Source: Rhizorhapis suberifaciens | GTDB taxonomy: Bacteria; Pseudomonadota; Alphaproteobacteria; Sphingomonadales; Sphingomonadaceae | Length of the DNA stretch: 64,000 nucleotides | Assembly: GCF_014200045.1 (NCBI RefSeq) | Contig: NZ_JACHOV010000009.1 | Span: 1-64,000 of the forward strand | Direction: 5' to 3' | In this document: positions 1 to 64,000 of the stretch, piece after piece | Numbering within the stretch: position 1 is the stretch's first letter | Layout: every line of letters begins with the position of its first letter | Translations under genes and position numbers: made by a program | The notes under the pieces: generated by a model | The model's database searches: none | Seen by the model: only the letters and a program-made list of their open reading frames with translations | Told to the model about the DNA's origin: nothing

Positions 1-13
1 GTGCTTTGCCCAT
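1..13 (-). CDS. 5' end of a minus-strand gene cut by the window edge
   Basis: Only the first four codons (Met-Gly-Lys-Ala) lie in the window. The call rests on a strong Shine-Dalgarno sequence, GGAGGTG, on the minus strand six or so bases before the ATG at position 13. The product cannot be identified from four residues. The 220 bases between this start and the tRNA-Gln gene would hold its promoter; they include a small palindrome (GGGGATTCCCC, near 54-64). Confidence 0.45.
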
Positions 14-234
14 GATCCACCTCCAAAGAGAAGGAATCACAAATCTCACGCCAGGGGAATCCCCAGCGATTCACATTTCCAATCCGACGCTCTAACGACA
101 TAAGCGAACGTCCGCCAGCCCGGTTAAGGGGGGCCAATCCTGCTTTTGTCGCACATGTGATCAGAATTTCGTCGCATGACGGTGACAAGAACCCCTTGAC
201 CCGCAGAAATCCTAACTCTATCTGCGCCGGACGT

Positions 235-308
235 TGCCCCGTCGTCTAAAGGTAAGACTACGGACTCTGACTCCGTCAATCGAGGTTCGAATCCTCGCGG
301 GGCATCCA
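235..308 (+). tRNA. tRNA-Gln (anticodon CTG)
   Basis: A full cloverleaf can be drawn. The acceptor stem pairs TGCCCCG with CGGGGCA, the anticodon stem CGGA/TCCG closes the loop CTCTGAC with anticodon CTG, and the T arm has the usual GGTTCGAATCC. The CCA end is encoded (306-308). The U1-A72 first pair is typical of glutamine tRNAs. It stands alone on the plus strand. Confidence 0.97.
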
Positions 309-495
309 ATCTTCCGGCATTATTGAATCGCGATTTCCCGACCATTGCGTCCCAGTGCGTCATAGAACACAGGCTGCAATGTCGTTCCAATTGCCCCCAA
401 CGGCGATTTAGCGGGTCCTTTTCTTCCGTGTCAGATTAATGCATTCATGGAATGAACAGCCCCAAAGCTGTCTTAGTTTAGAGGAGATCAAGCGA

Positions 496-888
496 GTGTT
501 CAGTCATATCATGGTCGGCGCGGATGACATTGAGGTGTCGAAAAACTTCTATGATGGGGCTTTAAACGCATTGGGCGTTTTGCCCGGGACGCCTGACGAA
601 AGAGGACGGGTATTCTATGTGACGCAATCTGGCATTTTTGCGATCACGAAACCGATCAATGGCGAACCGGCGGCGGGCGCGAACGGTGGCACCATCGGTT
701 TCGCCGCCAGTTCGATCGAAGCGGCCGATGCCTGGTACGCAGCGGGCGTTGCGGCAGGCGGTACTCCCTGTGAAGACCCACCCGGAGTGCGTGACATGGG
801 TGCCGACGGCATGCTTTACTTGGCGTATTTGCGCGACCCAGCGGGCAATAAAATATGTGCGCTCTATCGCTTGCCGGCTGAACATTGA
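496..888 (+). CDS. VOC (glyoxalase/bleomycin-resistance) family protein
   Basis: This 130-residue protein has the fold signature of the vicinal oxygen chelate family: an early F-S-H-I-M-V segment whose His would be a metal ligand, and a C-terminal DPAGNKICALY stretch typical of these proteins. The family covers lyases, dioxygenases and resistance proteins, so the substrate is unknown. The reading frame is open from 439, but the GTG at 496 is the better start. It has GAGGAG nine bases upstream and gives the usual N-terminus right before the first beta strand. The stop is four bases from the next gene, so the two are probably co-transcribed. Confidence 0.85.
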   Translation: MFSHIMVGADDIEVSKNFYDGALNALGVLPGTPDERGRVFYVTQSGIFAITKPINGEPAAGANGGTIGFAASSIEAADAWYAAGVAAGGTPCEDPPGVRDMGADGMLYLAYLRDPAGNKICALYRLPAEH

Positions 889-892
889 CGCC

Positions 893-1762
893 ATGCAGGG
901 ACACGGGCCAACCTCTCAGATATTTATCTCACAGCGGCTGCGGCTCCACTATGCCGACTGGGGCAATCCGGAGGCGCCGCCGCTGCTCCTCCTCCATGGC
1001 GGCCGCGATCATTGCCGCAGTTGGGACTGGGTGGCTCGTGAGCTTCGTTCACACTGGCATGTCATTGCGCCGGATCTGCGTGGGCATGGCGACAGCGCAT
1101 GGTCGCCCGAGGGCAATTATGACATGGCCAGTTTGGTGTACGATCTGGCGCAGTTGATACATCAACTCGGCGAAAAGCCCATTACTATTGTGGCACACTC
1201 GCTTGGCGGCAATATCGCACTGCGTTATGCAGGCCTTTATCCGGCCTTGGTACGCAAGCTGGTGGCCATAGAAGGACTGGGGCTGTCGCCCCCGCTTCAG
1301 GCGAAACGTGCCTCTACTCCAAACGCAGAGCATTTCCGACGCTGGATCGCCGACAAGCGGGCGGCCGCCGGACGCATACCAAAGCGGTACGCATCTATTG
1401 AGGATGCGTTGGCGCGCATGCAAGCAGAGAACAGCTATCTAAGCGAAGAGCAGGCGCGCCACCTGACTATACACGGCATCAACCGCAATGAGGATGGCAC
1501 CTGGAGCTGGAAGTTTGACAACTACCTAAATCTCTGGGCTTTTCCGGATATTTCGCAGGGCGACATAGAGACGTTGTGGGGTGAGATCAGCTGCCCCACG
1601 CTGTTGATATATGGTGCAGACAGCTGGGCATCGAACCCGGCGCGCGACGGGCGAATTCGACATTTCCGCACCGCGCGAGTGGTGGAATTCGAGAATGCCG
1701 GCCATTGGCTGCATCATGATCAATTTCAGCGATTTGTGGCTGAATTGAAGGCATTCCTCTGA
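893..1762 (+). CDS. alpha/beta hydrolase
   Basis: A 289-residue serine hydrolase of the alpha/beta fold. The oxyanion-hole HGG motif is at residues 35-37, the nucleophile elbow A-H-S-L-G-G puts the catalytic Ser at 103, the acid is probably the Asp in YGADSW near residue 238, and the His is in the C-terminal GHWLHH segment. It has no signal peptide, so it should be cytoplasmic. The frame is open far upstream, inside the VOC gene, but the ATG at 893 gives the normal family N-terminus just after that gene stops. The substrate cannot be told; epoxide hydrolase-like and esterase-like members share this layout. Confidence 0.85.
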   Translation: MQGHGPTSQIFISQRLRLHYADWGNPEAPPLLLLHGGRDHCRSWDWVARELRSHWHVIAPDLRGHGDSAWSPEGNYDMASLVYDLAQLIHQLGEKPITIVAHSLGGNIALRYAGLYPALVRKLVAIEGLGLSPPLQAKRASTPNAEHFRRWIADKRAAAGRIPKRYASIEDALARMQAENSYLSEEQARHLTIHGINRNEDGTWSWKFDNYLNLWAFPDISQGDIETLWGEISCPTLLIYGADSWASNPARDGRIRHFRTARVVEFENAGHWLHHDQFQRFVAELKAFL

Positions 1763-1860
1763 CCTGGACTGCTGGAGAATTGGGAAGTGGCAGAACAGCA
1801 TATTGTTCGGGTTCTGTCATAAATCAATTCAACGATAGAAACGTCATGCCCGGTCATTGC

Positions 1861-2727
1861 TCATCGGTTGAAAGTATCGCACTGCTGCGGATCAGGGCTT
1901 TCAAGGCCTCTTCGTAACCAGGCTTTTCTTTGCTCGGACGAACCATGGGTGAAGCTGTCAGGCGTGACTCGTTGCCCCGCCTGACGCTGGAGCGTGTCGT
2001 CGCCAATGGCATTGGCGGCGCGCATTCCTTCTTCAATGTCGCCAGGTTCGATGCGATCGCGATTTTGCCCTGCCCACATTCCGGCAAAACAGTCCGCCTG
2101 CAGTTCCATCTTCACCTGTAAACGGTTTGCCTCGGATTGTCCGGCGCGCTGCTGAGCGGTGCGGACCTGATCGGCCAGCCCCATGAGATGCTGCACATGA
2201 TGACCTACTTCATGCGCAATCACATAGGCCTGGGCAAAATCGCCTGCTGCTCCGAATCGTTCGGACAACTCGCGATAGAAATCGGTATCAAGATAGATAC
2301 GTTCGTCGCTGGGGCAATAAAACGGTCCCATGGCCGCCTGCGCCGCACCGCATCCTGACACGTCGCTCTGGCTGTAGAACACCAGCGTGGGTTTTCGATA
2401 TTGGGCTCCTGCCGCTGCGAATTGCGCCGTCCAAAGCGCGTCCGTACTCCCAAGCACGCGACATGATAAAAGGCTCACTTCATCCTTGCGGCAGGCCGTG
2501 CCGGCATCTGCGGAGCCAGCGGGCGCGTTGGCCGTTTCATCCACTGACAGCTCCTGGCCGGAGTTGCTTATCAGGTCGAGCGGGTTCACGCCGAACACCA
2601 GGCTGGCGATGGCGATCAGAGCCAGGCTGCCAAGGCTCAAGCCTCCACCCATGCGCACGCCACGGCCACCGAAACGACCTCGACGATCCTCTACGTTGAT
2701 GTTGGTTCCCAGATCGTCGAGCCGCAT
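1861..2727 (-). CDS. neutral zinc metallopeptidase, YpfJ family
   Basis: A 288-residue protein of the putative neutral zinc metallopeptidase family (PF04228, as I recall). The N-terminus MRLDDLGTNINVEDRRG with a basic, glycine-rich stretch is characteristic. A transmembrane segment follows at about residues 30-50 (LSLGSLALIAIASLVFG). The zinc-binding HEVGHH motif lies near residue 170, and a second acidic ligand is expected downstream in the QADCFAG segment. The catalytic part is therefore likely periplasmic, anchored in the inner membrane. It converges with the preceding hydrolase gene. The physiological substrate is unknown for the family. Confidence 0.9.
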   Translation of the reverse strand: MRLDDLGTNINVEDRRGRFGGRGVRMGGGLSLGSLALIAIASLVFGVNPLDLISNSGQELSVDETANAPAGSADAGTACRKDEVSLLSCRVLGSTDALWTAQFAAAGAQYRKPTLVFYSQSDVSGCGAAQAAMGPFYCPSDERIYLDTDFYRELSERFGAAGDFAQAYVIAHEVGHHVQHLMGLADQVRTAQQRAGQSEANRLQVKMELQADCFAGMWAGQNRDRIEPGDIEEGMRAANAIGDDTLQRQAGQRVTPDSFTHGSSEQRKAWLRRGLESPDPQQCDTFNR

Positions 2728-3122
2728 GGCAATTCTCCCGATAAATCGAACACCGCTTTCATCGACTTTGTTCCAGCCCGAGCCTCGTCGGGCCGGGGTG
2801 GCGTGTGTGACCTCAGTCCTCCTGCGTAACTTTACTTATGGGCGAGGCAGATCTCATTGGGCATAAGGCCGATGTGGCCATTCATTTGGCGCTTGAGATT
2901 ATTCTGTCCCTTCCGGGTCGTCGGGGGAGCGGGGGCGGTGGTGGCGGCGAAACAAGCATGGTTTCGCCGCCGCCAATTCATTCGACCGGCCTGTTAACGG
3001 ACAAGTTTCCAACCGAAAAAAATGCGTGCGGCAAATCATCCGTTAACCCGTTGCGGCTAACATTATCAGCATATTAGCGGTGATAAGGTCACCAGAGCCG
3101 GACGGCAGAGTCGGGATGGGAA
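2728..3122. other. 395-base intergenic region, divergent promoters
   Basis: This stretch separates the metallopeptidase (leftward) from the diguanylate cyclase (rightward), so it should carry both promoters. A 79-codon open frame at 2838-3077 lacks a ribosome site and has a low-complexity glycine run (from GGCGGTGGTGGCGGCG near 2935-2950), so I do not call it a gene. A widely spaced inverted repeat TTAACGGA/TCCGTTAA (about 2995-3048) is the only structure I see. Confidence 0.5.
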
Positions 3123-4334
3123 GTGCGCGGAAACAACAAGATATTCTCGCTTCCGCGCTGGCAAGTCACCAGATGGCTGACAGATGCGAGCCGGGATGTC
3201 CCCCCCGATATCCGTCAAGCATTGGTCGGCAGCCTTTTTGGAACGCTGCCCATCTATGTCGGCGGTGTGGTCAATACCCTGCTGGTCGCCGGCATCGTTA
3301 CGGCACGACATCCAAATCCAATATTCATCTCATGGCTGGCGCTGGAAACTGTCGTTTGCATCGTGCGATTGTTCGTCCTTCTTGGCGCGCATCGGGCCGC
3401 CGCGCGTGGGGAGGACACAAGGACTGACATTTATCTCTTGCTGGGCCTGCTATGGGCTTTCAGCGTTGGATATGGTTCCTTCGTCAGCATTTTGAGCGGC
3501 GACTGGGTGGCATCGATCATTGCCTGTTTATCGGCAGCGGCAATGGTTGGAGGAATATGTTTCCGCAATTTCGGCGCGCCGCGCTTTGTTGCTGTCATGA
3601 TCATGCTCAGCCTGGGGCCGACGGCGGTCGGGGCCTTGCTATCGGGGCAGCCAGTTCTTCTGCTCAGCCTCGTGCAGGTTCCTTTATATTTCGTCAGCAT
3701 GACAATCGCCTCTCACCGGCTACAGGACATGCTTGTGTCCACCATGGTGGCTGAAAGAGCCAAGGACCATCTGGCGCGGCACGATCATCTGACAGGATTG
3801 TTGAACAGGGCGGGCCTGATGCAGGAATTGGGCGGAAGGCTTGCAATAGGCGGCGGGCGAGGGGCGCGATGGTCCTTGCTGTACCTTGATCTGGATGGCT
3901 TCAAGGCGGTCAACGACCGCTACGGGCACGGTGTGGGCGATCATTTGCTGCAGATGGTGGCGAACCGGATTCAGGCCTTTGCGTTTGAAGACGCCGTGAT
4001 AGCCAGGATCGGCGGAGACGAATTTGTGATCCTGACGCCAATTGGCGATCGGGGGCGCGCGCATCTTGTAGCAGAAAGGTTGGTGCTCGAAGTCTCCAGC
4101 GCCGAATATGCAATCGGCCCTTGCACTGCGCGAATAGGCTTGAGCATTGGCATTGCGCTTTACCCCGAACACGGACAAGACATAGAAACATTGCTCCACG
4201 CCGCGGACACGGCGCTATACCGGGCCAAGTCGTCGGGGGGACGGCGCTGCGTGGTTGCCGAGCCTGGCACAAGCGACTGGCGGGTCGTTCCGGCAACTGA
4301 TCGGCATCGCAGGGTCGCGAGTCAATCGCTTTAG
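3123..4334 (+). CDS. membrane-bound diguanylate cyclase (GGDEF protein)
   Basis: A 403-residue protein that should make cyclic di-GMP from two GTP. The first 200 residues hold about five hydrophobic segments, so it is an inner-membrane sensor of MASE type. The GGDEF domain follows from about residue 220, starting with DHLTGLLNRAG, and the active-site loop GGDEF is intact at residues 297-301. There is no EAL domain. The allosteric inhibition site RxxD, expected just before the active loop, reads AFED, so product inhibition is probably lost. The start is GTG, with a weak GGGA ribosome site. Confidence 0.9.
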   Translation: MRGNNKIFSLPRWQVTRWLTDASRDVPPDIRQALVGSLFGTLPIYVGGVVNTLLVAGIVTARHPNPIFISWLALETVVCIVRLFVLLGAHRAAARGEDTRTDIYLLLGLLWAFSVGYGSFVSILSGDWVASIIACLSAAAMVGGICFRNFGAPRFVAVMIMLSLGPTAVGALLSGQPVLLLSLVQVPLYFVSMTIASHRLQDMLVSTMVAERAKDHLARHDHLTGLLNRAGLMQELGGRLAIGGGRGARWSLLYLDLDGFKAVNDRYGHGVGDHLLQMVANRIQAFAFEDAVIARIGGDEFVILTPIGDRGRAHLVAERLVLEVSSAEYAIGPCTARIGLSIGIALYPEHGQDIETLLHAADTALYRAKSSGGRRCVVAEPGTSDWRVVPATDRHRRVASQSL

Positions 4335-4373
4335 AAAAGTCTTGATTTCCCCGTCCCCGACCTCCACATGCGC

Positions 4374-4396
4374 AATCGGAACGAATCCATCCGATT
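4374..4396 (+). promoter_or_regulatory. candidate operator upstream of the SUF regulator
   Basis: A perfect inverted repeat, AATCGG-N11-CCGATT, lies 24 bases before the start codon of the Rrf2-type regulator that heads the SUF operon. Rrf2 proteins usually repress their own operon by binding such dyads near the promoter. That this is the operator is inference. Confidence 0.4.
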
Positions 4397-4420
4397 TGAT
4401 TGAGCCGACAGGAGCGGGTG

Positions 4421-4912
4421 ATGCGGCTTTCGAGCCTTGCCGATTATGCCATTGTCGTAATGTCCGCCATTGCGCGGCACGACGGCGACGTGCGCTTTTC
4501 AGCGACCTGCCTGGCCGATGAGACGGGCGTTCCTCTGCCCACCGCGCAAAAGCTTATGGGGCGGCTTGCGAGTGCCGGCCTGCTCGAATCGGCGCGAGGC
4601 ACCGGCGGGGGATTCGCCCTTGCCCGACCGGCTGACCAGATAAGTCTTGCCGATATAGTCGAGGCAGTGGAAGGGCCCATCGCGATGACGGCCTGCATCG
4701 AAGAAACTCGCCACGAATGCGCGCTGGAGGAAAATTGTCGCGTCCGCCCGCACTGGGGTGCGGTCAATGGAGCCATCCGCGGCGCGCTGGCGGGAGTGAC
4801 GCTCGAAAGTCTCGCACAAGAATTCCCCGACTCCGTTCGTGTCGAGCCAAGTCGAGACACGTCCGCGGCAAGCCAAACGTCCCTCGACTTCGCTCGGGAT
4901 GAACGGATTTAA
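4421..4912 (+). CDS. Rrf2-family SUF operon regulator with a repeat-encoded tail
   Basis: A 163-residue transcription factor of the Rrf2/IscR group, the SUF-associated type. A winged helix-turn-helix fills the first 70 residues ([19 protein letters not shown]). Three cysteines at 92, 100 and 106 match the Fe-S ligand region of IscR, so it probably senses Fe-S status. The ATG at 4421 has AGGAG six bases upstream. The gene heads the SUF operon, two bases before sufB. From about residue 138 the protein is encoded by a 74-base palindromic repeat (4833-4906), which also places the stop. The family is usually near 140-145 residues, so this tail is an addition and is unlikely to be needed for function. 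Confidence 0.9.
4833..4906 (+). repeat. dispersed palindromic repeat, copy A
   Basis: A 74-base element bounded by CCGTTC and GAACGG, with internal GTGTCGA/TCGAGACAC and TCCC/GGGA arms. An inverted, closely similar copy is at 14384-14454. This copy is translated as the tail of the SUF regulator and ends nine bases before the sufB start, so its hairpins could also affect read-through into sufB. Confidence 0.85.
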
Positions 4913-4914
4913 CT

Positions 4915-6399
4915 ATGACGAATGAAACCACCACCGTCCGTAATGCCGAAGCGCTCGCCGCCGCCGAAAAGGCGTCGAAATATGAATTCGGCTGGACCAG
5001 CGAGATCGAACAGGATTTCGCTCCAAAGGGCCTGAACGAAGACACCGTCCGTTTTATTTCGGCCAAGAAGAACGAGCCGGAATGGATGCTGGAATGGCGC
5101 CTGAAGGCCTACCGCCTGTGGCTGACGAAGACCGCTCCTGACTGGGCCAAGCTCAACGTGCCCCCCATCGATTATCAGGAGGCCTATTATTATGCGGAGC
5201 CCAAGCAGAAGGCTTCGCTCAAGTCGCTGGATGAACTCGACCCTGAGATTTTGGCGGTTTACCAGAAGCTTGGCATTCCGCTGGAGGAGCAGAAAGTCCT
5301 CGCCGGTGTAGAAGGCGCGCGCAAAGTAGCGGTCGATGCGGTATTCGACAGCGTTTCGGTGGCCACGACCTTTCGCAAGGAACTGGCTGAGGCGGGGGTC
5401 ATCTTCCTGTCGATCAGCGAGGCGATCCGCGAGTATCCGGAGCTGGTGAAGAAATGGCTCGGCAAGGTTGTGCCCCAGCATGACAATTATTTTGCGACCC
5501 TCAATAGCGCGGTCTTTTCGGACGGAACCTTCGTCTACATTCCGGAGGGTGTGCGCTGCCCAATGGAGTTGAGCACCTATTTCCGTATCAATGCGGAAAA
5601 TACCGGGCAGTTCGAACGCACGCTGATCATCGCGGACAAGGGTAGTTACGTTTCCTACCTCGAGGGCTGCACAGCGCCGCAGCGGGACGAGAACCAGCTT
5701 CACGCCGCCATTGTCGAGCTCATCGCGCTGGAGGATGCGGAGATCAAATATTCGACCGTCCAGAACTGGTATCCCGGCGACGCGCAGGGCAAGGGCGGCA
5801 TCTATAATTTCGTCACCAAGCGCGGCCTCTGCCAGGGCAAGAACAGCAAGATCAGCTGGACGCAGGTGGAAACGGGCAGCGCCATTACCTGGAAATATCC
5901 AAGCTGCGTGCTGGCGGGCGAGAACAGCGTGGGCGAATTCTATTCGGTCGCTCTCACGAATAATTACCAGCAGGCCGATACCGGCACGAAGATGATCCAC
6001 CTCGGCAAGAACAGCCGCTCCACGATCATTTCCAAGGGGATCAGCGCGGGTAAGTCGAACAACACCTATCGCGGCCTGGTCCGCGTCGGTCCAACGGCGG
6101 AGAACGTCCGCAACTTCACCCAGTGCGACAGCCTTTTGCTGGGCGACCAATGCGGGGCGCACACCGTGCCCTATATCGAGGTCAAGAACCCCAGCGCGCA
6201 GATCGAGCATGAGGCGACGACGAGCAAGATCTCCGACGACCAGCTTTTCTACGCGATGCAGCGCGGGCTGGATACCGAAGCGGCGGTGTCGCTGATCGTC
6301 AATGGCTTTGCGAAGGAAGTGCTGCAGCAGCTGCCGATGGAGTTTGCGGTCGAGGCGCAAAAGCTGCTGGGCATTTCGCTTGAGGGGAGCGTGGGATGA
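4915..6399 (+). CDS. sufB: Fe-S cluster assembly scaffold SufB
   Basis: At 494 residues this is a full-length SufB, part of the cytoplasmic SufBCD complex that builds Fe-S clusters from SufS-derived sulfur. Recognisable segments include [14 protein letters not shown] near residue 56, [18 protein letters not shown] in the beta-helix core, [15 protein letters not shown], and the C-terminal [20 protein letters not shown]. It starts two bases after the regulator and is followed by an 80-base spacer with a small hairpin before sufC. A 502-codon open frame on the opposite strand is a codon-bias shadow. Confidence 0.98.
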
Positions 6400-6418
6400 C
6401 GAGCCGCCCCACCCCAAT

Positions 6419-6439
6419 CCCTCCCCTGAAGGGGAAGGG
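6419..6439. repeat. short GC-rich hairpin between sufB and sufC
   Basis: CCCTCCCC, a TGAA loop, then GGGGAAGGG. It belongs to the same CCCCT/AGGGG hairpin class seen at 12994-13015 and 55661-55690. In the middle of an operon it may stabilise the upstream mRNA or lower expression of what follows. This role is inferred. Confidence 0.6.
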
Positions 6440-6479
6440 TTGAAAGAGTTGAGATATTCGTACTTTTAGGATGATCTAA

Positions 6480-7223
6480 GTGCTCAAAATAACTAACCTC
6501 ACCAATGAAATCGACGGCAAGCCCATCCTGAAGGGCGTGTCGCTCTCTATCAACGCGGGCGAGATCCATGCGATCATGGGACCCAATGGCGCCGGCAAGT
6601 CGACGCTGGCTTACACGCTGGGCGGCCGTCCGGGCTATGAAGCGACGGGCGGCGAGGTCTCTTTTGATGGTGTGAACTTGTTCAGCTTGGAGCCGCATGA
6701 GCGCGCTGCGGCGGGCTTGTTCTTGGGCTTCCAGTATCCCGTCGAAATCCCCGGCGTCTCCAACCTGCAATTCCTGCGGGAGAGCCTCAACAGCCAGCGC
6801 AAGGCCAATGGCTTGGAGCCGCTTTCCGGCGGTGAGTTCATCAAGCTCGCCAAGGAAAAGGCCGCGCTCCTGAAGCTCGACATGGATATGCTGAAGCGCC
6901 CCGTGAATGTGGGCTTTTCAGGCGGCGAGAAGAAGCGCAACGAGATGGTGCAGATGGGCATCCTCGACCCGAAGCTTGCGATCCTCGATGAAACCGACAG
7001 CGGCCTCGACATCGACGCGCTGCGCACCGTGGGCGAGGGGATCAACTCCATCATGCGGCGGCCCGACAAGGCTGTGCTGCTGATCACGCACTACCAGCGG
7101 CTGCTCGATTATGTGAAGCCGGACTTCGTTCATGTGCTCGCCGCTGGACGGATCGTGAAGTCCGGAGGGCCGGAATTGGCGCTGGAGCTTGAGCGCGAGG
7201 GCTATGCGGAGGTGGTGGCGTGA
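6480..7223 (+). CDS. sufC: SUF system ATPase SufC
   Basis: A 247-residue ABC-type ATPase that powers the SufBCD scaffold. Walker A is GPNGAGKS at residues 34-41, the signature is FSGGEKKRNEM, and Walker B is LAILDETDSGLD with the SufC-type Asp-Glu-Thr. The length is normal. The start is a GTG at 6480 with a modest GGATGATC leader. Confidence 0.98.
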   Translation: MLKITNLTNEIDGKPILKGVSLSINAGEIHAIMGPNGAGKSTLAYTLGGRPGYEATGGEVSFDGVNLFSLEPHERAAAGLFLGFQYPVEIPGVSNLQFLRESLNSQRKANGLEPLSGGEFIKLAKEKAALLKLDMDMLKRPVNVGFSGGEKKRNEMVQMGILDPKLAILDETDSGLDIDALRTVGEGINSIMRRPDKAVLLITHYQRLLDYVKPDFVHVLAAGRIVKSGGPELALELEREGYAEVVA

Positions 7224-7230
7224 GGATGGC

Positions 7231-7293
7231 CTCCCGATTTCTCCCCGGTACGGGAAGGCGAACCGCGACGCCAAGCGGCGTGGTGGAGGGGGC
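7231..7293. repeat. GC-rich repeat between sufC and sufD that supplies the sufD ribosome site
   Basis: The 70-base sufC-sufD spacer is nearly all repeat-like: CTCCCCG-GTA-CGGGAAGG, then CGCC-AA-GCGGCG, ending in GGTGGAGGGGG. That last run is also the Shine-Dalgarno for sufD. I recognise the pattern as a sphingomonad-type dispersed repeat from general familiarity, not from a search. Confidence 0.5.
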
Positions 7294-8046
7294 ATGACAC
7301 TGGCGACCCTCCCAACGACCCATGACGAGGCATGGCGCTATAGCGACCTCGCCGCGCTGGAAAGCATCTGGCCGCTGCCCCAGGCCGAACGAATCATCGT
7401 GGCTGCTGGAGAAACGGCGGCTCGGCATCTGATTCAGAATGCCGCTGACGATGCCGTGATCGTGCGCGATTATGTTATCGAGGTGGCGGACGGAGCTCGG
7501 CTTGATTTCCACATTCTCAACATGGGTGGCAAGCTTGGCCGGGTTACGCTGGATGTGACGCTGGGCGAGGGCGCCCATTTCGAACTGGGAGGAGCGATAC
7601 TGGGGAACGGATCGCAGACGCTGGAGATCGTGACGACAGTCAGCCATGCATTGCCCAATGCGACCAGCCGCCAGACGGTGCGCTCCATCCTGTCGCAAAA
7701 GGCGACGGGCAGCTTCCTGGGGGCGATCAAGGTCGCACGCCATGCGCAGAAGACGGATGCGGAACAGTCGGTGAAAGCGATGCTGATCGACCGCACTGCT
7801 ACGGCCAATGCCAAGCCAGAACTGGAGATTTTCGCTGACGATGTAAAATGCGCTCATGGCGCAACGGTTGGCGAACTCGACAAGGCTGCGCTGTTCTACA
7901 TGGAGAGTCGCGGTATGGAGCCCGGCCTTGCCAAACGGCTGTTGCTCCGCGCCTTCATCGCCGGCGTGTTCGACGATGTAGCGGAAGACGCTGCGCGCGA
8001 GGAAATGGAGCAGGCGGCGATGGCCAAGCTGGAGGCGATGGTATGA
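7294..8046 (+). CDS. sufD: Fe-S cluster assembly protein SufD
   Basis: A 250-residue SufD, shorter than the roughly 420-residue E. coli protein but usual for sphingomonads. It begins near the conserved HDEAWRYSDL segment, which in longer homologues sits well inside the protein. The C-terminal part keeps the SufB/D signature CAHGATVGELDKAALFYMES-type sequence, with the His that SufD uses. The frame is open from 7189, but the ATG at 7294 has GGAGGGGG just upstream. It overlaps sufS by four bases (ATGA). Confidence 0.93.
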   Translation: MTLATLPTTHDEAWRYSDLAALESIWPLPQAERIIVAAGETAARHLIQNAADDAVIVRDYVIEVADGARLDFHILNMGGKLGRVTLDVTLGEGAHFELGGAILGNGSQTLEIVTTVSHALPNATSRQTVRSILSQKATGSFLGAIKVARHAQKTDAEQSVKAMLIDRTATANAKPELEIFADDVKCAHGATVGELDKAALFYMESRGMEPGLAKRLLLRAFIAGVFDDVAEDAAREEMEQAAMAKLEAMV

Positions 8047-9248
8047 ACGCAACTCTCCTCCAGAAAAGCTGGCGCGCTGATTTTCCGGGAATTGCGGATT
8101 GGCATTATCTCGACACCGCCGCCACCGCACAAAAGCCGGCGCAGGTGATTGAAGCCATCGCCCGCGCCTATGGTGAGGATTATGCGACCGTGCATCGCGG
8201 TGTTTATGCCCGTTCGGCCAACATGACACTCGCCTATGAGGCGGCGCGGCGGAAGGTTGCCGGGTTCCTCAACGCCTATTCCGACAGCGAGATCGTATAT
8301 GTTCGCGGCGCGACCGAAGCGATCAATCTGGTGGCGCACAGTTGGGGTGGAGCGAACCTGAAGTCGGGTGACCGGATCATGCTGTCGATGTTGGAACATC
8401 ACAGCAATATCGTACCCTGGCAGCTGATCGCGAAACGGACGGGGGCAGAGATCGACGTTGCCCCGCTGACGCAGGACGGCAAGATCGACCTTGACGCCAT
8501 GCAGGCGATGTTGACGCCGAAGCACAAGTTGGTGGCGCTGGCCCATGTGTCCAACGTGCTTGGTTCCGTGCTTGACGCGCGCCGCGCCGCCGACATGGCG
8601 CATGCCGTTGGAGCGAAGATATTGCTCGACGGTTGTCAGGCCGTTCCCAGGCTCGCCGTTGATGTGCAGGCGCTGGATTGCGACTTTTACGCGTTTTCGG
8701 CCCACAAGCTTTACGGTCCGAGCGGGATTGGGGCGCTTTGGGCGCGGGCGGAGATATTGGACGCGATGCCTCCCTATCAGGGCGGCGGATCGATGATCGA
8801 GAAAGTGACGTTCGAGAAAACCACCTACGCCCCTGCGCCGACCCGTTTTGAGGCCGGGACCCCGCATATCGCGGGCGTCGCGGGGCTGGCCGCGGCGATC
8901 GACTATGTCGAGCAAATCGGGCTGGGCGTCATTCATGCACATGAATGCGCTTTGGTGGGTCAGGCAAGGGATGCGCTGCATGGCCTGAACAGCGTACGGG
9001 TCTTTGGGCCGGTGGATAGCGCGGGAATTTTAAGCTTCGAGGTGGAGGGGGTGCATCCCCATGATGTGGCCACCATATTGGACGAGGAAGGCGTCGCTAT
9101 CCGGGCAGGGCATCATTGCGCCCAACCGCTGATGCGTCACCTTGGGGTCGAGGCAACAGCGCGAGCGAGCTTTGGGGTTTATAACGACGAAAGCGACATC
9201 GCGGCGCTGGCGCGAGGAATTGAACGGGTGAGGAAGATCTTCGGATGA
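8043..9248 (+). CDS. sufS: cysteine desulfurase SufS
   Basis: A 401-residue class V aminotransferase-fold enzyme that takes sulfur from cysteine as a persulfide and feeds SufBCD. The PLP-binding Lys is 222 (SAHKLYG) and the catalytic Cys is 359, in RAGHHCAQPLM. The first residues, through YLDTAATAQKP, match group II desulfurases. The ATG overlaps the sufD stop and the end overlaps the next gene by four bases, so translation is coupled. I see no sufE gene in the operon. Confidence 0.97.
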   Translation: MNATLLQKSWRADFPGIADWHYLDTAATAQKPAQVIEAIARAYGEDYATVHRGVYARSANMTLAYEAARRKVAGFLNAYSDSEIVYVRGATEAINLVAHSWGGANLKSGDRIMLSMLEHHSNIVPWQLIAKRTGAEIDVAPLTQDGKIDLDAMQAMLTPKHKLVALAHVSNVLGSVLDARRAADMAHAVGAKILLDGCQAVPRLAVDVQALDCDFYAFSAHKLYGPSGIGALWARAEILDAMPPYQGGGSMIEKVTFEKTTYAPAPTRFEAGTPHIAGVAGLAAAIDYVEQIGLGVIHAHECALVGQARDALHGLNSVRVFGPVDSAGILSFEVEGVHPHDVATILDEEGVAIRAGHHCAQPLMRHLGVEATARASFGVYNDESDIAALARGIERVRKIFG

Positions 9249-9718
9249 ACGAGGAGCGGAAGATAGCGGTCGAGGAAGTGGACAGCGTCGTGGCACCACC
9301 AAAGGTGCGCGTGGAGGATGTAGAGACGCCTCGCGACACCATGGAGCGCAAACGCGATTATCTGGAAGGCTTCCTGAGCCAGCAGCCTTCCGGCGTGTCG
9401 GCGGGTGAGCCGGGCGGCGATATCTATGAGGGCGTTATCAACGCCCTGAAGGAAATCTACGATCCCGAAATTCCGGTCAATATCTATGATCTTGGCTTGA
9501 TCTACGGCGTGGACGTGACCGGTGAAGGCCATGTAGTGGTCACCATGACTTTGACGACACCGCATTGTCCCGTAGCGGAGTCCATGCCTGGAGAGGTTGA
9601 ATTGCGCGTTGGATCGGTGCCGGGTGTCGGAGTTGCCGAGGTCAATCTGGTGTGGGACCCGCCCTGGGACCCGCAGAAGATGAGCGACGAGGCCAAGCTG
9701 GAACTGGGAATGCTATAA
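9245..9718 (+). CDS. DUF59/MIP18-family SUF-associated protein (SufT-like)
   Basis: A 157-residue protein. The DUF59 domain fills the C-terminal two thirds: EIYDPEIPVNIYDLGLIYGV followed by TLTTPHCPVAE, with the single conserved Cys. The N-terminal 55 residues are charged and variable. In SUF operons this family (annotated as SUF system Fe-S assembly protein) helps mature Fe-S proteins. It overlaps sufS by four bases and sufA by one. Confidence 0.92.
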   Translation: MNEERKIAVEEVDSVVAPPKVRVEDVETPRDTMERKRDYLEGFLSQQPSGVSAGEPGGDIYEGVINALKEIYDPEIPVNIYDLGLIYGVDVTGEGHVVVTMTLTTPHCPVAESMPGEVELRVGSVPGVGVAEVNLVWDPPWDPQKMSDEAKLELGML

Positions 9719-10077
9719 TGGCTGTTGAAACCAAATTTCGCGCCAAACCTGCCGCCGTCATACTGACGCCGGCTGCTGAGCAGCGCATTGCCGATCTGAT
9801 GGCACGCGCGCCGGAAGGGGCGATTGGCGTAAAGCTTTCGACCCCGCGCAGAGGCTGTTCGGGTTTGGCCTATTCTGTGGATTATGTGACCCAAGAGGCG
9901 AAGTTCGACGAAAAGATCGAAACGCCAGGCGGCGTCTTTTATATCGACGGCGCTTCGGTGCTCTACCTGATCGGATCGACCATGGATTGGCGGGAGGATG
10001 ATTTTACCGCCGGCTTCGTGTTTGAAAATCCCAATGCCAAGGGCAGCTGCGGCTGCGGCGAAAGCTTTACCGTCTAA
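9718..10077 (+). CDS. sufA: A-type Fe-S carrier SufA
   Basis: A 119-residue HesB/IscA-family carrier that accepts Fe-S clusters from the scaffold and passes them on. The three ligand cysteines are present: Cys47 in RGCSGLAY and Cys111/Cys113 in SCGCGESF. The ATG overlaps the previous stop (TAATG). It is the last gene of the operon; the gene after it runs the other way. The name IscA or ErpA would be an alternative, but the SUF context favours SufA. Confidence 0.93.
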   Translation: MAVETKFRAKPAAVILTPAAEQRIADLMARAPEGAIGVKLSTPRRGCSGLAYSVDYVTQEAKFDEKIETPGGVFYIDGASVLYLIGSTMDWREDDFTAGFVFENPNAKGSCGCGESFTV

Positions 10078-10114
10078 ATTTGGTGGAAACCGGACGCCGG
10101 ATAGTGGGCTGCGG

Positions 10115-10396
10115 TTATTTTTCGCCCCGCAATCCTTCATGATGACGGATGACTTCGTCAATGATGAAGCGCAGGAATTTTTCGGTGAAATCCGGATCGA
10201 GATGTGCGGCCTGTGCCAATTTCCTGAGACGCGCAATTTGGGCTTGCTCTCTACCGGGATCAGCGGGTGGCAAGGCGTGCTCAGCCTTGTACCGGCCCAC
10301 ATCCTGAGTAATCTTAAAACGTTCCGCGAGCATGAACACGAGAGCCGCATCGATATTGTCGATGCTTTCGCGGTAGCGTGTCAACGTCTCGTCCAT
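10115..10396 (-). CDS. chorismate mutase, AroQ class
   Basis: A 93-residue stand-alone AroQ domain that converts chorismate to prephenate for Phe/Tyr synthesis. The helical pattern is clear: an early Arg in YRESIDNIDAALVFMLAERFKI, then VGRYKAEHALP-type and DPGREQAQIARL segments that carry the active-site Arg/Lys/Glu residues. No prephenate dehydratase or dehydrogenase domain is fused, and no other aromatic gene lies nearby. It converges with sufA and diverges from the polyprenyl synthase. Confidence 0.92.
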   Translation of the reverse strand: MDETLTRYRESIDNIDAALVFMLAERFKITQDVGRYKAEHALPPADPGREQAQIARLRKLAQAAHLDPDFTEKFLRFIIDEVIRHHEGLRGEK

Positions 10397-10454
10397 GCTC
10401 GAATCCTTTCTGAACCCGGCTTTTTGCTAAGATCGTGGTAGGAGGCAAGCTATT

Positions 10455-11510
10455 ATGCTTGCCTTATCGTTCCGGCATCGCCACATCGCGCCTCATATGA
10501 CCGGTACCGTTCATCAACTGAATCGCCGCCCAGTGCCCTCGCTTGAACCGATGATGTCGCTGGTTGCCGGCGACATGAACGCTGTCAACAGCGTGATCCT
10601 GGAACGCATGCAGTCGAAGATACCCCTAATCCCTGAACTTGCGGGACATCTCATCGCGGGCGGGGGTAAGCGGATGCGGCCGATGCTGACGCTCGCTTGC
10701 GCCGAATTACTGGAATATCGGGGCACGCGGCATCACAAGCTCGCGGCGGCGGTGGAGTTCATCCACACAGCGACGCTGCTGCACGACGATGTGGTGGATG
10801 GATCCGGCATGCGGCGCGGGCGCAAGACAGCGAACATCATCTGGGGCAACAGCGCCAGCGTGCTGGTAGGTGATTTTCTGTTCAGCCGTTCCTTTGAACT
10901 GATGGTGGAAGACGGATCGCTGAAGGTACTGCGTATTTTGTCCAACGCTTCGGCCGTGATCGCCGAGGGCGAAGTCAATCAGCTCACCGCCCAGCGGCGG
11001 ATCGATACGGACGAGGAACATTATCTTGAGATTATCGGCGCCAAGACCGCCGTCCTGTTTGCCGCGGCCTGCCGGATCGCCGCGGTGGTGGCGGAACGCG
11101 ACGAGGCGCAGGAAATGGCGCTCGACAGCTACGGGCGCAATCTGGGCATCGCGTTTCAACTCGTCGACGACGCCATAGACTATTCCTCCGACGAAGAAAC
11201 CATGGGCAAGGATGCGGGCGACGATTTCCGCGACGGAAAAGTAACGCTTCCCGTAATTCTCGCCTATGCCCGTGGCAACGAGGAACAGAAGCAATTCTGG
11301 CGCGACGCGATTTCGGGTCATCGGACGAGCGACGAAGACCTGGCGCACGCCACGCGGCTGCTTGAGGAAAACGGGGCCATTGCCGACACCCTCGCCAGAG
11401 CGCGGCATTATGGCCAGCGCGCCATTGATGCGCTGGGCGGTTTTGCAGGGGGCAAGGCGAAGGCGGCGCTTGTCGAAGCGGTGGAATTCGCAATTGCCCG
11501 GGCTTATTGA
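10455..11510 (+). CDS. long-chain polyprenyl diphosphate synthase (ubiquinone side chain)
   Basis: A 351-residue trans-isoprenyl diphosphate synthase. The two Asp-rich Mg sites are DDVVD (111-115) and DDAID (238-242), and the GGGKRMRPML segment comes before them. It is probably the octa/decaprenyl synthase (IspB-like) that makes the quinone tail; alphaproteobacteria usually make Q10. The ATG at 10455 has a strong AGGAGG nine bases upstream. A second ATG at 10497 is also possible but lacks a ribosome site. Confidence 0.93.
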   Translation: MLALSFRHRHIAPHMTGTVHQLNRRPVPSLEPMMSLVAGDMNAVNSVILERMQSKIPLIPELAGHLIAGGGKRMRPMLTLACAELLEYRGTRHHKLAAAVEFIHTATLLHDDVVDGSGMRRGRKTANIIWGNSASVLVGDFLFSRSFELMVEDGSLKVLRILSNASAVIAEGEVNQLTAQRRIDTDEEHYLEIIGAKTAVLFAAACRIAAVVAERDEAQEMALDSYGRNLGIAFQLVDDAIDYSSDEETMGKDAGDDFRDGKVTLPVILAYARGNEEQKQFWRDAISGHRTSDEDLAHATRLLEENGAIADTLARARHYGQRAIDALGGFAGGKAKAALVEAVEFAIARAY

Positions 11511-11538
11511 TCTGGGTGAGATATAAGGCGGGCGGCGT

Positions 11539-13995
11539 ATGAGCGGCCTTCTCCCCATCCACGCTGTCCTGCCGGACTTGCTGGCCGCGGTCGGCAAATG
11601 CAGCAGCGCAGTCCTTGTGGCTCCTCCGGGCGCAGGTAAAACGACTGCGGTTGCGCCTGCGCTGCTGGATCAGCCCTGGTGTGGTGGCCAAATCCTCCTC
11701 CTGTCTCCCCGGCGCCTTGCCGCTCGCGCCGCTGCCGAGCGGATGGCCCAGGTGGCGGGGGAGTCGGTAGGGCAGGCCGTTGGATATGCGACCCGCATGG
11801 AAAGCAGGCACTCCGCGAAAACCCGCATATTGGTGTTGACGGAGGGCATCTTCCGTAATCGAATCCTGGAGGATCCCGAGCTGGTCGGGATATCCGCAGT
11901 GCTGTTCGACGAAGTGCATGAGCGCAGCCTTGACAGCGATTTCGGCTTGGCGCTGGCGCTCGATGCACAAGAGGCGCTGCGGCCCGACCTGCGGCTGATC
12001 GCCATGTCCGCTACGTTGGACGGCGTGCGTTTTTCAGCTTTGATGGGCGATGCGCCAGTGATCGAGAGCGAAGGGAAATCTTGGCCGCTTGAACTTCGTC
12101 ATGTTGGGAGGGCCACCGACAAGCGGATCGAGGAGGATATGGCGGGCGTGATCCGGCGGGCGCTCAATGAAGCGGAGGGGGATGTACTTGCCTTCCTTCC
12201 CGGTGTCGCTGAAATTGAGCGAACCGCAGAGCGGCTTGAGACATTGCCGGGCAATGTGGTCATCCATCGACTGCATGGTTCGCTGGAACCGGCCGAACAG
12301 CGCGCCGCGATCCGGGCTGGCGAGTCGGGAGTCCGCAAGGTCATACTCGCCACCAGCATTGCGGAGACCAGTCTGACCATAGACGGCGTCCGCATCGTGG
12401 TGGACAGCGGTCTCTCACGGCGGCCTCGCTATGATCGGGCGGCGGGGCTTACGCGGCTGGTAACCGAAAAGGCCAGTCAGGCGGCGGCGACGCAAAGGGC
12501 TGGGCGAGCGGCGCGTCAGGGTTCAGGTGTTGCTTATCGGTTGTGGGAGGCTGCGGCCATCAGCGGCATGCCGCCCTACGATCCGCCCGCCATATTGGAA
12601 AGTGACCTCTCCGCGCTCCTGCTCGATTGTGCCCAATGGGGGGTAAATGATCCGACGCAGCTTAAATGGATCGACTCGCCGCCTGCCGTTGCTCTGGCGG
12701 AGGCAAAAACGCGGCTTCGAGGTCTGGAAGTGCTGGATGAAGAAGGGCGGATCACCGCGCACGGTCGATTGATTTCCCGCCTGCCGCTGGAACCTCGGCT
12801 TGCCCATATGCTCGTGTGGGCGGGGGAGAAGGGGCTGGGTGCTCTCGCGGCAGATGTGGCGGTGCTGATCACCGAGCGCGGCCTTGGTGGAATGGATGCG
12901 GACCTGACCCACAGGCTTCAGCGGTGGCGTCGCGAGAGCGGCAGAAGGGCCGAAGCGGGACGGTCCTTGGCTCGGCGGTGGAGCAGGCTCATTCCCCTCC
13001 CGTTGGCGGAAGGGGTTAGCGGGAGCGGAGATGAGGTCGGCATCTGTCTCGCGCTCGCCTTTCCCGATCGGGTGTCCAAGCGCCGAAAGGCCAATGGCGA
13101 GGACTGGATCAGCGTCGGCGGTCGGGCTTTCCGGCTTGATCCGGCCTCCCCATTGGCGCGGGAGGAATGGCTGGCGGTCGGGGAGGTGCAGGGGAGCGCT
13201 GCGGGCGCACGCATCCTGTCTGCCGCGCCCCTTGATGAAGCTTCCGTACTGGCGCTTTTCCCGCACCGCATTGAAGAGAAGCGAACCGTACGCTTTCGCG
13301 GTGAGACAGGTGGCGTGGAGGCGATGCGAGAACGGCGGCTGGGTTCAATCCGGCTGGCGGGAGGGACCGATGACAGCCCGAACAGCGAAAGCGTTGCTAC
13401 TGCGCTACTGGACGGAGTGAGGTTATTTGGGTTGGATCAGCTTCCATGGCCCGACAATGCCCGGTCGCTACGAATGAGGGCGGTCTTTGCCGGGCAAGGG
13501 GAATTGAGCGATGCCGCGTTGCTCGAAATACTGGATCACTGGCTGCCGCCGCTCTTGACGGGCAAGAGGCGTTTGTCGGCCGTCGATCCATCGGCGCTAT
13601 TGGCGGTTTTGGAAGGGCTGGTCGGCTGGGATGTAAAGCAGCAGATTGACCGGTTGGCGCCCCCTGAATTCCTGTCGCCGGCGGGAAGTCGCCATGTCAT
13701 CGACTATGCTGCGGAAGGCGGGCCGAGGGTGGAGTTGCGCGTGCAGGCGCTGTTTGGCCTGGCCGAACATCCCTGCATCGGCACCGAGCGCATTCCTTTG
13801 GTGTTGAGCCTGACCTCGCCGGCCGGGCGACCGATCCAGACGACGCGGGACTTACCCGGCTTTTGGGCGGGAAGCTGGGCGGCGGTGGCCAAGGAAATGC
13901 GCGGCCGCTATCCAAGGCATCCCTGGCCGGAAAATCCCATTTTTGCAGGCGCAACGCTGCGCACCAAGAAAGCGGACGCGCGGCGGAACCCTTGA
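11539..13995 (+). CDS. hrpB: ATP-dependent helicase HrpB
   Basis: An 818-residue DEAH-type RNA helicase of normal HrpB length. Walker A is APPGAGKT around residues 28-35, the box II motif is DEVH at 124-127, and motif III is SAT in LIAMSATLDG. Motif VI lies in the AATQRAGRAAR segment. The C-terminus has the HrpB-specific domain ending in GRYPRHPWPENP. An in-frame GC-rich hairpin at 12994-13015 encodes the linker PLPLAEG near residues 486-493. The cellular job of HrpB is poorly known. Confidence 0.96.
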   Translation: MSGLLPIHAVLPDLLAAVGKCSSAVLVAPPGAGKTTAVAPALLDQPWCGGQILLLSPRRLAARAAAERMAQVAGESVGQAVGYATRMESRHSAKTRILVLTEGIFRNRILEDPELVGISAVLFDEVHERSLDSDFGLALALDAQEALRPDLRLIAMSATLDGVRFSALMGDAPVIESEGKSWPLELRHVGRATDKRIEEDMAGVIRRALNEAEGDVLAFLPGVAEIERTAERLETLPGNVVIHRLHGSLEPAEQRAAIRAGESGVRKVILATSIAETSLTIDGVRIVVDSGLSRRPRYDRAAGLTRLVTEKASQAAATQRAGRAARQGSGVAYRLWEAAAISGMPPYDPPAILESDLSALLLDCAQWGVNDPTQLKWIDSPPAVALAEAKTRLRGLEVLDEEGRITAHGRLISRLPLEPRLAHMLVWAGEKGLGALAADVAVLITERGLGGMDADLTHRLQRWRRESGRRAEAGRSLARRWSRLIPLPLAEGVSGSGDEVGICLALAFPDRVSKRRKANGEDWISVGGRAFRLDPASPLAREEWLAVGEVQGSAAGARILSAAPLDEASVLALFPHRIEEKRTVRFRGETGGVEAMRERRLGSIRLAGGTDDSPNSESVATALLDGVRLFGLDQLPWPDNARSLRMRAVFAGQGELSDAALLEILDHWLPPLLTGKRRLSAVDPSALLAVLEGLVGWDVKQQIDRLAPPEFLSPAGSRHVIDYAAEGGPRVELRVQALFGLAEHPCIGTERIPLVLSLTSPAGRPIQTTRDLPGFWAGSWAAVAKEMRGRYPRHPWPENPIFAGATLRTKKADARRNP
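12994..13015. repeat. GC-rich hairpin repeat inside hrpB
   Basis: CCCCTCCCG, loop TTGG, CGGAAGGGG: nine pairs with one mismatch. It is followed by GTTAGCGGGAG, like the mobile hairpin units common between sphingomonad genes. It is read through in frame and lies in a linker of the protein. Confidence 0.6.
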
Positions 13996-14047
13996 CGACG
14001 ACGGTCGATTTGGGCAACGAAGCCGGGATAATTTCAGCGGAGCCATC

Positions 14048-14326
14048 ATGTCAGCACGGATTTTCCAGCGCCCCAAAAATGCCATGCAGTCTGGCCGCGC
14101 AAATACCGACAAATGGATGCTGGAGTTCGAACCCCAGGATGCGCAGCGTCCCGATCCGCTGACCGGCTGGGCCGGTTCGGCTGATACCCGTCGGCAGCTG
14201 AAGCTGATGTTCCCGACGCTGGAGGCGGCCAAGGCTTATGCGGAACGTGAAGGGATTGCCTATCACGTCGTCCCCGCGCCCGAACGAAAGCTGAAGATTC
14301 AGGCTTATGCGGATAATTTCCGGTAA
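14048..14326 (+). CDS. NADH dehydrogenase complex I accessory subunit (NDUFS4-like)
   Basis: A 92-residue protein of the ETC complex I subunit family, the alphaproteobacterial relative of mitochondrial NDUFS4 (18 kDa/AQDQ subunit). Conserved features are ARIFQRPKNAMQSG at the N-terminus, W-x-L-E-F-E, the GWAGSADTRRQ segment and AYAEREGIAYHV. It should sit on the peripheral arm of complex I near the NADH site. The ATG at 14048 gives the family N-terminus; the open frame starts earlier, inside hrpB. It stands away from the main nuo operon. Confidence 0.92.
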   Translation: MSARIFQRPKNAMQSGRANTDKWMLEFEPQDAQRPDPLTGWAGSADTRRQLKLMFPTLEAAKAYAEREGIAYHVVPAPERKLKIQAYADNFR

Positions 14327-14353
14327 AGCGGGTTCGACGTTCGAAATGGCATC

Positions 14354-14374
14354 TAACCCTGTTTAGCAGGGTTA
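14354..14374 (+). terminator. hairpin after the complex I subunit gene
   Basis: TAACCCTG, a five-base loop, CAGGGTTA: a perfect eight-pair stem 28 bases after the stop. There is no T-run, so it would be a factor-assisted or weak terminator. Confidence 0.45.
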
Positions 14375-14383
14375 CACATGAAA

Positions 14384-14454
14384 CCGTTTGTCCCGAGCAA
14401 GTCGAGGGAGTTGACCTTGGTGCGACGTGTCTCGACTTGGTTCGACACGAACGG
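14384..14454 (-). repeat. dispersed palindromic repeat, copy B
   Basis: This 71-base element is the reverse complement of a close relative of copy A at 4833-4906, with the same boundaries (CCGTTT/GAACGG) and the same GTGTCGA...TCGAGACACG core. It lies between two convergent genes, the more usual place for such elements. Confidence 0.85.
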
Positions 14455-14530
14455 GGATGGATCATTCTAATGACAAGCGCTGCTTCGAGCTTTTCCGAGC
14501 CCCTTGTTGCGCGGGCCCACTCTCGTAGCT

Positions 14531-15148
14531 TCAAAAAACCGCAGCCACCAGCTTGGCGAAAGCATCCGCACGATGGCTCATGGCGTGCTTTTTCTCGGGC
14601 TCCATTTCGCCAAAACTGATGTCATAGCCGTTGGGTTGGAAGATCGGATCATAGCCAAAGCCCTGTGTGCCCCGTGGAGGCCAGGTGATGACGCCATTAA
14701 CGCGGCCCTCAAATGCCTCCACATGTCCGTCCGGCCAGGCAAGCGCCAAAGCGCAGACAAAATGGGCATCATGGCCGATCTCAGGCCCCTTCGCGCGAAG
14801 ATTTTCCCAGACCAGCCGCATCGCGAAACCGAAATCCTTGTCCGGTCCTGCCCAACGGGCGGAGAATATGCCCGGCTCATTATTCAGCGCCTCAACGCAC
14901 AAGCCGCTGTCATCAGCCAGAGCAGGAAGGCCGGACAGATCTGCCGCCTGCAGCGCTTTGAGCTCCGCATTGGCGATGAAGGTGGTGCCGGTTTCCGCCG
15001 GTTCAGGCAGGCCAAGCGTGGAAGCCGAGACCGGCTGCACACCATAAGGGTTCAACAATGCCCTGATCTCTCGCACCTTGCCTGCATTGTGGCTGGCGAT
15101 GCAGAGCTGTCCAGGTTGCAGCTTCCGAATGGCCTGTTCCTCGCTCAC
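14531..15148 (-). CDS. rdgB: XTP/dITP diphosphatase (non-canonical purine NTP phosphatase)
   Basis: A 205-residue HAM1/RdgB protein that removes deaminated purine nucleotides (XTP, dITP) from the pool. The triphosphate-binding [10 protein letters not shown] motif is at the N-terminus, [13 protein letters not shown] carries the metal-binding acids, and the C-terminal FGYDPIF-x-P and SHRADAF motifs are intact. It overlaps rph by four bases, a common pairing in alphaproteobacteria. Confidence 0.97.
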
Positions 15149-15861
15149 CGTCCGGTGACCCGATCCTGAAAGGCGAAAATCTGGTTGCAGCCGATACGGG
15201 CCAGACGGAGAAGGCGGAGGAGGCCTTCCTCATCATAGCAATCGCCCTCTGCCGTCGCCTGCGCCTCGGCAATCTTGCCATCGCTGGTGAGTACGAAATT
15301 CGCATCCGCCCCGGCATTGCTGTCCTCGTCATAGTCAAGGTCAAGAACTGGAGTGCCGTTGTAAATCCCGCAGCTGACGGCCGCTACCTTCTGCACAATG
15401 GGGTCCTCGTCCAGAAGCTGCTTTGCCATGAGATTGTCAACGGCCAGGCGCAAGGCGACCCAGGCGCCGCTGATTGCGGCCGTCCGGGTGCCGCCATCCG
15501 CCTGAATGACGTCGCAATCGAGAACGATTTGCCGCTCACCTAGTTTCTTCAGGTCAGTGACCGCGCGCAAGGAGCGCCCGATAAGCCGTTGAATTTCTTG
15601 CGTTCTGCCGGACTGCTTGCCCTTGGCCGCTTCGCGATTGCCGCGCGTGTGCGTGGCGCGGGGCAGCATGCCATATTCGCCGGTGACCCAGCCTTCACCC
15701 TTGCCGCGCAAAAATGGCGGTACGCGCTCTTCGACTGATGCGGTGCAGAGAACACGTGTGTTGCCAAAGCTCACCAGGCAGCTGCCCTCTGCATGAATGG
15801 TGAAACCGGGCTCCATGGTAATAACCCGCATTTCGTCGGGCGCACGGCCGGATGGGCGCAT
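15145..15861 (-). CDS. rph: ribonuclease PH
   Basis: A 238-residue phosphorolytic 3'-5' exonuclease that trims tRNA 3' ends. The N-terminus [12 protein letters not shown], the phosphate-binding [20 protein letters not shown] region, the [20 protein letters not shown] catalytic segment and the final FAFQDRVTG are all present. Its AGGAGA ribosome site lies nine bases before the ATG. It diverges from hrcA across 174 bases. Confidence 0.98.
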
Positions 15862-15974
15862 ATTGGTGTCTCCTGTGGCTGTCGTGCAGGGGCTTTAGCG
15901 ACACTGGGGACCGGTTGCCAGCACCTATTCCGGCTGACGCTGTAAATCGCTGGCCAGATGAGTTTCGCTCATTC

Positions 15975-15990
15975 TTCGGCTTATGCCGAA
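15975..15990. promoter_or_regulatory. short palindrome in the rph-hrcA divergent region
   Basis: TTCGGC, TTAT, GCCGAA: a perfect six-pair dyad 46 bases before hrcA. It is not the CIRCE element that HrcA normally binds, and its role is unknown. It might be an operator for either gene. Confidence 0.3.
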
Positions 15991-16035
15991 ATACAGGATA
16001 TTGAGCCTTCTGTCCCTATTGCTTAGATAAACGCC

Positions 16036-17079
16036 ATGACGGTGTCTCCGATCAGCGAACTGAATGACCGCGCGCGGGATGTGTTCCGCGTGGTGGTGGA
16101 GAGTTATCTCGGCTCTGGAACGCCGGTAGGATCCCGGACGATCAGCAAGCTGTCGGGCTTGAACCTGTCGCCTGCATCTATCCGGAATGTGATGCAGGAC
16201 CTGGAGGAACTGGGCCTGCTCGCCGCTCCGCACACGTCGGCAGGGCGGATGCCCACGGAGAGCGGTCTTCGCTTATTTGTCGACGGCATGATGCAGGCCA
16301 CCGAACCTTCCGAGGAGGAGCGGCGTGCGATCGAATCCCGCCTCTCGGAAAGCGGCCCTATTGAGGAAGCTCTTACCGCAGCGAGCGCTGTATTGTCTGG
16401 CCTTTCCGCCTGTGCTGGAATTGTGCTGGTTCCTAAACGTGAACCAGTGCTGCGGCAGTTCGGCTTTGTACCCCTTTCGGAAAAGCAGGCGCTTGCCGTG
16501 CTTGTCGGGGAGGACGGCAGCGTCGAAAACCGTGTCGTCAATCTTCCAAAGGGAGTGGCTCCCTCAGCACTGGCAGAAGCAGCGAATTATATGAGCGTCC
16601 AATTTGCCGGACGAACCTTGGTGCAGGCTCAGGCGGTGCTGCAGCAAGAGATCGAAGCCGGGCGGACGGCGCTGGATGGCGCCAGCCGGGAGTTGGTCGA
16701 GCGAGGCCTTGCGGTCTGGTCGTCGGACAGCGAGGACCGGCCCGTGCTCATCGTCAGGGGGCAAGCGAACCTTATCGACGAGAGTGCTGCCGAACATCTG
16801 GATCGCGTGCGGCAACTGCTTGATGAACTGGAGGGCAAGGAAGAAATTTATCACCTGCTTGATAGCGCGCGGAACGGAAGCGCCACCAAAATATTCATCG
16901 GATCGGAGAATAAACTTTTCTCGCTTTCCGGCTCATCCGTGATAGCAGCCCCCTACCGGAGTGGCGACGGGCGTGTCGTCGGCGTCGTGGGGGTTATCGG
17001 CCCCACACGCTTGAACTATGCGCGAATCGTTCCCATGGTGGATTTCACCGCACAGACCTTATCGAGATTGATGAGATGA
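16036..17079 (+). CDS. hrcA: heat-shock repressor HrcA
   Basis: A 347-residue HrcA, which represses groESL-type operons at CIRCE sites and is inactivated when GroEL is busy. The winged helix N-terminal part (ELNDRARDVFRVVVESYL, GSRTISKLSGLNLSPASIRNVM) and the PHTSAGRMPTESGLRLFVD stretch are diagnostic. The C-terminal GAF-like domain ends in IGPTRLNYARIVPMVD. It overlaps grpE by four bases. I find no CIRCE sequence upstream, so it is probably not autoregulated here. Confidence 0.97.
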   Translation: MTVSPISELNDRARDVFRVVVESYLGSGTPVGSRTISKLSGLNLSPASIRNVMQDLEELGLLAAPHTSAGRMPTESGLRLFVDGMMQATEPSEEERRAIESRLSESGPIEEALTAASAVLSGLSACAGIVLVPKREPVLRQFGFVPLSEKQALAVLVGEDGSVENRVVNLPKGVAPSALAEAANYMSVQFAGRTLVQAQAVLQQEIEAGRTALDGASRELVERGLAVWSSDSEDRPVLIVRGQANLIDESAAEHLDRVRQLLDELEGKEEIYHLLDSARNGSATKIFIGSENKLFSLSGSSVIAAPYRSGDGRVVGVVGVIGPTRLNYARIVPMVDFTAQTLSRLMR

Positions 17080-17636
17080 CAGACGACAAGAAAGTACCAC
17101 AAGACACTGAGATCGCAGAAGATGTTCTGGATGAAGAGGGGCAGGATGCGTCCTCCCTCTCATCCGAGATCGATAGGCTTGCCGAATTGGAGGCCGATCT
17201 GGAGCGGGCACGGCAGGACATTTTATATGCGCAGGCCGACACTCAGAACGTCCGCCGGCGTCTGGAGAAAGAAGTTCAGGATGCCCGCGCCTATGCAGCT
17301 ACGGGTTTTGCCAGAGACATATTGTCGGTAGCAGATAATCTTGCCAGAGCCCTCGCCGCAATACCGGCGGAACTGCGCGAGGATGAAAAGCTCAAGGGGC
17401 TCATTGTCGGCCTGGAAGCCACCGGCAAGGAAATGGAAAGCGCATTCCGCAAGAACGGCATTGAGAAGATCGAGGCTATGGGGCAACCGCTGGATCCAAA
17501 TCGTCATCAGGCAATGATGGAGATTCCCAGTGACGTGGAGCCCGGCACAATCGTGCAGGAGTTGCAGCCCGGTTATATGATCAAGGACCGTTTGTTACGT
17601 CCCGCATTGGTGGGCGTTGCGAAGAAACCTGACTAA
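17076..17636 (+). CDS. grpE: nucleotide exchange factor GrpE
   Basis: A 186-residue co-chaperone that releases ADP from DnaK. An acidic N-terminal 40 residues is followed by a long coiled coil (ELEADLERARQDILYAQADTQNVRRRLEKE in part) and the C-terminal beta domain with the conserved PDRHQAM-type segment, here DPNRHQAMMEI, and VQELQPGYMIKDRLLRPALVGV. dnaK is not in the window. The start overlaps the hrcA stop, so the two are translated together. Confidence 0.97.
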   Translation: MTDDKKVPQDTEIAEDVLDEEGQDASSLSSEIDRLAELEADLERARQDILYAQADTQNVRRRLEKEVQDARAYAATGFARDILSVADNLARALAAIPAELREDEKLKGLIVGLEATGKEMESAFRKNGIEKIEAMGQPLDPNRHQAMMEIPSDVEPGTIVQELQPGYMIKDRLLRPALVGVAKKPD

Positions 17637-17647
17637 GGCAAAGGTCT

Positions 17648-17669
17648 GGGCTCCTGACTTCAGGAGCCC
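17648..17669 (+). terminator. hairpin after hrcA-grpE
   Basis: GGGCTCCTG, loop ACTT, CAGGAGCCC: a perfect nine-pair stem twelve bases after the grpE stop. No T-run follows, so it may need Rho or act as an mRNA stabiliser. Its place at the operon end supports termination. Confidence 0.55.
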
Positions 17670-17720
17670 AAGCCGGCCAATATTCAAAACCACACATCGC
17701 CCTTGCTTTCGCCAATTACT

Positions 17721-17743
17721 TTTGCAAATGGCAATTTTGCAAG
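17721..17743 (+). promoter_or_regulatory. candidate ScfR/RamB-type operator
   Basis: Two TTTGCAA boxes repeat directly, TTTGCAAA at 17721-17728 and TTTGCAAG at 17736-17743, 15 bases apart, ending 11 bases before the start codon of the ScfR-like gene. From memory, PccR of Rhodobacter and RamB of Corynebacterium recognise TTTGCAAA-like boxes. Autoregulation is inferred. Confidence 0.55.
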
Positions 17744-17754
17744 GATGCGGAGAG

Positions 17755-19173
17755 ATGGTAAAGCAGCGACTTTATGCCGGCGAACGGCTTCGGGCATTGC
17801 GGTTGCGGCTGGGTTTGTCCCAGTCGGTCATGTCGGCGCGGATCGGCATTTCAAACAGTTATCTCAGCCAGTTGGAACATGACGACCGGCCTATGACGCC
17901 GGCAATTCGGCAGGCGATTACTCGTGTCTTTCCGTTGAACGGCGCGGATTTTGAAGTTGATGACGAGCAGCGTCGTACATCGGGCGTGCGCGACGCTCTC
18001 TCCGATCCGCTATTTGCAGGCATGGATATTTCGGACGGCGCGGTCGATCGGTTGGTGGAATTGCAGCCCGCCATAGCGGACCGTTTGGCCGTACTGCATC
18101 AGGCCTATCGCGGCGCGATCAATCGCTTGCAATTCGTGGATGATGTCATTTCGAGCGAGGTCGGCATGGATGGCCGCTTGCCTTGGGAAGAGGTGCGCGA
18201 CTGGTTTCATTTGGCCGGCAATTATGTGGACTCGATCGATCGCGCGGCGGAACAAATGGCTGCTACTTTGTGGCGTCAGGACCAGATTCCTGAAGATGCC
18301 ATCGCTCAGCGACTGCTGGAGAGACACCGCGTCACGATTGAGATGACGTCGCGGGAGGATAGTGCGCGCCTCCTTCGGAGATATGATCGGCGCGGACAGA
18401 TATTGACGCTTTCAAGCGCGATGCCCCCCGACAGCCGCCGGTTTGCGCTGGCGCATCAACTGGCGGCTTTGGAACTTGAGCAGCAGATTGCGCAAGTGAG
18501 GGACGAGGCGGAGTTGCGGTCGGAAGAGGCGCGGCAGCTTCTGTCCATAGGGCTTGCCAATTATGCGGCGGGGGCATTGTTGATGCCCTATGAGCGCTTT
18601 CGTCGCACCGCGCGCAGCCTGCGGCACGATATCGACCGGCTGTGCCAGTTTTTTTCCGTGAGTTTCGAGCAGGCCTGCCATCGCCTTTCCACTCTCCAAC
18701 GGCCGGGGGAATGCGGAACGCCCTTTTTCTTTTGCCGGGTCGACATGGCGGGCAACATCACCAAGCGGCATTCGGCCACGCGGCTGGAATTCGCCCGCTT
18801 TGGAGGCGCGTGTCCTCTCTGGATCGTGCATGAGGCCGTGGCCATTCCGGATCGCATCGTCGTGCAACTCGCCCAGACGCCCGATCGCGCCCGCTATGTC
18901 TGCATGGCGAAGGGACTGGTGAAGCCCTCCGGCAGCTACACCCGGGCTCCGCGCCGCTATGCCGTGGCGCTGGGTTGCGAGGTCGAACATGCGCGCAGCT
19001 TCGTCTATGCCGACCAGCTTGACCTGGCCAACGAACAGGCAGCCACCCCCATAGGGATCAGTTGCCGCATCTGTCCGCGCCTTAACTGCGACCAGCGCGC
19101 CTTTCCTCCTGTTGATCGCAGCTTGTCGGTCGATCCGGACGTACGAGAAGTCGTGCCTTATCGCATCAAATAG
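17755..19173 (+). CDS. ScfR/RamB-type short-chain fatty acyl-responsive regulator
   Basis: A 472-residue XRE-family regulator. A Cro/CI helix-turn-helix fills residues 5-60 (LRALRLRLGLSQSVMSARIGISNSYLS in part). A middle domain of the ImmA/IrrE type follows, but its HExxH metal site is replaced by FALAHQLAALE. The C-terminal DUF2083 domain has the CRICPRLNCDQRAFP cysteine motif. Such proteins (PccR, MccR, RamB) sense acyl-CoAs and control propionyl-CoA, glyoxylate or methylcitrate genes. The ATG at 17755 has GGAGAG just before it. No target operon adjoins it. Confidence 0.88.
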   Translation: MVKQRLYAGERLRALRLRLGLSQSVMSARIGISNSYLSQLEHDDRPMTPAIRQAITRVFPLNGADFEVDDEQRRTSGVRDALSDPLFAGMDISDGAVDRLVELQPAIADRLAVLHQAYRGAINRLQFVDDVISSEVGMDGRLPWEEVRDWFHLAGNYVDSIDRAAEQMAATLWRQDQIPEDAIAQRLLERHRVTIEMTSREDSARLLRRYDRRGQILTLSSAMPPDSRRFALAHQLAALELEQQIAQVRDEAELRSEEARQLLSIGLANYAAGALLMPYERFRRTARSLRHDIDRLCQFFSVSFEQACHRLSTLQRPGECGTPFFFCRVDMAGNITKRHSATRLEFARFGGACPLWIVHEAVAIPDRIVVQLAQTPDRARYVCMAKGLVKPSGSYTRAPRRYAVALGCEVEHARSFVYADQLDLANEQAATPIGISCRICPRLNCDQRAFPPVDRSLSVDPDVREVVPYRIK

Positions 19174-19275
19174 GCGACAGCCGGCTATAGGCAACAATAC
19201 GTAAAGACGATCCCTACCCATGTGCGGCAGGCTTCGCCCCAAAAGCGGAGTCTACAGCCGCATCGGAAGGGTCGA

Positions 19276-19668
19276 ATGCCACGAGAAAAGCTGAATGGAT
19301 CGCATATGCGGCCCACTATTCTGGTTGTTGAGGATGATGACGCGGTCAGGCGATCGCTGCAGCTTCTGCTGCGCTCGTACGGATTTGACGTAAAGGCTTA
19401 TGCCTCGCCAGGATATGCGCTTGCCGATAAGCAGAATCGCAGTGCAGCCTGTCTTATTTCCGATCTGATGATGCCCGGCCTGGACGGGCTTATGCTGCTT
19501 ACAAATCTGCGGACTGAAGGCTGGAAAGGTCCCGCAATATTGATCAGCGGCTATATGAGCGCCGCACATAGGATTCGGGCCACAGCAATCGGATTTGGCG
19601 CTATTCTCGACAAGCCCATTGCGGATTTCAAGCTGATGGACACCTTACGCGGCCTTATGGCCGCCTGA
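19276..19668 (+). CDS. single-domain response regulator
   Basis: About 130 residues, a receiver domain and nothing else. The acidic pocket (VVEDDDAV), the phosphoacceptor Asp in LISDLMMPGLDG, the ISGY switch segment and the Lys in ILDKPI are present. The receiver resembles the FixJ group. With no output domain it must act through protein contacts, for example in a phosphorelay. I chose the ATG at 19276 (GGAAGG just upstream); 19306, right at the domain start, is also possible. No histidine kinase gene is adjacent. It converges with the alcohol dehydrogenase. Confidence 0.8.
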   Translation: MPREKLNGSHMRPTILVVEDDDAVRRSLQLLLRSYGFDVKAYASPGYALADKQNRSAACLISDLMMPGLDGLMLLTNLRTEGWKGPAILISGYMSAAHRIRATAIGFGAILDKPIADFKLMDTLRGLMAA

Positions 19669-20838
19669 TCAGGCGGTCAGAACGACTTTTGTCCATTCAT
19701 TCTGGTTGTCCTTGAAATTCTTGTACCCGGTTGGCGCGTCTTCTAGCGGAAGGTGATGGCTGATGAGGAAGGTGGTGTTGATCTGCCCTTCCTCGATCCG
19801 GCGCAGCAGGTCGTGGCTGTAGTGCTGAACATGCGTCTGGCCGGTCTTGAGCTGAAGACCCTTTTGCATCAGCGCTCCCAGGGGAAACTTGTCCGAAAAG
19901 CCGCCATAAACTCCGGGCATGGAAATACGGCCCCCCTTGCGGCATGCCAAAATCGCCTGTTTCAATGCCGACGTCCGGTCAAATCCGATGCCAACCTTCT
20001 GCTTTGCGATGTCGATGATGTTGTCGATGGCAAAGCCATGCGCTTCCAACCCCACCGCGTCGATGACGGCGTCGGGCCCGATCCCACCCGTTATTTCCAT
20101 CAAGGCTTCGCGGACGTTGCTTTCCCGGAAGTTGATGATTGCTGCGCCCAGTTCTTTGGCTAATTCCAGCCTGTGCGGATAGTGGTCGATGGCTATCACT
20201 TTTTCGGCCCCCATCAGTAATGCGCTCTGGATGGTGAACAGTCCCACTGGGCCGCAACCCCAAACCGCAACGAAATCGCCCGGCTCTATGTCGGCATTGT
20301 CGGCGGCCATCCATCCGGTGGGCAGGATATCGGAAAGGAACAGAACCTTGTCATCTTCCAGTTCGTCGGGAACTATGATGGGGCCGACATCCGAAAACGG
20401 CACGCGCACATATTCGGCCTGGCCGCCCGGATAGCCGCCCGTCATATGGGAATAGCCGAACAGGCCAGCCATCGCATGGCCGTATAATGTCTCTGTCGCA
20501 TCCTGTTTTTCGACCGGATTGCCGTTGTCGCAGGCGGAATATTGGTGCTTGTTGCAGAAATAGCAGGTGCCGCAGGCAATGACGAACGGCACGACGACCC
20601 GCTGTCCTTTTTGGAGCGTACTGTCCGTCCCGGTTTCGACGACCTCGCCCATGAACTCATGGCCAAGAATATCCCCGCTTTGAAGGCCGGGTATCACGCC
20701 GTCATACAGGTGCAGGTCAGAGCCGCAGATGGCGGTCGACGTTACTTTGATGATGGCATCGCGTGGGTTGACGATCTCCGGGTCTGGAACCGTTTCCACC
20801 CGAACATCTCGCGTTCCGTGCCAGGTTAGCGCACGCAT
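19669..20838 (-). CDS. zinc-dependent alcohol dehydrogenase (formaldehyde dehydrogenase-like)
   Basis: A 389-residue medium-chain dehydrogenase of the COG1063 type, close to the glutathione-independent formaldehyde dehydrogenase group. Catalytic zinc ligands are in [12 protein letters not shown] and [10 protein letters not shown], and the structural zinc site has Cys residues in [15 protein letters not shown]. The NAD-binding GCGPVGLF motif lies near residue 195. The natural substrate is not certain. It follows the SRPBCC gene by 18 bases on the same strand, so the two are probably an operon. Confidence 0.88.
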
Positions 20839-20856
20839 ATGCTGTCCTTTTCGATT

Positions 20857-21510
20857 TCAGCTATCATGTTTGTCGGCATGGGCAATTTCGCCCGTTTCCA
20901 TCAGCATCTTGAAACGCTTGAGTTCATGCCGTGCCTGAACCTCCGGTTCGCGCCTGAACATTGCGGCAATCACCGCTCCAGCAGCACCGACAGGTGGCTT
21001 GTACGAAACGATTGCCTGCACCAAAGTGCCTCTGCGGCCCGGCGCGTCGCGGAAGGCGACGTGCCCTTGCGTTCTGATCTCTGATCCCGGGATCGAACGC
21101 CACGCGATATATTCATTCTCGCGATCGTCTGTGACCTCGGTTTCGATTTCGACCATACCTCCGGCGGGGGCCAAAATCGTCCAGATGCTTTGGCCATCCT
21201 TACCGGACGGCTTCACCGACTGGATATTCTCCATGAATTGCGGCAGGTTCTCGAAATTTCGCCAGAAGGAATAGAGTTCCTGCCTCGGCCGATTGACGGT
21301 GACGGTTTTTCCTACAGTCCGTTGGGCCCCGAAGTGGCGGCCGATGCCTCGTCGGGCTGTTGCCGGCGCATCATCATGGGGGGCATTCTGCCGTCGTCGG
21401 TTGTAGGCGCGCGCCGCTGTGGCACCCAATGCCAGGGTTCCCATTCCAAGTGCCAGCAACGAGATGGCCTTTGCATAACCACTGCTCGACCGCGATGTTC
21501 GGCGTGCCAT
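20857..21510 (-). CDS. SRPBCC (polyketide cyclase/START-like) membrane-anchored protein
   Basis: A 217-residue protein. Residues 1-40 hold a basic start and one hydrophobic segment (AISLLALGMGTLALGATAA), and the rest is an SRPBCC fold (KTVTVNRPRQELYSFWRNFENLPQFM), as in the YPO-type cyclase/dehydrase family. The open frame runs back to 21678, but the ATG at 21510 has GGAGGAG just upstream. Its neighbour is the zinc alcohol dehydrogenase; I recall this pair from stress-type loci in other alphaproteobacteria, but no function is known to me. Confidence 0.8.
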   Translation of the reverse strand: MARRTSRSSSGYAKAISLLALGMGTLALGATAARAYNRRRQNAPHDDAPATARRGIGRHFGAQRTVGKTVTVNRPRQELYSFWRNFENLPQFMENIQSVKPSGKDGQSIWTILAPAGGMVEIETEVTDDRENEYIAWRSIPGSEIRTQGHVAFRDAPGRRGTLVQAIVSYKPPVGAAGAVIAAMFRREPEVQARHELKRFKMLMETGEIAHADKHDS

Positions 21511-21721
21511 CGGCTCCTCCATTTCGTCCAGAAACGAACGAGAGGCCGGAAGAAACGATCCGTCCCAAAGGAAAAATGGTTCAGGAGCAGTACAGGGCAC
21601 TTCTTTCTTATTAAGCCTAATGCGCAGCCGGAGAGAGATGAACTGTGCTGTAGAGCCGGTTGTTACGTTTTGGACCATTTCCTAAAATGGGGCGGGAAGG
21701 CACAGCGAGGAAGCGAGCCTT

Positions 21722-22759
21722 ATGAGCATAAAATTCCAAGGACGTGTGGCATTGGCTGTAGCCGGGCTCGCGTCAGTCGCGGCTGCGGCATTCTATGGTA
21801 GTGACAGTAGCGCTGCGCCGGAAAAATCCGTGCGCGTGGCCATCGCACCTCCGGCGCGCCCTGGGGCGGGAAAAACTCGGGATTTCGGATCTTCGGGTCA
21901 GTGGTCGCGCGCGGGGGAAGGCACCAAAGTCTTGCGCGACGTTCATGTGACACGGGCCATGGATTTGGTCCAAATCAGATCGCCACGTTCCAGCCCGCTT
22001 CTAATCGAAGACGTGAGCGCCGACAAAGTGCGGCATTTCCTCGACATATACGACCAAAAAACCAAGCCGACTGTTTCCAATCTGACAGTTCAGCGTATCC
22101 GCGCCGGTTTTACGAAACGGGGCATTCGTTTGCGTTATGGCAGCAACGGGATCGTCATACGCGATTTCCAGCTCACTCATCTTGGTCCTAATCACGCCAG
22201 AGGCGATATCCCTGTCGGTATCGGCATGGTCGACCAGGTCCATAATGTCGTCATCGAGCGGGGGCTTATAGAGAATGTCCTGACCGAACTTCGCGATCAA
22301 AAGAAATATTGGAATGCAGACGGTATCAGCATGGAGCGGGGCGTTCGCGATGTTGTGGTGCGCGATGTAGTTATCCGTAATTGCAGCGACGGGGGAATCG
22401 ATAGCAAGGCGACCAATGTCCTCATCGATCGGGTGCGCGTGGAAGGGTGCACCCGCAGTCTGCGGCTGTGGGAGGACGCGAAGATCGGAACATTCGAAAG
22501 CGTCAATCCCTTCAAGCATGGTGGCACAGGGGGTGCGGCGCATATCGGCCTGTATAATGGCGTCAGCGACGTCAGTATCAAAAAGCTGGTAATCCGATCC
22601 GACAAGCAAACGCCCATATTTCTCATGGAAGGAAATGCGCCGGCTACGGTTGTCGTGGATAGTTATGACATCAAGACCCCACGGGGCACTCCCCTGGTGG
22701 GCGGCACGCATGCCGATCTGCTGAAGATCATCTGGAAAAGCGGTCCGCCCAAATTTTGA
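21722..22759 (+). CDS. secreted right-handed parallel beta-helix protein
   Basis: A 345-residue protein with an N-terminal signal or anchor segment (LAVAGLASVAAAAFYG, about residues 10-25), then repeated short strand units such as NVVIERGLIENV, DVVVRDVVIRNCSDGGIDS and NVLIDRVRVEGC. Such repeats form pectate-lyase-type beta helices, often in polysaccharide-binding or -cleaving proteins. No catalytic motif is clear to me. It diverges from the SRPBCC gene and ends at a strong terminator. Confidence 0.75.
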   Translation: MSIKFQGRVALAVAGLASVAAAAFYGSDSSAAPEKSVRVAIAPPARPGAGKTRDFGSSGQWSRAGEGTKVLRDVHVTRAMDLVQIRSPRSSPLLIEDVSADKVRHFLDIYDQKTKPTVSNLTVQRIRAGFTKRGIRLRYGSNGIVIRDFQLTHLGPNHARGDIPVGIGMVDQVHNVVIERGLIENVLTELRDQKKYWNADGISMERGVRDVVVRDVVIRNCSDGGIDSKATNVLIDRVRVEGCTRSLRLWEDAKIGTFESVNPFKHGGTGGAAHIGLYNGVSDVSIKKLVIRSDKQTPIFLMEGNAPATVVVDSYDIKTPRGTPLVGGTHADLLKIIWKSGPPKF

Positions 22760-22780
22760 TGTGGGAAGATGTGAAACAAA

Positions 22781-22808
22781 AAACCCGGCATCTCTGCCGG
22801 GTTTTTTT
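22781..22808. terminator. bidirectional Rho-independent terminator
   Basis: AACCCGGCA, loop TCTC, TGCCGGGTT, followed by a T-run and preceded by an A-run, so it works on both strands. It serves the beta-helix gene on the plus strand and tRNA-Val on the minus strand. Confidence 0.95.
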
Positions 22809-22813
22809 AAAAG

Positions 22814-22888
22814 TGGTGGGCGTGGCAAGGATTGAACTTGCGACCCCTGCGATGTCAACACAGTGCTCTACCACTGAGCTACACGCCC
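22814..22888 (-). tRNA. tRNA-Val (anticodon GAC)
   Basis: Read on the minus strand, the acceptor stem pairs GGGCGTG with CACGCCC, the D arm is GCTCAGTGGTAGAGC, and the anticodon loop TTGACAT has anticodon GAC (Val, GUC/GUU). The T arm is GGTCGCAAGTTCAATCC-like. CCA is encoded (22814-22816). Confidence 0.97.
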
Positions 22889-22960
22889 ACACGGGAAGGC
22901 AGCCATTAGCTGGGCTTTGTTAAGCGCGCAAGCGCGAATCAGCGCTCAGGTTAAAGAAAT

Positions 22961-23338
22961 TCAGCTAAGCCCGGTGGCGCTGTTGACGCCGAACAGACGG
23001 TCGACCTCCAGCACCAGATCACGCAGATGGAAGGGCTTCGAAAGCACCTTCGCCTGCGGGACGGCCTTTCCGGCCTTGAGCGTCACTGCGGCGAAGCCGG
23101 TGATGAACATGACGCGCATGTCGGGTGCAACTGTCGCGACGTGCTGGGCAAGCTCGATGCCGTCCATTTCGGGCATCACAATATCGGTCAGCAGCAGGTC
23201 GAAATGCTCCGCTTCGAGCAGCGGCAATGCGGCGGTTCCCCGGTCCACGGCGACCACCTCATATCCGGACTTCTCAAGTGCGCGCGCCAGATATTGGCGC
23301 ATCACATCGTCGTCCTCAGCAAGCAAAATCCGGACCAT
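22961..23338 (-). CDS. cpdR: CpdR-like single-domain response regulator
   Basis: A 125-residue receiver very like CpdR of Caulobacter, which when unphosphorylated primes ClpXP to degrade cell-cycle proteins. The acidic pair is in LLAEDDDVMRQYLARALE, the phosphoacceptor Asp is in LLLTDIVMPEMDG, and FITGFAAVTL plus LSKPFHLRDLV complete the switch. No output domain is present. The distinctive VAVDRGTAAL and LSKPFHLRDLVLEV segments support the CpdR assignment over a generic receiver. Confidence 0.85.
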   Translation of the reverse strand: MVRILLAEDDDVMRQYLARALEKSGYEVVAVDRGTAALPLLEAEHFDLLLTDIVMPEMDGIELAQHVATVAPDMRVMFITGFAAVTLKAGKAVPQAKVLSKPFHLRDLVLEVDRLFGVNSATGLS

Positions 23339-23574
23339 TCAACCCTCGACCGACGGAGCGCCCGACTACATAGAGTCTGGAACTGCTCTAACAATAGTTT
23401 TTCCGTGCTTTCTGCCCGATTAACCGGCGCCCCGACCCCTTATACACTGGCCGGGCCTTTTCAAAAAGCGCTTCCAAGTCCCTCTGGCCATGGAATTGCT
23501 TGTATCCTTATGCGACAAGCTCTTAATATTTTCCAGTCGGCGTGCATTTTTTTGGCACAGGGAAGGAGCAAAGC

Positions 23575-24462
23575 GTGCAGTTTCCAGCGCCTGTCGCGCC
23601 TTCCCATGCCTGCCCTGCCTATTATCGCTATGGGGCCGATCCCCCGGAAAGTCCGGTGGTAATTTCCGTGCCACATGCAGGGCGGCATTATCCCGCCGCG
23701 GTGATGGATGATGCGCGGACCGGCCGCGACGGCCTTGAAAGACTTGAAGATCGTCTGGCAGATCTGCTGGTTCATGCTTGTATGACTGCGGGTTACGACG
23801 TGTTTGTCGCGCGTCAGGCACGGGCGGTGATCGACCTTAACCGTGCGGAGACCGAGATTGATGGCGCCATGGTCGCTCATGCGCCTTCGCGGCTGGCATT
23901 TATGGCAAGCGCCAAGGTACGCGGGGGGTTGGGACTGATCCCCAGGCGGCTTTCGGCCATCGGCGATCTATGGAAGAGGCCGTTGGAATGGAGCGAGGTG
24001 GAACGGCGAGTCGCGCAATATCATCGGCCCTATCATTTGGCGCTTGAGCAAACACTCGCAACTGCGCGAGCCCGCTTTGGTCATGCCATATTGCTGGACA
24101 TTCATAGCATGCCGCCGCTTTCTGCAGGGGACGGAACGCCGCCCCGGATTGTCATAGGCGATCGCTTCGGGAGGAGCGCCGGCAGCCGCCTCTCCTGCCT
24201 GGCCGCCTCCATTGCATCCGCGCATGGGCTGAAGGCCGCGCAAAATCATCCCTATCCGGGCAATTACCTGCTGGAGCGGCACGGTTCGCCCCTCAACAAC
24301 ATCCATGCGATCCAGTTGGAGATCGACCGGTCGCTTTACCTTGACGCGTCGCTCCGGTGGCCCGCTTCGAACCTGGCGAACGTTCAGAAGGTTGTGCTCG
24401 ATCTAGCTGAAGGATTGGCGGCCGAATTGCCGTCCGGCGAATTTGCACAGGCGGCCGAATGA
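23575..24462 (+). CDS. N-formylglutamate amidohydrolase family protein
   Basis: A 295-residue protein of the N-formylglutamate amidohydrolase family (PF05013). The zinc-binding segments are seen as ISVPHAGRHYP, the RLEDRLADLL acidic stretch and the HSMPP motif in LLDIHSMPP. The NHPYPGNYLLERHG segment comes later. The family also includes enzymes outside histidine breakdown, so the substrate may differ from formylglutamate; no hut genes are near. The start is the GTG at 23575, with GGAAGGAG six bases upstream. Confidence 0.88.
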   Translation: MQFPAPVAPSHACPAYYRYGADPPESPVVISVPHAGRHYPAAVMDDARTGRDGLERLEDRLADLLVHACMTAGYDVFVARQARAVIDLNRAETEIDGAMVAHAPSRLAFMASAKVRGGLGLIPRRLSAIGDLWKRPLEWSEVERRVAQYHRPYHLALEQTLATARARFGHAILLDIHSMPPLSAGDGTPPRIVIGDRFGRSAGSRLSCLAASIASAHGLKAAQNHPYPGNYLLERHGSPLNNIHAIQLEIDRSLYLDASLRWPASNLANVQKVVLDLAEGLAAELPSGEFAQAAE

Positions 24463-24475
24463 CAACAATATGATT

Positions 24476-24973
24476 CTAACTCAAGCGGTCGATCGCTTCT
24501 CTGCTTAGCGAACCGGGAATGATCATGACCGGGCAGGGGAGGGACCCTGCGTCATTTCCGGCAAAATGGTTTACCAGCGGACCAGGGGCTCCGGTTGCGG
24601 CGGCGCCAAGGACCAGCGCGGCAATCTTGTCGTCTTCCATCAGCATCTTGCGCACGATCTGAACCGGGTCGCCGGCACGAACCGTAATGGACGGGCGAAT
24701 GCCGGTTTCCTCCACCAGCGAACCAGCAGCGCCCGCCACCAGCGCTTCAGCTCGTTGATGAGCCTCTTCCTCGATTGTGGCTTGAACTCCACCCCATTGG
24801 ACAAATTCAGGGGGCGGAACCAGCGCGACGATTTGCACCGCGCCTCCGGTTTTCGCGGCCCGGCGAGCAGCGAAGCGGAGCGCCACGCCTGCTTCCTTCG
24901 TCTCATCGACTACAACCAAATAGGTTCGCATTTGGGCAAACTCCAAGCCACTGACGGCCGGAATTTGCGCCAT
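24476..24973 (-). CDS. universal stress protein (UspA family)
   Basis: A 165-residue Usp domain protein. The first strand MRTYLVVVDETKEAGVALRFAARRA and the final nucleotide-binding segment LVLGAAATGAPG...CPVMIIPG are typical of the ATP-binding subgroup, though the usual GxxG is altered (GAAATGAPG). The start is either 24973 or the inner ATG at 24931, which begins exactly at the first strand. It converges with the amidohydrolase gene. Confidence 0.88.
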   Translation of the reverse strand: MAQIPAVSGLEFAQMRTYLVVVDETKEAGVALRFAARRAAKTGGAVQIVALVPPPEFVQWGGVQATIEEEAHQRAEALVAGAAGSLVEETGIRPSITVRAGDPVQIVRKMLMEDDKIAALVLGAAATGAPGPLVNHFAGNDAGSLPCPVMIIPGSLSREAIDRLS

Positions 24974-25072
24974 AAACGGCTTCTGTTCAAGCCATGGCCT
25001 TGACCAGCGGCCTCAAACCGTCAAGTAACGGGCATTCGTTGCGGAATCAGAAATAGAAGGCACTAGATCGCC

Positions 25073-26398
25073 ATGGCAATCAACATCCAAATGCCCGCAC
25101 TTTCACCGACGATGAAAGAAGGGACGCTGGCCAAATGGCTGGTGAAGGAGGGGGACACAGTGTCTGCTGGAGACCTGCTGGCCGAAATTGAAACCGACAA
25201 GGCGACGATGGAGTTCGAGGCAGTCGATGAAGGGACCATTGCCAAGATACTGGTCCCTGAAGGTGCGGACAATGTTAAGGTCGGCACCGTCATCGCCGTC
25301 ATAGCTGAAGAAGGCGAGAGCGCGGGTGACGTCAAGGCCCCAGCAGCCACTCAAGCGCCCAAGGCCGAGGCTCCGGCGGCGCAGGAGTCCGCTCCGGCTC
25401 AGGTGCCCGCGCCGCGCCCCGACCCCGTTCCCGCCAAGGCCGCTTCTCCCTCCGCGCCCGACAACCGCCTGAAGTCGAGCCCGTTGGCGCGCCGTCTGGC
25501 GGAGCAAAAAGGGCTCGATTTGTCCGCGCTCACTGGTTCTGGTCCCGGCGGACGCATTATCAAGGCCGATGTCGATGGGGCGAAGGCCGATGCCAAAGCC
25601 GCCCCGGCAGCGCCCAAAGCCGCCGCTCCTCCAGCTGCGTCGGCTCCTGCGGCGGCCGCTTCGGCAGCAGCAGCGCCGGCTGCTTCCGGCGTGGGGCAAG
25701 ATTTCGGCATACCGCACGAAGCGATCAAGCTGTCTAATATGCGCAAGGTCATTGCGCGGCGTCTGACCGAATCCAAGCAGACGGTGCCGCACATCTACCT
25801 CACCGTCGATATCCAGCTAGATAGGCTGTTGAAGCTGAGGAACGAACTCAATGCTGGCCTTGCAGGCCGCCAGGTCAAGCTGTCGGTCAACGACCTGCTG
25901 ATTAAGGCGCTGGCTACCTCATTGATGCAGGTGCCCGAATGCAATGTGCAATTTGCAGGCGACCAGATGCTTAAATTCGCGCGCGCGGACATTTCAGTCG
26001 CGGTCTCCATCCCCGGCGGACTTATCACACCCGTCGTGACAAGCGCCGATACCAAGGGCGTGGCGGCGATTTCCAACGAGATGAAAGATCTCGCCAATCG
26101 CGCCAAGGAGGGTAAGCTCGCGCCGAAGGAATATCAGGGCGGCACGGCATCGCTTTCCAACATGGGCATGTTTGGCATCAAGCAGTTCGAGGCCGTCATC
26201 AACCCGCCCCAGGCCATGATCATGGCCATCGGCGCGGGTGAAAAGCGCCCCTACATCATCGACGACGCACTGCAGATCGCCACCGTGATGAGCGCCACTG
26301 GCAGCTTTGACCACCGCGCCATCGATGGCGCGGACGGTGCGCGGTTGATGCAGGCGTTCAAGGAGTTGGTCGAAAAGCCGCTGGGGATGCTCGCCTGA
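25073..26398 (+). CDS. pdhC: pyruvate dehydrogenase E2, dihydrolipoamide acetyltransferase
   Basis: A 441-residue E2 core of the pyruvate dehydrogenase complex. One lipoyl domain (residues 1-75, lipoyl Lys in [10 protein letters not shown]), an Ala/Pro-rich linker, a peripheral-subunit binding domain ([18 protein letters not shown]) and a second Ala-rich linker are followed by the catalytic domain, with [11 protein letters not shown] at the C-terminus. The N-terminus [14 protein letters not shown] is characteristic of alphaproteobacterial PdhC. pdhA and pdhB are not next to it. The stop overlaps the start of a 53-codon ORF (TGATG). Confidence 0.96.
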
Positions 26399-26559
26399 TG
26401 GCCATGGTTTATATGGTTCTCAGTTTACTCCCTCTTATTTTAGGTTGCTTAGGCGGTATTTCGGCAAGTCCATTCGATCAGTTTGTCGCAAGATTGCTGT
26501 TATGTAATCCCATCGTGATCTCCCCACCAATTTGCGTATCGACCCAAGGAAAGACATAG
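26398..26559 (+). CDS. small hydrophobic ORF filling the pdhC-lpd gap
   Basis: A 53-codon frame starts with an ATG that overlaps the pdhC stop (TGATG) and ends three bases before the lpd start, so it fills the gap. The first 25 residues are hydrophobic (MVLSLLPLILGCLGGIS within), which suggests a membrane segment, followed by a Cys/Pro-rich tail. Its codon use is far more AT-rich than that of its neighbours, which argues against a typical gene. Without a homologue I cannot say it is made; the tight overlap is the support. A second ATG (26404) is in frame. Confidence 0.4.
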   Translation: MAMVYMVLSLLPLILGCLGGISASPFDQFVARLLLCNPIVISPPICVSTQGKT

Positions 26560-26562
26560 GAC

Positions 26563-27960
26563 ATGGCTGACACTTTCGACCTCATTGTTCTTGGATCCGG
26601 ACCCGGCGGCTATGTCGCCGCTATCCGTGCGAGCCAGCTGGGGCTTAAGACCGCGATTGTTGAGCGCGAGGCTTTAGGCGGGATTTGCCTTAATTGGGGG
26701 TGCATCCCGACCAAGGCGCTGCTGCGGACGAGCGAAATCTATCATTATATGAAGCAGGCCGACAATTATGGCCTCTCAGTGGAAAAGCCCTCCTTTGATC
26801 TCGACAAGGTCATCCAGCGTTCGCGCGGCGTTGCCAAGCAACTCAACCAGGGCGTCACTGGCCTGATGAAGAAGAACAAGATCACGGTCTATTTCGGCGA
26901 TGGCAAGCTTACCGGCAAGGGCAAGCTGAGTGTCACGAAGGATGGCGTCACGACCGACCTCGAGGCGAAGAACATCATCATCGCTACCGGCGCGCGCGCG
27001 CGCGACCTGCCTTTTGCCAAGGCCGACGGAAAGCGCATCTGGACCTACCGCCATGCAATGACGCCGCCCGAAATGCCGACAAAGCTGCTGGTAATCGGAT
27101 CGGGCGCGATCGGCATCGAATTTGCCAGCTTCTACAATGACATGGGCGCTAAGGTCACGGTCGTCGAAATGCTCGACCGCATCCTCCCGGTCGAAGATGC
27201 CGACGTCAGCGATTTCATGGCCAAGGCGCTCACTAAGCAGGGCATGGACATTCGCGCCTCGACTGGCGTGCAGAAGATCACTGACACCGGCAAGGGTATT
27301 ACTGCCGAGATCAAGGGCAAGGACGGCAAGGTCACGACCGAGGAGTTCAGCCATGTGATCGTCGCGGTCGGCATCGTCCCCAATGTCGAAAATCTCGGTT
27401 TGGAGGATGTGGGCGTTGAGCCCGACAAGCGGTTCCACATCAAGACCGACGAATATTGTCGCACCAATGTGCCGGGCCTCTACGCCATCGGCGACGTCAC
27501 GGGCGGACCCTGGCTGGCGCATAAGGCGAGCCATGAGGGCGTGATCGCGGCCGAACATATTGCGGACGCGCATCCGCACCCGATGGACCCCAACAACATT
27601 CCAGGCTGCACCTATTCCCACCCGCAGGTGGCCTCCGTGGGCCTTACCGAAGCCAAAGCCAAGGAGGCCGGCTACAAGGTGAAGGTCGGCAAGTTCCCGT
27701 TCATCGGCAATGGCAAGGCCATCGCGCTTGGCGAGGCTGAGGGTTTCATCAAGACAGTGTTCGACGAAGCCACCGGAGAGCTTCTTGGCGCGCATATGGT
27801 GGGCGCGGAAGTGACCGAGCTGATCCAGGGCTATACCATCGGCAAGACGCTGGAAACAACCGAGGCAGAGTTGATGCACACCGTCTTCCCGCATCCCACG
27901 CTGTCTGAGATGATGCATGAAAGCGTGCTCAACGCTTACGGGCGCACCTTGCATTTCTGA
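26563..27960 (+). CDS. lpd: dihydrolipoyl dehydrogenase (E3)
   Basis: A 465-residue flavoprotein that reoxidises dihydrolipoamide with NAD. The FAD motif VLGSGPGGYVAAIRA opens the protein, the redox disulfide is in GGICLNWGCIPTK, the NAD motif is VIGSGAIGIEFASF, and the catalytic His-Glu pair is in the C-terminal HPTLSEMMHE. It follows pdhC closely, so it probably serves the pyruvate dehydrogenase complex. AAGGAAAG lies ahead of the ATG. Confidence 0.97.
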   Translation: MADTFDLIVLGSGPGGYVAAIRASQLGLKTAIVEREALGGICLNWGCIPTKALLRTSEIYHYMKQADNYGLSVEKPSFDLDKVIQRSRGVAKQLNQGVTGLMKKNKITVYFGDGKLTGKGKLSVTKDGVTTDLEAKNIIIATGARARDLPFAKADGKRIWTYRHAMTPPEMPTKLLVIGSGAIGIEFASFYNDMGAKVTVVEMLDRILPVEDADVSDFMAKALTKQGMDIRASTGVQKITDTGKGITAEIKGKDGKVTTEEFSHVIVAVGIVPNVENLGLEDVGVEPDKRFHIKTDEYCRTNVPGLYAIGDVTGGPWLAHKASHEGVIAAEHIADAHPHPMDPNNIPGCTYSHPQVASVGLTEAKAKEAGYKVKVGKFPFIGNGKAIALGEAEGFIKTVFDEATGELLGAHMVGAEVTELIQGYTIGKTLETTEAELMHTVFPHPTLSEMMHESVLNAYGRTLHF

Positions 27961-28028
27961 GGAACTGCCGCCTGTTCTCTCCATAATGGAGTTGAAAGAT
28001 CGGCAGCAAGAACGGACGCAGGATATAA

Positions 28029-28048
28029 CCCCCGGATAAAATCGGGGG
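28029..28048 (+). promoter_or_regulatory. hairpin that hides the ribosome site of the PEP-CTERM gene
   Basis: CCCCCG, loop GATAAAAT, CGGGGG: a perfect six-pair stem whose 3' arm GGGGG is also the Shine-Dalgarno of the gene at 28059, ten bases downstream. Such a stem would block ribosome binding until opened. An upstream nested dyad (CTGCCG 27965-27970 with CGGCAG 28001-28006, CTCCA/TGGAG inside) lies in the lpd-gene spacer. Confidence 0.5.
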
Positions 28049-28058
28049 AATATCTGCC

Positions 28059-28631
28059 ATGAATCTTTGCCCTTTGTTCGCCTTGGCAGGGCTCGCCATC
28101 GCCGCGCCTGCGTCGGCGGCGACGATTTTGCTGCATCCTGACGGGGCGGAGCATCGTGCCGCGATCAATATCGACATGTTTCTGGGGGAGGGGGTCTATG
28201 CGGCCCGCTTCGCCTTCGATCGGCCTGTTGGTCCGGAATGCCTCCTGACCTTCATTCACAATGTCGATTATGACTTTTACGGCGTGGCGGATGGCATCCA
28301 TTATGGTGGCGACGATGTCCCGACCTTTTGGGATCATAGCTTCACAGGCTCGACATTCTCGACCCTTTTGCGCGTCGAGCGGCCCTATCGGCAGCTTTGG
28401 CATTGGGCCGGCGAGATCGGCGATGTCGAGGAGCGCGGTGTCTATTCCGTGAACGCGGCCTTTGGAGAATTTACTTTCGACTCCCCAGCACCCGTGCGCC
28501 TCGATTATGGTTTCGAACGAGTAGGGGAGGTGCCCGAACCGTCAAGCTGGGCCATGCTGATCGCCGGCTTCCTGGCCCTGGGTACAGCCTTGCGGCGGCA
28601 GAGGGTTCGAGTGGGCTTGGGGTGGCTTTAA
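28059..28631 (+). CDS. PEP-CTERM sorting-domain protein
   Basis: A 190-residue secreted protein. A signal peptide ends near residue 20 (APASA). The C-terminal sorting signal has all three parts: VPEP at 158-161, a hydrophobic helix (AMLIAGFLALGTA) and a basic tail (LRRQR). This is the substrate signal for exosortase A, whose gene lies at 51582-53111 of this window. The middle is a beta-rich domain I cannot assign, with aromatic and Asp-rich stretches. It follows lpd by 98 bases and has its own hairpin-covered ribosome site. Confidence 0.88.
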   Translation: MNLCPLFALAGLAIAAPASAATILLHPDGAEHRAAINIDMFLGEGVYAARFAFDRPVGPECLLTFIHNVDYDFYGVADGIHYGGDDVPTFWDHSFTGSTFSTLLRVERPYRQLWHWAGEIGDVEERGVYSVNAAFGEFTFDSPAPVRLDYGFERVGEVPEPSSWAMLIAGFLALGTALRRQRVRVGLGWL

Positions 28632-28893
28632 GTAAGTCCATTTTCAGGCTCCGAGCCACCACAGCGGGCAAACTCCGTCTCCGCGGCATTTCGCGTGTTC
28701 CCCCATTCGCCCTCCGAACCTCGGCGGATGATTTTGTTTCGATACAAAGGATGGGGTTCGATGGACCAATGACCGGCATGGGTGGTGAGTGGACTGTCTG
28801 ATTTAAAGCCCCAAACCTAATAAGCTGCCGTTTGCCAAGTGCTTCAGACAGCCGGGAGTGGTGGTAAAGCCGCTACTTTCGTTTTCTTCTCGG

Positions 28894-29742
28894 TTAGTTA
28901 GCCCCCGGGTCCGCCTCAGTTCCATAGGACAGTCCCTCGGCGCATTTACCTTCGCGGTCGAACACAACGCTGACATTCCAGCGCCCACGCTCGAAACTGA
29001 CAGTGGGGGGGAAAGATGCTCCGTGTAAGGAAAACGGAATAATGATGCCCTTGGGTTTTCGCCATCCTGCACGCCGTGCCGCAGTCCTAAATAGCTCTGC
29101 TCCGAAGCAATTCGATCCCAGCGGATCACTCTTTGGAGTCTGCACGATGTCAATGTCAACGCGTCGATCGCCACGAATACTGGGGTTGATTAGGATTGGG
29201 CGCTTAGCTTTGCGAAAACGTGGACGTCGCCAAGCATCCATCGGCACAAACGCCTCGTCATAAGTGAAGCTAACGTGCCATCGGTTAGCGCTCGTAGGGC
29301 CGGATGCCCAAACGGTATAGTGGGCCTGGCGTGGAGCCTCGTATGATGTTTTCAGGGGCGGGAGCGAGAAAGTTCGTTCCAGCGTCTCAACGCTGAGGCC
29401 GCTGCTTGGCCACTGGAATATGGAGAGCAATCGCTTTTCCAGCTCCGCCGCATCATAATTGCAGTCAGCCTCCTGGGTTAAATACGGCTGTCCTGCCAGT
29501 GAATCCCATTTCTCGGTCACTATACAGGCAGTAGTCACACGCTCGGCCCCTTCTGCGGACACCGCAAGCGGACTCAAAACGCTCATTAGAATCCAGGCAG
29601 CAGACACAGACCCTCCGCAGATGAGGTAGAGCCTCGACACGCGATGATTAGCCGCTTGAGGTAGTCTGCTTTTAGGCGGGTCAACCACCGCTCTCAATGG
29701 CAAAAAATGCTCATAGCTGACATCGACTGTGCGGTCCTGCAT
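28894..29742 (-). CDS. hypothetical exported protein
   Basis: A 282-residue protein I do not recognise. It has a hydrophobic segment at about residues 35-60 (LYLICGGSVSAAWILMSVLSPLAVSA) with charged residues before it, then a soluble part with conserved-looking Cys residues and basic Trp/Pro-rich stretches (DAWRRPRFRKAKRP). It looks like a membrane-anchored or secreted protein. The region around it is lower in GC than its neighbours and no gene on either side explains it. The start at 29742 is the longest possible and uncertain. Confidence 0.5.
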   Translation of the reverse strand: MQDRTVDVSYEHFLPLRAVVDPPKSRLPQAANHRVSRLYLICGGSVSAAWILMSVLSPLAVSAEGAERVTTACIVTEKWDSLAGQPYLTQEADCNYDAAELEKRLLSIFQWPSSGLSVETLERTFSLPPLKTSYEAPRQAHYTVWASGPTSANRWHVSFTYDEAFVPMDAWRRPRFRKAKRPILINPSIRGDRRVDIDIVQTPKSDPLGSNCFGAELFRTAARRAGWRKPKGIIIPFSLHGASFPPTVSFERGRWNVSVVFDREGKCAEGLSYGTEADPGAN

Positions 29743-29790
29743 TCACGCCACCCAGCCATCGAATCTCCGCAAAAAGCAGAAACTCGTCCC

Positions 29791-31011
29791 TTACGCCGCC
29801 TTGCGCAGTTGCAGGTCCTCGCGGCCCCAGATTTCGACCAGAGCGTCGGTCAGTTCCTGCATCATTTCGGTCGTATGCGAGGGGCCGGGGGTGAAGCGCA
29901 GGCGCTCTGATCCGCGGGGGACGGTGGGATAGTTGATGGGCTGCACATAGACGCCATATTCGGCCAGCAAGATGTCGCTGATCCGCTTGGCTTTGACGGG
30001 GTCCCCAACCATCAGCGGAACGATGTGCGTCGTGGACGGCATCACCGGCAGGCCGGCGTCCTTGAACATGTCCTTCAGCGTCTGGGCCGCTGCCTGCTGG
30101 CCGTCGCGTTCCACGCTGGACTCCTTCAGATGCCGTACGGCCGCCAGGACGCCCGAAACCAGCACTGGCGACAGGCTGGTCGTGAAGATAAAGCCCGGCG
30201 CGTAGGAACGGATGACGTCGATGATGACCTTGTCCGTCGCGATATAGCCGCCCATCACGCCAAAGGCTTTGCCCAACGTGCCCTCAATGATGGTCAGGCG
30301 ATGGGCCACGTCGTCGCGTTCGGAAATGCCGCCGCCGCGCTTGCCGTACATGCCGACGGCATGGACCTCGTCCAGATAGGTCAGCGCATTATATTCGTCG
30401 GCCAGGTCGCAGATTTCTGCAATCGGGGCGACGTCGCCATCCATGGAATAGACCGATTCGAAAGCGATGAGCTTCGGCGCGTCCGGATCTGCGGCTTCAA
30501 GCAATTGGCGCAGGTGATCGACATCATTGTGGCGGAAAACCTGCTTTTCGCAGCCTGAATTGCGGATGCCCGCAATCATCGAGGCATGATTGAGCTCGTC
30601 GGAAAAGATGATGCAACCCGGCAGAATTTTGGCCAGCGTCGACAGCGTAGCGTCGTTGGAAACATAGCCGCTGGTGAAAAGCAGCGCCGCCTCTTTGCCA
30701 TGAAGGTCTGCAAGCTCTGCTTCCAGATCGACATGATAGTGCGTGTTGCCGCCGATATTGCGGGTCCCGCCCGATCCGGCGCCAACATCGTGCAGCGCTT
30801 CTTCCATTGCGGCGATAACCTTGGGATGCTGCCCCATCGCAAGATAATCGTTCGAGCACCACACGGTAATCGGCTTGGGGCCATTATGTCCGGCAAAGCA
30901 GCGGGCGTTGGGAAATGCGCCCTTGTTGCGCAGGATGTCGATGAAGACGCGATAGCGGCCTTCCGTATGCAAGCGGTCGATCGCCTGTGAAAAAATATGC
31001 TGGTAGTTCAC
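29791..31011 (-). CDS. hemA: 5-aminolevulinate synthase (C4 pathway)
   Basis: A 406-residue PLP enzyme that condenses glycine with succinyl-CoA in the first step of heme synthesis in alphaproteobacteria. It belongs to the alpha-oxoamine synthase family: [17 protein letters not shown], the [11 protein letters not shown] segment and the PLP-binding Lys in [15 protein letters not shown] are clear. The N-terminal [21 protein letters not shown] matches HemA, which separates it from BioF and Kbl relatives. It stands alone between unrelated genes. Confidence 0.96.
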
Positions 31012-31147
31012 CTGATGTCCCGCTCGCAGCCTTTGCCCGACCCATATATATACGGTTATTCGCGCCCTTACAGGCTAAGCGCAGCAATTTCCAGCGATAA
31101 CGGCTCTCAATAATAGGTAAAATCTGCGCCAAGTGCACATGGGCGCC

Positions 31148-31990
31148 CTACAACATCAATGTATCGGCCAATCCAAAGTCTCTAAGGGCAGGAGCAAGGA
31201 CCGCGATATCGGCACCCAGTCGCGTAAACACCGCGATTCCGTCAGCCGGGCGTTCCGGCCATTCTTGGCCCTGTGTCAGATAGGCGACCCGCCGGGCTAT
31301 GCCTTCGCCGCCGTCCATGAAAGTGAGCGGCCGAGGACTCGCGGCGGCAAGGTCCGCTTCCACAAGGGGAAAATGGGTGCAGGCAAGGACCACTACATCC
31401 ATCATGTCGCCTCCAGGCTGCCCCAACAGCCCCTCCAAAGCCCTCGCCGGAATCGTCTTATCCACAGCCGCGCCGCGCAATTTGCATTCCGCATAGTCTA
31501 CCAGTTCCGGGCTGCCATGGCGAAGGATCAGGCAGTCGGCGCCAAACTCCTGCGCCAGCCGGTCGACATAAGGTTGGCGGACGGTCGCCTGGGTGCCCAG
31601 CACGCCGATCACCCTCGTCCTGGAAGTCAAAGCAGCGGGCTTTACCGCGGGAACCGTTCCCACCACCGGTATATCGAGCGCCGCGCGTACAACCGAAAGC
31701 GCGATGGTCGAGGCGGTGTTGCAGGCGATGACGGCCAGGCGCGGACGGTAGCGTTCGACCAGCCGCCCCAGCAAGGCCGGAACGCGCGCCGATATCTCAG
31801 CCTCTGTCTTGGTTCCATAAGGATAGAAGGCGGGATCGGCGGCATAGATGACGGGCGCGTTGGGCAAAAGCTTGCGTGTTGGTTGAAGAATGGACAGTCC
31901 CCCGACACCGGAATCGAAAAAGAGGAGCGGAGCATTTGCTGGGATCATGAGCGCCATTCGTTTCGTTAGCGGATCTATAGCCTTTGCCAT
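31148..31990 (-). CDS. murI: glutamate racemase
   Basis: A 280-residue cofactor-independent racemase that makes D-glutamate for peptidoglycan. The two catalytic cysteines are in AVIACNTAS and VVLACTHFP, and the first loop FFDSGVGGLS holds the conserved Asp-Ser-Gly. The longest start at 31990 adds about 20 residues before the family start MALMIPANAPLLFF; the inner ATG is the likely true one. It is divergent from plsY. Confidence 0.95.
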   Translation of the reverse strand: MAKAIDPLTKRMALMIPANAPLLFFDSGVGGLSILQPTRKLLPNAPVIYAADPAFYPYGTKTEAEISARVPALLGRLVERYRPRLAVIACNTASTIALSVVRAALDIPVVGTVPAVKPAALTSRTRVIGVLGTQATVRQPYVDRLAQEFGADCLILRHGSPELVDYAECKLRGAAVDKTIPARALEGLLGQPGGDMMDVVVLACTHFPLVEADLAAASPRPLTFMDGGEGIARRVAYLTQGQEWPERPADGIAVFTRLGADIAVLAPALRDFGLADTLML

Positions 31991-32109
31991 AACCCGGCCT
32001 GATCAGATGCGTGTTAACCCGACAGGTTATTGCGAATACGTACTGTAAGGTGATTGCGGTGCAGGGCAAAGGCATTATAGTCGGAAAACGGAGGGCGAAG
32101 GCTAATTTC

Positions 32110-32706
32110 ATGTATATTTCGTGGCTCGCGCCCACAGCGGCGCTTCTGCTCGGCTATCTGCTTGGATCCATACCTTTCGGGCTGCTGCTCGCAAAGGCTT
32201 CGGGCGCGGGCGATCTGCGCAAGATCGGATCGGGTAATATCGGCGCGACCAATGTGCTTCGCACCGGGAGGAAGGGCATTGCCGCCGCAACACTGATCCT
32301 GGACGTGGCGAAGGGCGCGGTGGCCGTGCTGGTTGGCGCCATGCTCGCCCCGCATGGAGCCCTATTGGCGGGGGCAGGAGCCTTTTTGGGCCATTGTTAT
32401 CCGATCTGGCTGAGGCTTAACGGCGGCAAGGGGGTGGCGACTTACCTGGGCATAGCTCTGGCGCTGCACTGGCCCTGCGGCGTGGTTTACGCCCTGGTGT
32501 GGATCGCGGCGTTTGCGACGCTGCGCTATTCCTCGGTGGGAGGCATGCTGGCGGCGATTGCGGCCCCGGTAAGCGCGGCGGCCCTTGGCCGTTTCGACCT
32601 CGTGCCATTGTTCCTGGGTCTTACCGTCGTCCTGCTGTGGAAGCATCGCAGCAATATCTTGCGGCTTCTCACAGGAACCGAACCCAAGGTCGGCAACTCC
32701 CATTAG
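32110..32706 (+). CDS. plsY: glycerol-3-phosphate acyltransferase PlsY
   Basis: A 198-residue inner-membrane acyltransferase that uses acyl-phosphate to acylate glycerol-3-phosphate. Its three motifs are visible: GSIPFGLLLAK, the GSGNIGATNVLRTG loop, and HCYPIWLRLNGGKGVAT. It has five hydrophobic segments. The ATG at 32110 is preferred over the long open frame. plsX is not nearby. It is followed eleven bases later by dprA. Confidence 0.96.
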   Translation: MYISWLAPTAALLLGYLLGSIPFGLLLAKASGAGDLRKIGSGNIGATNVLRTGRKGIAAATLILDVAKGAVAVLVGAMLAPHGALLAGAGAFLGHCYPIWLRLNGGKGVATYLGIALALHWPCGVVYALVWIAAFATLRYSSVGGMLAAIAAPVSAAALGRFDLVPLFLGLTVVLLWKHRSNILRLLTGTEPKVGNSH

Positions 32707-32717
32707 GACCTGACAGC

Positions 32718-33818
32718 GTGACAGCAGATAATTTCGGCGCACGGGACAAACTTGCCCGTTTGCAACTCATCCGGTCGGCCAATATCGGGCCTGTCACTTA
32801 TTTCCAGCTGATTGCACGCTTCGGCACAGCGCAGGCGGCGTTGCAGGCGATTCCGGAACTGGCGGCTCGGGGTGGTGGACGCCCGCCACGGCTTGCGGGC
32901 CTGGGCGATATCGAACGGGAGGTCGAGCGGGTGCGGGCGCTGGGCGCACGCTATCTGTTCCTGGAGCAGCATGACTATCCCGCCCTGCTGGCAGAGATCG
33001 ATAACGCGCCGCCCGCCATCATCTTTCGCGGGCGGTTGGAGTTGCTCGAACGGCCGATGATTGCGCTGGTCGGCGCACGCAATGCGTCCGCTGCCGCCTG
33101 CCGCTTTGCCCGGGGGTTGGCGCAGGATCTCGGGCGTTCGGGCGCCAGCGTGGTGTCGGGGCTGGCGCGGGGTATCGATACGGCGGCGCATGAGGGATCG
33201 TTGGCGACAGGCACCATAGCCGTGATCGCCAGTGGTATCGACATTGTGTTTCCCCCGGAAAACGCCGCTCTTCAGGAAGGGATAGCTCAGGAGGGGCTGC
33301 TGTTCGCAGAGCAACCGCCGGGGACGGAACCCAGAGCAAGGCATTTTCCCTATCGCAACCGGATAATCGCCGGCCTGGCTGCAGGGACGGTAGTCGTGGA
33401 GGCCGCGCCGCGTTCCGGATCGCTGATCACCGCGCGTCTGGCGGCGGAAAGCGGCCGGGAGGTGATGGCAGTGCCAGGCTCGCCGCTCGATCCCAGGGCG
33501 CAGGGCTGTAACCTGCTGATCCGCGAAGGCGCGACGCTTATCCAGAATGCAGCGGACGTCATGGAAGCCGTTGGTCCCATGGATTCGCGGCTGATGCGGC
33601 AGGAAAAAATGCCTTTTGCCGAGGAACCCGTGCCCAGCGATACCACCGAGCGGGAGAGGCGCGACGTAGCGGCTCTGCTCAGCATGACGCCGGTGGCGGT
33701 GGATGAGATCATCCGCCAATCCAGCCTGCCGCCCGCCATCGTCCAGACCGTGTTGCTGGAACTTGAATTGGCCGGACGGCTCGACCGGCATGCCGGGGGC
33801 AGGGTGTCGCTGGTTTGA
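32718..33818 (+). CDS. dprA: DNA-processing protein DprA
   Basis: A 366-residue DprA, which loads RecA on incoming single-stranded DNA. The Rossmann-like core has GARNASAAACRFARGLA, SGLARGIDTAAHEGSL, FPYRNRIIAGL and VEAAPRSGSLITA motifs, and a C-terminal winged helix (DVAALLSMTPVAVDEIIRQS) follows. The likely start is the GTG at 32718, after the plsY stop. The plsY-dprA-topA order is common in sphingomonads. Confidence 0.95.
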   Translation: MTADNFGARDKLARLQLIRSANIGPVTYFQLIARFGTAQAALQAIPELAARGGGRPPRLAGLGDIEREVERVRALGARYLFLEQHDYPALLAEIDNAPPAIIFRGRLELLERPMIALVGARNASAAACRFARGLAQDLGRSGASVVSGLARGIDTAAHEGSLATGTIAVIASGIDIVFPPENAALQEGIAQEGLLFAEQPPGTEPRARHFPYRNRIIAGLAAGTVVVEAAPRSGSLITARLAAESGREVMAVPGSPLDPRAQGCNLLIREGATLIQNAADVMEAVGPMDSRLMRQEKMPFAEEPVPSDTTERERRDVAALLSMTPVAVDEIIRQSSLPPAIVQTVLLELELAGRLDRHAGGRVSLV

Positions 33819-33973
33819 AGTTTTGAAGAGGGCCGCCGTTCGTTTTCCAGCGGCTGATCCAACAACTCTTGCCCATCAGCCCAAAATACGCCTATCCACC
33901 CGCCTCTTGACGGCAGGTACGATTAGTCGCCAGCCTCGTGCGTGTACGCGTAAGGATCGGAAATACCGGAAAC

Positions 33974-36532
33974 ATGCAGCTAGTCATTGTTGAATCGCCC
34001 GCGAAGGCGAAGACCATCGAGAAATATCTGGGCAGCGATTTTCGTGTGCTGGCCTCCTACGGCCATGTCCGCGATTTGCCGGCCAAGGACGGCTCGGTCG
34101 ATCCCGACAATGGCTTTGCCATGGCCTGGGAAAATTATGCCGACAAGGGCAAGCAGCTCAAGGCGATCAGCGATGAGGCGAAGAAGGCCGACCGCCTGAT
34201 CCTGGCCACTGACCCGGATCGCGAGGGCGAAGCGATCAGCTGGCACGTACAGGAGGTTTTGAGGAAGAAAAAAGTTCTACCTCAAAATGTTGCAAGGGTT
34301 ACCTTCAACGCAATAACAAAAGACGCAGTGACCCAGGCGATGGCGCATCCGCGCGCGCTTGATGAAGATCTGATCGACGCCTATCGCGCCCGCCGAGCGC
34401 TCGATTATCTGGTCGGCTTCACCCTTTCGCCGGTACTTTGGCGCAAGCTCCCCGGCGCGAAATCCGCTGGCCGTGTCCAATCAGTCGCGCTTCGTTTGGT
34501 CGTCGACCGCGAACGAGAGATCGAGGTCTTCAAGCCGCAGGAATATTGGTCCGTTTCCGCCGAAATGGAACAGGACGGCCAAAGCTTCACCGCCCGCCTT
34601 ATTCGCTGGAAAGGCGAAAAAGTTGAAAAGCTGACCCTCGGCAAGGAAGGCGATGCCCTGGCGGCCAAAGCCGACGTCGAAGCCGCGCAGTTCAAGGTCG
34701 AAAGCGTAGAGACCAAGCCCCTCACGCGCAACCCCCCGCCGCCTTTCACTACCTCGACATTGCAGCAGGAGGCGGCGCGCAAACTGGGCTTTTCCGCCAG
34801 CCACACCATGCGGATCGCCCAGCAGCTCTATGAGGATGGCGCGATCACCTATATGCGAACAGATGGCGTCCAAATGGATGGCAGCGCCATCTCCGCCGCG
34901 CGCAACGCAATCGCCAATCGCTATGATGGCTCCTACCTGCCGGAGAAGCCGCGCCAGTACCAGACCAAGGCCAAGAACGCGCAGGAAGCGCATGAAGCCA
35001 TCCGCCCGACGGAATTCACGCGCGAACGCGTTGGATCAGGCGATCATGCGAAGCTTTACGACTTGGTCTTCAAGCGCGCGCTCGCCAGTCAGATGGCTTC
35101 GGCGCGCATGGAGCGCACCACGGTCGAACTGCGGGACGGCACCGGACGCACGGGGCTTCGTGCGACGGGACAAGTGGTGATCTTTCCGGGCTTTCTAACG
35201 CTCTATGAAGAAGGTGTGGACGACAGCGATGAAGAAGGCGGCAAGCTTCTTCCCCGCATGAAGGAAGGGGATGCGCCGGCCAAGAAGTCCGTTTCGGCTG
35301 AGCAACATTTCACGCAGCCGCCCCCCCGCTACAGCGAAGCGAGTCTGGTGAAAAAGCTGGAGGAGTTGGGCATCGGCCGTCCCTCCACCTACGCCTCCAC
35401 GTTGCAGACGCTCAAGGACCGCAATTATGTGCGGGTAGAGAAGAACCGTTTTTACGCAGAAGAGAGCGGCCGGCTGGTTACCGCCTTCCTTGAGCGCTTC
35501 TTCGAACGCTATGTGTCCTATGACTTCACGGCCGGGCTTGAGGACGAGCTGGACGAAGTCAGCGGCGGCCGCGCGCAATGGCAGAAGGTCCTCGAAGCCT
35601 TCTGGCGGGACTTCAAGCCCAAGACGGCGGAAGTGATGGAGCAGAAGCCATCCGACATCACCGCCGAATTGGACAAATTCCTGTCTCCAATGCTTTTTCC
35701 GGACCGCGACGATGGCAGCGATCCACGCGCCTGCCCCATGTGCGGGGAGGGCAAGCTGTCGCTTCGGGGCGGACGTTTCGGTGCATTCATTGCTTGCTCC
35801 AATTACCCGGAGTGCAAATATACGCGCAAGTTCGGCCAGCCTGGCGGAAGCGAAGGCAATGGCGAGAGCGACCAGCCAGAAATTCTGGGGCAGCATCCGG
35901 AAACCGGACAGGACATTGTACGCAAGTCCGGCCGCTTTGGTCCTTATATCGAAATGGGCAGTGGCAAGGAGGCCGCTCGCGCCTCTATTCCCCGCGATAT
36001 TCCGGGCGAAGATTTTGGTCTCGACTGGGCCGTAAAGCTGTTGAGCCTGCCGCGCGAGATCGGCAATCACCCCGAAAGCGGCAAGCCGATATCGGCAAGC
36101 ATTGGTCGCTATGGCCCTTATCTCGCTCACAATGGGAAATACGCCAAGCTTTCGAGCACCGTCGAGGTGTTCGATACGGGCATGAATGCCGCCGTCGCCA
36201 AGCTGGCGGATGCGGCGAATCGTGGCGGACGCGCAGCAGCATCGAGCCGCGAGCCGTTAAAGGTGCTGGGCGAACATCCGCGTACGGGAGCCGAAATCCG
36301 GCTGATGGACGGGCGCTACGGCGCATATGTCACCGACGGCACCACCAACGCAACCTTACCTAAGACAGTGGAAAAGGACGCGCTGACGTTAGAGGAGGCA
36401 GCGCAGCTTATTGACGAACGCGCAGCCAGGGCACCCGCGAAGGGGAAGAAAAAGGCTGCTCCCAAGAAGACAACAAAGAAGGCTCCAGCGAAGAAAGCCA
36501 CGGTGAAAAAGACGAAGGAGAAGGCGGACTGA
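33974..36532 (+). CDS. topA: DNA topoisomerase I
   Basis: An 852-residue type IA topoisomerase that relaxes negative supercoils. The TOPRIM domain (VIVESPAKAKTIEKYLG, DPDREGEAISWH) leads, the catalytic Tyr is in ITYMRTDGV, and a single Zn finger (CPMCGEG...CSNYPEC) is followed by three TOPRIM C-terminal repeats with GRYGPY/GRFGPY motifs and a Lys-Ala tail. The ATG at 33974 fits the family; the open frame begins twelve codons earlier. Codons around 34258-34325 are strikingly AT-rich. Confidence 0.97.
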   Translation: MQLVIVESPAKAKTIEKYLGSDFRVLASYGHVRDLPAKDGSVDPDNGFAMAWENYADKGKQLKAISDEAKKADRLILATDPDREGEAISWHVQEVLRKKKVLPQNVARVTFNAITKDAVTQAMAHPRALDEDLIDAYRARRALDYLVGFTLSPVLWRKLPGAKSAGRVQSVALRLVVDREREIEVFKPQEYWSVSAEMEQDGQSFTARLIRWKGEKVEKLTLGKEGDALAAKADVEAAQFKVESVETKPLTRNPPPPFTTSTLQQEAARKLGFSASHTMRIAQQLYEDGAITYMRTDGVQMDGSAISAARNAIANRYDGSYLPEKPRQYQTKAKNAQEAHEAIRPTEFTRERVGSGDHAKLYDLVFKRALASQMASARMERTTVELRDGTGRTGLRATGQVVIFPGFLTLYEEGVDDSDEEGGKLLPRMKEGDAPAKKSVSAEQHFTQPPPRYSEASLVKKLEELGIGRPSTYASTLQTLKDRNYVRVEKNRFYAEESGRLVTAFLERFFERYVSYDFTAGLEDELDEVSGGRAQWQKVLEAFWRDFKPKTAEVMEQKPSDITAELDKFLSPMLFPDRDDGSDPRACPMCGEGKLSLRGGRFGAFIACSNYPECKYTRKFGQPGGSEGNGESDQPEILGQHPETGQDIVRKSGRFGPYIEMGSGKEAARASIPRDIPGEDFGLDWAVKLLSLPREIGNHPESGKPISASIGRYGPYLAHNGKYAKLSSTVEVFDTGMNAAVAKLADAANRGGRAAASSREPLKVLGEHPRTGAEIRLMDGRYGAYVTDGTTNATLPKTVEKDALTLEEAAQLIDERAARAPAKGKKKAAPKKTTKKAPAKKATVKKTKEKAD

Positions 36533-36562
36533 GTTCAGCTGTCGTAGTTCGTCTGCGAAAGA

Positions 36563-37372
36563 TCATCCCATGGAGATATGGTGCAGCATGTTTCGCACCG
36601 CTCGATAGAGGGCTTCTGCGTCCTCGGATTTTGCGAAGCTGTGGGAGGAGGTCGGAATTTTGATGGTGCGAACCCGCCCGCCGCCGTGGAGCGGCCTGAA
36701 TGACGGCCGCTGCCACATGTCCTGAAACGCGATAGAGCTATTGTCGCGCTCCGCGAGCAAGAAAGTAACGGGCAGCCTGCTGTTGCATAAAGCGCTGGCT
36801 AAGTCGCGGCCAAGACGGCTTTCTTCGCCATGGCTACTGGCTGCCTTCATTCCCTGCAAAAGCTTGCCATAATTGACTCGGCCGGTTGCCAATTCCCATA
36901 ATTTGCGGGGATTACGCAAACGTTCCCAATAACGTCTACGGATCGCGGCGGCCGTCGGCATACCGTCTTCATTCTCTATGACCCAGGGATTGGCGAGAAG
37001 CAGCGCCGCCACGTCGTCGGGATCATGATGAAGCGCAAGAGCGGTTGCTGCATCGCAATTGCCGAACGTGACGATACGCTCCAACTGGGGGCAGACATTT
37101 CGAAAAGCCTTGAGAGCAGCTGCAATGTCTGGCGCGGATGACATGAAGCCAGCATTGTCGCCCTCGCTGTCCCCCACCCCTCGCCGGTCGAAGCGAAATA
37201 CCGAAAAACCATCACGCGCCAGGCGCGCCGCCAGCTTGGCCATCCCGCGATGAGCGCCGGCACGTAGTTCATTGCCTCCAGAAACGATAAGCAGGCCAGT
37301 GGTTGAGCGGCCTTCGTCAACGGTGCCGGCAAGCTGACACCCACGGCAGGAGAACTGCAGATGCTGCCTCAC
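36563..37372 (-). CDS. exosortase A system-associated hydrolase 1
   Basis: A 269-residue alpha/beta hydrolase-like protein of the hydr1_PEP family (TIGR03100, from memory). The GGNELRAGAHRGMAKLAARLA segment is diagnostic. The nucleophile elbow reads FGNCDAATAL, with Cys where serine would be, as I recall for this family. The start is a GTG overlapping the previous stop (GTGA). It is the last gene of the leftward arm of the XrtA locus and is co-transcribed with hydrolase 2, the carrier protein and the GNAT gene. Confidence 0.88.
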   Translation of the reverse strand: MRQHLQFSCRGCQLAGTVDEGRSTTGLLIVSGGNELRAGAHRGMAKLAARLARDGFSVFRFDRRGVGDSEGDNAGFMSSAPDIAAALKAFRNVCPQLERIVTFGNCDAATALALHHDPDDVAALLLANPWVIENEDGMPTAAAIRRRYWERLRNPRKLWELATGRVNYGKLLQGMKAASSHGEESRLGRDLASALCNSRLPVTFLLAERDNSSIAFQDMWQRPSFRPLHGGGRVRTIKIPTSSHSFAKSEDAEALYRAVRNMLHHISMG

Positions 37373-38067
37373 CGGGGGACCCAGGCGGCTATGTCCGCAG
37401 CGATCTGTTGCGCCAACCAATGATCTTCTTGCGGCTCGCTTTGCCGCCATAGCGGTTTACCGGAGACATAGGCGTCAGCAGAAGCAGTGCTGTCTTCCAG
37501 CAGAACGGTGCGAACCTCATCATGGGTCGGAAGACCACTGGTTTCGAGTTCCTGGATCATCGCTGGTGGAATTTCCCAACCCGCAAACATCACACTTTCT
37601 TGCCGGGCTTGGGCAAGCAAGCCGGCTTTGCTGGGGGCAAGGCCCGCTTCACGATCAGAAGCAAGGCGGGTCCGTACCAGTTGGCGCAGGAGGTTGACGC
37701 CATCTTCGGGCGCGAGCCGCCAATGGCGCGCGCAATTTACTGCGTCATCAATGATGGAGCCGGAACGGAACGCCGCGATCATGTCGATAATGACCCCTGA
37801 TTGCGCCACCAGCCTTTCCAAGGCTGCCCGCCATGTGGAAAGACTTATGCCGCTGTCGGGAACCAGGCTTTCATTTTGCCCCGGAAGATCGGGCAAGATC
37901 GTCCCGATCCGCGCCTCGTCAAGCGTTCGCATGGCCGCCAGCAACAGCCAGCGGGTGCGGTTCATTTCTTCGAAAAAAGGTGGGATGATCAATATTTGGC
38001 GCGGATGTTTTCGGCCAAGATGCAGATATTGCTCGCTATTGCCCGAAAAGCTGTACTGGCAGATCAC
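37369..38067 (-). CDS. exosortase A system-associated hydrolase 2
   Basis: A 232-residue alpha/beta-hydrolase-like protein related to hydr2_PEP (TIGR03101). The PFFEEMNRTRW segment and EDGVNLLRQLVRTRLA match the family. The elbow is AAFRSGSII, so the nucleophile is not obvious. At 232 residues it seems a little shorter than usual. It overlaps hydrolase 1 by four bases and the carrier protein by four bases. Confidence 0.75.
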   Translation of the reverse strand: MICQYSFSGNSEQYLHLGRKHPRQILIIPPFFEEMNRTRWLLLAAMRTLDEARIGTILPDLPGQNESLVPDSGISLSTWRAALERLVAQSGVIIDMIAAFRSGSIIDDAVNCARHWRLAPEDGVNLLRQLVRTRLASDREAGLAPSKAGLLAQARQESVMFAGWEIPPAMIQELETSGLPTHDEVRTVLLEDSTASADAYVSGKPLWRQSEPQEDHWLAQQIAADIAAWVPR

Positions 38068-38333
38068 CCCAGCGCCTTGTCGGCCGCAAAGCGCACAAGG
38101 CTACCCAGCGTTTCGAAGGTTTCTCCGTCGACATCGTCATCCTCAATGATGATGCCCAGCCTGTCCTCAAGTTCTGTCAGGAGGCCCGCGACCGCCATTG
38201 AGTCAAGTTCTGGTAAGGCGCCGAACAGGGGAGTGGCCTCAGCGAAAAGCGCTAATCTCTCCTCAGAGATGCCCAGCACGTCATGCAGTACGGAGCGCAC
38301 AGTATGTTCGACGATATCAACGCCTTCGTGCAT
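38064..38333 (-). CDS. acyl carrier protein of the XrtA locus
   Basis: An 89-residue carrier protein. The phosphopantetheine site is the Ser in LPELDSMAVAGLL, the helix II pattern is normal, and the C-terminal helix closes near LVRFAADKALG. It should carry an acyl or aminoacyl group as a thioester for the ligase and GNAT encoded beside it. I chose the ATG at 38333, with GGGGGA just before it; a GTG at 38372 would add thirteen residues. It overlaps hydrolase 2 by four bases. Confidence 0.85.
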   Translation of the reverse strand: MHEGVDIVEHTVRSVLHDVLGISEERLALFAEATPLFGALPELDSMAVAGLLTELEDRLGIIIEDDDVDGETFETLGSLVRFAADKALG

Positions 38334-38374
38334 TAAATCCCCCAAGCTGACTCTGTCTTCGGGGCTTCCCACTA

Positions 38375-39457
38375 TTATGTCTTGCGGCAGCGGACAAGGG
38401 CGGAAATACAGCTTTTAAGCGCTGGAAACCAGGAGCTGGGTCGGCGCAAGTTGTACAAGTCGATTTTATAGAGCGGTCGTTCCTCCTCCATCCAGTCCCT
38501 CTTGTAACTGTCATCGCCGGTTCCAAAGTCGATGCGACGCACCTTGTCGACATCGATAACGTGACAGAACATGGCATGGCTAAGCAGGGTTCCGGGTGAT
38601 CCGGCGGCTGCATCTTTCCTGTGCGCCAACTTGTGGATGAGGGCGATGCCGTTGTCGACCGTCCAGAACTGGGCCGCAACGGCCTTGCCATTGCTTCGGG
38701 CTATTCCGATCCGCAGATTTCCGGCCTCGCCTTCCTGCTCCGCAAGTGCGCGGAGGAAGGGGAGGCTGCCTTCCTCAGGTTTCCAGCTGTTTTCGTACAC
38801 TTCCTCATAATCGGCCCACATATCGGGCGAGAAGTGGCTAAGTATCTCTATGTTAACCGGAAACTTTGAAGCCTTGCGGTCGACAGTGCTGCGAAGCGCG
38901 CCAGGCCGCGCATACCAATAATTATCAAAGTCTCGATCACCCACTTCAAGAAAATGGTTGATGTCAACGGCCTGGGCCGCAACGGCCCATCCAGCCGACC
39001 GAAAGGCGCGGGTCACAAGCTCGATGAGTCCTTCTTCATCGGGCACAGGGTTCAGCACAATATGGGCCGCTCTGGTACGGAGCCGCCGCGCCATGGCTTT
39101 TAAAAGCGCAAGCTTGGTTTTTTCATCGGGGTCTCCGATAAAAACGGGCCTGAAGGTGAAATTATACCAGTTGGCGAGCGCCTGATATTCGCCGGTACGC
39201 CGATGATAAAGGAAGAGCCACGCTTCCGCCCCCTCCGCCCGCGCCCGCACATACAGAGGCGGATACCCCGACAGACAATATTTATAAAGTGGTTCGATCC
39301 AGTCGAGCCGGTCGAAGAGATGTGGCTGATTTTGGCGGCTCAGGCCATCGCGCGATGCCTTTCGTACGTCGGCGAAATCATCATGATATTCCCCTTTGAC
39401 CCACAAAACGCTTTTCTCCCTTGTTATTTCGGTCGGGGATATAACAAAAAGCATCAT
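38375..39457 (-). CDS. GNAT-fold acyltransferase (BioF2/CelD type) of the XrtA locus
   Basis: A 360-residue protein with a duplicated GNAT-like fold (PF13480 type), as in XrtA loci. The second half has FWTVDNGIALIHKLAHR and FGTGDDSYKRDWM, the usual pattern. It probably transfers an acyl or aminoacyl group, perhaps from the neighbouring carrier protein. The ATG at 39457 lies directly against the start of the ligase on the other strand. A TTG at 39406 with AGGGAGA upstream is a good alternative, giving 343 residues. Confidence 0.8.
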   Translation of the reverse strand: MMLFVISPTEITREKSVLWVKGEYHDDFADVRKASRDGLSRQNQPHLFDRLDWIEPLYKYCLSGYPPLYVRARAEGAEAWLFLYHRRTGEYQALANWYNFTFRPVFIGDPDEKTKLALLKAMARRLRTRAAHIVLNPVPDEEGLIELVTRAFRSAGWAVAAQAVDINHFLEVGDRDFDNYWYARPGALRSTVDRKASKFPVNIEILSHFSPDMWADYEEVYENSWKPEEGSLPFLRALAEQEGEAGNLRIGIARSNGKAVAAQFWTVDNGIALIHKLAHRKDAAAGSPGTLLSHAMFCHVIDVDKVRRIDFGTGDDSYKRDWMEEERPLYKIDLYNLRRPSSWFPALKSCISALVRCRKT

Positions 39458-40987
39458 ATGACGTCACTGAATTCAAAAGCTCGGCCGATAGATCATTTGT
39501 GCCGGGAAGGGACAGCCGACCGTCCGGCGCTTGAGGGGCGCTTCGGTCGCCTCAGCTATGAAGAACTGGATCTGGCCGTCGGGCGGCTGGCGTCCTGGCT
39601 GGCGCAGGCCGCGCCGGAATGTGGCGGCCGGATTGCAAGCTGGATGGGGAAAACAAAGCTCGCTTGCCTGATGCCGCTGGCCTGCGCGCGGGCTGGCTTG
39701 GTGCACGTGCCGGTAAATCCCTTGCTCAAGCATATGCAGGTCGCGCATATTTTGACCGATAGTGGTTCGCAACTGCTGATCGGCACCAAGACGCGGCTGG
39801 ATACGCTGGAGCCCGGTAATGTGCCGAAAGAATGCGATATCGGGATTGAGGGCGAGGTGGAGGCGGCCGTGGAACTCAGGCGAGAGAGCCTGCCTCCCTC
39901 GTCGGCCGATCCGCAGGAGTTGGCGGCCATCCTTTATACCAGCGGGTCGACCGGGCGGCCCAAGGGTGTGATGTTAAGTCACGCCAACCTATGGTTGGGC
40001 GCAGTCGCGGTGGCGGATTATCTCAAGTTGACCCCAGAGGACCGCACTTTGTGCCTGCTGCCCTTAAGTTTCGACTACGGCCAGAACCAGTTGTTCTCGA
40101 CCTGGGCTGCAGGTGGGTGTGCGGTTCCGCTCGACTATTTGACTCCGCGCGACGTGATCAAGGCGGTGGGCAATTATGGGATCACGACCTTGGCGGGTGT
40201 GCCGCCGCTTTGGGTCCAGTTGACAGAACATGCCTGGCCTCCGGAAATTGGGGCAAAGCTCAAGCGTCTGACAAATAGCGGTGGGGCGCTGGCGCAACCC
40301 TTGGTGAGGCGATTGCGTGAATTATTTCCCACCGCCGACCTTTATCCGATGTATGGCCTGACAGAGGCATTCCGCTCGACTTATCTCGCTCCGTCGCTGG
40401 TGGACAGCCACCCGGGGAGCATGGGCAAGGCCATTCCCTTCGCCGAAATAATGGTGGTCCGGCCTGATGGAAGCCTGGCGGCGGATAATGAACCAGGAGA
40501 GCTCGTCCATGCTGGGCCGTTGGTCGCTCAAGGCTATTGGCGCGATCCGGAGCGCACCGCCGAGCGGTTCCGTCCGGCGCCGCCAGCATCTCAATATGGA
40601 GGGACGGCGGTTTGGTCGGGCGATACTGTTCGGCGGGATGCGGAGGGACTGCTCTATTTTGTCGGGCGTGATGATGCGATGATCAAAAGCGCTGGCAATC
40701 GGATCAGTCCGACGGAAATTGAAGAGGTTGCAGTTCAAAGTTTAGATATTGTGGAAGCTGTCGCCTTGGGTACTCCGGACGAGCGGCTTGGCGCAGCTAT
40801 CGCGCTGCTGTTAAGACAGAAAGGGGATTTGGAGCAGGGGCAGGCCGAACATATGTTGAAAGAGCATTTGAAGGCCGAGCTGCCTAATTTCATGCAGCCC
40901 AAATATATACGCTTCGTTGAAAGCTTTCCCCGCAATCCCAATGGCAAAATCGATCGGGTCACGCTGGCGCAGGAGTTTTCGGCATGA
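39458..40987 (+). CDS. AMP-forming acyl-CoA/aminoacyl ligase, exosortase A system
   Basis: A 509-residue adenylating enzyme of the ligase_PEP_1 family (TIGR03098). Core motifs are present: LYTSGSTGRPKGVMLSH (A3), YPMYGLTEAF (A5), the GDTVRRDAEGLLYFVGRDD hinge (A7/A8) and the catalytic Lys in RNPNGKIDR (A10). It should activate a carboxylic or amino acid as the AMP ester and load a carrier protein or CoA. The decarboxylase starts inside its last codons (ATGA). The ATG is abutted by the start of the GNAT gene on the other strand, and no clear ribosome site lies before it. Confidence 0.93.
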   Translation: MTSLNSKARPIDHLCREGTADRPALEGRFGRLSYEELDLAVGRLASWLAQAAPECGGRIASWMGKTKLACLMPLACARAGLVHVPVNPLLKHMQVAHILTDSGSQLLIGTKTRLDTLEPGNVPKECDIGIEGEVEAAVELRRESLPPSSADPQELAAILYTSGSTGRPKGVMLSHANLWLGAVAVADYLKLTPEDRTLCLLPLSFDYGQNQLFSTWAAGGCAVPLDYLTPRDVIKAVGNYGITTLAGVPPLWVQLTEHAWPPEIGAKLKRLTNSGGALAQPLVRRLRELFPTADLYPMYGLTEAFRSTYLAPSLVDSHPGSMGKAIPFAEIMVVRPDGSLAADNEPGELVHAGPLVAQGYWRDPERTAERFRPAPPASQYGGTAVWSGDTVRRDAEGLLYFVGRDDAMIKSAGNRISPTEIEEVAVQSLDIVEAVALGTPDERLGAAIALLLRQKGDLEQGQAEHMLKEHLKAELPNFMQPKYIRFVESFPRNPNGKIDRVTLAQEFSA

Positions 40988-42216
40988 AGCCTATGGGTCC
41001 CATTCCGCCCTTCTTTTCGGGTGAAGACGGCATGCTGCTGATCGGTGGGTGCGGAGCGGCATCGCTGATCGACGAGGCGGGCGATACGCCGTTGTTCGTC
41101 TATGATCTCAGCATCGTGAAGGCGCAGGTGGAGCGGTTCCGAGCGGCCATGCCAAAGGCCATTTCGCTACATTATGCAATGAAAGCAAACCCTTATTCAC
41201 GACTTCTGGAGCAGATGGTGAATCTGGCCGACGGCTTTGATCTGGCATCGGGCGGGGAACTGGAAATGGCGTTGCGGGCAGGAATGCCACCTCAAAAGAT
41301 GAGTTTTGCCGGCCCCGGAAAGCGCAATGATGAACTCAAGGCAGCGATCATGGCTGGGGTGACGCTGAACCTCGAGTCGGAACGTGAGGCAGAACGGGCG
41401 TTGGAGATCGGAACGGCAATTGGCAAGACCCCACGCCTTGCCGTTCGGGTCAATCCGGATTTCGACCTTCGCGGCTCCGGCATGCGGATGGGGGGAGGTT
41501 CAAAGCCTTTTGGAATCGATGCCGATCGGGCTGGGACCTTGGCCCGCCGGGTGATCGAGGCCGGAGCCGATTGGCGCGGTTTTCATATTTTCGCGGGTTC
41601 GCAAACGCTGGACGCCGATGCGCTGATCGAAACCCAGTGCGCCACAGTGGCCCTCGCGGCACAGCTCTCCGAGGAAGTCGGACGTTCGCCGCCCTTGGTC
41701 AATCTGGGCGGGGGCTTCGGCATACCTTACTTCCCCGGCGATAAGGCCGTGGACGTGGAGAAAGTGGGGGCAGCGCTGGCGCTCACGTTGGAAGGCCGTC
41801 CTTCGATATTGCAGGATACTGAGTTCGCCATCGAGCTTGGCCGTTGGCTGGTCGGCGAATCCGGCGTTTACCTGACGCGGATCGTCGACCGAAAGGTCAG
41901 TCAGGGAGAGGTCTATTTGGTGGTCGACGGCGGACTTCATCATCAACTCGCCGCCAGCGGGAATTTCGGCATGGTGATCCGTCGCAACTATCCCGTCGCC
42001 ATCGCCAATAAGTTCGGCATAGAACCGGCGGACGAACCCGTAAGTGTAGTCGGCTGCCTTTGCACGCCGCTCGATCGGCTTGCGGAGAAGGTCGCGCTTC
42101 CAGAGGCGGAGCCGGGAGATATCGTAGCGATTTTCATGGCCGGGGCTTATGGCGCCAGCGCCAGTCCCTCGGCTTTTTTGGGGCATGGTCCGCCGCTGGA
42201 GATGCTGGTCGAGTGA
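40984..42216 (+). CDS. PLP-dependent decarboxylase, exosortase A system
   Basis: A 410-residue fold-III PLP enzyme (alanine racemase-like barrel) of the dCO2ase_PEP1 family (TIGR03099), related to diaminopimelate and ornithine decarboxylases. The PLP Lys is in HYAMKANPYSRLLE, the Gly-rich phosphate site is LGGGFGIPYF, and the C-terminal Cys is in GCLCTPLDRL. It overlaps the ligase by four bases, so they act together. The substrate is unknown; an amino acid carried by the pathway is likely. Confidence 0.93.
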   Translation: MKPMGPIPPFFSGEDGMLLIGGCGAASLIDEAGDTPLFVYDLSIVKAQVERFRAAMPKAISLHYAMKANPYSRLLEQMVNLADGFDLASGGELEMALRAGMPPQKMSFAGPGKRNDELKAAIMAGVTLNLESEREAERALEIGTAIGKTPRLAVRVNPDFDLRGSGMRMGGGSKPFGIDADRAGTLARRVIEAGADWRGFHIFAGSQTLDADALIETQCATVALAAQLSEEVGRSPPLVNLGGGFGIPYFPGDKAVDVEKVGAALALTLEGRPSILQDTEFAIELGRWLVGESGVYLTRIVDRKVSQGEVYLVVDGGLHHQLAASGNFGMVIRRNYPVAIANKFGIEPADEPVSVVGCLCTPLDRLAEKVALPEAEPGDIVAIFMAGAYGASASPSAFLGHGPPLEMLVE

Positions 42217-42392
42217 CGCATTGTTGCGGAGGTGCAAGCGTCACCATGCCGGGCAATTTAATCCGTTCATTTCCTCTGCGAAATCAACACTAACCTAATT
42301 TTCACCCTTTGTCGGCATAGCGGTTTGAAATCCTGTGCGGATTGTCGCTGCCCGCGATGATCCGCGCGTGCGGGCAAGTGAGGGTGAACATC

Positions 42393-43037
42393 ATGCGTGT
42401 GTTGCGGCAATCTGCTTTTCTATGGACAGTTGGCCTGGGTGCCGTGGCGCTTTCCGGCTGCTCGTCAACGGGCGGAGGCCAGCAATTGCCAGCCGCTTCC
42501 TTCGTTTCGACCGAAGAGGGGCCGGGCGAGGAATATATCATCGGCCCCCTGGACGAGTTGACAATCTTCGTCTGGCGCAACCCTGAGCTTGGCGCGAAGG
42601 TGCAAGTGCGGCCGGACGGGCGCATCACAACGCCTCTGATTACCGACATGCCCGCGGTCGGCAAAACGCCGTCAGTGCTCGCCGAGGACATCAAGCAGCA
42701 GCTGACGCAATATATTCAGCAGCCCATTGTCTCCGTGATCGTAAACAATTTTGCTGGAACCTTTTCCCAACAGGTCCGCATCGTCGGGGCAACGGAAAAG
42801 CCGGCTTCCATACCCTATCGCGCGAACATGACGCTGCTTGACGCCATGATTTCGGTTGGCGGGCTTTCGGAATTTGCGGCGGGTAACAAGGCGCGGCTGG
42901 TCCGGTTCGACAAGGGGTCGGGAAAGCAAGCCGAATATGCCCTGCGGATCGGCGACCTTCTTAAAAAGGGTGAGAGCAACGCGAATGTTCGGCTGGAGCC
43001 AGGCGACGTCATCATCATTCCTGAAAGCATGTTTTGA
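42393..43037 (+). CDS. XrtA-associated polysaccharide export lipoprotein
   Basis: A 214-residue outer-membrane export protein of the Wza/pepcterm_export family (TIGR03027). The lipobox ends in LSGC with the lipidated Cys at 23. A Poly_export domain (YIIGPLDELTIFVWRNPEL) is followed by one SLBB-type domain near VRIVGATEKPASIPY. The ATG at 42393 with GAGGGTG ahead is preferred. A 176-base gap separates it from the decarboxylase, so it may have its own promoter. Confidence 0.94.
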   Translation: MRVLRQSAFLWTVGLGAVALSGCSSTGGGQQLPAASFVSTEEGPGEEYIIGPLDELTIFVWRNPELGAKVQVRPDGRITTPLITDMPAVGKTPSVLAEDIKQQLTQYIQQPIVSVIVNNFAGTFSQQVRIVGATEKPASIPYRANMTLLDAMISVGGLSEFAAGNKARLVRFDKGSGKQAEYALRIGDLLKKGESNANVRLEPGDVIIIPESMF

Positions 43038-43083
43038 GCAGGCATGATCTTGAACCAACCCTGGGCAGGATTTTGAGTAAGTT

Positions 43084-44601
43084 ATGAACAATATCTATGA
43101 CGAAATCCTGATTGCGGCGCATAGCGTTTGGAACCGGCGCTGGCTGGCCCTGGGAATGGCCTGGGCGATTTGCGCGGTCGGTTGGCTGGTGGTTGCGATC
43201 ATTCCCAACAGCTATGAATCGCGCGCGCGCATTTTCGTGCAGATGCAATCGATCCTGCCCGGCAAGATGGGTATCACGCCCATGGAGCAGCAAAAGGATG
43301 TGGACCGTGTTCGGCAGACGCTGACTTCCGCCGTCAATCTGGAAAAGGTGGTGCGCGGCACGGATCTCAGCCTCAGCGTCGCCAGTCCGCGCGATATGGC
43401 GGGTAAGGTCGAAATGCTGCGGACCAACATCAAGGTGGTCGCGCAACAGGATAATCTGTTCGAAATCACGGCGATTTCGTCTGACAGCGGTATGTCGGAC
43501 GCCGCGAATGCCAAGATGGCGACCGCCGTCGTTCAGAAGCTGATCGATATTTTTGTCGAGGAAAATTTGGCAGGCGACCGGGCCGAGACCAGCCAGACGC
43601 TGAAATTCCTGGATTCTCAGCTGGCGGAGCGTGAGCGGCAACTCCAGGAAGCCGAGCAGAAGCGGATGGAGTTTGAGGAGCAATATTTGGGCCTGCTGCC
43701 TGGCACAGGTTCGATGAGCGAGCGCATGGACGCAGCGCGGCAGGAGTTGAACCAAATTGAATCGCAGCTTGTGGCGGCGCAGAGCGCTTCGGCTGCGATG
43801 AATGGCCAATTGGCCGCCACTCCCGCGACGATTGCGACCCCGGGTGTCGGCGGAGGTGGCGCTTACAGCTCTACTCAGGCGGAACTGGCCTCGGCGCGCG
43901 CGCGCGGTTGGACCGATAATCACCCCGATGTGATCGCCCTCAAACGCCAATTGGCTAACCTGAAGTCCATGGGCTCGGGCGGTAGTGGCAGCGGAGGCGG
44001 CACCCCCAATCCGGCCTATATTTCCATCCGCAGTATGCAGGCCGAAAAGCAGGCGACGGTGTCGGCGCTTGCGGCGCGCAAGGCGCAACTGACGGCGGAC
44101 ATGCAGCGTTTGGCCGAAAAACAGGCTAACGAGCCAGGTGTGGCCGCAGAACAAGCGCAACTCAGCCGCAATTATGACGTGCTGAAGGCGCAATATGACA
44201 AGCTGTTTGCCGACCGGGAGGATATCCGTCTGCGCGGCGACGTGCAGACAGAGACCGACGCCGTCCAATTCCGGATCATCGACCCGCCGAGCAGCCCGCG
44301 AACTCCGGCCGCTCCCAATCGGCCCTTGCTGCTGCTCGCCGTTCTTGTGGTCGGCATCGGAGGCGGTGTTGGCGCGGCCTTTGCCAAGGGGCAGCTTCGT
44401 ACAACTTATCCTACTGCGACGCGGCTGGAGCGGCTGACCGGCCTGCCCGTTCTCGGCGCGGTGACCGAGACACTGACGTCTGCTCATCGGGAATTGCGTC
44501 ACAAGAAGCTGCGTCTCTTCGCAGGCGCGAGCGGGGCATTGGTGGCGGTCTGCCTTTTGTTGGTGGCGGTGGAATTCATCCAGCGCGGCCTGGTGGCCTG
44601 A
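43084..44601 (+). CDS. XrtA-associated polysaccharide chain-length determinant
   Basis: A 505-residue Wzz-type inner-membrane protein (pepcterm_ChnLen, TIGR03007). A first membrane helix lies at about residues 20-40, a long periplasmic coiled coil follows (the QLAERERQLQEAEQKRMEFEE region is typical), and two more hydrophobic segments close the protein. It controls polymer length with the tyrosine autokinase. A 532-codon frame on the opposite strand is a shadow. The kinase begins ten bases after the stop. Confidence 0.94.
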   Translation: MNNIYDEILIAAHSVWNRRWLALGMAWAICAVGWLVVAIIPNSYESRARIFVQMQSILPGKMGITPMEQQKDVDRVRQTLTSAVNLEKVVRGTDLSLSVASPRDMAGKVEMLRTNIKVVAQQDNLFEITAISSDSGMSDAANAKMATAVVQKLIDIFVEENLAGDRAETSQTLKFLDSQLAERERQLQEAEQKRMEFEEQYLGLLPGTGSMSERMDAARQELNQIESQLVAAQSASAAMNGQLAATPATIATPGVGGGGAYSSTQAELASARARGWTDNHPDVIALKRQLANLKSMGSGGSGSGGGTPNPAYISIRSMQAEKQATVSALAARKAQLTADMQRLAEKQANEPGVAAEQAQLSRNYDVLKAQYDKLFADREDIRLRGDVQTETDAVQFRIIDPPSSPRTPAAPNRPLLLLAVLVVGIGGGVGAAFAKGQLRTTYPTATRLERLTGLPVLGAVTETLTSAHRELRHKKLRLFAGASGALVAVCLLLVAVEFIQRGLVA

Positions 44602-44611
44602 AGGGAATGAC

Positions 44612-45556
44612 ATGAATCAACATAGCCCGATAAAGCGCACTGGCTCGCTTCTGGAACGCGCCGCCGAGGTGTATGATTTTGCCGAGGCGCTGCGCGGGAA
44701 AAGCGCTCCGGTTGCGCCTGTCTTAGCACCTAAAGACGAAGCCTCGCTTGCGACGGCAATATCGCCCGCCTCTGCGGCTCTGGATCCCAATCTTCGTCCA
44801 AGTCGTCATGACGAAGATGGGGCGGTGCAGCCAGTCGATCGGGGCGCGCTCTTGCAGAACGGTTTTGCATTGCCCGATGGTCCGGTCACCGGACTTTCCG
44901 AAGAATTTCGCATTATCAAGCGGCAACTGCTCGTTGCCGCCACCAGTAGCAAGCATGCGGAGAAGATTTCCCGTGGCGAACGGATCCTGGTCTGTTCGGC
45001 ACATATGGGGGAAGGCAAGACGTTCTGCGCGGTCAACCTGGCACTGTCGATCGCAGCCGAGAAAGACGTCGAGGTGCTACTCGTCGATGCTGATTTCGCC
45101 AAGCCTAGCGTGCTCTCTACCCTTGGCCTCGCCGGCGGGCCCGGACTGATGGATGCGCTGGCCGATCCGCAGGTGGATGTGCAGGACTGCGTCATCCGCA
45201 CCGATATCCCCGGTTTGTCAGTGCTGCCCGCAGGGCGTCAAACCAATGCGGATACCGAATATCTTGCCTCGGCCCGTACGGAAAGCGTGCTCGATGAGCT
45301 GACGGCGCCTTATCCCAATCGCCTCATCATTTTCGATTCTCCGCCCATTCTGGCGGCTTCGCCCGCTACCGCGCTGGCGCGCCATGTGGGGCAGGCGGTG
45401 CTTGTCATTCGCGCCGACGAAACGACGGAAGATGCGCTGCGTGACGCCGTCGGGCTGCTTGCGGCATGCGACAATATCCAGCTGCTGCTGAATGGCGTGA
45501 AATACTCGCCCGGTGGTCGGCGGTTCGGAACCTATTATGGGCAGGGCGGCAAATGA
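44612..45556 (+). CDS. XrtA-associated tyrosine autokinase
   Basis: A 314-residue BY-kinase (pepcterm_TyrKin, TIGR03018). Walker A is in AHMGEGKTFCAVNLA, the Walker A' motif is VLLVDADFAKPS, and the C-terminal tail has tyrosines (KYSPGGRRFGTYYGQGGK) for autophosphorylation. The N-terminal 100 residues are variable and Ala/Pro-rich. It cycles with the chain-length protein to drive export. Its stop overlaps the start of the barrel gene (ATGA). Confidence 0.93.
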   Translation: MNQHSPIKRTGSLLERAAEVYDFAEALRGKSAPVAPVLAPKDEASLATAISPASAALDPNLRPSRHDEDGAVQPVDRGALLQNGFALPDGPVTGLSEEFRIIKRQLLVAATSSKHAEKISRGERILVCSAHMGEGKTFCAVNLALSIAAEKDVEVLLVDADFAKPSVLSTLGLAGGPGLMDALADPQVDVQDCVIRTDIPGLSVLPAGRQTNADTEYLASARTESVLDELTAPYPNRLIIFDSPPILAASPATALARHVGQAVLVIRADETTEDALRDAVGLLAACDNIQLLLNGVKYSPGGRRFGTYYGQGGK

Positions 45557-47163
45557 CATTTCGATGGGGGCAAATGGCGACGGCGGGGGCCGCGCTGTTA
45601 CTGGTTGGGCTGGCGTCGCCTGCCTGGGCGGGCAAGCGTACGGACGTTTCGCCTTATATCGAACTGGATCAAGTGTTCATCACCGATTTGAAGGGCGGAA
45701 GCGACGACGTTCTGACCTATAGCTCGGTGGCTGTGGGAGTGGATACCAGCATCCAGTCGCGCAATGCGGAAGGGCAGTTGAACCTGCGCTACGAGCATCA
45801 TTTCTCCTGGAACAACGACCTTGGCGACGAAGATGTAGTGAGCGGCCTCGCCCGCGCCCGGGTGAACCTTGTTGGTGATGTGCTAAGCCTTGAAGGCGGC
45901 GCCATAGCGACGCGCGCCCGGACCGACGGACTGGGCGGAGCCAACGGAACCTTGGTCGGCGATAATGTCAGCCAGATCTATTCGGCCTATGCCGGGCCGA
46001 CCCTTGCGACCCATGTCGGGGAGCTCAGCGTCAATGCCGCTTATCGCCTGGGCTATTCGCGGGTCGATAGCGACACGGATGTCACTACCCCTGCCGGGGT
46101 GCAGACGCTGGGCGGCTATGACGACAGCGTCTTCCATAGCGCGCAGGTCGCGGTTGGCATGCAGCCCAATGGACGACCATTGGGCTGGTCCGTCAGCGGC
46201 GGTTACGACCGGGAAGATTCCGATCAGCTCGACCAGCGTTATGAAGGCAGGCATGTCCGCGCCGACGTCACCGTGCCCGTATCAGGTCATGTCGCGCTTG
46301 TCGGGGGCGTGGGTTATGAAGATATCGAAATCAGCCAGCGGGACGTACTGCTCGACGCCGGAGGCAATCCGGTGGTGGATAGCAAAGGCCGGTTCCAGAC
46401 GGACAAGAGCTCTCCACGCGAACTGACCTATGATCAGGACGGCCTTATCTGGGATGCGGGCGTGATGTGGCGGCCCAGCCGCCGAACGTCGCTGGAGGTA
46501 CATGTCGGGCGGCGCTATGGTTCAATGACCTACACGGGCGCGCTAAGTTATCGTCCGAGCGAACGGACCAGTCTGCAAATTGCCGTTTATGATGGGATCA
46601 GCAGCTTCGGGCGGCAGATCAACGATAATCTTTCCAGCCTGCCGACCAGCTTCACTGTGGCGAGCAATCCGTTCAGCGGCGATTTTGCCGGCTGCGCCTT
46701 TGGCACGCAGGGTGGCGGGGTGTGTTTCAACGATGTGCTGCAGGCGATCAGTGCCGCCAATTTCCGGCACCGCGGAGTAGCAGCGCAGCTGAGCAGCCGT
46801 TCGGGCCGATGGGATTATGGCGTGGCGATGGGATATTCGCGGCGCAAGTTCATCGCTCCCGATACGGGCATTTTCGCGGGGGTCAACGGCACGCTGGATG
46901 AGAATTATTATCTGAACCTGTTCGCCGCCCGACGGCTGGACGAAAAGTCCGGCATCGATGTGCAGCTATATGCCAATTATTTTGACAGCGCGGCGCTAGG
47001 CACCATCGACGTTTACAATATGGGCGCAACCGCAGGCTATTATCGTAATTTCACTGATCGATTGCGCGGCACGGCGGCGCTGGGCATCGACAGCGTGGAC
47101 GCGGATGGCTTCGAAAGCACGATATCTGCCCTCGCACAGTTAGGCCTTCGTTACGATTTTTGA
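45553..47163 (+). CDS. XrtA/PEP-CTERM-associated outer-membrane beta-barrel protein
   Basis: A 536-residue protein with a signal peptide ending near residue 26 (SPAWA), then alternating short strands typical of a barrel: LTYSSVAVGVDTSI, LNLRYEHHFSW, VSGGYDREDSD and others. It ends in a Phe (LRYDF), the outer-membrane insertion signal. It matches pepcterm_hypo_1 (TIGR03016). It may form the outer-membrane pore for the polymer. It overlaps the kinase by four bases. Confidence 0.9.
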   Translation: MTFRWGQMATAGAALLLVGLASPAWAGKRTDVSPYIELDQVFITDLKGGSDDVLTYSSVAVGVDTSIQSRNAEGQLNLRYEHHFSWNNDLGDEDVVSGLARARVNLVGDVLSLEGGAIATRARTDGLGGANGTLVGDNVSQIYSAYAGPTLATHVGELSVNAAYRLGYSRVDSDTDVTTPAGVQTLGGYDDSVFHSAQVAVGMQPNGRPLGWSVSGGYDREDSDQLDQRYEGRHVRADVTVPVSGHVALVGGVGYEDIEISQRDVLLDAGGNPVVDSKGRFQTDKSSPRELTYDQDGLIWDAGVMWRPSRRTSLEVHVGRRYGSMTYTGALSYRPSERTSLQIAVYDGISSFGRQINDNLSSLPTSFTVASNPFSGDFAGCAFGTQGGGVCFNDVLQAISAANFRHRGVAAQLSSRSGRWDYGVAMGYSRRKFIAPDTGIFAGVNGTLDENYYLNLFAARRLDEKSGIDVQLYANYFDSAALGTIDVYNMGATAGYYRNFTDRLRGTAALGIDSVDADGFESTISALAQLGLRYDF

Positions 47164-47197
47164 ATTATCCGGACTCTCGCATCGCGGAGAAGTGAGC

Positions 47198-48370
47198 ATG
47201 TACGATCAATTTTACGGACTTACGGGACGGCCCTTTCAGCTCACCCCCGACCCGCATTTCTATTATGAGAGCGTCACGCATCGCAAGGCGATGTCCTATC
47301 TGGGCTATGGCTTGGCGCAGGGGGAAGGCTTTATCGTGATCACCGGCGACATCGGTGCCGGGAAGACGACGCTGGTCGGGCATTTGATGGCGACGATCGA
47401 TCCATCGCGGCTGACGGCGGTGAAGATCGTTTCCACGCAGGTGGGCGGAGACGATATGCTTCGCTTGGCAGCGCAGGCCTTTGGCGTGGCGGCGGAGGGC
47501 GCGGACAAGGCCATGCTGCTGGGCAGGATCGAGACTTGGCTGCATGAGCAGGCACGGTCGGGGCGACGATCGCTGCTGATCGTGGATGAGGCGCAGAACC
47601 TTCCGATTTCGGCTCTGGAAGAATTGCGCATGCTATCCAATTTCCAGTTGGGCGGACAGGCTCTCTTGCAGATATTTCTGCTGGGGCAGCCCGAATTCAG
47701 AGAAACATTGAGGACGTCTCCGGCATTGGAGCAGCTTCGTCAGCGGGTGATCGCGACGCATCATCTGGACCCGATGATGCCTAATGAGGTTGAACCCTAT
47801 ATTCTGCACCGACTATCGCTGGTCGGCTGGAACGGCAATCCGCAGTTTACGGCAGACGCCTTCGCCAGGGTCTATCAGGAGACCGACGGCATTCCCCGCC
47901 GGATCAATGCGCTTGCCAGCCGGGTGCTGCTGCTCGGCGCAATAGACAAGTTGGGAATGATCGACGGAGGGGTGGTGAACGCGGTAATCGCGGACATGGC
48001 GCAGGACGATGAGCCCGTTGCGCCGATGGCTGTGGTCGCCGAGCCGGTGCCCGAGCCCCAGCCAGCCGAAGAGATCGAGCAGGTCTGGACTGCGCCGTCC
48101 CCGCCGCTGGAGCAGCCTGCGCCCCGTCAGGCAGCGAGCCTGAAAGCTGAAGTCGAGCAGCTTCGGGAGGCCGTTGAAGGGCCACGCACAGGCCGCGCGT
48201 CAACGGTTAGCGATTCTCGCGTCGATCAGGCCTTGCAGCGCATTTCCAATCTTGAATCGAGACTGGAGGAGCAGGAAAAGGCCATCCGCCAGATGCTTGC
48301 ACTGCTGGTCGACTGGGTCGAGCGGGACGAGAAGGACGTCGCTTACCTGCGTGGCAGCAGAGCCGCCTGA
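47198..48370 (+). CDS. XrtA-associated ExeA-like ATPase
   Basis: A 390-residue AAA ATPase (pepcterm_ATPase, TIGR03015). Walker A is GDIGAGKTTLVGHL near residue 51, Walker B is LLIVDEAQNLP, and the sensor Arg is in GIPRRINALASRVL. The C-terminal 110 residues hold a proline-rich linker and a coiled coil. ExeA-type ATPases help assemble secretion channels; here the cargo is presumably the polysaccharide pore. The ATG at 47198 has GGAG at normal spacing. Confidence 0.93.
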   Translation: MYDQFYGLTGRPFQLTPDPHFYYESVTHRKAMSYLGYGLAQGEGFIVITGDIGAGKTTLVGHLMATIDPSRLTAVKIVSTQVGGDDMLRLAAQAFGVAAEGADKAMLLGRIETWLHEQARSGRRSLLIVDEAQNLPISALEELRMLSNFQLGGQALLQIFLLGQPEFRETLRTSPALEQLRQRVIATHHLDPMMPNEVEPYILHRLSLVGWNGNPQFTADAFARVYQETDGIPRRINALASRVLLLGAIDKLGMIDGGVVNAVIADMAQDDEPVAPMAVVAEPVPEPQPAEEIEQVWTAPSPPLEQPAPRQAASLKAEVEQLREAVEGPRTGRASTVSDSRVDQALQRISNLESRLEEQEKAIRQMLALLVDWVERDEKDVAYLRGSRAA

Positions 48371-48398
48371 ACTGGCAGGGAGGGCCTAGCCCGGAAAA

Positions 48399-49271
48399 AT
48401 GTTGAACGCCCTTTCCGTGGATGTCGAAGACTGGTTCCAGGTAGGCGCTTTCGAGCGTACGATTCTGCGCGACGCATGGGATCGCCTGCCATGCCGGGTG
48501 GAGCGGAATTGCGATGCGGTGCTGGCGCTGTTCGACGAAGCCAGCGTCAAGGCCACTTTCTTCATTCTGGGTTGGATAGCGGAGCGCTATCCGGCACTCA
48601 TCCGGCGTGTTGCCGAAGCTGGGCATGAGATTGCTAATCATGGATATGACCATCAGCGCGTCTTCACCTTCACTCCCGACGCATTCAGGCAGGATCTGAA
48701 AAAATCTCGTCAACTGATTGAAGATGCTTCGGGTCAAGGTGTGACGGGCTATCGTGCGCCGAGCTTTTCCATCGATGCACGGACGCCTTGGGCGCACGTC
48801 GTGCTGGCGGAGGAAGGCTATGCCTATTCCAGCAGCGTCGCGGCGGTGAGGCATGACCATTATGGCTGGCCGGATGCACCGCGTTTTGCCTTTTTTCCAG
48901 TCACCGGGAGCGGTCTGGTAGAACTGCCTGTAACTACGGCCCGGCTCGGTGGGCGAATTTTGGCGGCCGGGGGCGGAGGGTTTTTCCGGCTGCTGCCCTA
49001 TGGCTTTTCGAAATGGGCGATCCGGCAGGTTAATGGTGAAGGTCGCCCTGCGATCATCTATTTTCATCCCTGGGAAATTGACGACACACAGCCACGCGTG
49101 GCTAATGCGCCATTGCGGTCGAAGCTTCGACATTACAGTAGGCTGTCGGCGATGGCTGCCAAGCTTCGCAAACTAGCCGGCGACTTTCATTGGACGCGGA
49201 TTGATGGACTGTTGGAGCAGGAGCGGGCACACGCCATTCCTTTTTCAGCCCCCTCGTCAAAGGCCGCCTGA
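48399..49271 (+). CDS. XrtA-associated polysaccharide deacetylase
   Basis: A 290-residue NodB-type deacetylase (pepcterm_polyde, TIGR03006) with DUF3473 at its end. The metal Asp is in ALSVDVEDWFQVGAFE, the zinc His pair is in HEIANHGYDHQRV, and YRAPSFSID is the third motif. It would remove N-acetyl groups from the exported polymer. Its stop overlaps the next gene (TGATG). Confidence 0.94.
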   Translation: MLNALSVDVEDWFQVGAFERTILRDAWDRLPCRVERNCDAVLALFDEASVKATFFILGWIAERYPALIRRVAEAGHEIANHGYDHQRVFTFTPDAFRQDLKKSRQLIEDASGQGVTGYRAPSFSIDARTPWAHVVLAEEGYAYSSSVAAVRHDHYGWPDAPRFAFFPVTGSGLVELPVTTARLGGRILAAGGGGFFRLLPYGFSKWAIRQVNGEGRPAIIYFHPWEIDDTQPRVANAPLRSKLRHYSRLSAMAAKLRKLAGDFHWTRIDGLLEQERAHAIPFSAPSSKAA

Positions 49272-50344
49272 TGAACGCTCCGTTCGGTCCATCGGTCCTC
49301 ACAGTAATGCCTGCCGACCTGAAAGACGCAGCCATTGTGGCGGAACTGGAAAGCTTCGTGCGGGACCATCCAGACTCCACACCGTTTCATCGCCCTGCTT
49401 GGGTAAAGGCGGTTGCGGCGGGAACAGGCCAGACGCCCCATTATCTGGTGGCGCGCGACCTCACCGGAGGGGTCAAGGGCGTCCTGCCGCTGACGGAGGT
49501 CCGTTCGCGGCTGTTTGGTCGCGCTCTGGTGTCCAGCGGATTTGCTGTAGGCGGCGGTGCGCTGGCCCACGATCCGACGGAAGTCGACAAACTAGCCCAA
49601 GCGGCTTGGGTGCTGGCGCAAGACCTTGGCTGCACCACGGCGGAACTGCGCGGCGGGGCAGCGCCAAGCCAGGCCTGGACAACGAAAGGCGATGCCTATT
49701 TGGGCTTTCGCAAGGCGCTGGAAGCGGATGATGATGCGCAGTTACAAGCCATCCCCCGCAAACACAGAGCGGAGCTTCGCAAGGGGCTCGCCAACAAGCT
49801 TCAGTTCGAAGTGGGACGAGACCAACGATTCCGCGATGCACATTACGCCTTGTTCGCGCGCAGCGTGCATAATCTGGGCACGCCGGTGTTTCCCCGCAGT
49901 TTGTTCGAAGCCGTGCTCGACGATTTTGGGCAGGACGCCGATATTGTCCTGGTATCGCACCAGGGCGTTCCCGTTTCGTCAATCCTGAGCCTCTACCACG
50001 GGAACGCCTGCATGCCCTATTGGCAAGGGTCGTCGCCAGCGGCGCGGCAGCTTCGGTCCAACGAGGTCGCATATTTTCGGCTTATGAACTTGGCTCGCGA
50101 GCGGGGCTATAGCTACTTTGACTTCGGCCGCTCAAAGGTCGGAACCGGCCCGGCAGCATGGAAGAAAAGCTGGGGCTGGGAACCAGAGGCGCTAAGCTAT
50201 CATTGGCGCGCGATTGAAGGGCATGAGATGCGCGACGTTAACCCGCTAAGCCCTCAGTATCGGCGGAAGATCATGCTTTGGAAAAAGCTGCCGCTTTCGC
50301 TGGCGAACCGCATTGGCCCCTATATCGCGCGAGGGCTGGGATGA
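49271..50344 (+). CDS. FemAB-family XrtA/PEP-CTERM-associated protein
   Basis: A 357-residue GNAT-type protein with two lobes (pepcterm_femAB, TIGR03019). The HRPAWVKAVAAGTGQTPHYL segment and the C-terminal YFDFGRSKVGTGPAAWKKSWGW signature are diagnostic. FemAB proteins transfer aminoacyl groups; in this system the acceptor is unknown. It overlaps the deacetylase by one base and the glycosyltransferase by four. Confidence 0.93.
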   Translation: MNAPFGPSVLTVMPADLKDAAIVAELESFVRDHPDSTPFHRPAWVKAVAAGTGQTPHYLVARDLTGGVKGVLPLTEVRSRLFGRALVSSGFAVGGGALAHDPTEVDKLAQAAWVLAQDLGCTTAELRGGAAPSQAWTTKGDAYLGFRKALEADDDAQLQAIPRKHRAELRKGLANKLQFEVGRDQRFRDAHYALFARSVHNLGTPVFPRSLFEAVLDDFGQDADIVLVSHQGVPVSSILSLYHGNACMPYWQGSSPAARQLRSNEVAYFRLMNLARERGYSYFDFGRSKVGTGPAAWKKSWGWEPEALSYHWRAIEGHEMRDVNPLSPQYRRKIMLWKKLPLSLANRIGPYIARGLG

Positions 50345-51585
50345 TCGGAGAGATACTCTTCATCGCGCATCGCATTCCATTTCCTCCCGACCGAGGCGAC
50401 AAGATCCGGTCGTGGAACATCGTGAAGCGGCTGGCGCAAATCGCCCCGGTTCACATTGCCGCCTTTGCCGATGATGCAGAGGACATGGCGCATGCAGACG
50501 AGCTTGCGAAGGTCGCGGCGAGCTGCAGGATCATCCTGCGCAACAGGGGGCGTGCGGCAGCGGCGTTGCGCGGCCTGTGGGGTGGTCGTCCTCTTTCCGT
50601 GGAGCTGTTCGATTACGCGAAAATGCACGATTACGTCACAGAATTGCTGATGGAGCGCCCGATAGGGGCTGTGTTCGCCTATTCCAGCCAAGCTGCCCAA
50701 TATGTGCCAAAGCTGCCGCCTTCTGCCCGTTTCATCATGGACTTCGTGGACGTCGATTCGGAAAAATATGCGGCTTATGGGCAGGCGCAGAGCGGTCCTA
50801 TGGCTTGGATCAACCGGCGTGAAGGGCGGAAGCTTCTCGCATTTGAACAGCAGGTAGCCGCCCGGGCGAACATGAGCCTGCTCGTGAGCGAGGCGGAGGC
50901 GAAGCTGTTCCGTGACCTTACGGGGCTCGGTCTAAATTCTATCAAGGCGCTCGAAAATGGCGTGGATCTTGATTATTTCAGCCCGGACGCCGTCTTTGAC
51001 GCCCTAACTGTGGAGCAGCGCGGGTCGGGGCCGTTGTTCGTCTTTACCGGACAAATGGACTATCGCCCGAACATAGAGGCCGTGGATGGGTTCGCCCGGA
51101 GCAGTTTCGTTCACATCCGCGAGCATTACCCCGAGGCGCGTTTCGTCATTGTAGGGCGTAATCCGACAGTAGCGGTCAAAGGGCTTGCTTCCTTGCCTGG
51201 AGTGCAGGTGACAGGCGCGGTCAGTGACGTTCGGGGATGGCTTTCCGCCGCCGATATAGTGGTCGCGCCGCTCCGTTTGGCGCGGGGCGTACAAAACAAG
51301 GTTCTTGAAGCAATGGCGATGGCCCGGCCCGTGATCGCTTCTTCACAGGCCGCTGAGGGCATCAATGCAACGGCCGGGGTCCACCTCATGGTGGCCAAGT
51401 GCGGCGCCGATGAGGTGGCAATGGCAATAAAGCTCCTGAATGATCGTCAGGCGGCGGCCCGAATGGGCAGAGCGGCGCGCCAGCAAATGGAAGAGCGCTA
51501 TAGCTGGGACGCGACACTGGCCGAACTGCCCGCGATAGTTACCGGGGCGCACCAGCCTGTTGCAGAACGCGTGCAGGTCGCATGA
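50341..51585 (+). CDS. XrtA-associated glycosyltransferase (TIGR03087 family)
   Basis: A 414-residue GT-B glycosyltransferase (stp1 family). The N-terminal ILFIAHRIPFPPDRGDKIRSWN is diagnostic, and the C-terminal sugar-nucleotide half has GRNPTVAVKGLASLPGVQVTG and the PLRLARGVQNKVLEAMAMARPVI region. It adds a sugar to the lipid-linked repeat unit. It overlaps xrtA by four bases. It is the only clear glycosyltransferase in the locus. Confidence 0.93.
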   Translation: MIGEILFIAHRIPFPPDRGDKIRSWNIVKRLAQIAPVHIAAFADDAEDMAHADELAKVAASCRIILRNRGRAAAALRGLWGGRPLSVELFDYAKMHDYVTELLMERPIGAVFAYSSQAAQYVPKLPPSARFIMDFVDVDSEKYAAYGQAQSGPMAWINRREGRKLLAFEQQVAARANMSLLVSEAEAKLFRDLTGLGLNSIKALENGVDLDYFSPDAVFDALTVEQRGSGPLFVFTGQMDYRPNIEAVDGFARSSFVHIREHYPEARFVIVGRNPTVAVKGLASLPGVQVTGAVSDVRGWLSAADIVVAPLRLARGVQNKVLEAMAMARPVIASSQAAEGINATAGVHLMVAKCGADEVAMAIKLLNDRQAAARMGRAARQQMEERYSWDATLAELPAIVTGAHQPVAERVQVA

Positions 51586-53111
51586 CGTCGATTGCTCCGC
51601 CTGCTCCCCTGGCTCGGTTCTGGGGCGGCAATTGGTCTCGACACCTCGCGCTGCTCGGCCTCGCATGGGCTGCTTGCCTTGCGGTCTACTATCAAGACGC
51701 TGCTGGAATGGTATCGATCTGGTGGAACGCTTCGACATTCGGTCATTGCTTGCTCATTCCTTTCATCATCGGTTGGATGGTGCATCAGCGGATGATCGAA
51801 CTACGGTCGTTGAACCCCGTCGCGTGGTGGCCCGGCCTCATCTGGGTGGCGGTTGGCGGGTTGTCCTGGCTTATGGGTGACGCGGCCAGCTTGGCGCTGG
51901 CGCGCCATGTGGGTCTGGTCGTGATGCTGCAGGGTGCGTTGATAACGGCGCTGGGACCCCGGATTTCACGTGCATTGGCATTCCCGCTATTCTACGCTTT
52001 CTTCCTGGTCCCCTTTGGCGAGGAGCTTGTTCCTGCGCTGCAAACCGTCACGGCCCACATCTCCATGGCCTTTCTGGACTTGTCGGGGGTGCCTGCCCAT
52101 TTGAACGGCGTCTTCATCACAACCCCCACCGGCTATTTCGAGGTGGCGGAGGCTTGCTCCGGGGCCAAGTTCCTGATCGCCATGGCGGCCTATGCGGTGC
52201 TGGTCTGCAATATATGCTTCAAAAGCTGGCCGCGGCGGGCGGTGTTCTTGCTGATGTCGCTATCAATAGCGGTAATGGCCAATGGCATCCGGGCGTTCGG
52301 CACCATCTATGTGGCGCATCGCACCAGTTCCGATTTTGCGGTCGGGTTCGATCATGTGATCTATGGCTGGGTTTTTTTTGCGGTAATTCTGGCGCTTGTG
52401 ATGGCGGCAGGCTGGCCGCTTTTCGATCGCAGGGCGGATGAGGCGGCTGTCAATGTCGAGGATCTGAGAGGCGAGGTGCGTCAGACTGCTCGACTATCCA
52501 CCATTCTGCCGCTTTTGCTGGCCCTTATCGCCATTCCGCCACTTTGGTCGGCGGCCATTGCGGCGACTTCGGACACAGTTCCGGCCCGTATAGCACTGCC
52601 CCAAGTGCCGGGCTGGACCGTCGTGGACTATCAGCCCTCCTATCCTTGGAAGCCGCGCTTTGCGGGTGCCAATCATCAATTGCTCGGCCGTTATCGTGAT
52701 CGGCAGGGTCGGGAGGCTGACCTGGCGATAGCTGTCTATGCGCGGCAGGAGGAAGGGCGCGAGCTGGTGGGATTTGGTCAGGGCGCGGTCGATCCCGAGA
52801 GCAAATGGGCCTGGTCGTCCTTCATCGAAGCGCCGCGCGGGGGGGCAGGGGATCGCATTGTCGCCCCTGGCCCAGTGACTCGGGATGTCGTGAGCTTTTA
52901 CGATGTGGGCGGGGTAACGACCGGCAGCGCCGCGGATGTGAAGCTGTTTGGCTTGAAAAACCGGATTATTGGCGGAGATCAAAGGGCGGTGGCGGTGCTG
53001 GTATCCGCCGAAGATCGAGAGGGGTATCCCGCCGACGCAGCCATTGCCGCGTTTCTGGATGATTTGGGACCGATCAGCCGCCTTGCCGATCGCAGCGCCG
53101 GAAGAAAATAA
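51582..53111 (+). CDS. xrtA: exosortase A fused to an EpsI domain
   Basis: A 509-residue fusion. Residues 1-290 are exosortase A (TIGR03109): eight hydrophobic segments and the catalytic triad Cys192 (EACSGA), Arg237 (NGIRAFG) and His258 (FDHVIYG). It should cut PEP-CTERM signals and pass the proteins on to the surface. Residues from about 300 are an EpsI-type domain (TIGR02914) in the periplasm. Both parts look complete. It overlaps the glycosyltransferase by four bases. Confidence 0.96.
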   Translation: MTSIAPPAPLARFWGGNWSRHLALLGLAWAACLAVYYQDAAGMVSIWWNASTFGHCLLIPFIIGWMVHQRMIELRSLNPVAWWPGLIWVAVGGLSWLMGDAASLALARHVGLVVMLQGALITALGPRISRALAFPLFYAFFLVPFGEELVPALQTVTAHISMAFLDLSGVPAHLNGVFITTPTGYFEVAEACSGAKFLIAMAAYAVLVCNICFKSWPRRAVFLLMSLSIAVMANGIRAFGTIYVAHRTSSDFAVGFDHVIYGWVFFAVILALVMAAGWPLFDRRADEAAVNVEDLRGEVRQTARLSTILPLLLALIAIPPLWSAAIAATSDTVPARIALPQVPGWTVVDYQPSYPWKPRFAGANHQLLGRYRDRQGREADLAIAVYARQEEGRELVGFGQGAVDPESKWAWSSFIEAPRGGAGDRIVAPGPVTRDVVSFYDVGGVTTGSAADVKLFGLKNRIIGGDQRAVAVLVSAEDREGYPADAAIAAFLDDLGPISRLADRSAGRK

Positions 53112-53128
53112 ACATTTTTAGCCATTTA

Positions 53129-53152
53129 GAGGTAAAGCCGGTTTCTTACCTC
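53129..53152 (+). promoter_or_regulatory. hairpin between xrtA and the amidotransferase gene
   Basis: GAGGTAA, a ten-base loop, TTACCTC: a seven-pair stem 17 bases after the xrtA stop. There is no T-run. It may tune read-through or translation of the amidotransferase gene, which has only a weak ribosome site. Confidence 0.35.
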
Positions 53153-53178
53153 CGCAATTGCGCATAGAGCCTGTTCGC

Positions 53179-55074
53179 ATGTGCGGAATAGCGGGCATTT
53201 TTCACCTTGAAACGGCCAAGCCGGTGGACCCGGCCAGGGTGCGGTTGATGACCGATACCATGGTTCATAGGGGCCCCGACGGATCGGGCGTTTGGACCGC
53301 CCACGGCGTTGGCCTGGGTCATCGTCGCCTGTCGATCATTGATCTGGGCGGCGGCGCGCAACCGATGCTGACCGATGACGGAGCGCTTGCGGTAACCTTC
53401 AATGGCGAAATATATAATTTCGCTGCGGTTCGCGACGAATTGCAGGCCAAGGGCCATGTGTTCCGCACGCACAGCGACACCGAAGTCATTCTGCATGGCT
53501 GGCGGCAATGGGGAACGGAATGCGTTCGCCATTTCGACGGCATGTTTGCCTTTGGTCTGTTTGACGCGCGGGAGCAGTCGCTCTGGTTGGCGCGCGATCG
53601 GCTGGGCGTGAAGCCCCTCCATTACACGACACTCTCAGACGGCAGCTTGATCTTCGCATCAGAGTTGAAGGGACTGCTGGCTCATCCCCTCCTGCGCAAG
53701 GAGCCGGACATTCGAGCAGTCGAGGACTTTCTGGGCCTGGGCTATGTTCCGGACGACGCTTCTATCGTAAAAGGTGTGCGAAAGCTTGGCGCGGGGGAGA
53801 CGCTGTTGCTCCAGCGCGGGCGGCCGGTGCCGCAACCCGTCCGCTATTGGGACGTGAACTTCGCTGACCGGACCAACGCCAAGCCTGCAACACTTGAAGA
53901 AGAGCTGATATCCTTGATGCAGCAGGCCGTTCGCTCTCGTATGGTGGCGGACGTGCCGTTAGGCGCGTTTCTTTCGGGCGGCGTCGACAGCAGTTCTGTC
54001 GTGGCGCTCATGGCCGAGGTCAGCAAACGCGCTGTGAAGACCTGCACCATCGGCTTCGATGTCGATGACTTGGACGAAAGCGGCTATGCGGAGCGGATCG
54101 CCAAGCGCTTTGCCACGGATCACCGAAAGCGTATCGTATCGCCAGACGATTATGCGCTCATCGACACGCTGGCGCGCCATTTTGATGAGCCCTTCGCGGA
54201 TGCTTCGGCCTTGCCAACCTACCGGGTGTGCCAATTGGCGCGGGAAACGGTGACGGTGGCGCTGTCGGGCGATGGCGCAGACGAAGCTTTTTCCGGATAT
54301 CGCCGGCACCGGTTTCAGCATGCCGAAGAGCGGCTGCGACGGCTAGTGCCTCAGTCTATACGAGGACCTCTGTTCGGATCGCTTGGGCGTATCTATCCCA
54401 AGGCCGATTGGGCGCCGCGCCCTTTGCGAGCAAAGACAACCTTGTTGAACTTCGCCCAAAACGGGGCGGAAGCTTATGCAGCATCCGTGGGCGTGACGGG
54501 GCAATCGATGCGGCATCGTTTGTTCACGGAAGACGCTCGAACCGCGCTTCAGGGTCACAGGGCGGAGGACCGATATATTCGCGCGATGCGGGATGCCCCG
54601 GCACGCGAGGCGCTGGACCGGGCCCAATATGCTGACCTGAAAATATGGCTTCCGGGCGACATTCTTACCAAGACCGACCGGATGAGCATGGCGGTTGGTC
54701 TTGAAGCGCGCGAGCCGCTGCTCGATCATCGCCTGGTGGAGTTTGCTGCACGGCTTCCCGTGTCTATGCGACTGCGCCGGCAAGAGGGCAAATATTTGCT
54801 CAAAAAGGCGATGGAAGCCTATTTGCCGACAGACATTTTATACCGTCCGAAGATGGGGTTTGTGACACCGATCAGCAACTGGTTCCGCGGACCGTTGGCG
54901 CATGAAGCCTCGGCGATTGCGGGAGGCTCGGCTCTGGCGCGGACCGGCTGGTTGGATCGCAACGTCATGGCGACCGCCGCTGCGGAGCATAGGAGCGGAC
55001 TTGCCGATCATGGCCGCCTGCTTTGGCAGTTGGTGATGCTGGACCGCTCGTTAAAAGGATTGTTCAGCCTCTGA
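53179..55074 (+). CDS. XrtA/PEP-CTERM-associated amidotransferase (asparagine synthase type)
   Basis: A 631-residue protein of the eps_aminotran_1 family (TIGR03108). The class II glutaminase nucleophile is Cys2 (MCGIAGIF), which requires the ATG at 53179 and processing of Met1. The synthetase domain has the PP-loop SGGVDSSSV at about 266-274. It likely amidates a sugar acid or peptide of the exported material using glutamine and ATP. It closes the rightward XrtA arm. Confidence 0.95.
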   Translation: MCGIAGIFHLETAKPVDPARVRLMTDTMVHRGPDGSGVWTAHGVGLGHRRLSIIDLGGGAQPMLTDDGALAVTFNGEIYNFAAVRDELQAKGHVFRTHSDTEVILHGWRQWGTECVRHFDGMFAFGLFDAREQSLWLARDRLGVKPLHYTTLSDGSLIFASELKGLLAHPLLRKEPDIRAVEDFLGLGYVPDDASIVKGVRKLGAGETLLLQRGRPVPQPVRYWDVNFADRTNAKPATLEEELISLMQQAVRSRMVADVPLGAFLSGGVDSSSVVALMAEVSKRAVKTCTIGFDVDDLDESGYAERIAKRFATDHRKRIVSPDDYALIDTLARHFDEPFADASALPTYRVCQLARETVTVALSGDGADEAFSGYRRHRFQHAEERLRRLVPQSIRGPLFGSLGRIYPKADWAPRPLRAKTTLLNFAQNGAEAYAASVGVTGQSMRHRLFTEDARTALQGHRAEDRYIRAMRDAPAREALDRAQYADLKIWLPGDILTKTDRMSMAVGLEAREPLLDHRLVEFAARLPVSMRLRRQEGKYLLKKAMEAYLPTDILYRPKMGFVTPISNWFRGPLAHEASAIAGGSALARTGWLDRNVMATAAAEHRSGLADHGRLLWQLVMLDRSLKGLFSL

Positions 55075-55079
55075 CGAAC

Positions 55080-55538
55080 TTAGTGGAGGGTGGGAAAGCG
55101 TCCGCTGCCTCCGGCGCCGGTGGGTCGGAAAGAGGTCGGCATCGCGGTAGGATAAAGGCTCCGGTTGGACTTGGCTCCGAAGGAAATGATGCCAAGCGGA
55201 TGCCCGTTCTTATCACATACGGGCAGATCATGGGTGCCAAGCGCCGACATAAGCGCTTTTGCCCGTTCAAGCCTGTCCCCTGGATGGCAGATTTCCCGCA
55301 ACGGCTCCATGATCGCCGTCACCGGTAGATCGCCAATGTTCCGGGCTGCTGCATCGGTCGCGATCTCCCGTGAAATGATGCCCGCGACACAGCCGCCGCT
55401 ATCTTCTATCGTCAGCATGTCCAGCCCCTCTGCGGCCATGAACTCGACCGCTTGTTGGATCGTCATGTCCGGGGCGGCCGTCCAGAGGCCCTGGCTCATT
55501 GCCTCCGCGACACGCGGACCTGCATTTATCGTGGCCAT
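55080..55538 (-). CDS. CBS domain protein
   Basis: A 152-residue protein of two CBS repeats (VAEAMSQGLWTAAPDMTIQQAV, then VTAIMEPLREICHPGDRLERA), which bind adenosine nucleotides as an energy or stress sensor. No effector domain is attached. AAGGAGAAG stands before the ATG. It converges with the amidotransferase gene, five bases from its stop. Confidence 0.92.
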   Translation of the reverse strand: MATINAGPRVAEAMSQGLWTAAPDMTIQQAVEFMAAEGLDMLTIEDSGGCVAGIISREIATDAAARNIGDLPVTAIMEPLREICHPGDRLERAKALMSALGTHDLPVCDKNGHPLGIISFGAKSNRSLYPTAMPTSFRPTGAGGSGRFPTLH

Positions 55539-55660
55539 TATCTTCTCCTTTATAAGGCAGGCTTGGACCGTTGCGGCGAGGGGAACAATGCGGAAAAATA
55601 CCTATGAACGGAAAAATCTGCTTTAATTGCAGGCAATTCAGAGGGGCAAATAGGTGGCGT

Positions 55661-55690
55661 CCCCCCCCAAAGGGGGAAGGGGGAGGGGAG
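55661..55690. repeat. GC-rich hairpin unit
   Basis: A run of eight C, then AAAGGGGGAAGGGGGAGGGG. It belongs to the same class of C-rich/G-rich hairpins as at 6419 and 12994. It lies between the CBS gene and a small protein gene. Function unknown. Confidence 0.5.
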
Positions 55691-55706
55691 CCGTTGCTGC
55701 GCCTCC

Positions 55707-55883
55707 TCAGGCGTTCTCGCGCTCAGCCAATTCCAGCAGGCGATTGTTGTTGCGGTAAGCCAGGATCTGCTCCGTATAACCCCGGGCCAACCCTTCGTGG
55801 GCCCTGCGGCTTTCCGGGCTAGAGGCGGTCCTGGCGCGCAGCAGTGACATCTGCTGACGATAAAAAAGATAGTTCAAGTCCAT
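55707..55883 (-). CDS. small conserved-looking protein, 58 residues
   Basis: A helical, basic protein (MDLNYLFYRQQMSLLRA at the start, then Arg-rich helix, NNNRLLELAERE at the end). I do not know its function; I have the impression of similar small proteins in sphingomonads. The ATG at 55883 has AGAGGAA seven bases before it, better than the upstream starts at 55904 and 55919. Confidence 0.65.
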   Translation of the reverse strand: MDLNYLFYRQQMSLLRARTASSPESRRAHEGLARGYTEQILAYRNNNRLLELAERENA

Positions 55884-56203
55884 GCCGTTCCTCTCCTTCG
55901 ACATGTGGCCACGCCTCATTAGTTTTATGCATATCTATTTTCATTATGCGAGACGTTGACATCGGCTGCTGGCACAGCCTCCGTACAGCGACTCTGATAG
56001 CATAAAGTGGAACTCCTGTGGAAAACTTTTTATGTTTATTGAGGAAAAGCAACGAGTTGTATGTAAATCCCCACAAACAATGGTCATTTGGACGCGATTT
56101 CCGTTGCATGAATGTCACGCCGCTGATGGACCGTTGGAATATTGTGACAGGAGGGGCATCCTGAGAGGAATTATCGTGAGCACCGCGGCACTGATTTCCT
56201 GAT
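55884..56203. other. 320-base intergenic region
   Basis: It lies between the starts of the 58-residue gene and the end of the next gene on the same strand. It is AT-richer than its surroundings (TTTATGTTTATTG near 56028-56040). I see no convincing gene; an eight-codon GTG frame (from about 56175) with GAGAGGA ahead is too short to call. It probably holds the promoter of the 58-residue gene. Confidence 0.4.
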
Positions 56204-56545
56204 CTATTCGCTCCTGAAGTTCACAGGTGTTGTGGCTGGCCGCATTGCTTCTCGATCTTCGGCAGACAAGGGCGCGGTAGGGTCAGGCCGGAAGGCTTCG
56301 GGAGCGCGATCCTCTGGACCTGGATGATGATCCGACATCAGGTCTGTTGGTTGGTGGCCTCGGACATCCGAGCTGCCGGCATTCGATCTGCCTGTGTTTG
56401 CGCCGGTGTCGGTGCGGGTGATGCCAGCCTTGTTCATGAACCTCGAATTATTGCCGCTGCTGCCGCCGCTATGGCGTTTTTGCGAGTCCATGATTTTCTT
56501 TCCTACATAAGCGACGGCGGCGGTGAAAAGCAGTTTCCTGATCAT
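56204..56545 (-). CDS. small membrane-anchored hypothetical protein, 113 residues
   Basis: One N-terminal hydrophobic segment (LLFTAAVAYVG) followed by Lys-Lys and a long polar, disordered tail rich in Gly, Ser, Asn, Pro and Asp. Nothing in it points to an enzyme. A good EcfG-type promoter lies 39 bases upstream, so it is probably a general stress-response gene. Confidence 0.6.
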   Translation of the reverse strand: MIRKLLFTAAVAYVGKKIMDSQKRHSGGSSGNNSRFMNKAGITRTDTGANTGRSNAGSSDVRGHQPTDLMSDHHPGPEDRAPEAFRPDPTAPLSAEDREAMRPATTPVNFRSE

Positions 56546-56583
56546 GACAATGTCCAGTGATTGGCGTTGAGGGGTGCAGGATC

Positions 56584-56608
56584 AACGGGCGGACTCAAGG
56601 AGGGTTCC
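56584..56608 (-). promoter_or_regulatory. EcfG-type (general stress) promoter
   Basis: On the minus strand, GGAAC (56608-56604) and CGTT (56587-56584) are separated by exactly 16 bases, the consensus of the alphaproteobacterial general stress sigma factor. Transcription would begin about 10 bases on and reach the 113-residue gene with a 30-base leader. Confidence 0.7.
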
Positions 56609-56662
56609 GCCGTTTGTAAATGTGTATTGACGAAGTCGGGTCTTTGGAAGACAGTTAGCCAA

Positions 56663-57001
56663 ATGGAAAACTATCCGTCTCTCGACCATGTGTTTGGTGC
56701 TCTTGCCGATCCGACCCGCCGCGCGGTGATACAGCGATTGGGTATGGGGCCTGCATCGGTAAAGGAACTGTCCGCGCCCTTCGATATGGCGCTTCCGTCC
56801 TTCATGAAGCACATAACAGTGCTGGAGAAAAGCGGGCTTCTGCAGTCCGAAAAGTCAGGAAGGGTCCGGATGTGCCGGATCAAGAAACCGCCGCTCGCGG
56901 CCGCCGAACAGTGGGTCGTAGAGCAGCGCGCGCTGTGGGAGGCGCGGACCGAACGGCTTGCAGACTATGTCGAGGCTCTGGCTGCAAAGGAAAAGGAGTA
57001 G
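56663..57001 (+). CDS. ArsR-family transcriptional regulator
   Basis: A 112-residue winged-helix repressor of the ArsR/SmtB type (VFGALADPTRRAVIQRLG, VKELSAPFDMALPSFMKHITVLEKSGLL). No metal-binding Cys pair in the usual helix is evident. In this family the following gene is often an AHSA1/SRPBCC protein, as here. They are one base apart, so they form an operon. The signal is unknown. Confidence 0.9.
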   Translation: MENYPSLDHVFGALADPTRRAVIQRLGMGPASVKELSAPFDMALPSFMKHITVLEKSGLLQSEKSGRVRMCRIKKPPLAAAEQWVVEQRALWEARTERLADYVEALAAKEKE

Positions 57002-57002
57002 C

Positions 57003-57482
57003 ATGATGGCCGTGATCGATAAGGAACTGGACCTGGTCATTTCCAGACTATTGAAGGCGCCACGCCGCTTGATCTGGCAGGCCTGGTCAGACCCCGAACA
57101 TCTGAAACAATGGTGGTGTCCAAAGCCCTGGACCACCGAAGTCCGGGCTTTTGATATGAAGCCCGGCGGTTCATTTCATACCTTCATGCGGGGACCCGAC
57201 GCAGGGGAGAGCGATAATCCCGGCTCCTTTCTTGAAGTAAAGCCGATGGAGCGGATTGTAATGACCAGCATGTTGGTCGAAAATTGGCGGCCGACAACCC
57301 CGTGGATGCCCATGACGGCCATTTTCACGATGTCGGATGAAGGGGAGGGCACCCGTTATGTGGCGCATGTTATGCACAGCGATAAAGCCGCGCGCGATAG
57401 TCATGAAGAAATGGGATTCTTCGACGGATGGAACACCTGCATCACTCAGCTTGAGGAATATGCGGCAAGTTTGAGTTCCTAG
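57003..57482 (+). CDS. SRPBCC (AHSA1-like) protein
   Basis: A 159-residue AHA1-type START-fold protein (VISRLLKAPRRLIWQAWSDPEHLKQWW, then FHTFMRGPDAG). Paired with the ArsR gene; in such pairs the small protein may bind a hydrophobic ligand or solvent. A second ATG three bases on is equally possible. Confidence 0.88.
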   Translation: MMAVIDKELDLVISRLLKAPRRLIWQAWSDPEHLKQWWCPKPWTTEVRAFDMKPGGSFHTFMRGPDAGESDNPGSFLEVKPMERIVMTSMLVENWRPTTPWMPMTAIFTMSDEGEGTRYVAHVMHSDKAARDSHEEMGFFDGWNTCITQLEEYAASLSS

Positions 57483-57518
57483 GCGAGTTCGCGTCGAAAT
57501 GCCGCATGCCGTTGTTGT

Positions 57519-57560
57519 GCGAAGTCAAAACAGGGCGGTGCAACCCTGTCTTGACTTCGC
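57519..57560. terminator. convergent hairpin terminator
   Basis: GCGAAGTCAA, AACAGGG, loop, CCCTGT, TTGACTTCGC: a 16-pair stem with one mismatch, in the 89 bases between the AHSA1 gene and tadC, which run toward each other. It should stop both transcripts. No T-run. Confidence 0.65.
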
Positions 57561-57571
57561 GTCAGCTGCCC

Positions 57572-58567
57572 TCAGGAAAAGGCCTTTGAGATCGAGCAGG
57601 CTGCAGGCCCCAAAATCACAACGAAGAGCACCGGCAGAATGAACAGGATCAGCGGCACGGTCATGATGGCTGGCAAGCGTGCCGCCTTTTCCTCCGCACG
57701 CATCATGCGTTCGTTGCGGAATTCGGCCGAAAGCACGCGGAGAGCCGAGGCTAGCGGCGTGCCGTATTTTTCGGTCTGGATCATGGTCGTAACCACGCCC
57801 TTCACTGCATCGAGCTTTACTCTGGTCGCGAGATTTTCAAATGCCTGCCGCCGCTCTGTGAGGAAGCTCAGCTCAATCGCGGTCAGGGTGAATTCGTCAC
57901 CCAATTCCGGATAGGCCTTGCCCAGTTCCTTTGCGACGCGGTTGAACGCTGCGTCGACGGTCAAGCCGGCTTCGGCGCAAATGACAAGAAGGTCGAGGGC
58001 GTCAGGCAAGCCCTTGCGGATGGCGGCGGAGCGCTTTGAAACCTTGTTGTCAATGAACAGATCAGGCGCTTTGTAGCTCAGAATCAATATGGTTGCGAAA
58101 GCGCCGAACTTCTTGAAGGTGGTCCAATCCGGAAAGAAATCGACCCCATAAATCAACAGGGCAGCGGTGCCGCCAAAAAAGATGGGTAGGACCATGCGTC
58201 CGAAAATAATGGCAATGGCCCAATCCTTGGACCGGATGCCGGCCTGGGCCAGTTTGACCTGAGCCTCCTTCAACTGGTCGTCCTGCAACACCTTCAGATT
58301 TTGCAGGAATGACCGCATGGTGTCGGTGGTCTGGTTCTTCTTGACGAGCTTTGCGCGGCGGCGCGCGGTTGAAGCGGTAATGCCAGCCTTCAACTGTTCA
58401 CGCCGCTCGTTGAGCGACTTGACCCGCCGTGCCATGGGATCGCGCACCGTGGACGCTGCATAGATGGCGACAAGGACCGCAAAGGTCGCCAGGGCGGCAA
58501 GGATCGTACCGACGTCAGTGCCGGTCAGACCCATGATCGTGGTCCCGGGGGGAGGGGTGGCTTGCAT
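57572..58567 (-). CDS. tadC: Tad pilus inner-membrane platform protein TadC
   Basis: A 331-residue type II secretion F-domain protein, with four hydrophobic segments; the first is near residues 14-40 and the last near the end (PLILFILPVLFVVILG). The cytoplasmic F domain (FNRVAKELGKAYPELGDEF, LERRQAFENLATRV) is present. With TadB it forms the platform for the Flp pilus. It is the last gene of the operon, 15 bases after tadB. Confidence 0.92.
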   Translation of the reverse strand: MQATPPPGTTIMGLTGTDVGTILAALATFAVLVAIYAASTVRDPMARRVKSLNERREQLKAGITASTARRRAKLVKKNQTTDTMRSFLQNLKVLQDDQLKEAQVKLAQAGIRSKDWAIAIIFGRMVLPIFFGGTAALLIYGVDFFPDWTTFKKFGAFATILILSYKAPDLFIDNKVSKRSAAIRKGLPDALDLLVICAEAGLTVDAAFNRVAKELGKAYPELGDEFTLTAIELSFLTERRQAFENLATRVKLDAVKGVVTTMIQTEKYGTPLASALRVLSAEFRNERMMRAEEKAARLPAIMTVPLILFILPVLFVVILGPAACSISKAFS

Positions 58568-58582
58568 GTTTTTTCCTCTCCC

Positions 58583-59578
58583 TCAGATCTCGAAATTGAT
58601 CATCTGCGCCATGATAAAGGCACCTATCGACATCCACATCAGGCCGCCAAGGCCGATGATCTGCATCAGACCGAGGCCGAACAACCCCAGGGGATCCCCT
58701 GTGAAGAAGGGAGCCATATAGTCGTAGTTTATGTAGCAGATCAGCCCGAAGACAATGAAAGGCAGAGCGCCGATAATGTAAGCGGAGGCCTTCGACTCCG
58801 AAGACATCGCCTTGATCTTCAGCTTCATCTGCGCCCGCTTGCGCAACACATCCGCCAGGTTAGAGAGCGTTTCGGCCAAGTTACCGCCAGTTTCGCGCTG
58901 GATAGCGAGAGAGATCACGAAAAACTGGAACTCCGGCGTGCCAAGGCGGTCGGCTGTCTCCTGAAGTGCTGCATCCATCGTTCGGCCGATCTTGATCCGC
59001 TCCGTGATCATCCTGAATTCTTCACCCACAGGTCCAGGAAGCTCATTGGCGACGACCCCCAGCGTTTCGGAAATAGGCAGGCCGGAACGGAGGCCACGGA
59101 CGAGCAATTCCAGGGCGTCTGGAAAATTGACCGTGAACTTCATGGTCCGCTTGCCGATGAGATGACCCACAGCCATGTGTGGAAGTCCGAGGCCCGCAAA
59201 AAGGCCGAGGAAGATCGCCAGCAGCGGTGCCCACCCTCGCAGTAGCAGGAGCAACATGACAACCGCCGCAATGCCTGCGCTCGCGCTTGCATATTGTGTC
59301 AGGGTCCAGCTTTTGCCTGTCATCTTGATCCGCTTATGCAGCGTTTCTGGATTGGGGATCAGCGACGTCAGCAGCCCGTCTGTTTTGGGCATGTTGGATA
59401 TTGCCCTGCGCATCTGTGCTTCGACAAAGGCCGTTCCTGACTCGCTGTGACGAATCCGCACAACCTCCAGCCGACGGACTTGCGCTTTCGAAGCCGATGG
59501 CCCTGAAAACGCTAGAACGAGCAACGAAAGAATGCTCGTCAACGCCGCTATCAACAGGATGAATTGCACATTCGACAT
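58583..59578 (-). CDS. tadB: Tad pilus inner-membrane platform protein TadB
   Basis: A 331-residue partner of TadC. N-terminal membrane segment MSNVQFILLIAALTSILSLL, middle segments near residues 95-130 and the F domain (RTMDAALQETADRLGTPEFQFF, REGGNLAETLSNLADVLRKR-type sequence). It lies directly after cpaE, where cpaF would be expected. Confidence 0.92.
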   Translation of the reverse strand: MSNVQFILLIAALTSILSLLVLAFSGPSASKAQVRRLEVVRIRHSESGTAFVEAQMRRAISNMPKTDGLLTSLIPNPETLHKRIKMTGKSWTLTQYASASAGIAAVVMLLLLLRGWAPLLAIFLGLFAGLGLPHMAVGHLIGKRTMKFTVNFPDALELLVRGLRSGLPISETLGVVANELPGPVGEEFRMITERIKIGRTMDAALQETADRLGTPEFQFFVISLAIQRETGGNLAETLSNLADVLRKRAQMKLKIKAMSSESKASAYIIGALPFIVFGLICYINYDYMAPFFTGDPLGLFGLGLMQIIGLGGLMWMSIGAFIMAQMINFEI

Positions 59579-59619
59579 GCTCAGGTCCCGCTATTTTCCG
59601 GTCGTAGGGCCACTATAGT

Positions 59620-60897
59620 TCACTTCTTCTTTGTCTTGGCGGGAATGATCGATTTGAGATCTGTGATCCTGCCTAGAAGCGACTTTCCGCTCTTTTCAGA
59701 AGCCGTGGGCGCGCTGGTCTCGTCGATCGAGTCCAGCGCCAACGCCATGACGCTTTCCAAAGCATGGCCGACCTTCGATGCCTTGGCGATTTCGGCCAGC
59801 GTCTTGCCGAGTTTTGCCGCCTGCGCGGCCAGCTTGGGGTCGGCCGGGATCAATATATCGATTTTGCGCTCGATCGACTGTTCGAAATCCTTGCGGCTGA
59901 TTTCCAGCGCGGTTGCGTGCACGCGATTGGCGACGACAATCACGCGGGTGCCGGGGGCGTTGGATTTCAACCAGGACAGGATGCGGATTGCGTCCCTGGC
60001 AGCCGCAAGAGTCAATTCCGTCACCACGATTGTCGCGTTCACGTCGTTGATAAGATGCGGATATTGGATCAGCATGTTGCGCGGCAGGTCGATGACGCTG
60101 CATTCGAAGGCGCCACGGAATTCCTCCTGAAGCTGGAAGAATGCCGCGCCGTCGGTCAACATCGGCTGACTGATTGGCGCTTCTGCTGAAAGGATGGCCA
60201 GTTTCTCGCTGGCCTTCACCATTGCCCGCTCGATGAACAGTCCGTCGATGCGGCTGGGATTTTCAATGGCGTCGGTAAGACCGCGTCCGGGCTCAAGATC
60301 CATGGCAAGCGCCCCGGTGCCGAAATGGACGTCCAGGTCCAAAAGGCCTGTCAGGCGATCCGCCTTTCCACTGAGCAGCCACGCAAGCGAAGTGGCGATG
60401 CTCGAAGCGCCGACACCGCCCCGTACGCCGATCACGGCAGTGGTGAGATGCGGACGTTCATTCGAGACGTCAACGATCTTGGGTGCATTGAAAACCGCCT
60501 GTGCCTGCGCAAAGGCTTCGCGAAGCTGGTCCGGGCCAAAGGGCTTCAGCAGATAATCTTGCAGCCCGCTGGCCACGAGGTCGCGGTAAAGGCGTACGTC
60601 GTTAACCTGACCAGCAGCGATAACCACCGTCCCTGGCTCGCACACTTCGGCAAGCCCGTTAATGTCGTTGAGCGGGTCACCCGATTCCGACATATCCACG
60701 AACAGGATGTTCGGGCTGGCCGACACGGAAAGCGACTGAACCGCGTTTCGCAGCCCGCCCTTGTGCACCTTTTCGGGCGGCCATCCCATTTCGACACAAA
60801 CGCTGCGGACAAGGTCGAAGCTGGCGTCGTCACACACAAAGGCGCTGAACGCATCACGCAATGCCGCCGTGCCGCCGGGTCTCCAGGGAGCGTTCAT
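59620..60897 (-). CDS. cpaE: Tad pilus assembly ATPase CpaE/TadZ
   Basis: A 425-residue MinD/ParA-related protein. A receiver-like N-terminal domain (FVDMSESGDPLNDINGLAE, QDYLLKPFG) comes before a deviant Walker A (GVRGGVGASSIATSLAW) and the LLDLDVHFGTGALAMDLEP motif. TadZ marks the pole where the pilus is built. It overlaps cpaD by one base (TGATG). A short gap of 41 bases separates it from tadB. Confidence 0.92.
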   Translation of the reverse strand: MNAPWRPGGTAALRDAFSAFVCDDASFDLVRSVCVEMGWPPEKVHKGGLRNAVQSLSVSASPNILFVDMSESGDPLNDINGLAEVCEPGTVVIAAGQVNDVRLYRDLVASGLQDYLLKPFGPDQLREAFAQAQAVFNAPKIVDVSNERPHLTTAVIGVRGGVGASSIATSLAWLLSGKADRLTGLLDLDVHFGTGALAMDLEPGRGLTDAIENPSRIDGLFIERAMVKASEKLAILSAEAPISQPMLTDGAAFFQLQEEFRGAFECSVIDLPRNMLIQYPHLINDVNATIVVTELTLAAARDAIRILSWLKSNAPGTRVIVVANRVHATALEISRKDFEQSIERKIDILIPADPKLAAQAAKLGKTLAEIAKASKVGHALESVMALALDSIDETSAPTASEKSGKSLLGRITDLKSIIPAKTKKK

Positions 60898-61541
60898 CAG
60901 TTGCTTCCTCCTGTCAGAGTCTTCAGATCGCCAGCGCCGGTGCTGGCTTTGTCCTGATAGGTCTTGATAGCCTTGGTCGCGGCAGTGGGTGCGCGACTGA
61001 TCGCGCCGGGTTGACCCAGCACCAGATCCTGGGGGTTGGCGATCATGGCCGCCAGATTGCCGTTGGTAGCGCAGCCATAATTGCTGGACGTTCCGCCGAT
61101 AAGGTCGCCTTCCTGCGTGCTGCGCCAGTCGGGGCAGCCAGGGACGCTTGCCGTCGAACGGCTGACAATGACACGGATCGCGCCGCCCGGCACTGAACCG
61201 GCGGTGGCTGGGGCCGTGTCGCTCAACAGCAGGCCGTAATTGCCCAGCAACTGGGACACGCTAGCCCTGGCTGCGGTGCTGCTCTCACCATCGATGGAAA
61301 CGCGATCGCCATAGGTCAGATCGATTGAAGTGAACCAGCCGTCCAGCCGTTCCCGCTCGCTTGCAGGCAAGTCGCCGCCAGGGGTGGGGTAGACGTCGAA
61401 CACATAATCGGAGCGGCTGACCACCGGTTGATGGACCGAATCCATGCCGCGATTGATGGGCGCCTGACATGCTGCCATCGGTAAAATGAATACCGCCAGG
61501 AGGGGCAGGGCCGCAGCCCGCTTTAGGAGAGGCTTGTACAT
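60897..61541 (-). CDS. cpaD: Tad pilus lipoprotein CpaD
   Basis: A 214-residue outer-membrane lipoprotein; lipobox LPMAAC with Cys25. The CpaD-type segments YGCATNGNLAAMIANPQDLVLG and RADAAT-like TAATKAIKTY are present. It serves the secretin as a pilotin-like partner. I chose the ATG at 61541 (GGAAGG ahead); the longer frame starts at 61559, overlapping the cpaC stop. Confidence 0.92.
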   Translation of the reverse strand: MYKPLLKRAAALPLLAVFILPMAACQAPINRGMDSVHQPVVSRSDYVFDVYPTPGGDLPASERERLDGWFTSIDLTYGDRVSIDGESSTAARASVSQLLGNYGLLLSDTAPATAGSVPGGAIRVIVSRSTASVPGCPDWRSTQEGDLIGGTSSNYGCATNGNLAAMIANPQDLVLGQPGAISRAPTAATKAIKTYQDKASTGAGDLKTLTGGSN

Positions 61542-61558
61542 CAAAAAGGTCCTTCCCA

Positions 61559-63058
61559 TCAGAAACTGAAGCCGGGCGAAACTTTGCCGGTGTCTGCGGT
61601 TTGCTTGCGGCGTTCGCTTGCAACGGCGGCGGGCGGGGCCGATCCGACTTGTGGAGCGGCCGGAGCAACAGGTTCGACCGTCGGTTCAGGACGCTTTGCG
61701 CCGCTGACCCCGTCGCTTTGCTTTTGAAGCAGCAGGCCCTGCAAATCCGTTGCGTTGCGGAAGCCGTCGGTCGGCAAGCGTATGTCCTGCGCGTTCACGG
61801 GCTTCACCAGATAAGGCGTGACCACAATCACCAGTTCGGTTTCATTCCGCTGGAATTTTTTGGACTTGAACAGGCTACCCAGGATGGGAATGTTGCCCAG
61901 CCCCGGAACCTTGTCGACATTATTGGCCGTGCTGTTGTTCAGCAGTCCGGCAATCATGAAGCTTTGGCCTGAACCCAGTTCCACTGTAGTTTCCGCCGAC
62001 CGGCTCTTGAGCGCGGGGACGTTGGAGTTGATGGAAAAATCCAGTTCCGACACCGTTGGCCGGACGCGCATCGATATGCGGCCGTCAGACAGGACGGTGG
62101 GCGTGAAGGCAAGCTGCACGCCATATTGCTTGAATTCGATCGTATTGCCCTGAAGGCCGTTCGAAACCGAATAAGGATATTCACCGCCCGCCAGGAAGCT
62201 GGCGGTTTCGCCCGAAAGCGAAGTCAGGTTGGGCTGCGCCAGTGTGGTGGCGAGACCAGTGGTTTCGGCAAGATCAAGCGCGCCCGCGATGTCCATGCCG
62301 AGCAGGCGCGCGACGCCGCCAATGGAGGTGGTGCCATCGGTGGGGTTGGTGAATGTCCAAACATTGCTATCCGCGTCGAAACTTGCAAAATTGCGCGTGC
62401 CCGAGCCAATATTGCCCAGCACCTTGCCGCCGCTGCTATCGGCGCTCATGAAGTTCGTGCCGATCTTATGCGCGAAGCTGCGGCTTACTTCGGAAATCTT
62501 GACCTGGAGGTTGACCTGCAACGGTGTGGCCGTGCGAAGGCGGCTGACGACCTGCACATCCTTGCCGACGAAAGCCTGCACCAGACGTTCGGCTTCGGCT
62601 GCGTCCTCGGGCGCCTTGACCGTGCCAGTCAGAAGAACGAGGCCGTTCATCGTGCTTACCTGGATGTTGGCTTCCGGCATGGCGAGGCCAAGCATCTGAT
62701 CCACGCTGGACAGGTTGTTGCCAACCCGGACCGTACCCGAATAGAGGATCTTGCCGGTCTTGCTGGTGACGAACAGGTTGGTTTCACCCGGCGCTTTGGC
62801 AATAAGGTAGAGCTGCTTTTCCGAGCGAACGTGAATGTCCAAGACTTCGGGATTGGCGATCACCACGTCCGACATCGGAGCGGATAGGTTCACCACCCGG
62901 CTGCCGCCGACAGAGAGCACCAGAGCGTCCTGACCGATACTCGCCCGCGTCTGGGCGGAGGCGAGTTGCACCGGCGTTCCCTGCCCGGAGGCGAAGGCCA
63001 GAGTGGCGACCAGTGCGGTTCCGCTGACGCGGCCAATTTTGGTCTTCATGACATTCAT
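61559..63058 (-). CDS. cpaC: Tad pilus secretin CpaC/RcpA
   Basis: A 499-residue outer-membrane secretin with a signal peptide (about residues 1-35), a BON-like/N-terminal domain (VNLSAPMSDVVIANPEVLDIHVRSE), and the secretin domain ending near VVTPYLVKPV. It forms the pore through which the Flp pilus leaves the cell. GGAGGG stands ahead of the ATG. It follows cpaB directly. Confidence 0.95.
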   Translation of the reverse strand: MNVMKTKIGRVSGTALVATLAFASGQGTPVQLASAQTRASIGQDALVLSVGGSRVVNLSAPMSDVVIANPEVLDIHVRSEKQLYLIAKAPGETNLFVTSKTGKILYSGTVRVGNNLSSVDQMLGLAMPEANIQVSTMNGLVLLTGTVKAPEDAAEAERLVQAFVGKDVQVVSRLRTATPLQVNLQVKISEVSRSFAHKIGTNFMSADSSGGKVLGNIGSGTRNFASFDADSNVWTFTNPTDGTTSIGGVARLLGMDIAGALDLAETTGLATTLAQPNLTSLSGETASFLAGGEYPYSVSNGLQGNTIEFKQYGVQLAFTPTVLSDGRISMRVRPTVSELDFSINSNVPALKSRSAETTVELGSGQSFMIAGLLNNSTANNVDKVPGLGNIPILGSLFKSKKFQRNETELVIVVTPYLVKPVNAQDIRLPTDGFRNATDLQGLLLQKQSDGVSGAKRPEPTVEPVAPAAPQVGSAPPAAVASERRKQTADTGKVSPGFSF

Positions 63059-63059
63059 C

Positions 63060-64000
63060 TTATTTCCCTCCGACCGGAACCACAGTGACTGCGGTTCCGC
63101 GTGCGACGCGAACGACGGGACCGGCGACGGCCATCATGCCTGTGGCATCGCTTGTTGCAGTACCGCCGCTACCCTCGGCGGACTTGCCTGGGACCGAGCG
63201 GCGCTGGAAGCGTGACACGTCGGCGCCGGTTGCGAAGGTGGACCCCTTGTCGACGGGGCGGCTGGCGACTGCCAGCATCATACGCTTTTCAGCAGCGGGG
63301 TCGTCGCCTTCGGGGACATCTACATCGCCAGCGGCTATGGCCTGCTCCAGTTCAGCCGCATTGTCCGCGATCGAACGAAGCGACAGGGAAAGCGAACCAA
63401 TGGTTTGCGCGACTGCAATCTTTTCGGCGATTTTAGGGGTCACTTCCAGCGTCACGTTGGAGTAGGTGACGACCTGCTGCTTGCCATCCTCACCCACAGC
63501 GTTGGTACGCTGATCGGTAGCGAGCACACGCAGGTTGCGCATGATGGTTTCGGAGACCTTGAGAGGTTCGCCATCGCCGCCGCCTGCGACCGTCTGCGTC
63601 AGCACCAGGTCGACCCTGTCACCGGGAAAGACGAAACCCGCCACGGAGCTTTGGGCGGAGACTGGAACCGTAACGGCGCGCATGCCAGGGCCAAGCGCTG
63701 CCGCAAGGAAGCCGCGGTCGCCGGGCTTTACGAGCGATCCCTGCGTTACAGGCTGACCGGCCGTAATCGCATTGCGGACGACCGTTCCAGTAAGCGTCGC
63801 CGGATCGGCCTCGCCTTTCAAGAAATAGACCTGCTCGACCAACTCCTTCGGCCACGGCTGGAAGCGGAAGCTGTCCGGTTCAATGATCGTGCCTACAGGC
63901 AGCGCTCGGGTTGCGACCAATACTTGCGGGCCATCCAGAGCAGGCTGCATGTTAGCGGCGGTCGCCTGAGGCGCGCCGGAATTGCCCAGCAAGCTCCGAG
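63060..64000 (-). CDS. cpaB: Tad pilus assembly protein CpaB/RcpC, 5' end cut by the window
   Basis: At least 310 residues in frame, running off the right edge. The SAF domain (LVATRALPVGTIIEPDSFRFQPWP) and RcpC-type domain (AVTVPVSAQSSVAGFVFPGDRVDLVL) are seen; the N-terminal membrane segment must be outside. It stabilises the secretin or modifies the pilus in the periplasm. It is the most upstream Tad gene here; the pilin and cpaA, if present, lie beyond. Confidence 0.93.
   Translation of the reverse strand, partial: RSLLGNSGAPQATAANMQPALDGPQVLVATRALPVGTIIEPDSFRFQPWPKELVEQVYFLKGEADPATLTGTVVRNAITAGQPVTQGSLVKPGDRGFLAAALGPGMRAVTVPVSAQSSVAGFVFPGDRVDLVLTQTVAGGGDGEPLKVSETIMRNLRVLATDQRTNAVGEDGKQQVVTYSNVTLEVTPKIAEKIAVAQTIGSLSLSLRSIADNAAELEQAIAAGDVDVPEGDDPAAEKRMMLAVASRPVDKGSTFATGADVSRFQRRSVPGKSAEGSGGTATSDATGMMAVAGPVVRVARGTAVTVVPVGGK

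Follow-up and report, generated by a model that had tools for sequence, protein, structure and literature searches.

The stretch of DNA analysed here (the window; 64,000 nucleotides from the start of contig NZ_JACHOV010000009.1 of Rhizorhapis suberifaciens) contains a gene for a SUF-system Fe-S assembly regulator of the Rrf2 family (SufR), beginning with the ATG at 4421 and followed by sufB (Table 1). The protein passes the curated cut-off of TIGR02944 (121.5 versus 110.65 bits), with the match ending at residue 129, and Cys92, Cys100 and Cys106 are invariant across 16 homologues. The end of the gene is occupied by a palindromic repeat of 74 nt consisting of two inverted arms. The first-pass annotation had derived the last 25 residues of the regulator and its stop codon from this repeat; we find that the repeat supplies codons 139-162 in full and codon 138 in part, and that Ile163, which is encoded by the flank, and the TAA lie outside it. 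The stop used by relatives, the TGA within ATGA, is present one codon past the window's TAA and is still in the SufR frame; the net insertion therefore kept the frame.

Table 1. Features at the sufR/sufB junction and the second copy of the repeat within the window
Feature	Position	Strand	Basis or remark
SUF-system Fe-S assembly regulator (Rrf2 family, TIGR02944)	4421..4912	+	163 aa; residues ~1-134 conserved
REP-type palindromic dimer, encoding residues 138 (part) to 162 of the regulator	4833..4906	+	40 or more places in the genome, alignment, covariation
Left arm of the dimer (hairpin)	4833..4861	+	alignment columns 1-29; arm pairs covary
Right arm of the dimer (hairpin, opposite orientation)	4878..4906	+	alignment columns 56-86
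TAA stop of the regulator	4910..4912	+	outside the repeat
ATGA: start of sufB and, still in frame with SufR, the overlapping stop	4915..4918	+	read from the sequence
sufB	4915..6399	+	NF008773, 902.7 bits
Second window copy of the dimer	14384..14454	-	between two convergent genes

In a congener (genome G001, locus L032) the regulator, 93% identical to that of the window, has 136 aa, overlaps sufB through ATGA and carries no repeat, and 225 of 233 distinct SufR/sufB junctions lack this repeat family. The tail is thus not common to all relatives, and the empty site in so similar a regulator, together with the 225 junctions, supports the earlier proposal that the repeat in the window's sufR is an insertion that rewrote the C-terminus of the regulator. 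No target-site duplication was seen by eye at the insertion. Alignments of solved Rrf2 structures to the regulator stop by residue 138, and AlphaFold2 (16 sequences) gave no secondary structure past residue 134 and a pLDDT of 54-64 at residues 141-163. By prediction, the repeat-encoded tail lacks structure and lies outside the Rrf2 fold, so the regulator protein most likely tolerates it.

The second copy in the window, also noticed in the first-pass annotation, is inverted relative to the one in sufR and 84% identical to it (BLAST, E 7e-15). The convergent genes around it are one of ~92 codons (14048-14326, plus strand), for which there was no NCBIfam match, and one encoding an RdgB/HAM1-type NTP pyrophosphatase (14531-15148, minus strand). 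BLAST against the repeat's own 3.36-Mb genome returned 57 pieces, which fall at 40 or more distinct places (a lower bound, because 40 of the 50 first-look candidates were scored), the weakest independent place having an E value of 0.0017. By an ORF heuristic, 19 of 29 copies in this genome fall outside ORFs (10 between ORFs of the same direction, 8 convergent and 1 divergent) and 10 overlap an ORF of at least 75 aa, several of these ORFs being probably spurious. The exact 14-nt core is present in 118 of 298 family genomes, with a maximum of 118 arms per genome.

Aligning 25 copies (19 of them from the own genome and 6 from SufR tails of relatives) revealed conserved ends, CCGTTCG and CGAACGG, a conserved core, TCGAGCGAAGTCGA, that both arms contain, and a spacer that varies. 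The stem letters differ between the two arms, and the pairing is within each arm. Of 16 arm-hairpin pairs, 9 are changed on both sides, with a covariation of 0.190 versus 0.130 in shuffled alignments (0/500 as high) and 16 cells with both-side changes versus 4.3 in shuffles (0/500). The predicted folding energy of the 74-nt RNA is -41.5 kcal/mol (z -6.2; none of 200 shuffles as low), and the minimum-energy fold is one long hairpin. As a conserved structure this long hairpin had no clear excess of covariation (0.093 versus 0.086 shuffled; 65/500). Judged by its copies, arms and covariation, which backs the two arm hairpins and not the long one, the element is a REP-type dimer. A search of Rfam gave only a chance match, to mir-610 (E 0.6, far under the gathering score). 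An adaptation of the repeat for openness in all six reading frames was unconvincing: the mean was 4.32 open frames versus 3.90 (sd 0.21) in shuffles, and 4 of the 25 copies are open in all six.

SufR loci of relatives came from a family search, which had matches in 289 of 298 genomes (~150 places, among the matches listed, were used), from 80 named loci and from 30 loci of a first search of relatives. The total of 243 loci, with some genomes represented twice, gave 242 junctions (L192 has no stop within its stretch) and 233 distinct sequences. The two genes overlap by 4 nt at 131 and by 1 nt at 40 of these 233 junctions. Eight of them carry the window's repeat family in the SufR tail, each with both arms and each read through in frame: L031, which is the window (genus g1), L042 and L213 (g29), L048 (g17), L201 (g102), L218 (g95), L234 (g100) and L250 (g75), seven genera in all. 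A first scan of the tails for single cores had given nine matches, one of which (L260) was dropped, having one arm, and L047, with a possible decayed element, was left out of the count; the chance level of the scan was 2.25/233 in shuffles and 3/233 upstream. In seven of the eight carriers the reading of the repeat begins P(F/L)(V/A/M)xSxVE; the window reads it in another frame, as SVRVEPSRD. By our junction measure, sufB starts at -4, -1 or +2 in the eight carriers.

With 162 SufR rows in the tree, the carrier label needs eight changes for the eight carriers, and in a more careful tree of 41 rows a single carrier clade was rejected (AU p 0.00014) and the starred branches force at least five changes. 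Because SufR is short, many single branches are weakly supported, and the trees do not divide the changes into gains and losses. As judged from the trees, the window family reached the SufR tail independently in several genera.

The window family is not alone at this spot, where SufR tails of other genomes include, in translated form, at least four further types of palindrome, some of them in congeners. GAGCCTGTCGAAG dimers are found in the SufR tails of L137, L166, L070, L171, L181, L170 and L173, CCCCGCCTTCGCGGGG types in L239, L233 and L232 (with variants in L204 and L083), CCCTCCCGC types in L160 and L149, and CCGGCCTTCGCCGG types in L113 and L099. The GAGCCTGTCGAAG type occurs in 9 to 74 exact copies per genome in the six carriers tested, and the CCCCGCCTTCGCGGGG type has 50 to 102 copies in the three g64 genomes tested and a single one in G320. 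In genus g102 the window family occupies the tail in G172 and the GAGCCTGTCGAAG family in G264 and G223; likewise, in genus g29 the window family is found in G029 and G310 and the GAGCCTGTCGAAG family in G194 and G134. A generic inverted-repeat score of at least 14 was reached at 27 of 233 SufR/sufB junctions versus none of 233 SufR-interior controls. In 30 repeat-rich genomes a strong inverted repeat was found at 9/30 SufR ends versus 8/117 ends of four control genes (p 0.0015; control gene-end windows were placed by the longest ORF over the locus centre, and 28 of the 30 TrpA loci were used). Most of the 233 junctions have no palindrome. At a further five loci (L107, L114, L139, L089 and L257) a CTCCGCGTCTCCGCGTGAA-type structured insert follows an early sufR stop; there the sufR-sufB gap is ~118-160 nt and the overlap is broken.

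Beyond the sufR/sufB junction, we followed the window family through 40 suf neighbourhoods (640 kb), picked for high copy number except for the carriers G098 and G209. An HMM of the arm, built from the copies and applied at a threshold of 12 bits or more, found 80 arms in these 640 kb of relatives and none in the reversed sequence. The family occupies 43 places: 13 at sufD-sufS, 10 at sufT-iscA, 7 at sufR-sufB, 7 upstream of sufR and 6 elsewhere; in the 38 neighbourhoods other than those of G098 and G209, 32 exact arms were observed versus 5.9 expected. The position relative to the stop codon depends on the junction. At sufD-sufS, 12 of 13 copies lie 12-24 nt past the stop, and at sufT-iscA all 10 lie past it, 9 of them within 39 nt; at sufR-sufB all 7 copies are before the stop and in frame. 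The sole sufD case of the 13 with the repeat before the stop, read as protein, is L289 (G172).

Within the same 30 repeat-rich genomes (29 with NuoD, 28 with TrpA) 31 places lie in the 189 kb of suf operon, and 15 in the 445.6 kb that make up the NuoD, AtpG, TrpA and TrmD regions (ratio 4.9, p 2e-7). The enrichment held at p 1e-4 after suf matches were collapsed by genus and junction, a count compiled by hand with the control counts left uncollapsed. Per 100 kb, the rates were 16.4 for the suf operon and 3.5 for its flanks, and 7.3, 1.7, 2.7 and 1.9 for NuoD, AtpG, TrpA and TrmD, respectively. The NuoD region (L314-L342) is also enriched, with 8 places in 109.7 kb, and the suf operon is therefore not unique.

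Occlusion of the sufB ribosome site by the repeat was unsupported: neither the Shine-Dalgarno energy (p 0.67) nor the accessibility of the sufB start (p 0.17) differed significantly between the 8 carriers and 121 plain junctions, with start calls limited to ATG, GTG and TTG. In the window itself, the Shine-Dalgarno site of sufB is weaker than that of the congener (-3.3 versus -6.6 kcal/mol). The first-pass suggestion that the hairpin could tune sufB expression is neither confirmed nor refuted by these measures. Mobilisation by a Y1 transposase was considered and rejected. Matches to Y1 transposases numbered 0 in the window genome (G000), the same search giving matches in 5 of 14 control genomes, and among 60 relatives Y1 genes were equally rare in repeat-rich (7/30) and repeat-free (5/30) genomes.

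The closest described elements are the CGTC-tagged REPs of alphaproteobacteria, which the accessible part of Di Nocera 2013 (PMC3733652) describes as short palindromic units, also found as inverted dimers, located near gene ends and without a dedicated transposase; according to the same text, slightly over 10% of them lie inside ORFs, ORF ends included, with intragenic cases named in E. litoralis and S. alaskensis. The window element resembles them in forming inverted dimers and in having no dedicated transposase in its genome. It differs in that base pairs of the arm hairpin take up its inner CGTC/CGTG (the CGT of columns 56-58 with columns 79-81), so that under the supported arm hairpin no unpaired CGTC tag is left at one end, and in that its conserved outer end is CCGTTC/GAACGG and not CCA, a comparison made with the description in PMC3733652. 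REP/RAYT systems (REPINs) share with it the dispersed hairpin dimers, but no GTAG tag was seen in the window element and its genome has no Y1 transposase. The first-pass comparison with the palindromic elements of Rickettsia (RPE) is apt as a likeness only: an in-frame palindromic repeat read as protein is common to both, but copies of the window family seem to be mostly intergenic, and what the repeat forms here is a tail on a C-terminus, at the junction of two operon genes. The E. coli iscR-iscS boundary offers the closest functional parallel, with structured RNA separating an Rrf2 regulator from the Fe-S genes that it heads. In E. coli this RNA is linked to the sRNA RyhB; the palindrome of the window lies within the ORF of the regulator itself, with no known sRNA. 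Desnoyers, in 2009, reportedly dealt with the role of a REP at that boundary.

We think it probable that a REP-type dimer inserted at the end of sufR and that the overlapping junction put the insert in frame, making it a C-terminal tail. The palindromic dimer would have entered the last sufR codons, just before the sufB junction, where the overlap of the two genes in most relatives suggests, by itself, translational coupling. An insert at such a coupled junction would survive if it stayed inside the reading frame and became a protein tail; the repeat may thus be found in frame before the sufR stop because an overlapping, coupled junction leaves no other room. Where a junction has an intergenic gap, as at sufD-sufS and sufT-iscA, the same repeat would settle shortly past the stop. 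What the insert alters is most likely the mRNA, with a very stable predicted hairpin at the boundary between the regulator and the assembly genes. That all carriers descend from one ancestral insertion followed by many losses is disfavoured and seems to us very improbable: four carriers do have a nearly identical insertion point, LS(S/T)PF, but the AU test speaks against one clade and carriers are scattered among non-carrier congeners. We hold it equally improbable that the added peptide has a protein function of its own. The repeat is in frame in all eight carriers and seven of them begin it in the same reading, but the window copy uses another frame, other tails are unrelated in sequence, and conservation is absent.

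The insertion at the end of sufR could be neutral or selfish, the tail being dispensable and the site so permissive that any repeat family can land and linger there. To this reading, whose chances we regard as even, belong the variable length of the tail, its lack of alignment and of predicted structure, and the occupation of the same place by unrelated repeats; taken alone, it leaves unexplained why the repeat is also enriched at sufD-sufS and sufT-iscA, where it would sit in a gap and not in a tail. It is possible, though rather doubtful, that palindromes at the boundary are instead kept by selection as regulatory hairpins, so that sufR mRNA would outlive sufBCDS, or be translated differently, by analogy with E. 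coli iscR-iscS. The recurrence of unrelated palindromes at one spot, in excess of both the interior and the control gene ends, and the different families held there by congeners in g102 and g29 are in keeping with such selection. So is the E. coli iscRSUA mRNA, in which, in the portions of PMC6956336 and PMC4169559 available, the iscR part is stabilised and the remainder degraded; in Caulobacter, similarly accessible text (PMC11475020) has iscR heading a single isc-suf operon. Against selection are the many junctions that lack a palindrome and the likeness of the sufB ribosome-site measures in carriers and plain junctions. More speculatively still, the SufR/sufB boundary and the other suf junctions might act as a plug-in site, with unrelated mobile palindromes recruited again and again and exchanged as interchangeable RNA hairpins that uncouple the levels of the regulator from those of the assembly genes, convergently with iscR-iscS, and where the overlap would force the frame and create a new tail each time.

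Intragenic REPs, including those at ORF ends, have been described before (PMC3733652, in the part available); what appears to be new is their recurrent setting at one junction. In the literature we searched, no account was found of several palindrome types recurring at a single regulator/operon junction, REPs in the suf operon were not found among titles and abstract openings, the accessible portions of PMC12306157 and PMC8910356 held nothing further on the latter, and the peptide strings VRPEPVEG, LSLSKG, FVLSEVE and STSSARTE were not found. Intragenic REPs have so far been scattered curiosities; the suf junction, which occurs empty or filled, and filled by one repeat family or another, in some cases among members of a single genus, amounts to a set of replicated natural experiments, and the question of passenger versus RNA control element is therefore directly testable. 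It also suggests a rule for how a mobile repeat becomes protein: where the junction overlaps, the repeat comes to lie before the stop.

A palindrome of its own, CCCCAATCCCTCCCCTGAAGGGGAAGGG, lies between sufB and sufC in the window (6405-6440) and resembles the CCCTCCCGC-type repeats of other SufR tails.

Follow-up and report, generated by a model that had tools for sequence, protein, structure and literature searches.

How is a Tad pilus powered when the gene for its motor is missing from the operon that encodes much of its machinery? This question is raised by the last several kilobases of the window (that is, the entire stretch of 64,000 nucleotides analyzed here, from contig C9 of Rhizorhapis suberifaciens), where the components CpaB, the secretin CpaC, CpaD, CpaE, TadB and TadC of a Tad/Flp (type IVc) system are encoded together on the minus strand, in the order cpaB-cpaC-cpaD-cpaE-tadB-tadC. 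The Tad pilus has been described as having a single bifunctional motor, CpaF (PMC12019362), the gene for which usually lies between cpaE and tadB, although this order is not essential to a Tad system. A preliminary description of this DNA had pointed out that cpaE is followed after 41 bases by tadB, with no cpaF in between--an observation that is exact, given that cpaE ends at 59620 and tadB starts at 59578--and had proposed that cpaF may be elsewhere or, alternatively, that a loss of the gene may have left the pilus motorless.

Apart from this gap, the operon is well defined. Starting at the window's end, cpaB (63060..63998, minus strand; PF16976 and TIGR03177) is cut by the window boundary, the whole gene extending to C9:64067, and is preceded outside the window by cpaA (C9:64118-64591). 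It is followed, likewise on the minus strand, by the secretin gene cpaC (61559..63058; PF00263, E = 1.2e-43, and PF13629); by the lipoprotein gene cpaD (60897..61559; PF09476, E = 3.3e-38); by cpaE/tadZ (59620..60897), the product of which is assigned as a MinD-like ATPase based on MinD/Ssd-type ATPase models, position and orthologues; and by the genes of two T2SSF-domain platform proteins, tadB (58583..59578; PF00482, E = 2e-27, with orthologues in 131 genomes of the family) and tadC (57572..58567; PF00482, E = 1.6e-19). The operon as a whole is thus cpaABCDE-tadBC, and all of its genes are intact. The 41-bp junction (59579..59619, minus strand) occupies the site where cpaF is found in other families; examination of the sequence and a profile search revealed no cpaF remnant within or beside it. 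Nor does cpaF adjoin the operon beyond the window, as the preliminary description had left possible: upstream there is no cpaF, and past cpaA there are only unrelated genes.

The genome itself (3.36 Mb, 100% complete; a draft in 34 contigs) was searched for T2SSE ATPases, as the preliminary description had suggested. This identified one GspE-like protein, four VirB11/TrbB-like proteins and two proteins of the CpaF type, where the GspE-like and VirB11/TrbB-like labels reflect a reading of scores and lengths. (The four VirB11/TrbB-like matches, on contigs C12, C13 and C14 (L004-L007), suggest the presence of several conjugative elements.) One of the CpaF-type proteins, 504 residues long, is encoded by an intact gene that stands alone on contig C1 (C1:25748-27262), flanked on one side by a methyltransferase gene and on the other by a glycosyltransferase gene, about 2 kb beyond ftsZ. 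Its closest solved structure is that of Caulobacter CpaF (9e24; E = 6.6e-140), and the eight residues assigned to catalysis or to the arginine fingers in the Caulobacter protein are kept in 60 of the 60 CpaFs compared, the standalone protein included: namely, the Walker A lysine and threonine, the Asp box glutamate, the Walker B glutamate, the arginine fingers and the equivalent of D215. A dN/dS ratio of about 0.04, relative to the nearest genome, indicates that this protein is under strong constraint. Hence, a TadA/CpaF motor ATPase is present within the genome, and the first of the two suggestions noted above--that cpaF may be elsewhere--is borne out.

Other parts of the system are dispersed as well: Flp pilins are encoded at C20:10957-11377, and a tadG-E1-E2 cluster, which supplies minor pilins of the TadE type, is located near C1:331-334 kb. 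The second CpaF-type protein (456 residues) belongs to another Tad locus, a complete operon of a different lineage (C5:47-61 kb; L100) with its own Flp, CpaB, CpaC, TadE, TadF, CpaE, CpaF, TadB, TadC, TadD and CpaA. Unlike the window operon, this locus is compact and has retained cpaF between its cpaE and tadB.

The generality of this arrangement was explored using 197 genomes of the order (each at least 90% complete), 136 of which come from the window's own family, the Sphingomonadaceae as delimited in GTDB. CpaE and TadB of the window type occur in 131 of these 136 genomes; standalone CpaF occurs in every one of the 131 and in none of the five that lack them. Across the family the standalone protein is 80-92% identical in nearly all genomes and 74% identical in G068. 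The distance from cpaE to tadB, taken between matched stretches, is 26-248 bp (median 102 bp) in 130 of the 131 tad-bearing genomes; the sole exception is, again, G068, which harbors cpaF within a cpaE-tadB interval of 1.8 kb. Among the named records are Sphingobium, Sphingopyxis, Novosphingobium, Altererythrobacter, Qipengyuania, Parerythrobacter and Tsuneonella. The layout without cpaF is, in other words, ordinary for the family. Thus the expectation, stated in the preliminary description, that cpaF lies between cpaE and tadB in almost all tad operons holds for the other Sphingomonadales families examined, which have homologous CpaE, TadB and TadC, but fails for the window's own family.

No tad genes flank the standalone gene at 101 loci (up to about 10 kb on each side), and its only recurrent neighbors at the loci compared are atpD, an EamA transporter gene and a methyltransferase gene. 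A conserved linkage to the ftsZ/dcw cluster was considered and ruled out, inasmuch as ftsZ occurs nearby only in the R. suberifaciens genome among the loci compared. In one genome with a joined cpaE and tadB, the standalone cpaF is split over two reading frames (G115:C1:1624108-1625617; L229) by an apparent frameshift, which either stems from an error in sequencing or marks the gene as a recent pseudogene.

These patterns bear directly upon the possible explanations for the missing gene. That cpaF disappeared from the cpaE-tadB interval through misassembly might be imagined for a draft genome in 34 contigs, but is effectively excluded because the same join recurs in 130 of 131 independently assembled genomes of the family. 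That the pilus has no motor, and thus is non-functional or decaying, is what an operon lacking cpaF would suggest when viewed by itself; yet an intact and strongly conserved CpaF co-occurs strictly with that operon, the genes of which are all intact and which nearly the entire family has kept, so that loss of the motor, the other suggestion made in the preliminary description, is extremely unlikely. A different source of power could in principle be the CpaF of the complete C5 operon, inasmuch as it is available in the same genome. Proteins of that type, however, show 48-49% identity, and this one is encoded inside an operon of its own; moreover, in about 89 of the 131 family genomes that have a window-type operon, standalone CpaF is the sole CpaF (at E ≤ 1e-100), and in Sphingopyxis granuli cpaF shares its regulation with the split operon (PMC6472365). 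It is therefore highly unlikely that the C5 motor drives the window pilus.

There remains the question of whether the standalone gene is simply the operon's own cpaF, relocated. The absence of cpaF from the operon and its presence elsewhere are just what relocation predicts, but this, too, is very unlikely. Within the window's family, cpaF is present in G068 and G006 twice, once inside the operon and once standing alone, and G216 and G217 each have two CpaFs, one of each type; where both persist, the two are about 47-53% identical to each other. In a CpaF tree, for which the C5 protein served as an outgroup, all of the standalone proteins and second copies form one clade (UFBoot/SH-aLRT = 100/99, with long branches for some second copies) apart from in-operon CpaF, and constraining the family's standalone CpaFs to join its in-operon CpaFs is rejected (p-AU = 2.5e-59). 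Given this rejection and the early-branching relatives with both copies, a standalone paralog most likely assumed the role of motor once the in-operon gene had been deleted.

A tree of CpaE and TadB places the operons without cpaF in a single clade (SH-aLRT = 100) nested among operons with cpaF. In other families a second cpaF, with no adjoining tad gene, is found in G025, G035, G037, G042, G043, G045, G047 and G076. (In G029 a second cpaF, at C2:16328-17589 (L261), is broken by a stop codon and a frame change; the in-operon cpaF is intact elsewhere.) Two genomes, G013 and G023, have the in-operon copy only, a pattern that would be reciprocal loss, in assemblies that are 91% and 67% complete, respectively. 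G215, by contrast with the other three genomes of its genus, all of which have both copies, has standalone CpaF only; 0.8 Mb of its sequence, when sampled, yielded no tad operon, and this genome may represent a second, independent loss of the in-operon gene. The simplest history, then, would begin with an old duplication of cpaF, leading to a period with two motors, one encoded within the operon and one standing alone, and ending with a single deletion of the in-operon gene in an ancestor of the family's core, after which the standalone paralog would have taken over.

Based on gene content, positions, conservation, co-occurrence, phylogeny and catalytic residues, the window operon is very probably part of a split, likely working Tad (type IVc) pilus, the motor of which is an older, standalone paralog that became the sole motor upon deletion of the in-operon gene. 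Both the strict co-occurrence and the co-repression of a split gene set in S. granuli (see below) point to standalone CpaF as, most likely, the motor of the window pilus. In such a system, cpaABCDE-tadBC would supply the envelope machine; cpaF at C1:25748-27262, the hexameric ATPase; contig C20, the pilins; and the tadG-E1-E2 cluster at C1:331 kb, the minor pilins. By homology to its Caulobacter counterpart, standalone CpaF would dock on TadB and TadC encoded within the window and drive both extension and retraction. It belongs to the same CpaF class as the motor of the Caulobacter crescentus Tad/Flp (type IVc) pilus, with an N-terminal extension and all catalytic and arginine-finger residues (PMC11300603, PMC12019362), but differs from it in that its gene lies outside the operon and its sequence falls within the standalone clade. 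The in-operon CpaFs of other families have a longer N-terminal part, with about 135-180 residues before the core, as compared to about 75-155 for the standalone proteins.

The split itself is already in print. An expression table for S. granuli TFA includes cpaABCDEtadBC (genes 1907-1901), an Flp pilin (3632), tadGE1E2 (0765-0767) and, at a location of its own, cpaF (3775), all of which are repressed in anoxia (PMC6472365). This is the same split as in the R. suberifaciens genome, where the S. granuli cpaF is matched by its table entry rather than by alignment. That paper, the only one found on cpaF in sphingomonads after PMC7987155 proved irrelevant, is silent on the absence of cpaF from the operon and on the origin of the separate gene as a paralog; nor was a description found, among open-licence papers, of a motor replaced by a standalone paralog with intermediates having both motors. 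The paralog origin thus seems undescribed.

A family-wide exchange of the motor for a diverged paralog implies that Tad platform and motor can be re-paired, and natural genomes with both motors, with the in-operon motor only or with the standalone motor only offer material for exploring which CpaF surfaces set TadB/TadC specificity. It also serves as a warning for annotation: operon-based detection of Tad systems will label such systems as motorless. More speculatively, several early-branching Sphingomonadales with one window-type apparatus and two intact CpaFs might possess a two-motor pilus, its motors sharing the work or taking turns at it, and the family's core would later have dropped one of the two--a conceivable, though rather doubtful, scenario.

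Two further clusters lie near the window operon, one to each side. A few genes from cpaA, at about 67-77 kb of contig C9 (L098:4475-14432), is a chemosensory cluster which, as read from its sequence, encodes a globin-coupled-sensor-like protein, CheA, CheR, CheB, CheW and CheY-like proteins. On the other side of the operon, window positions 49271-55074 resemble an exosortase-associated exopolysaccharide locus, with genes which, again as read from the sequence alone, are for a GNAT-like protein, a glycosyltransferase, an exosortase-like membrane protein and an asparagine-synthase-like amidotransferase.
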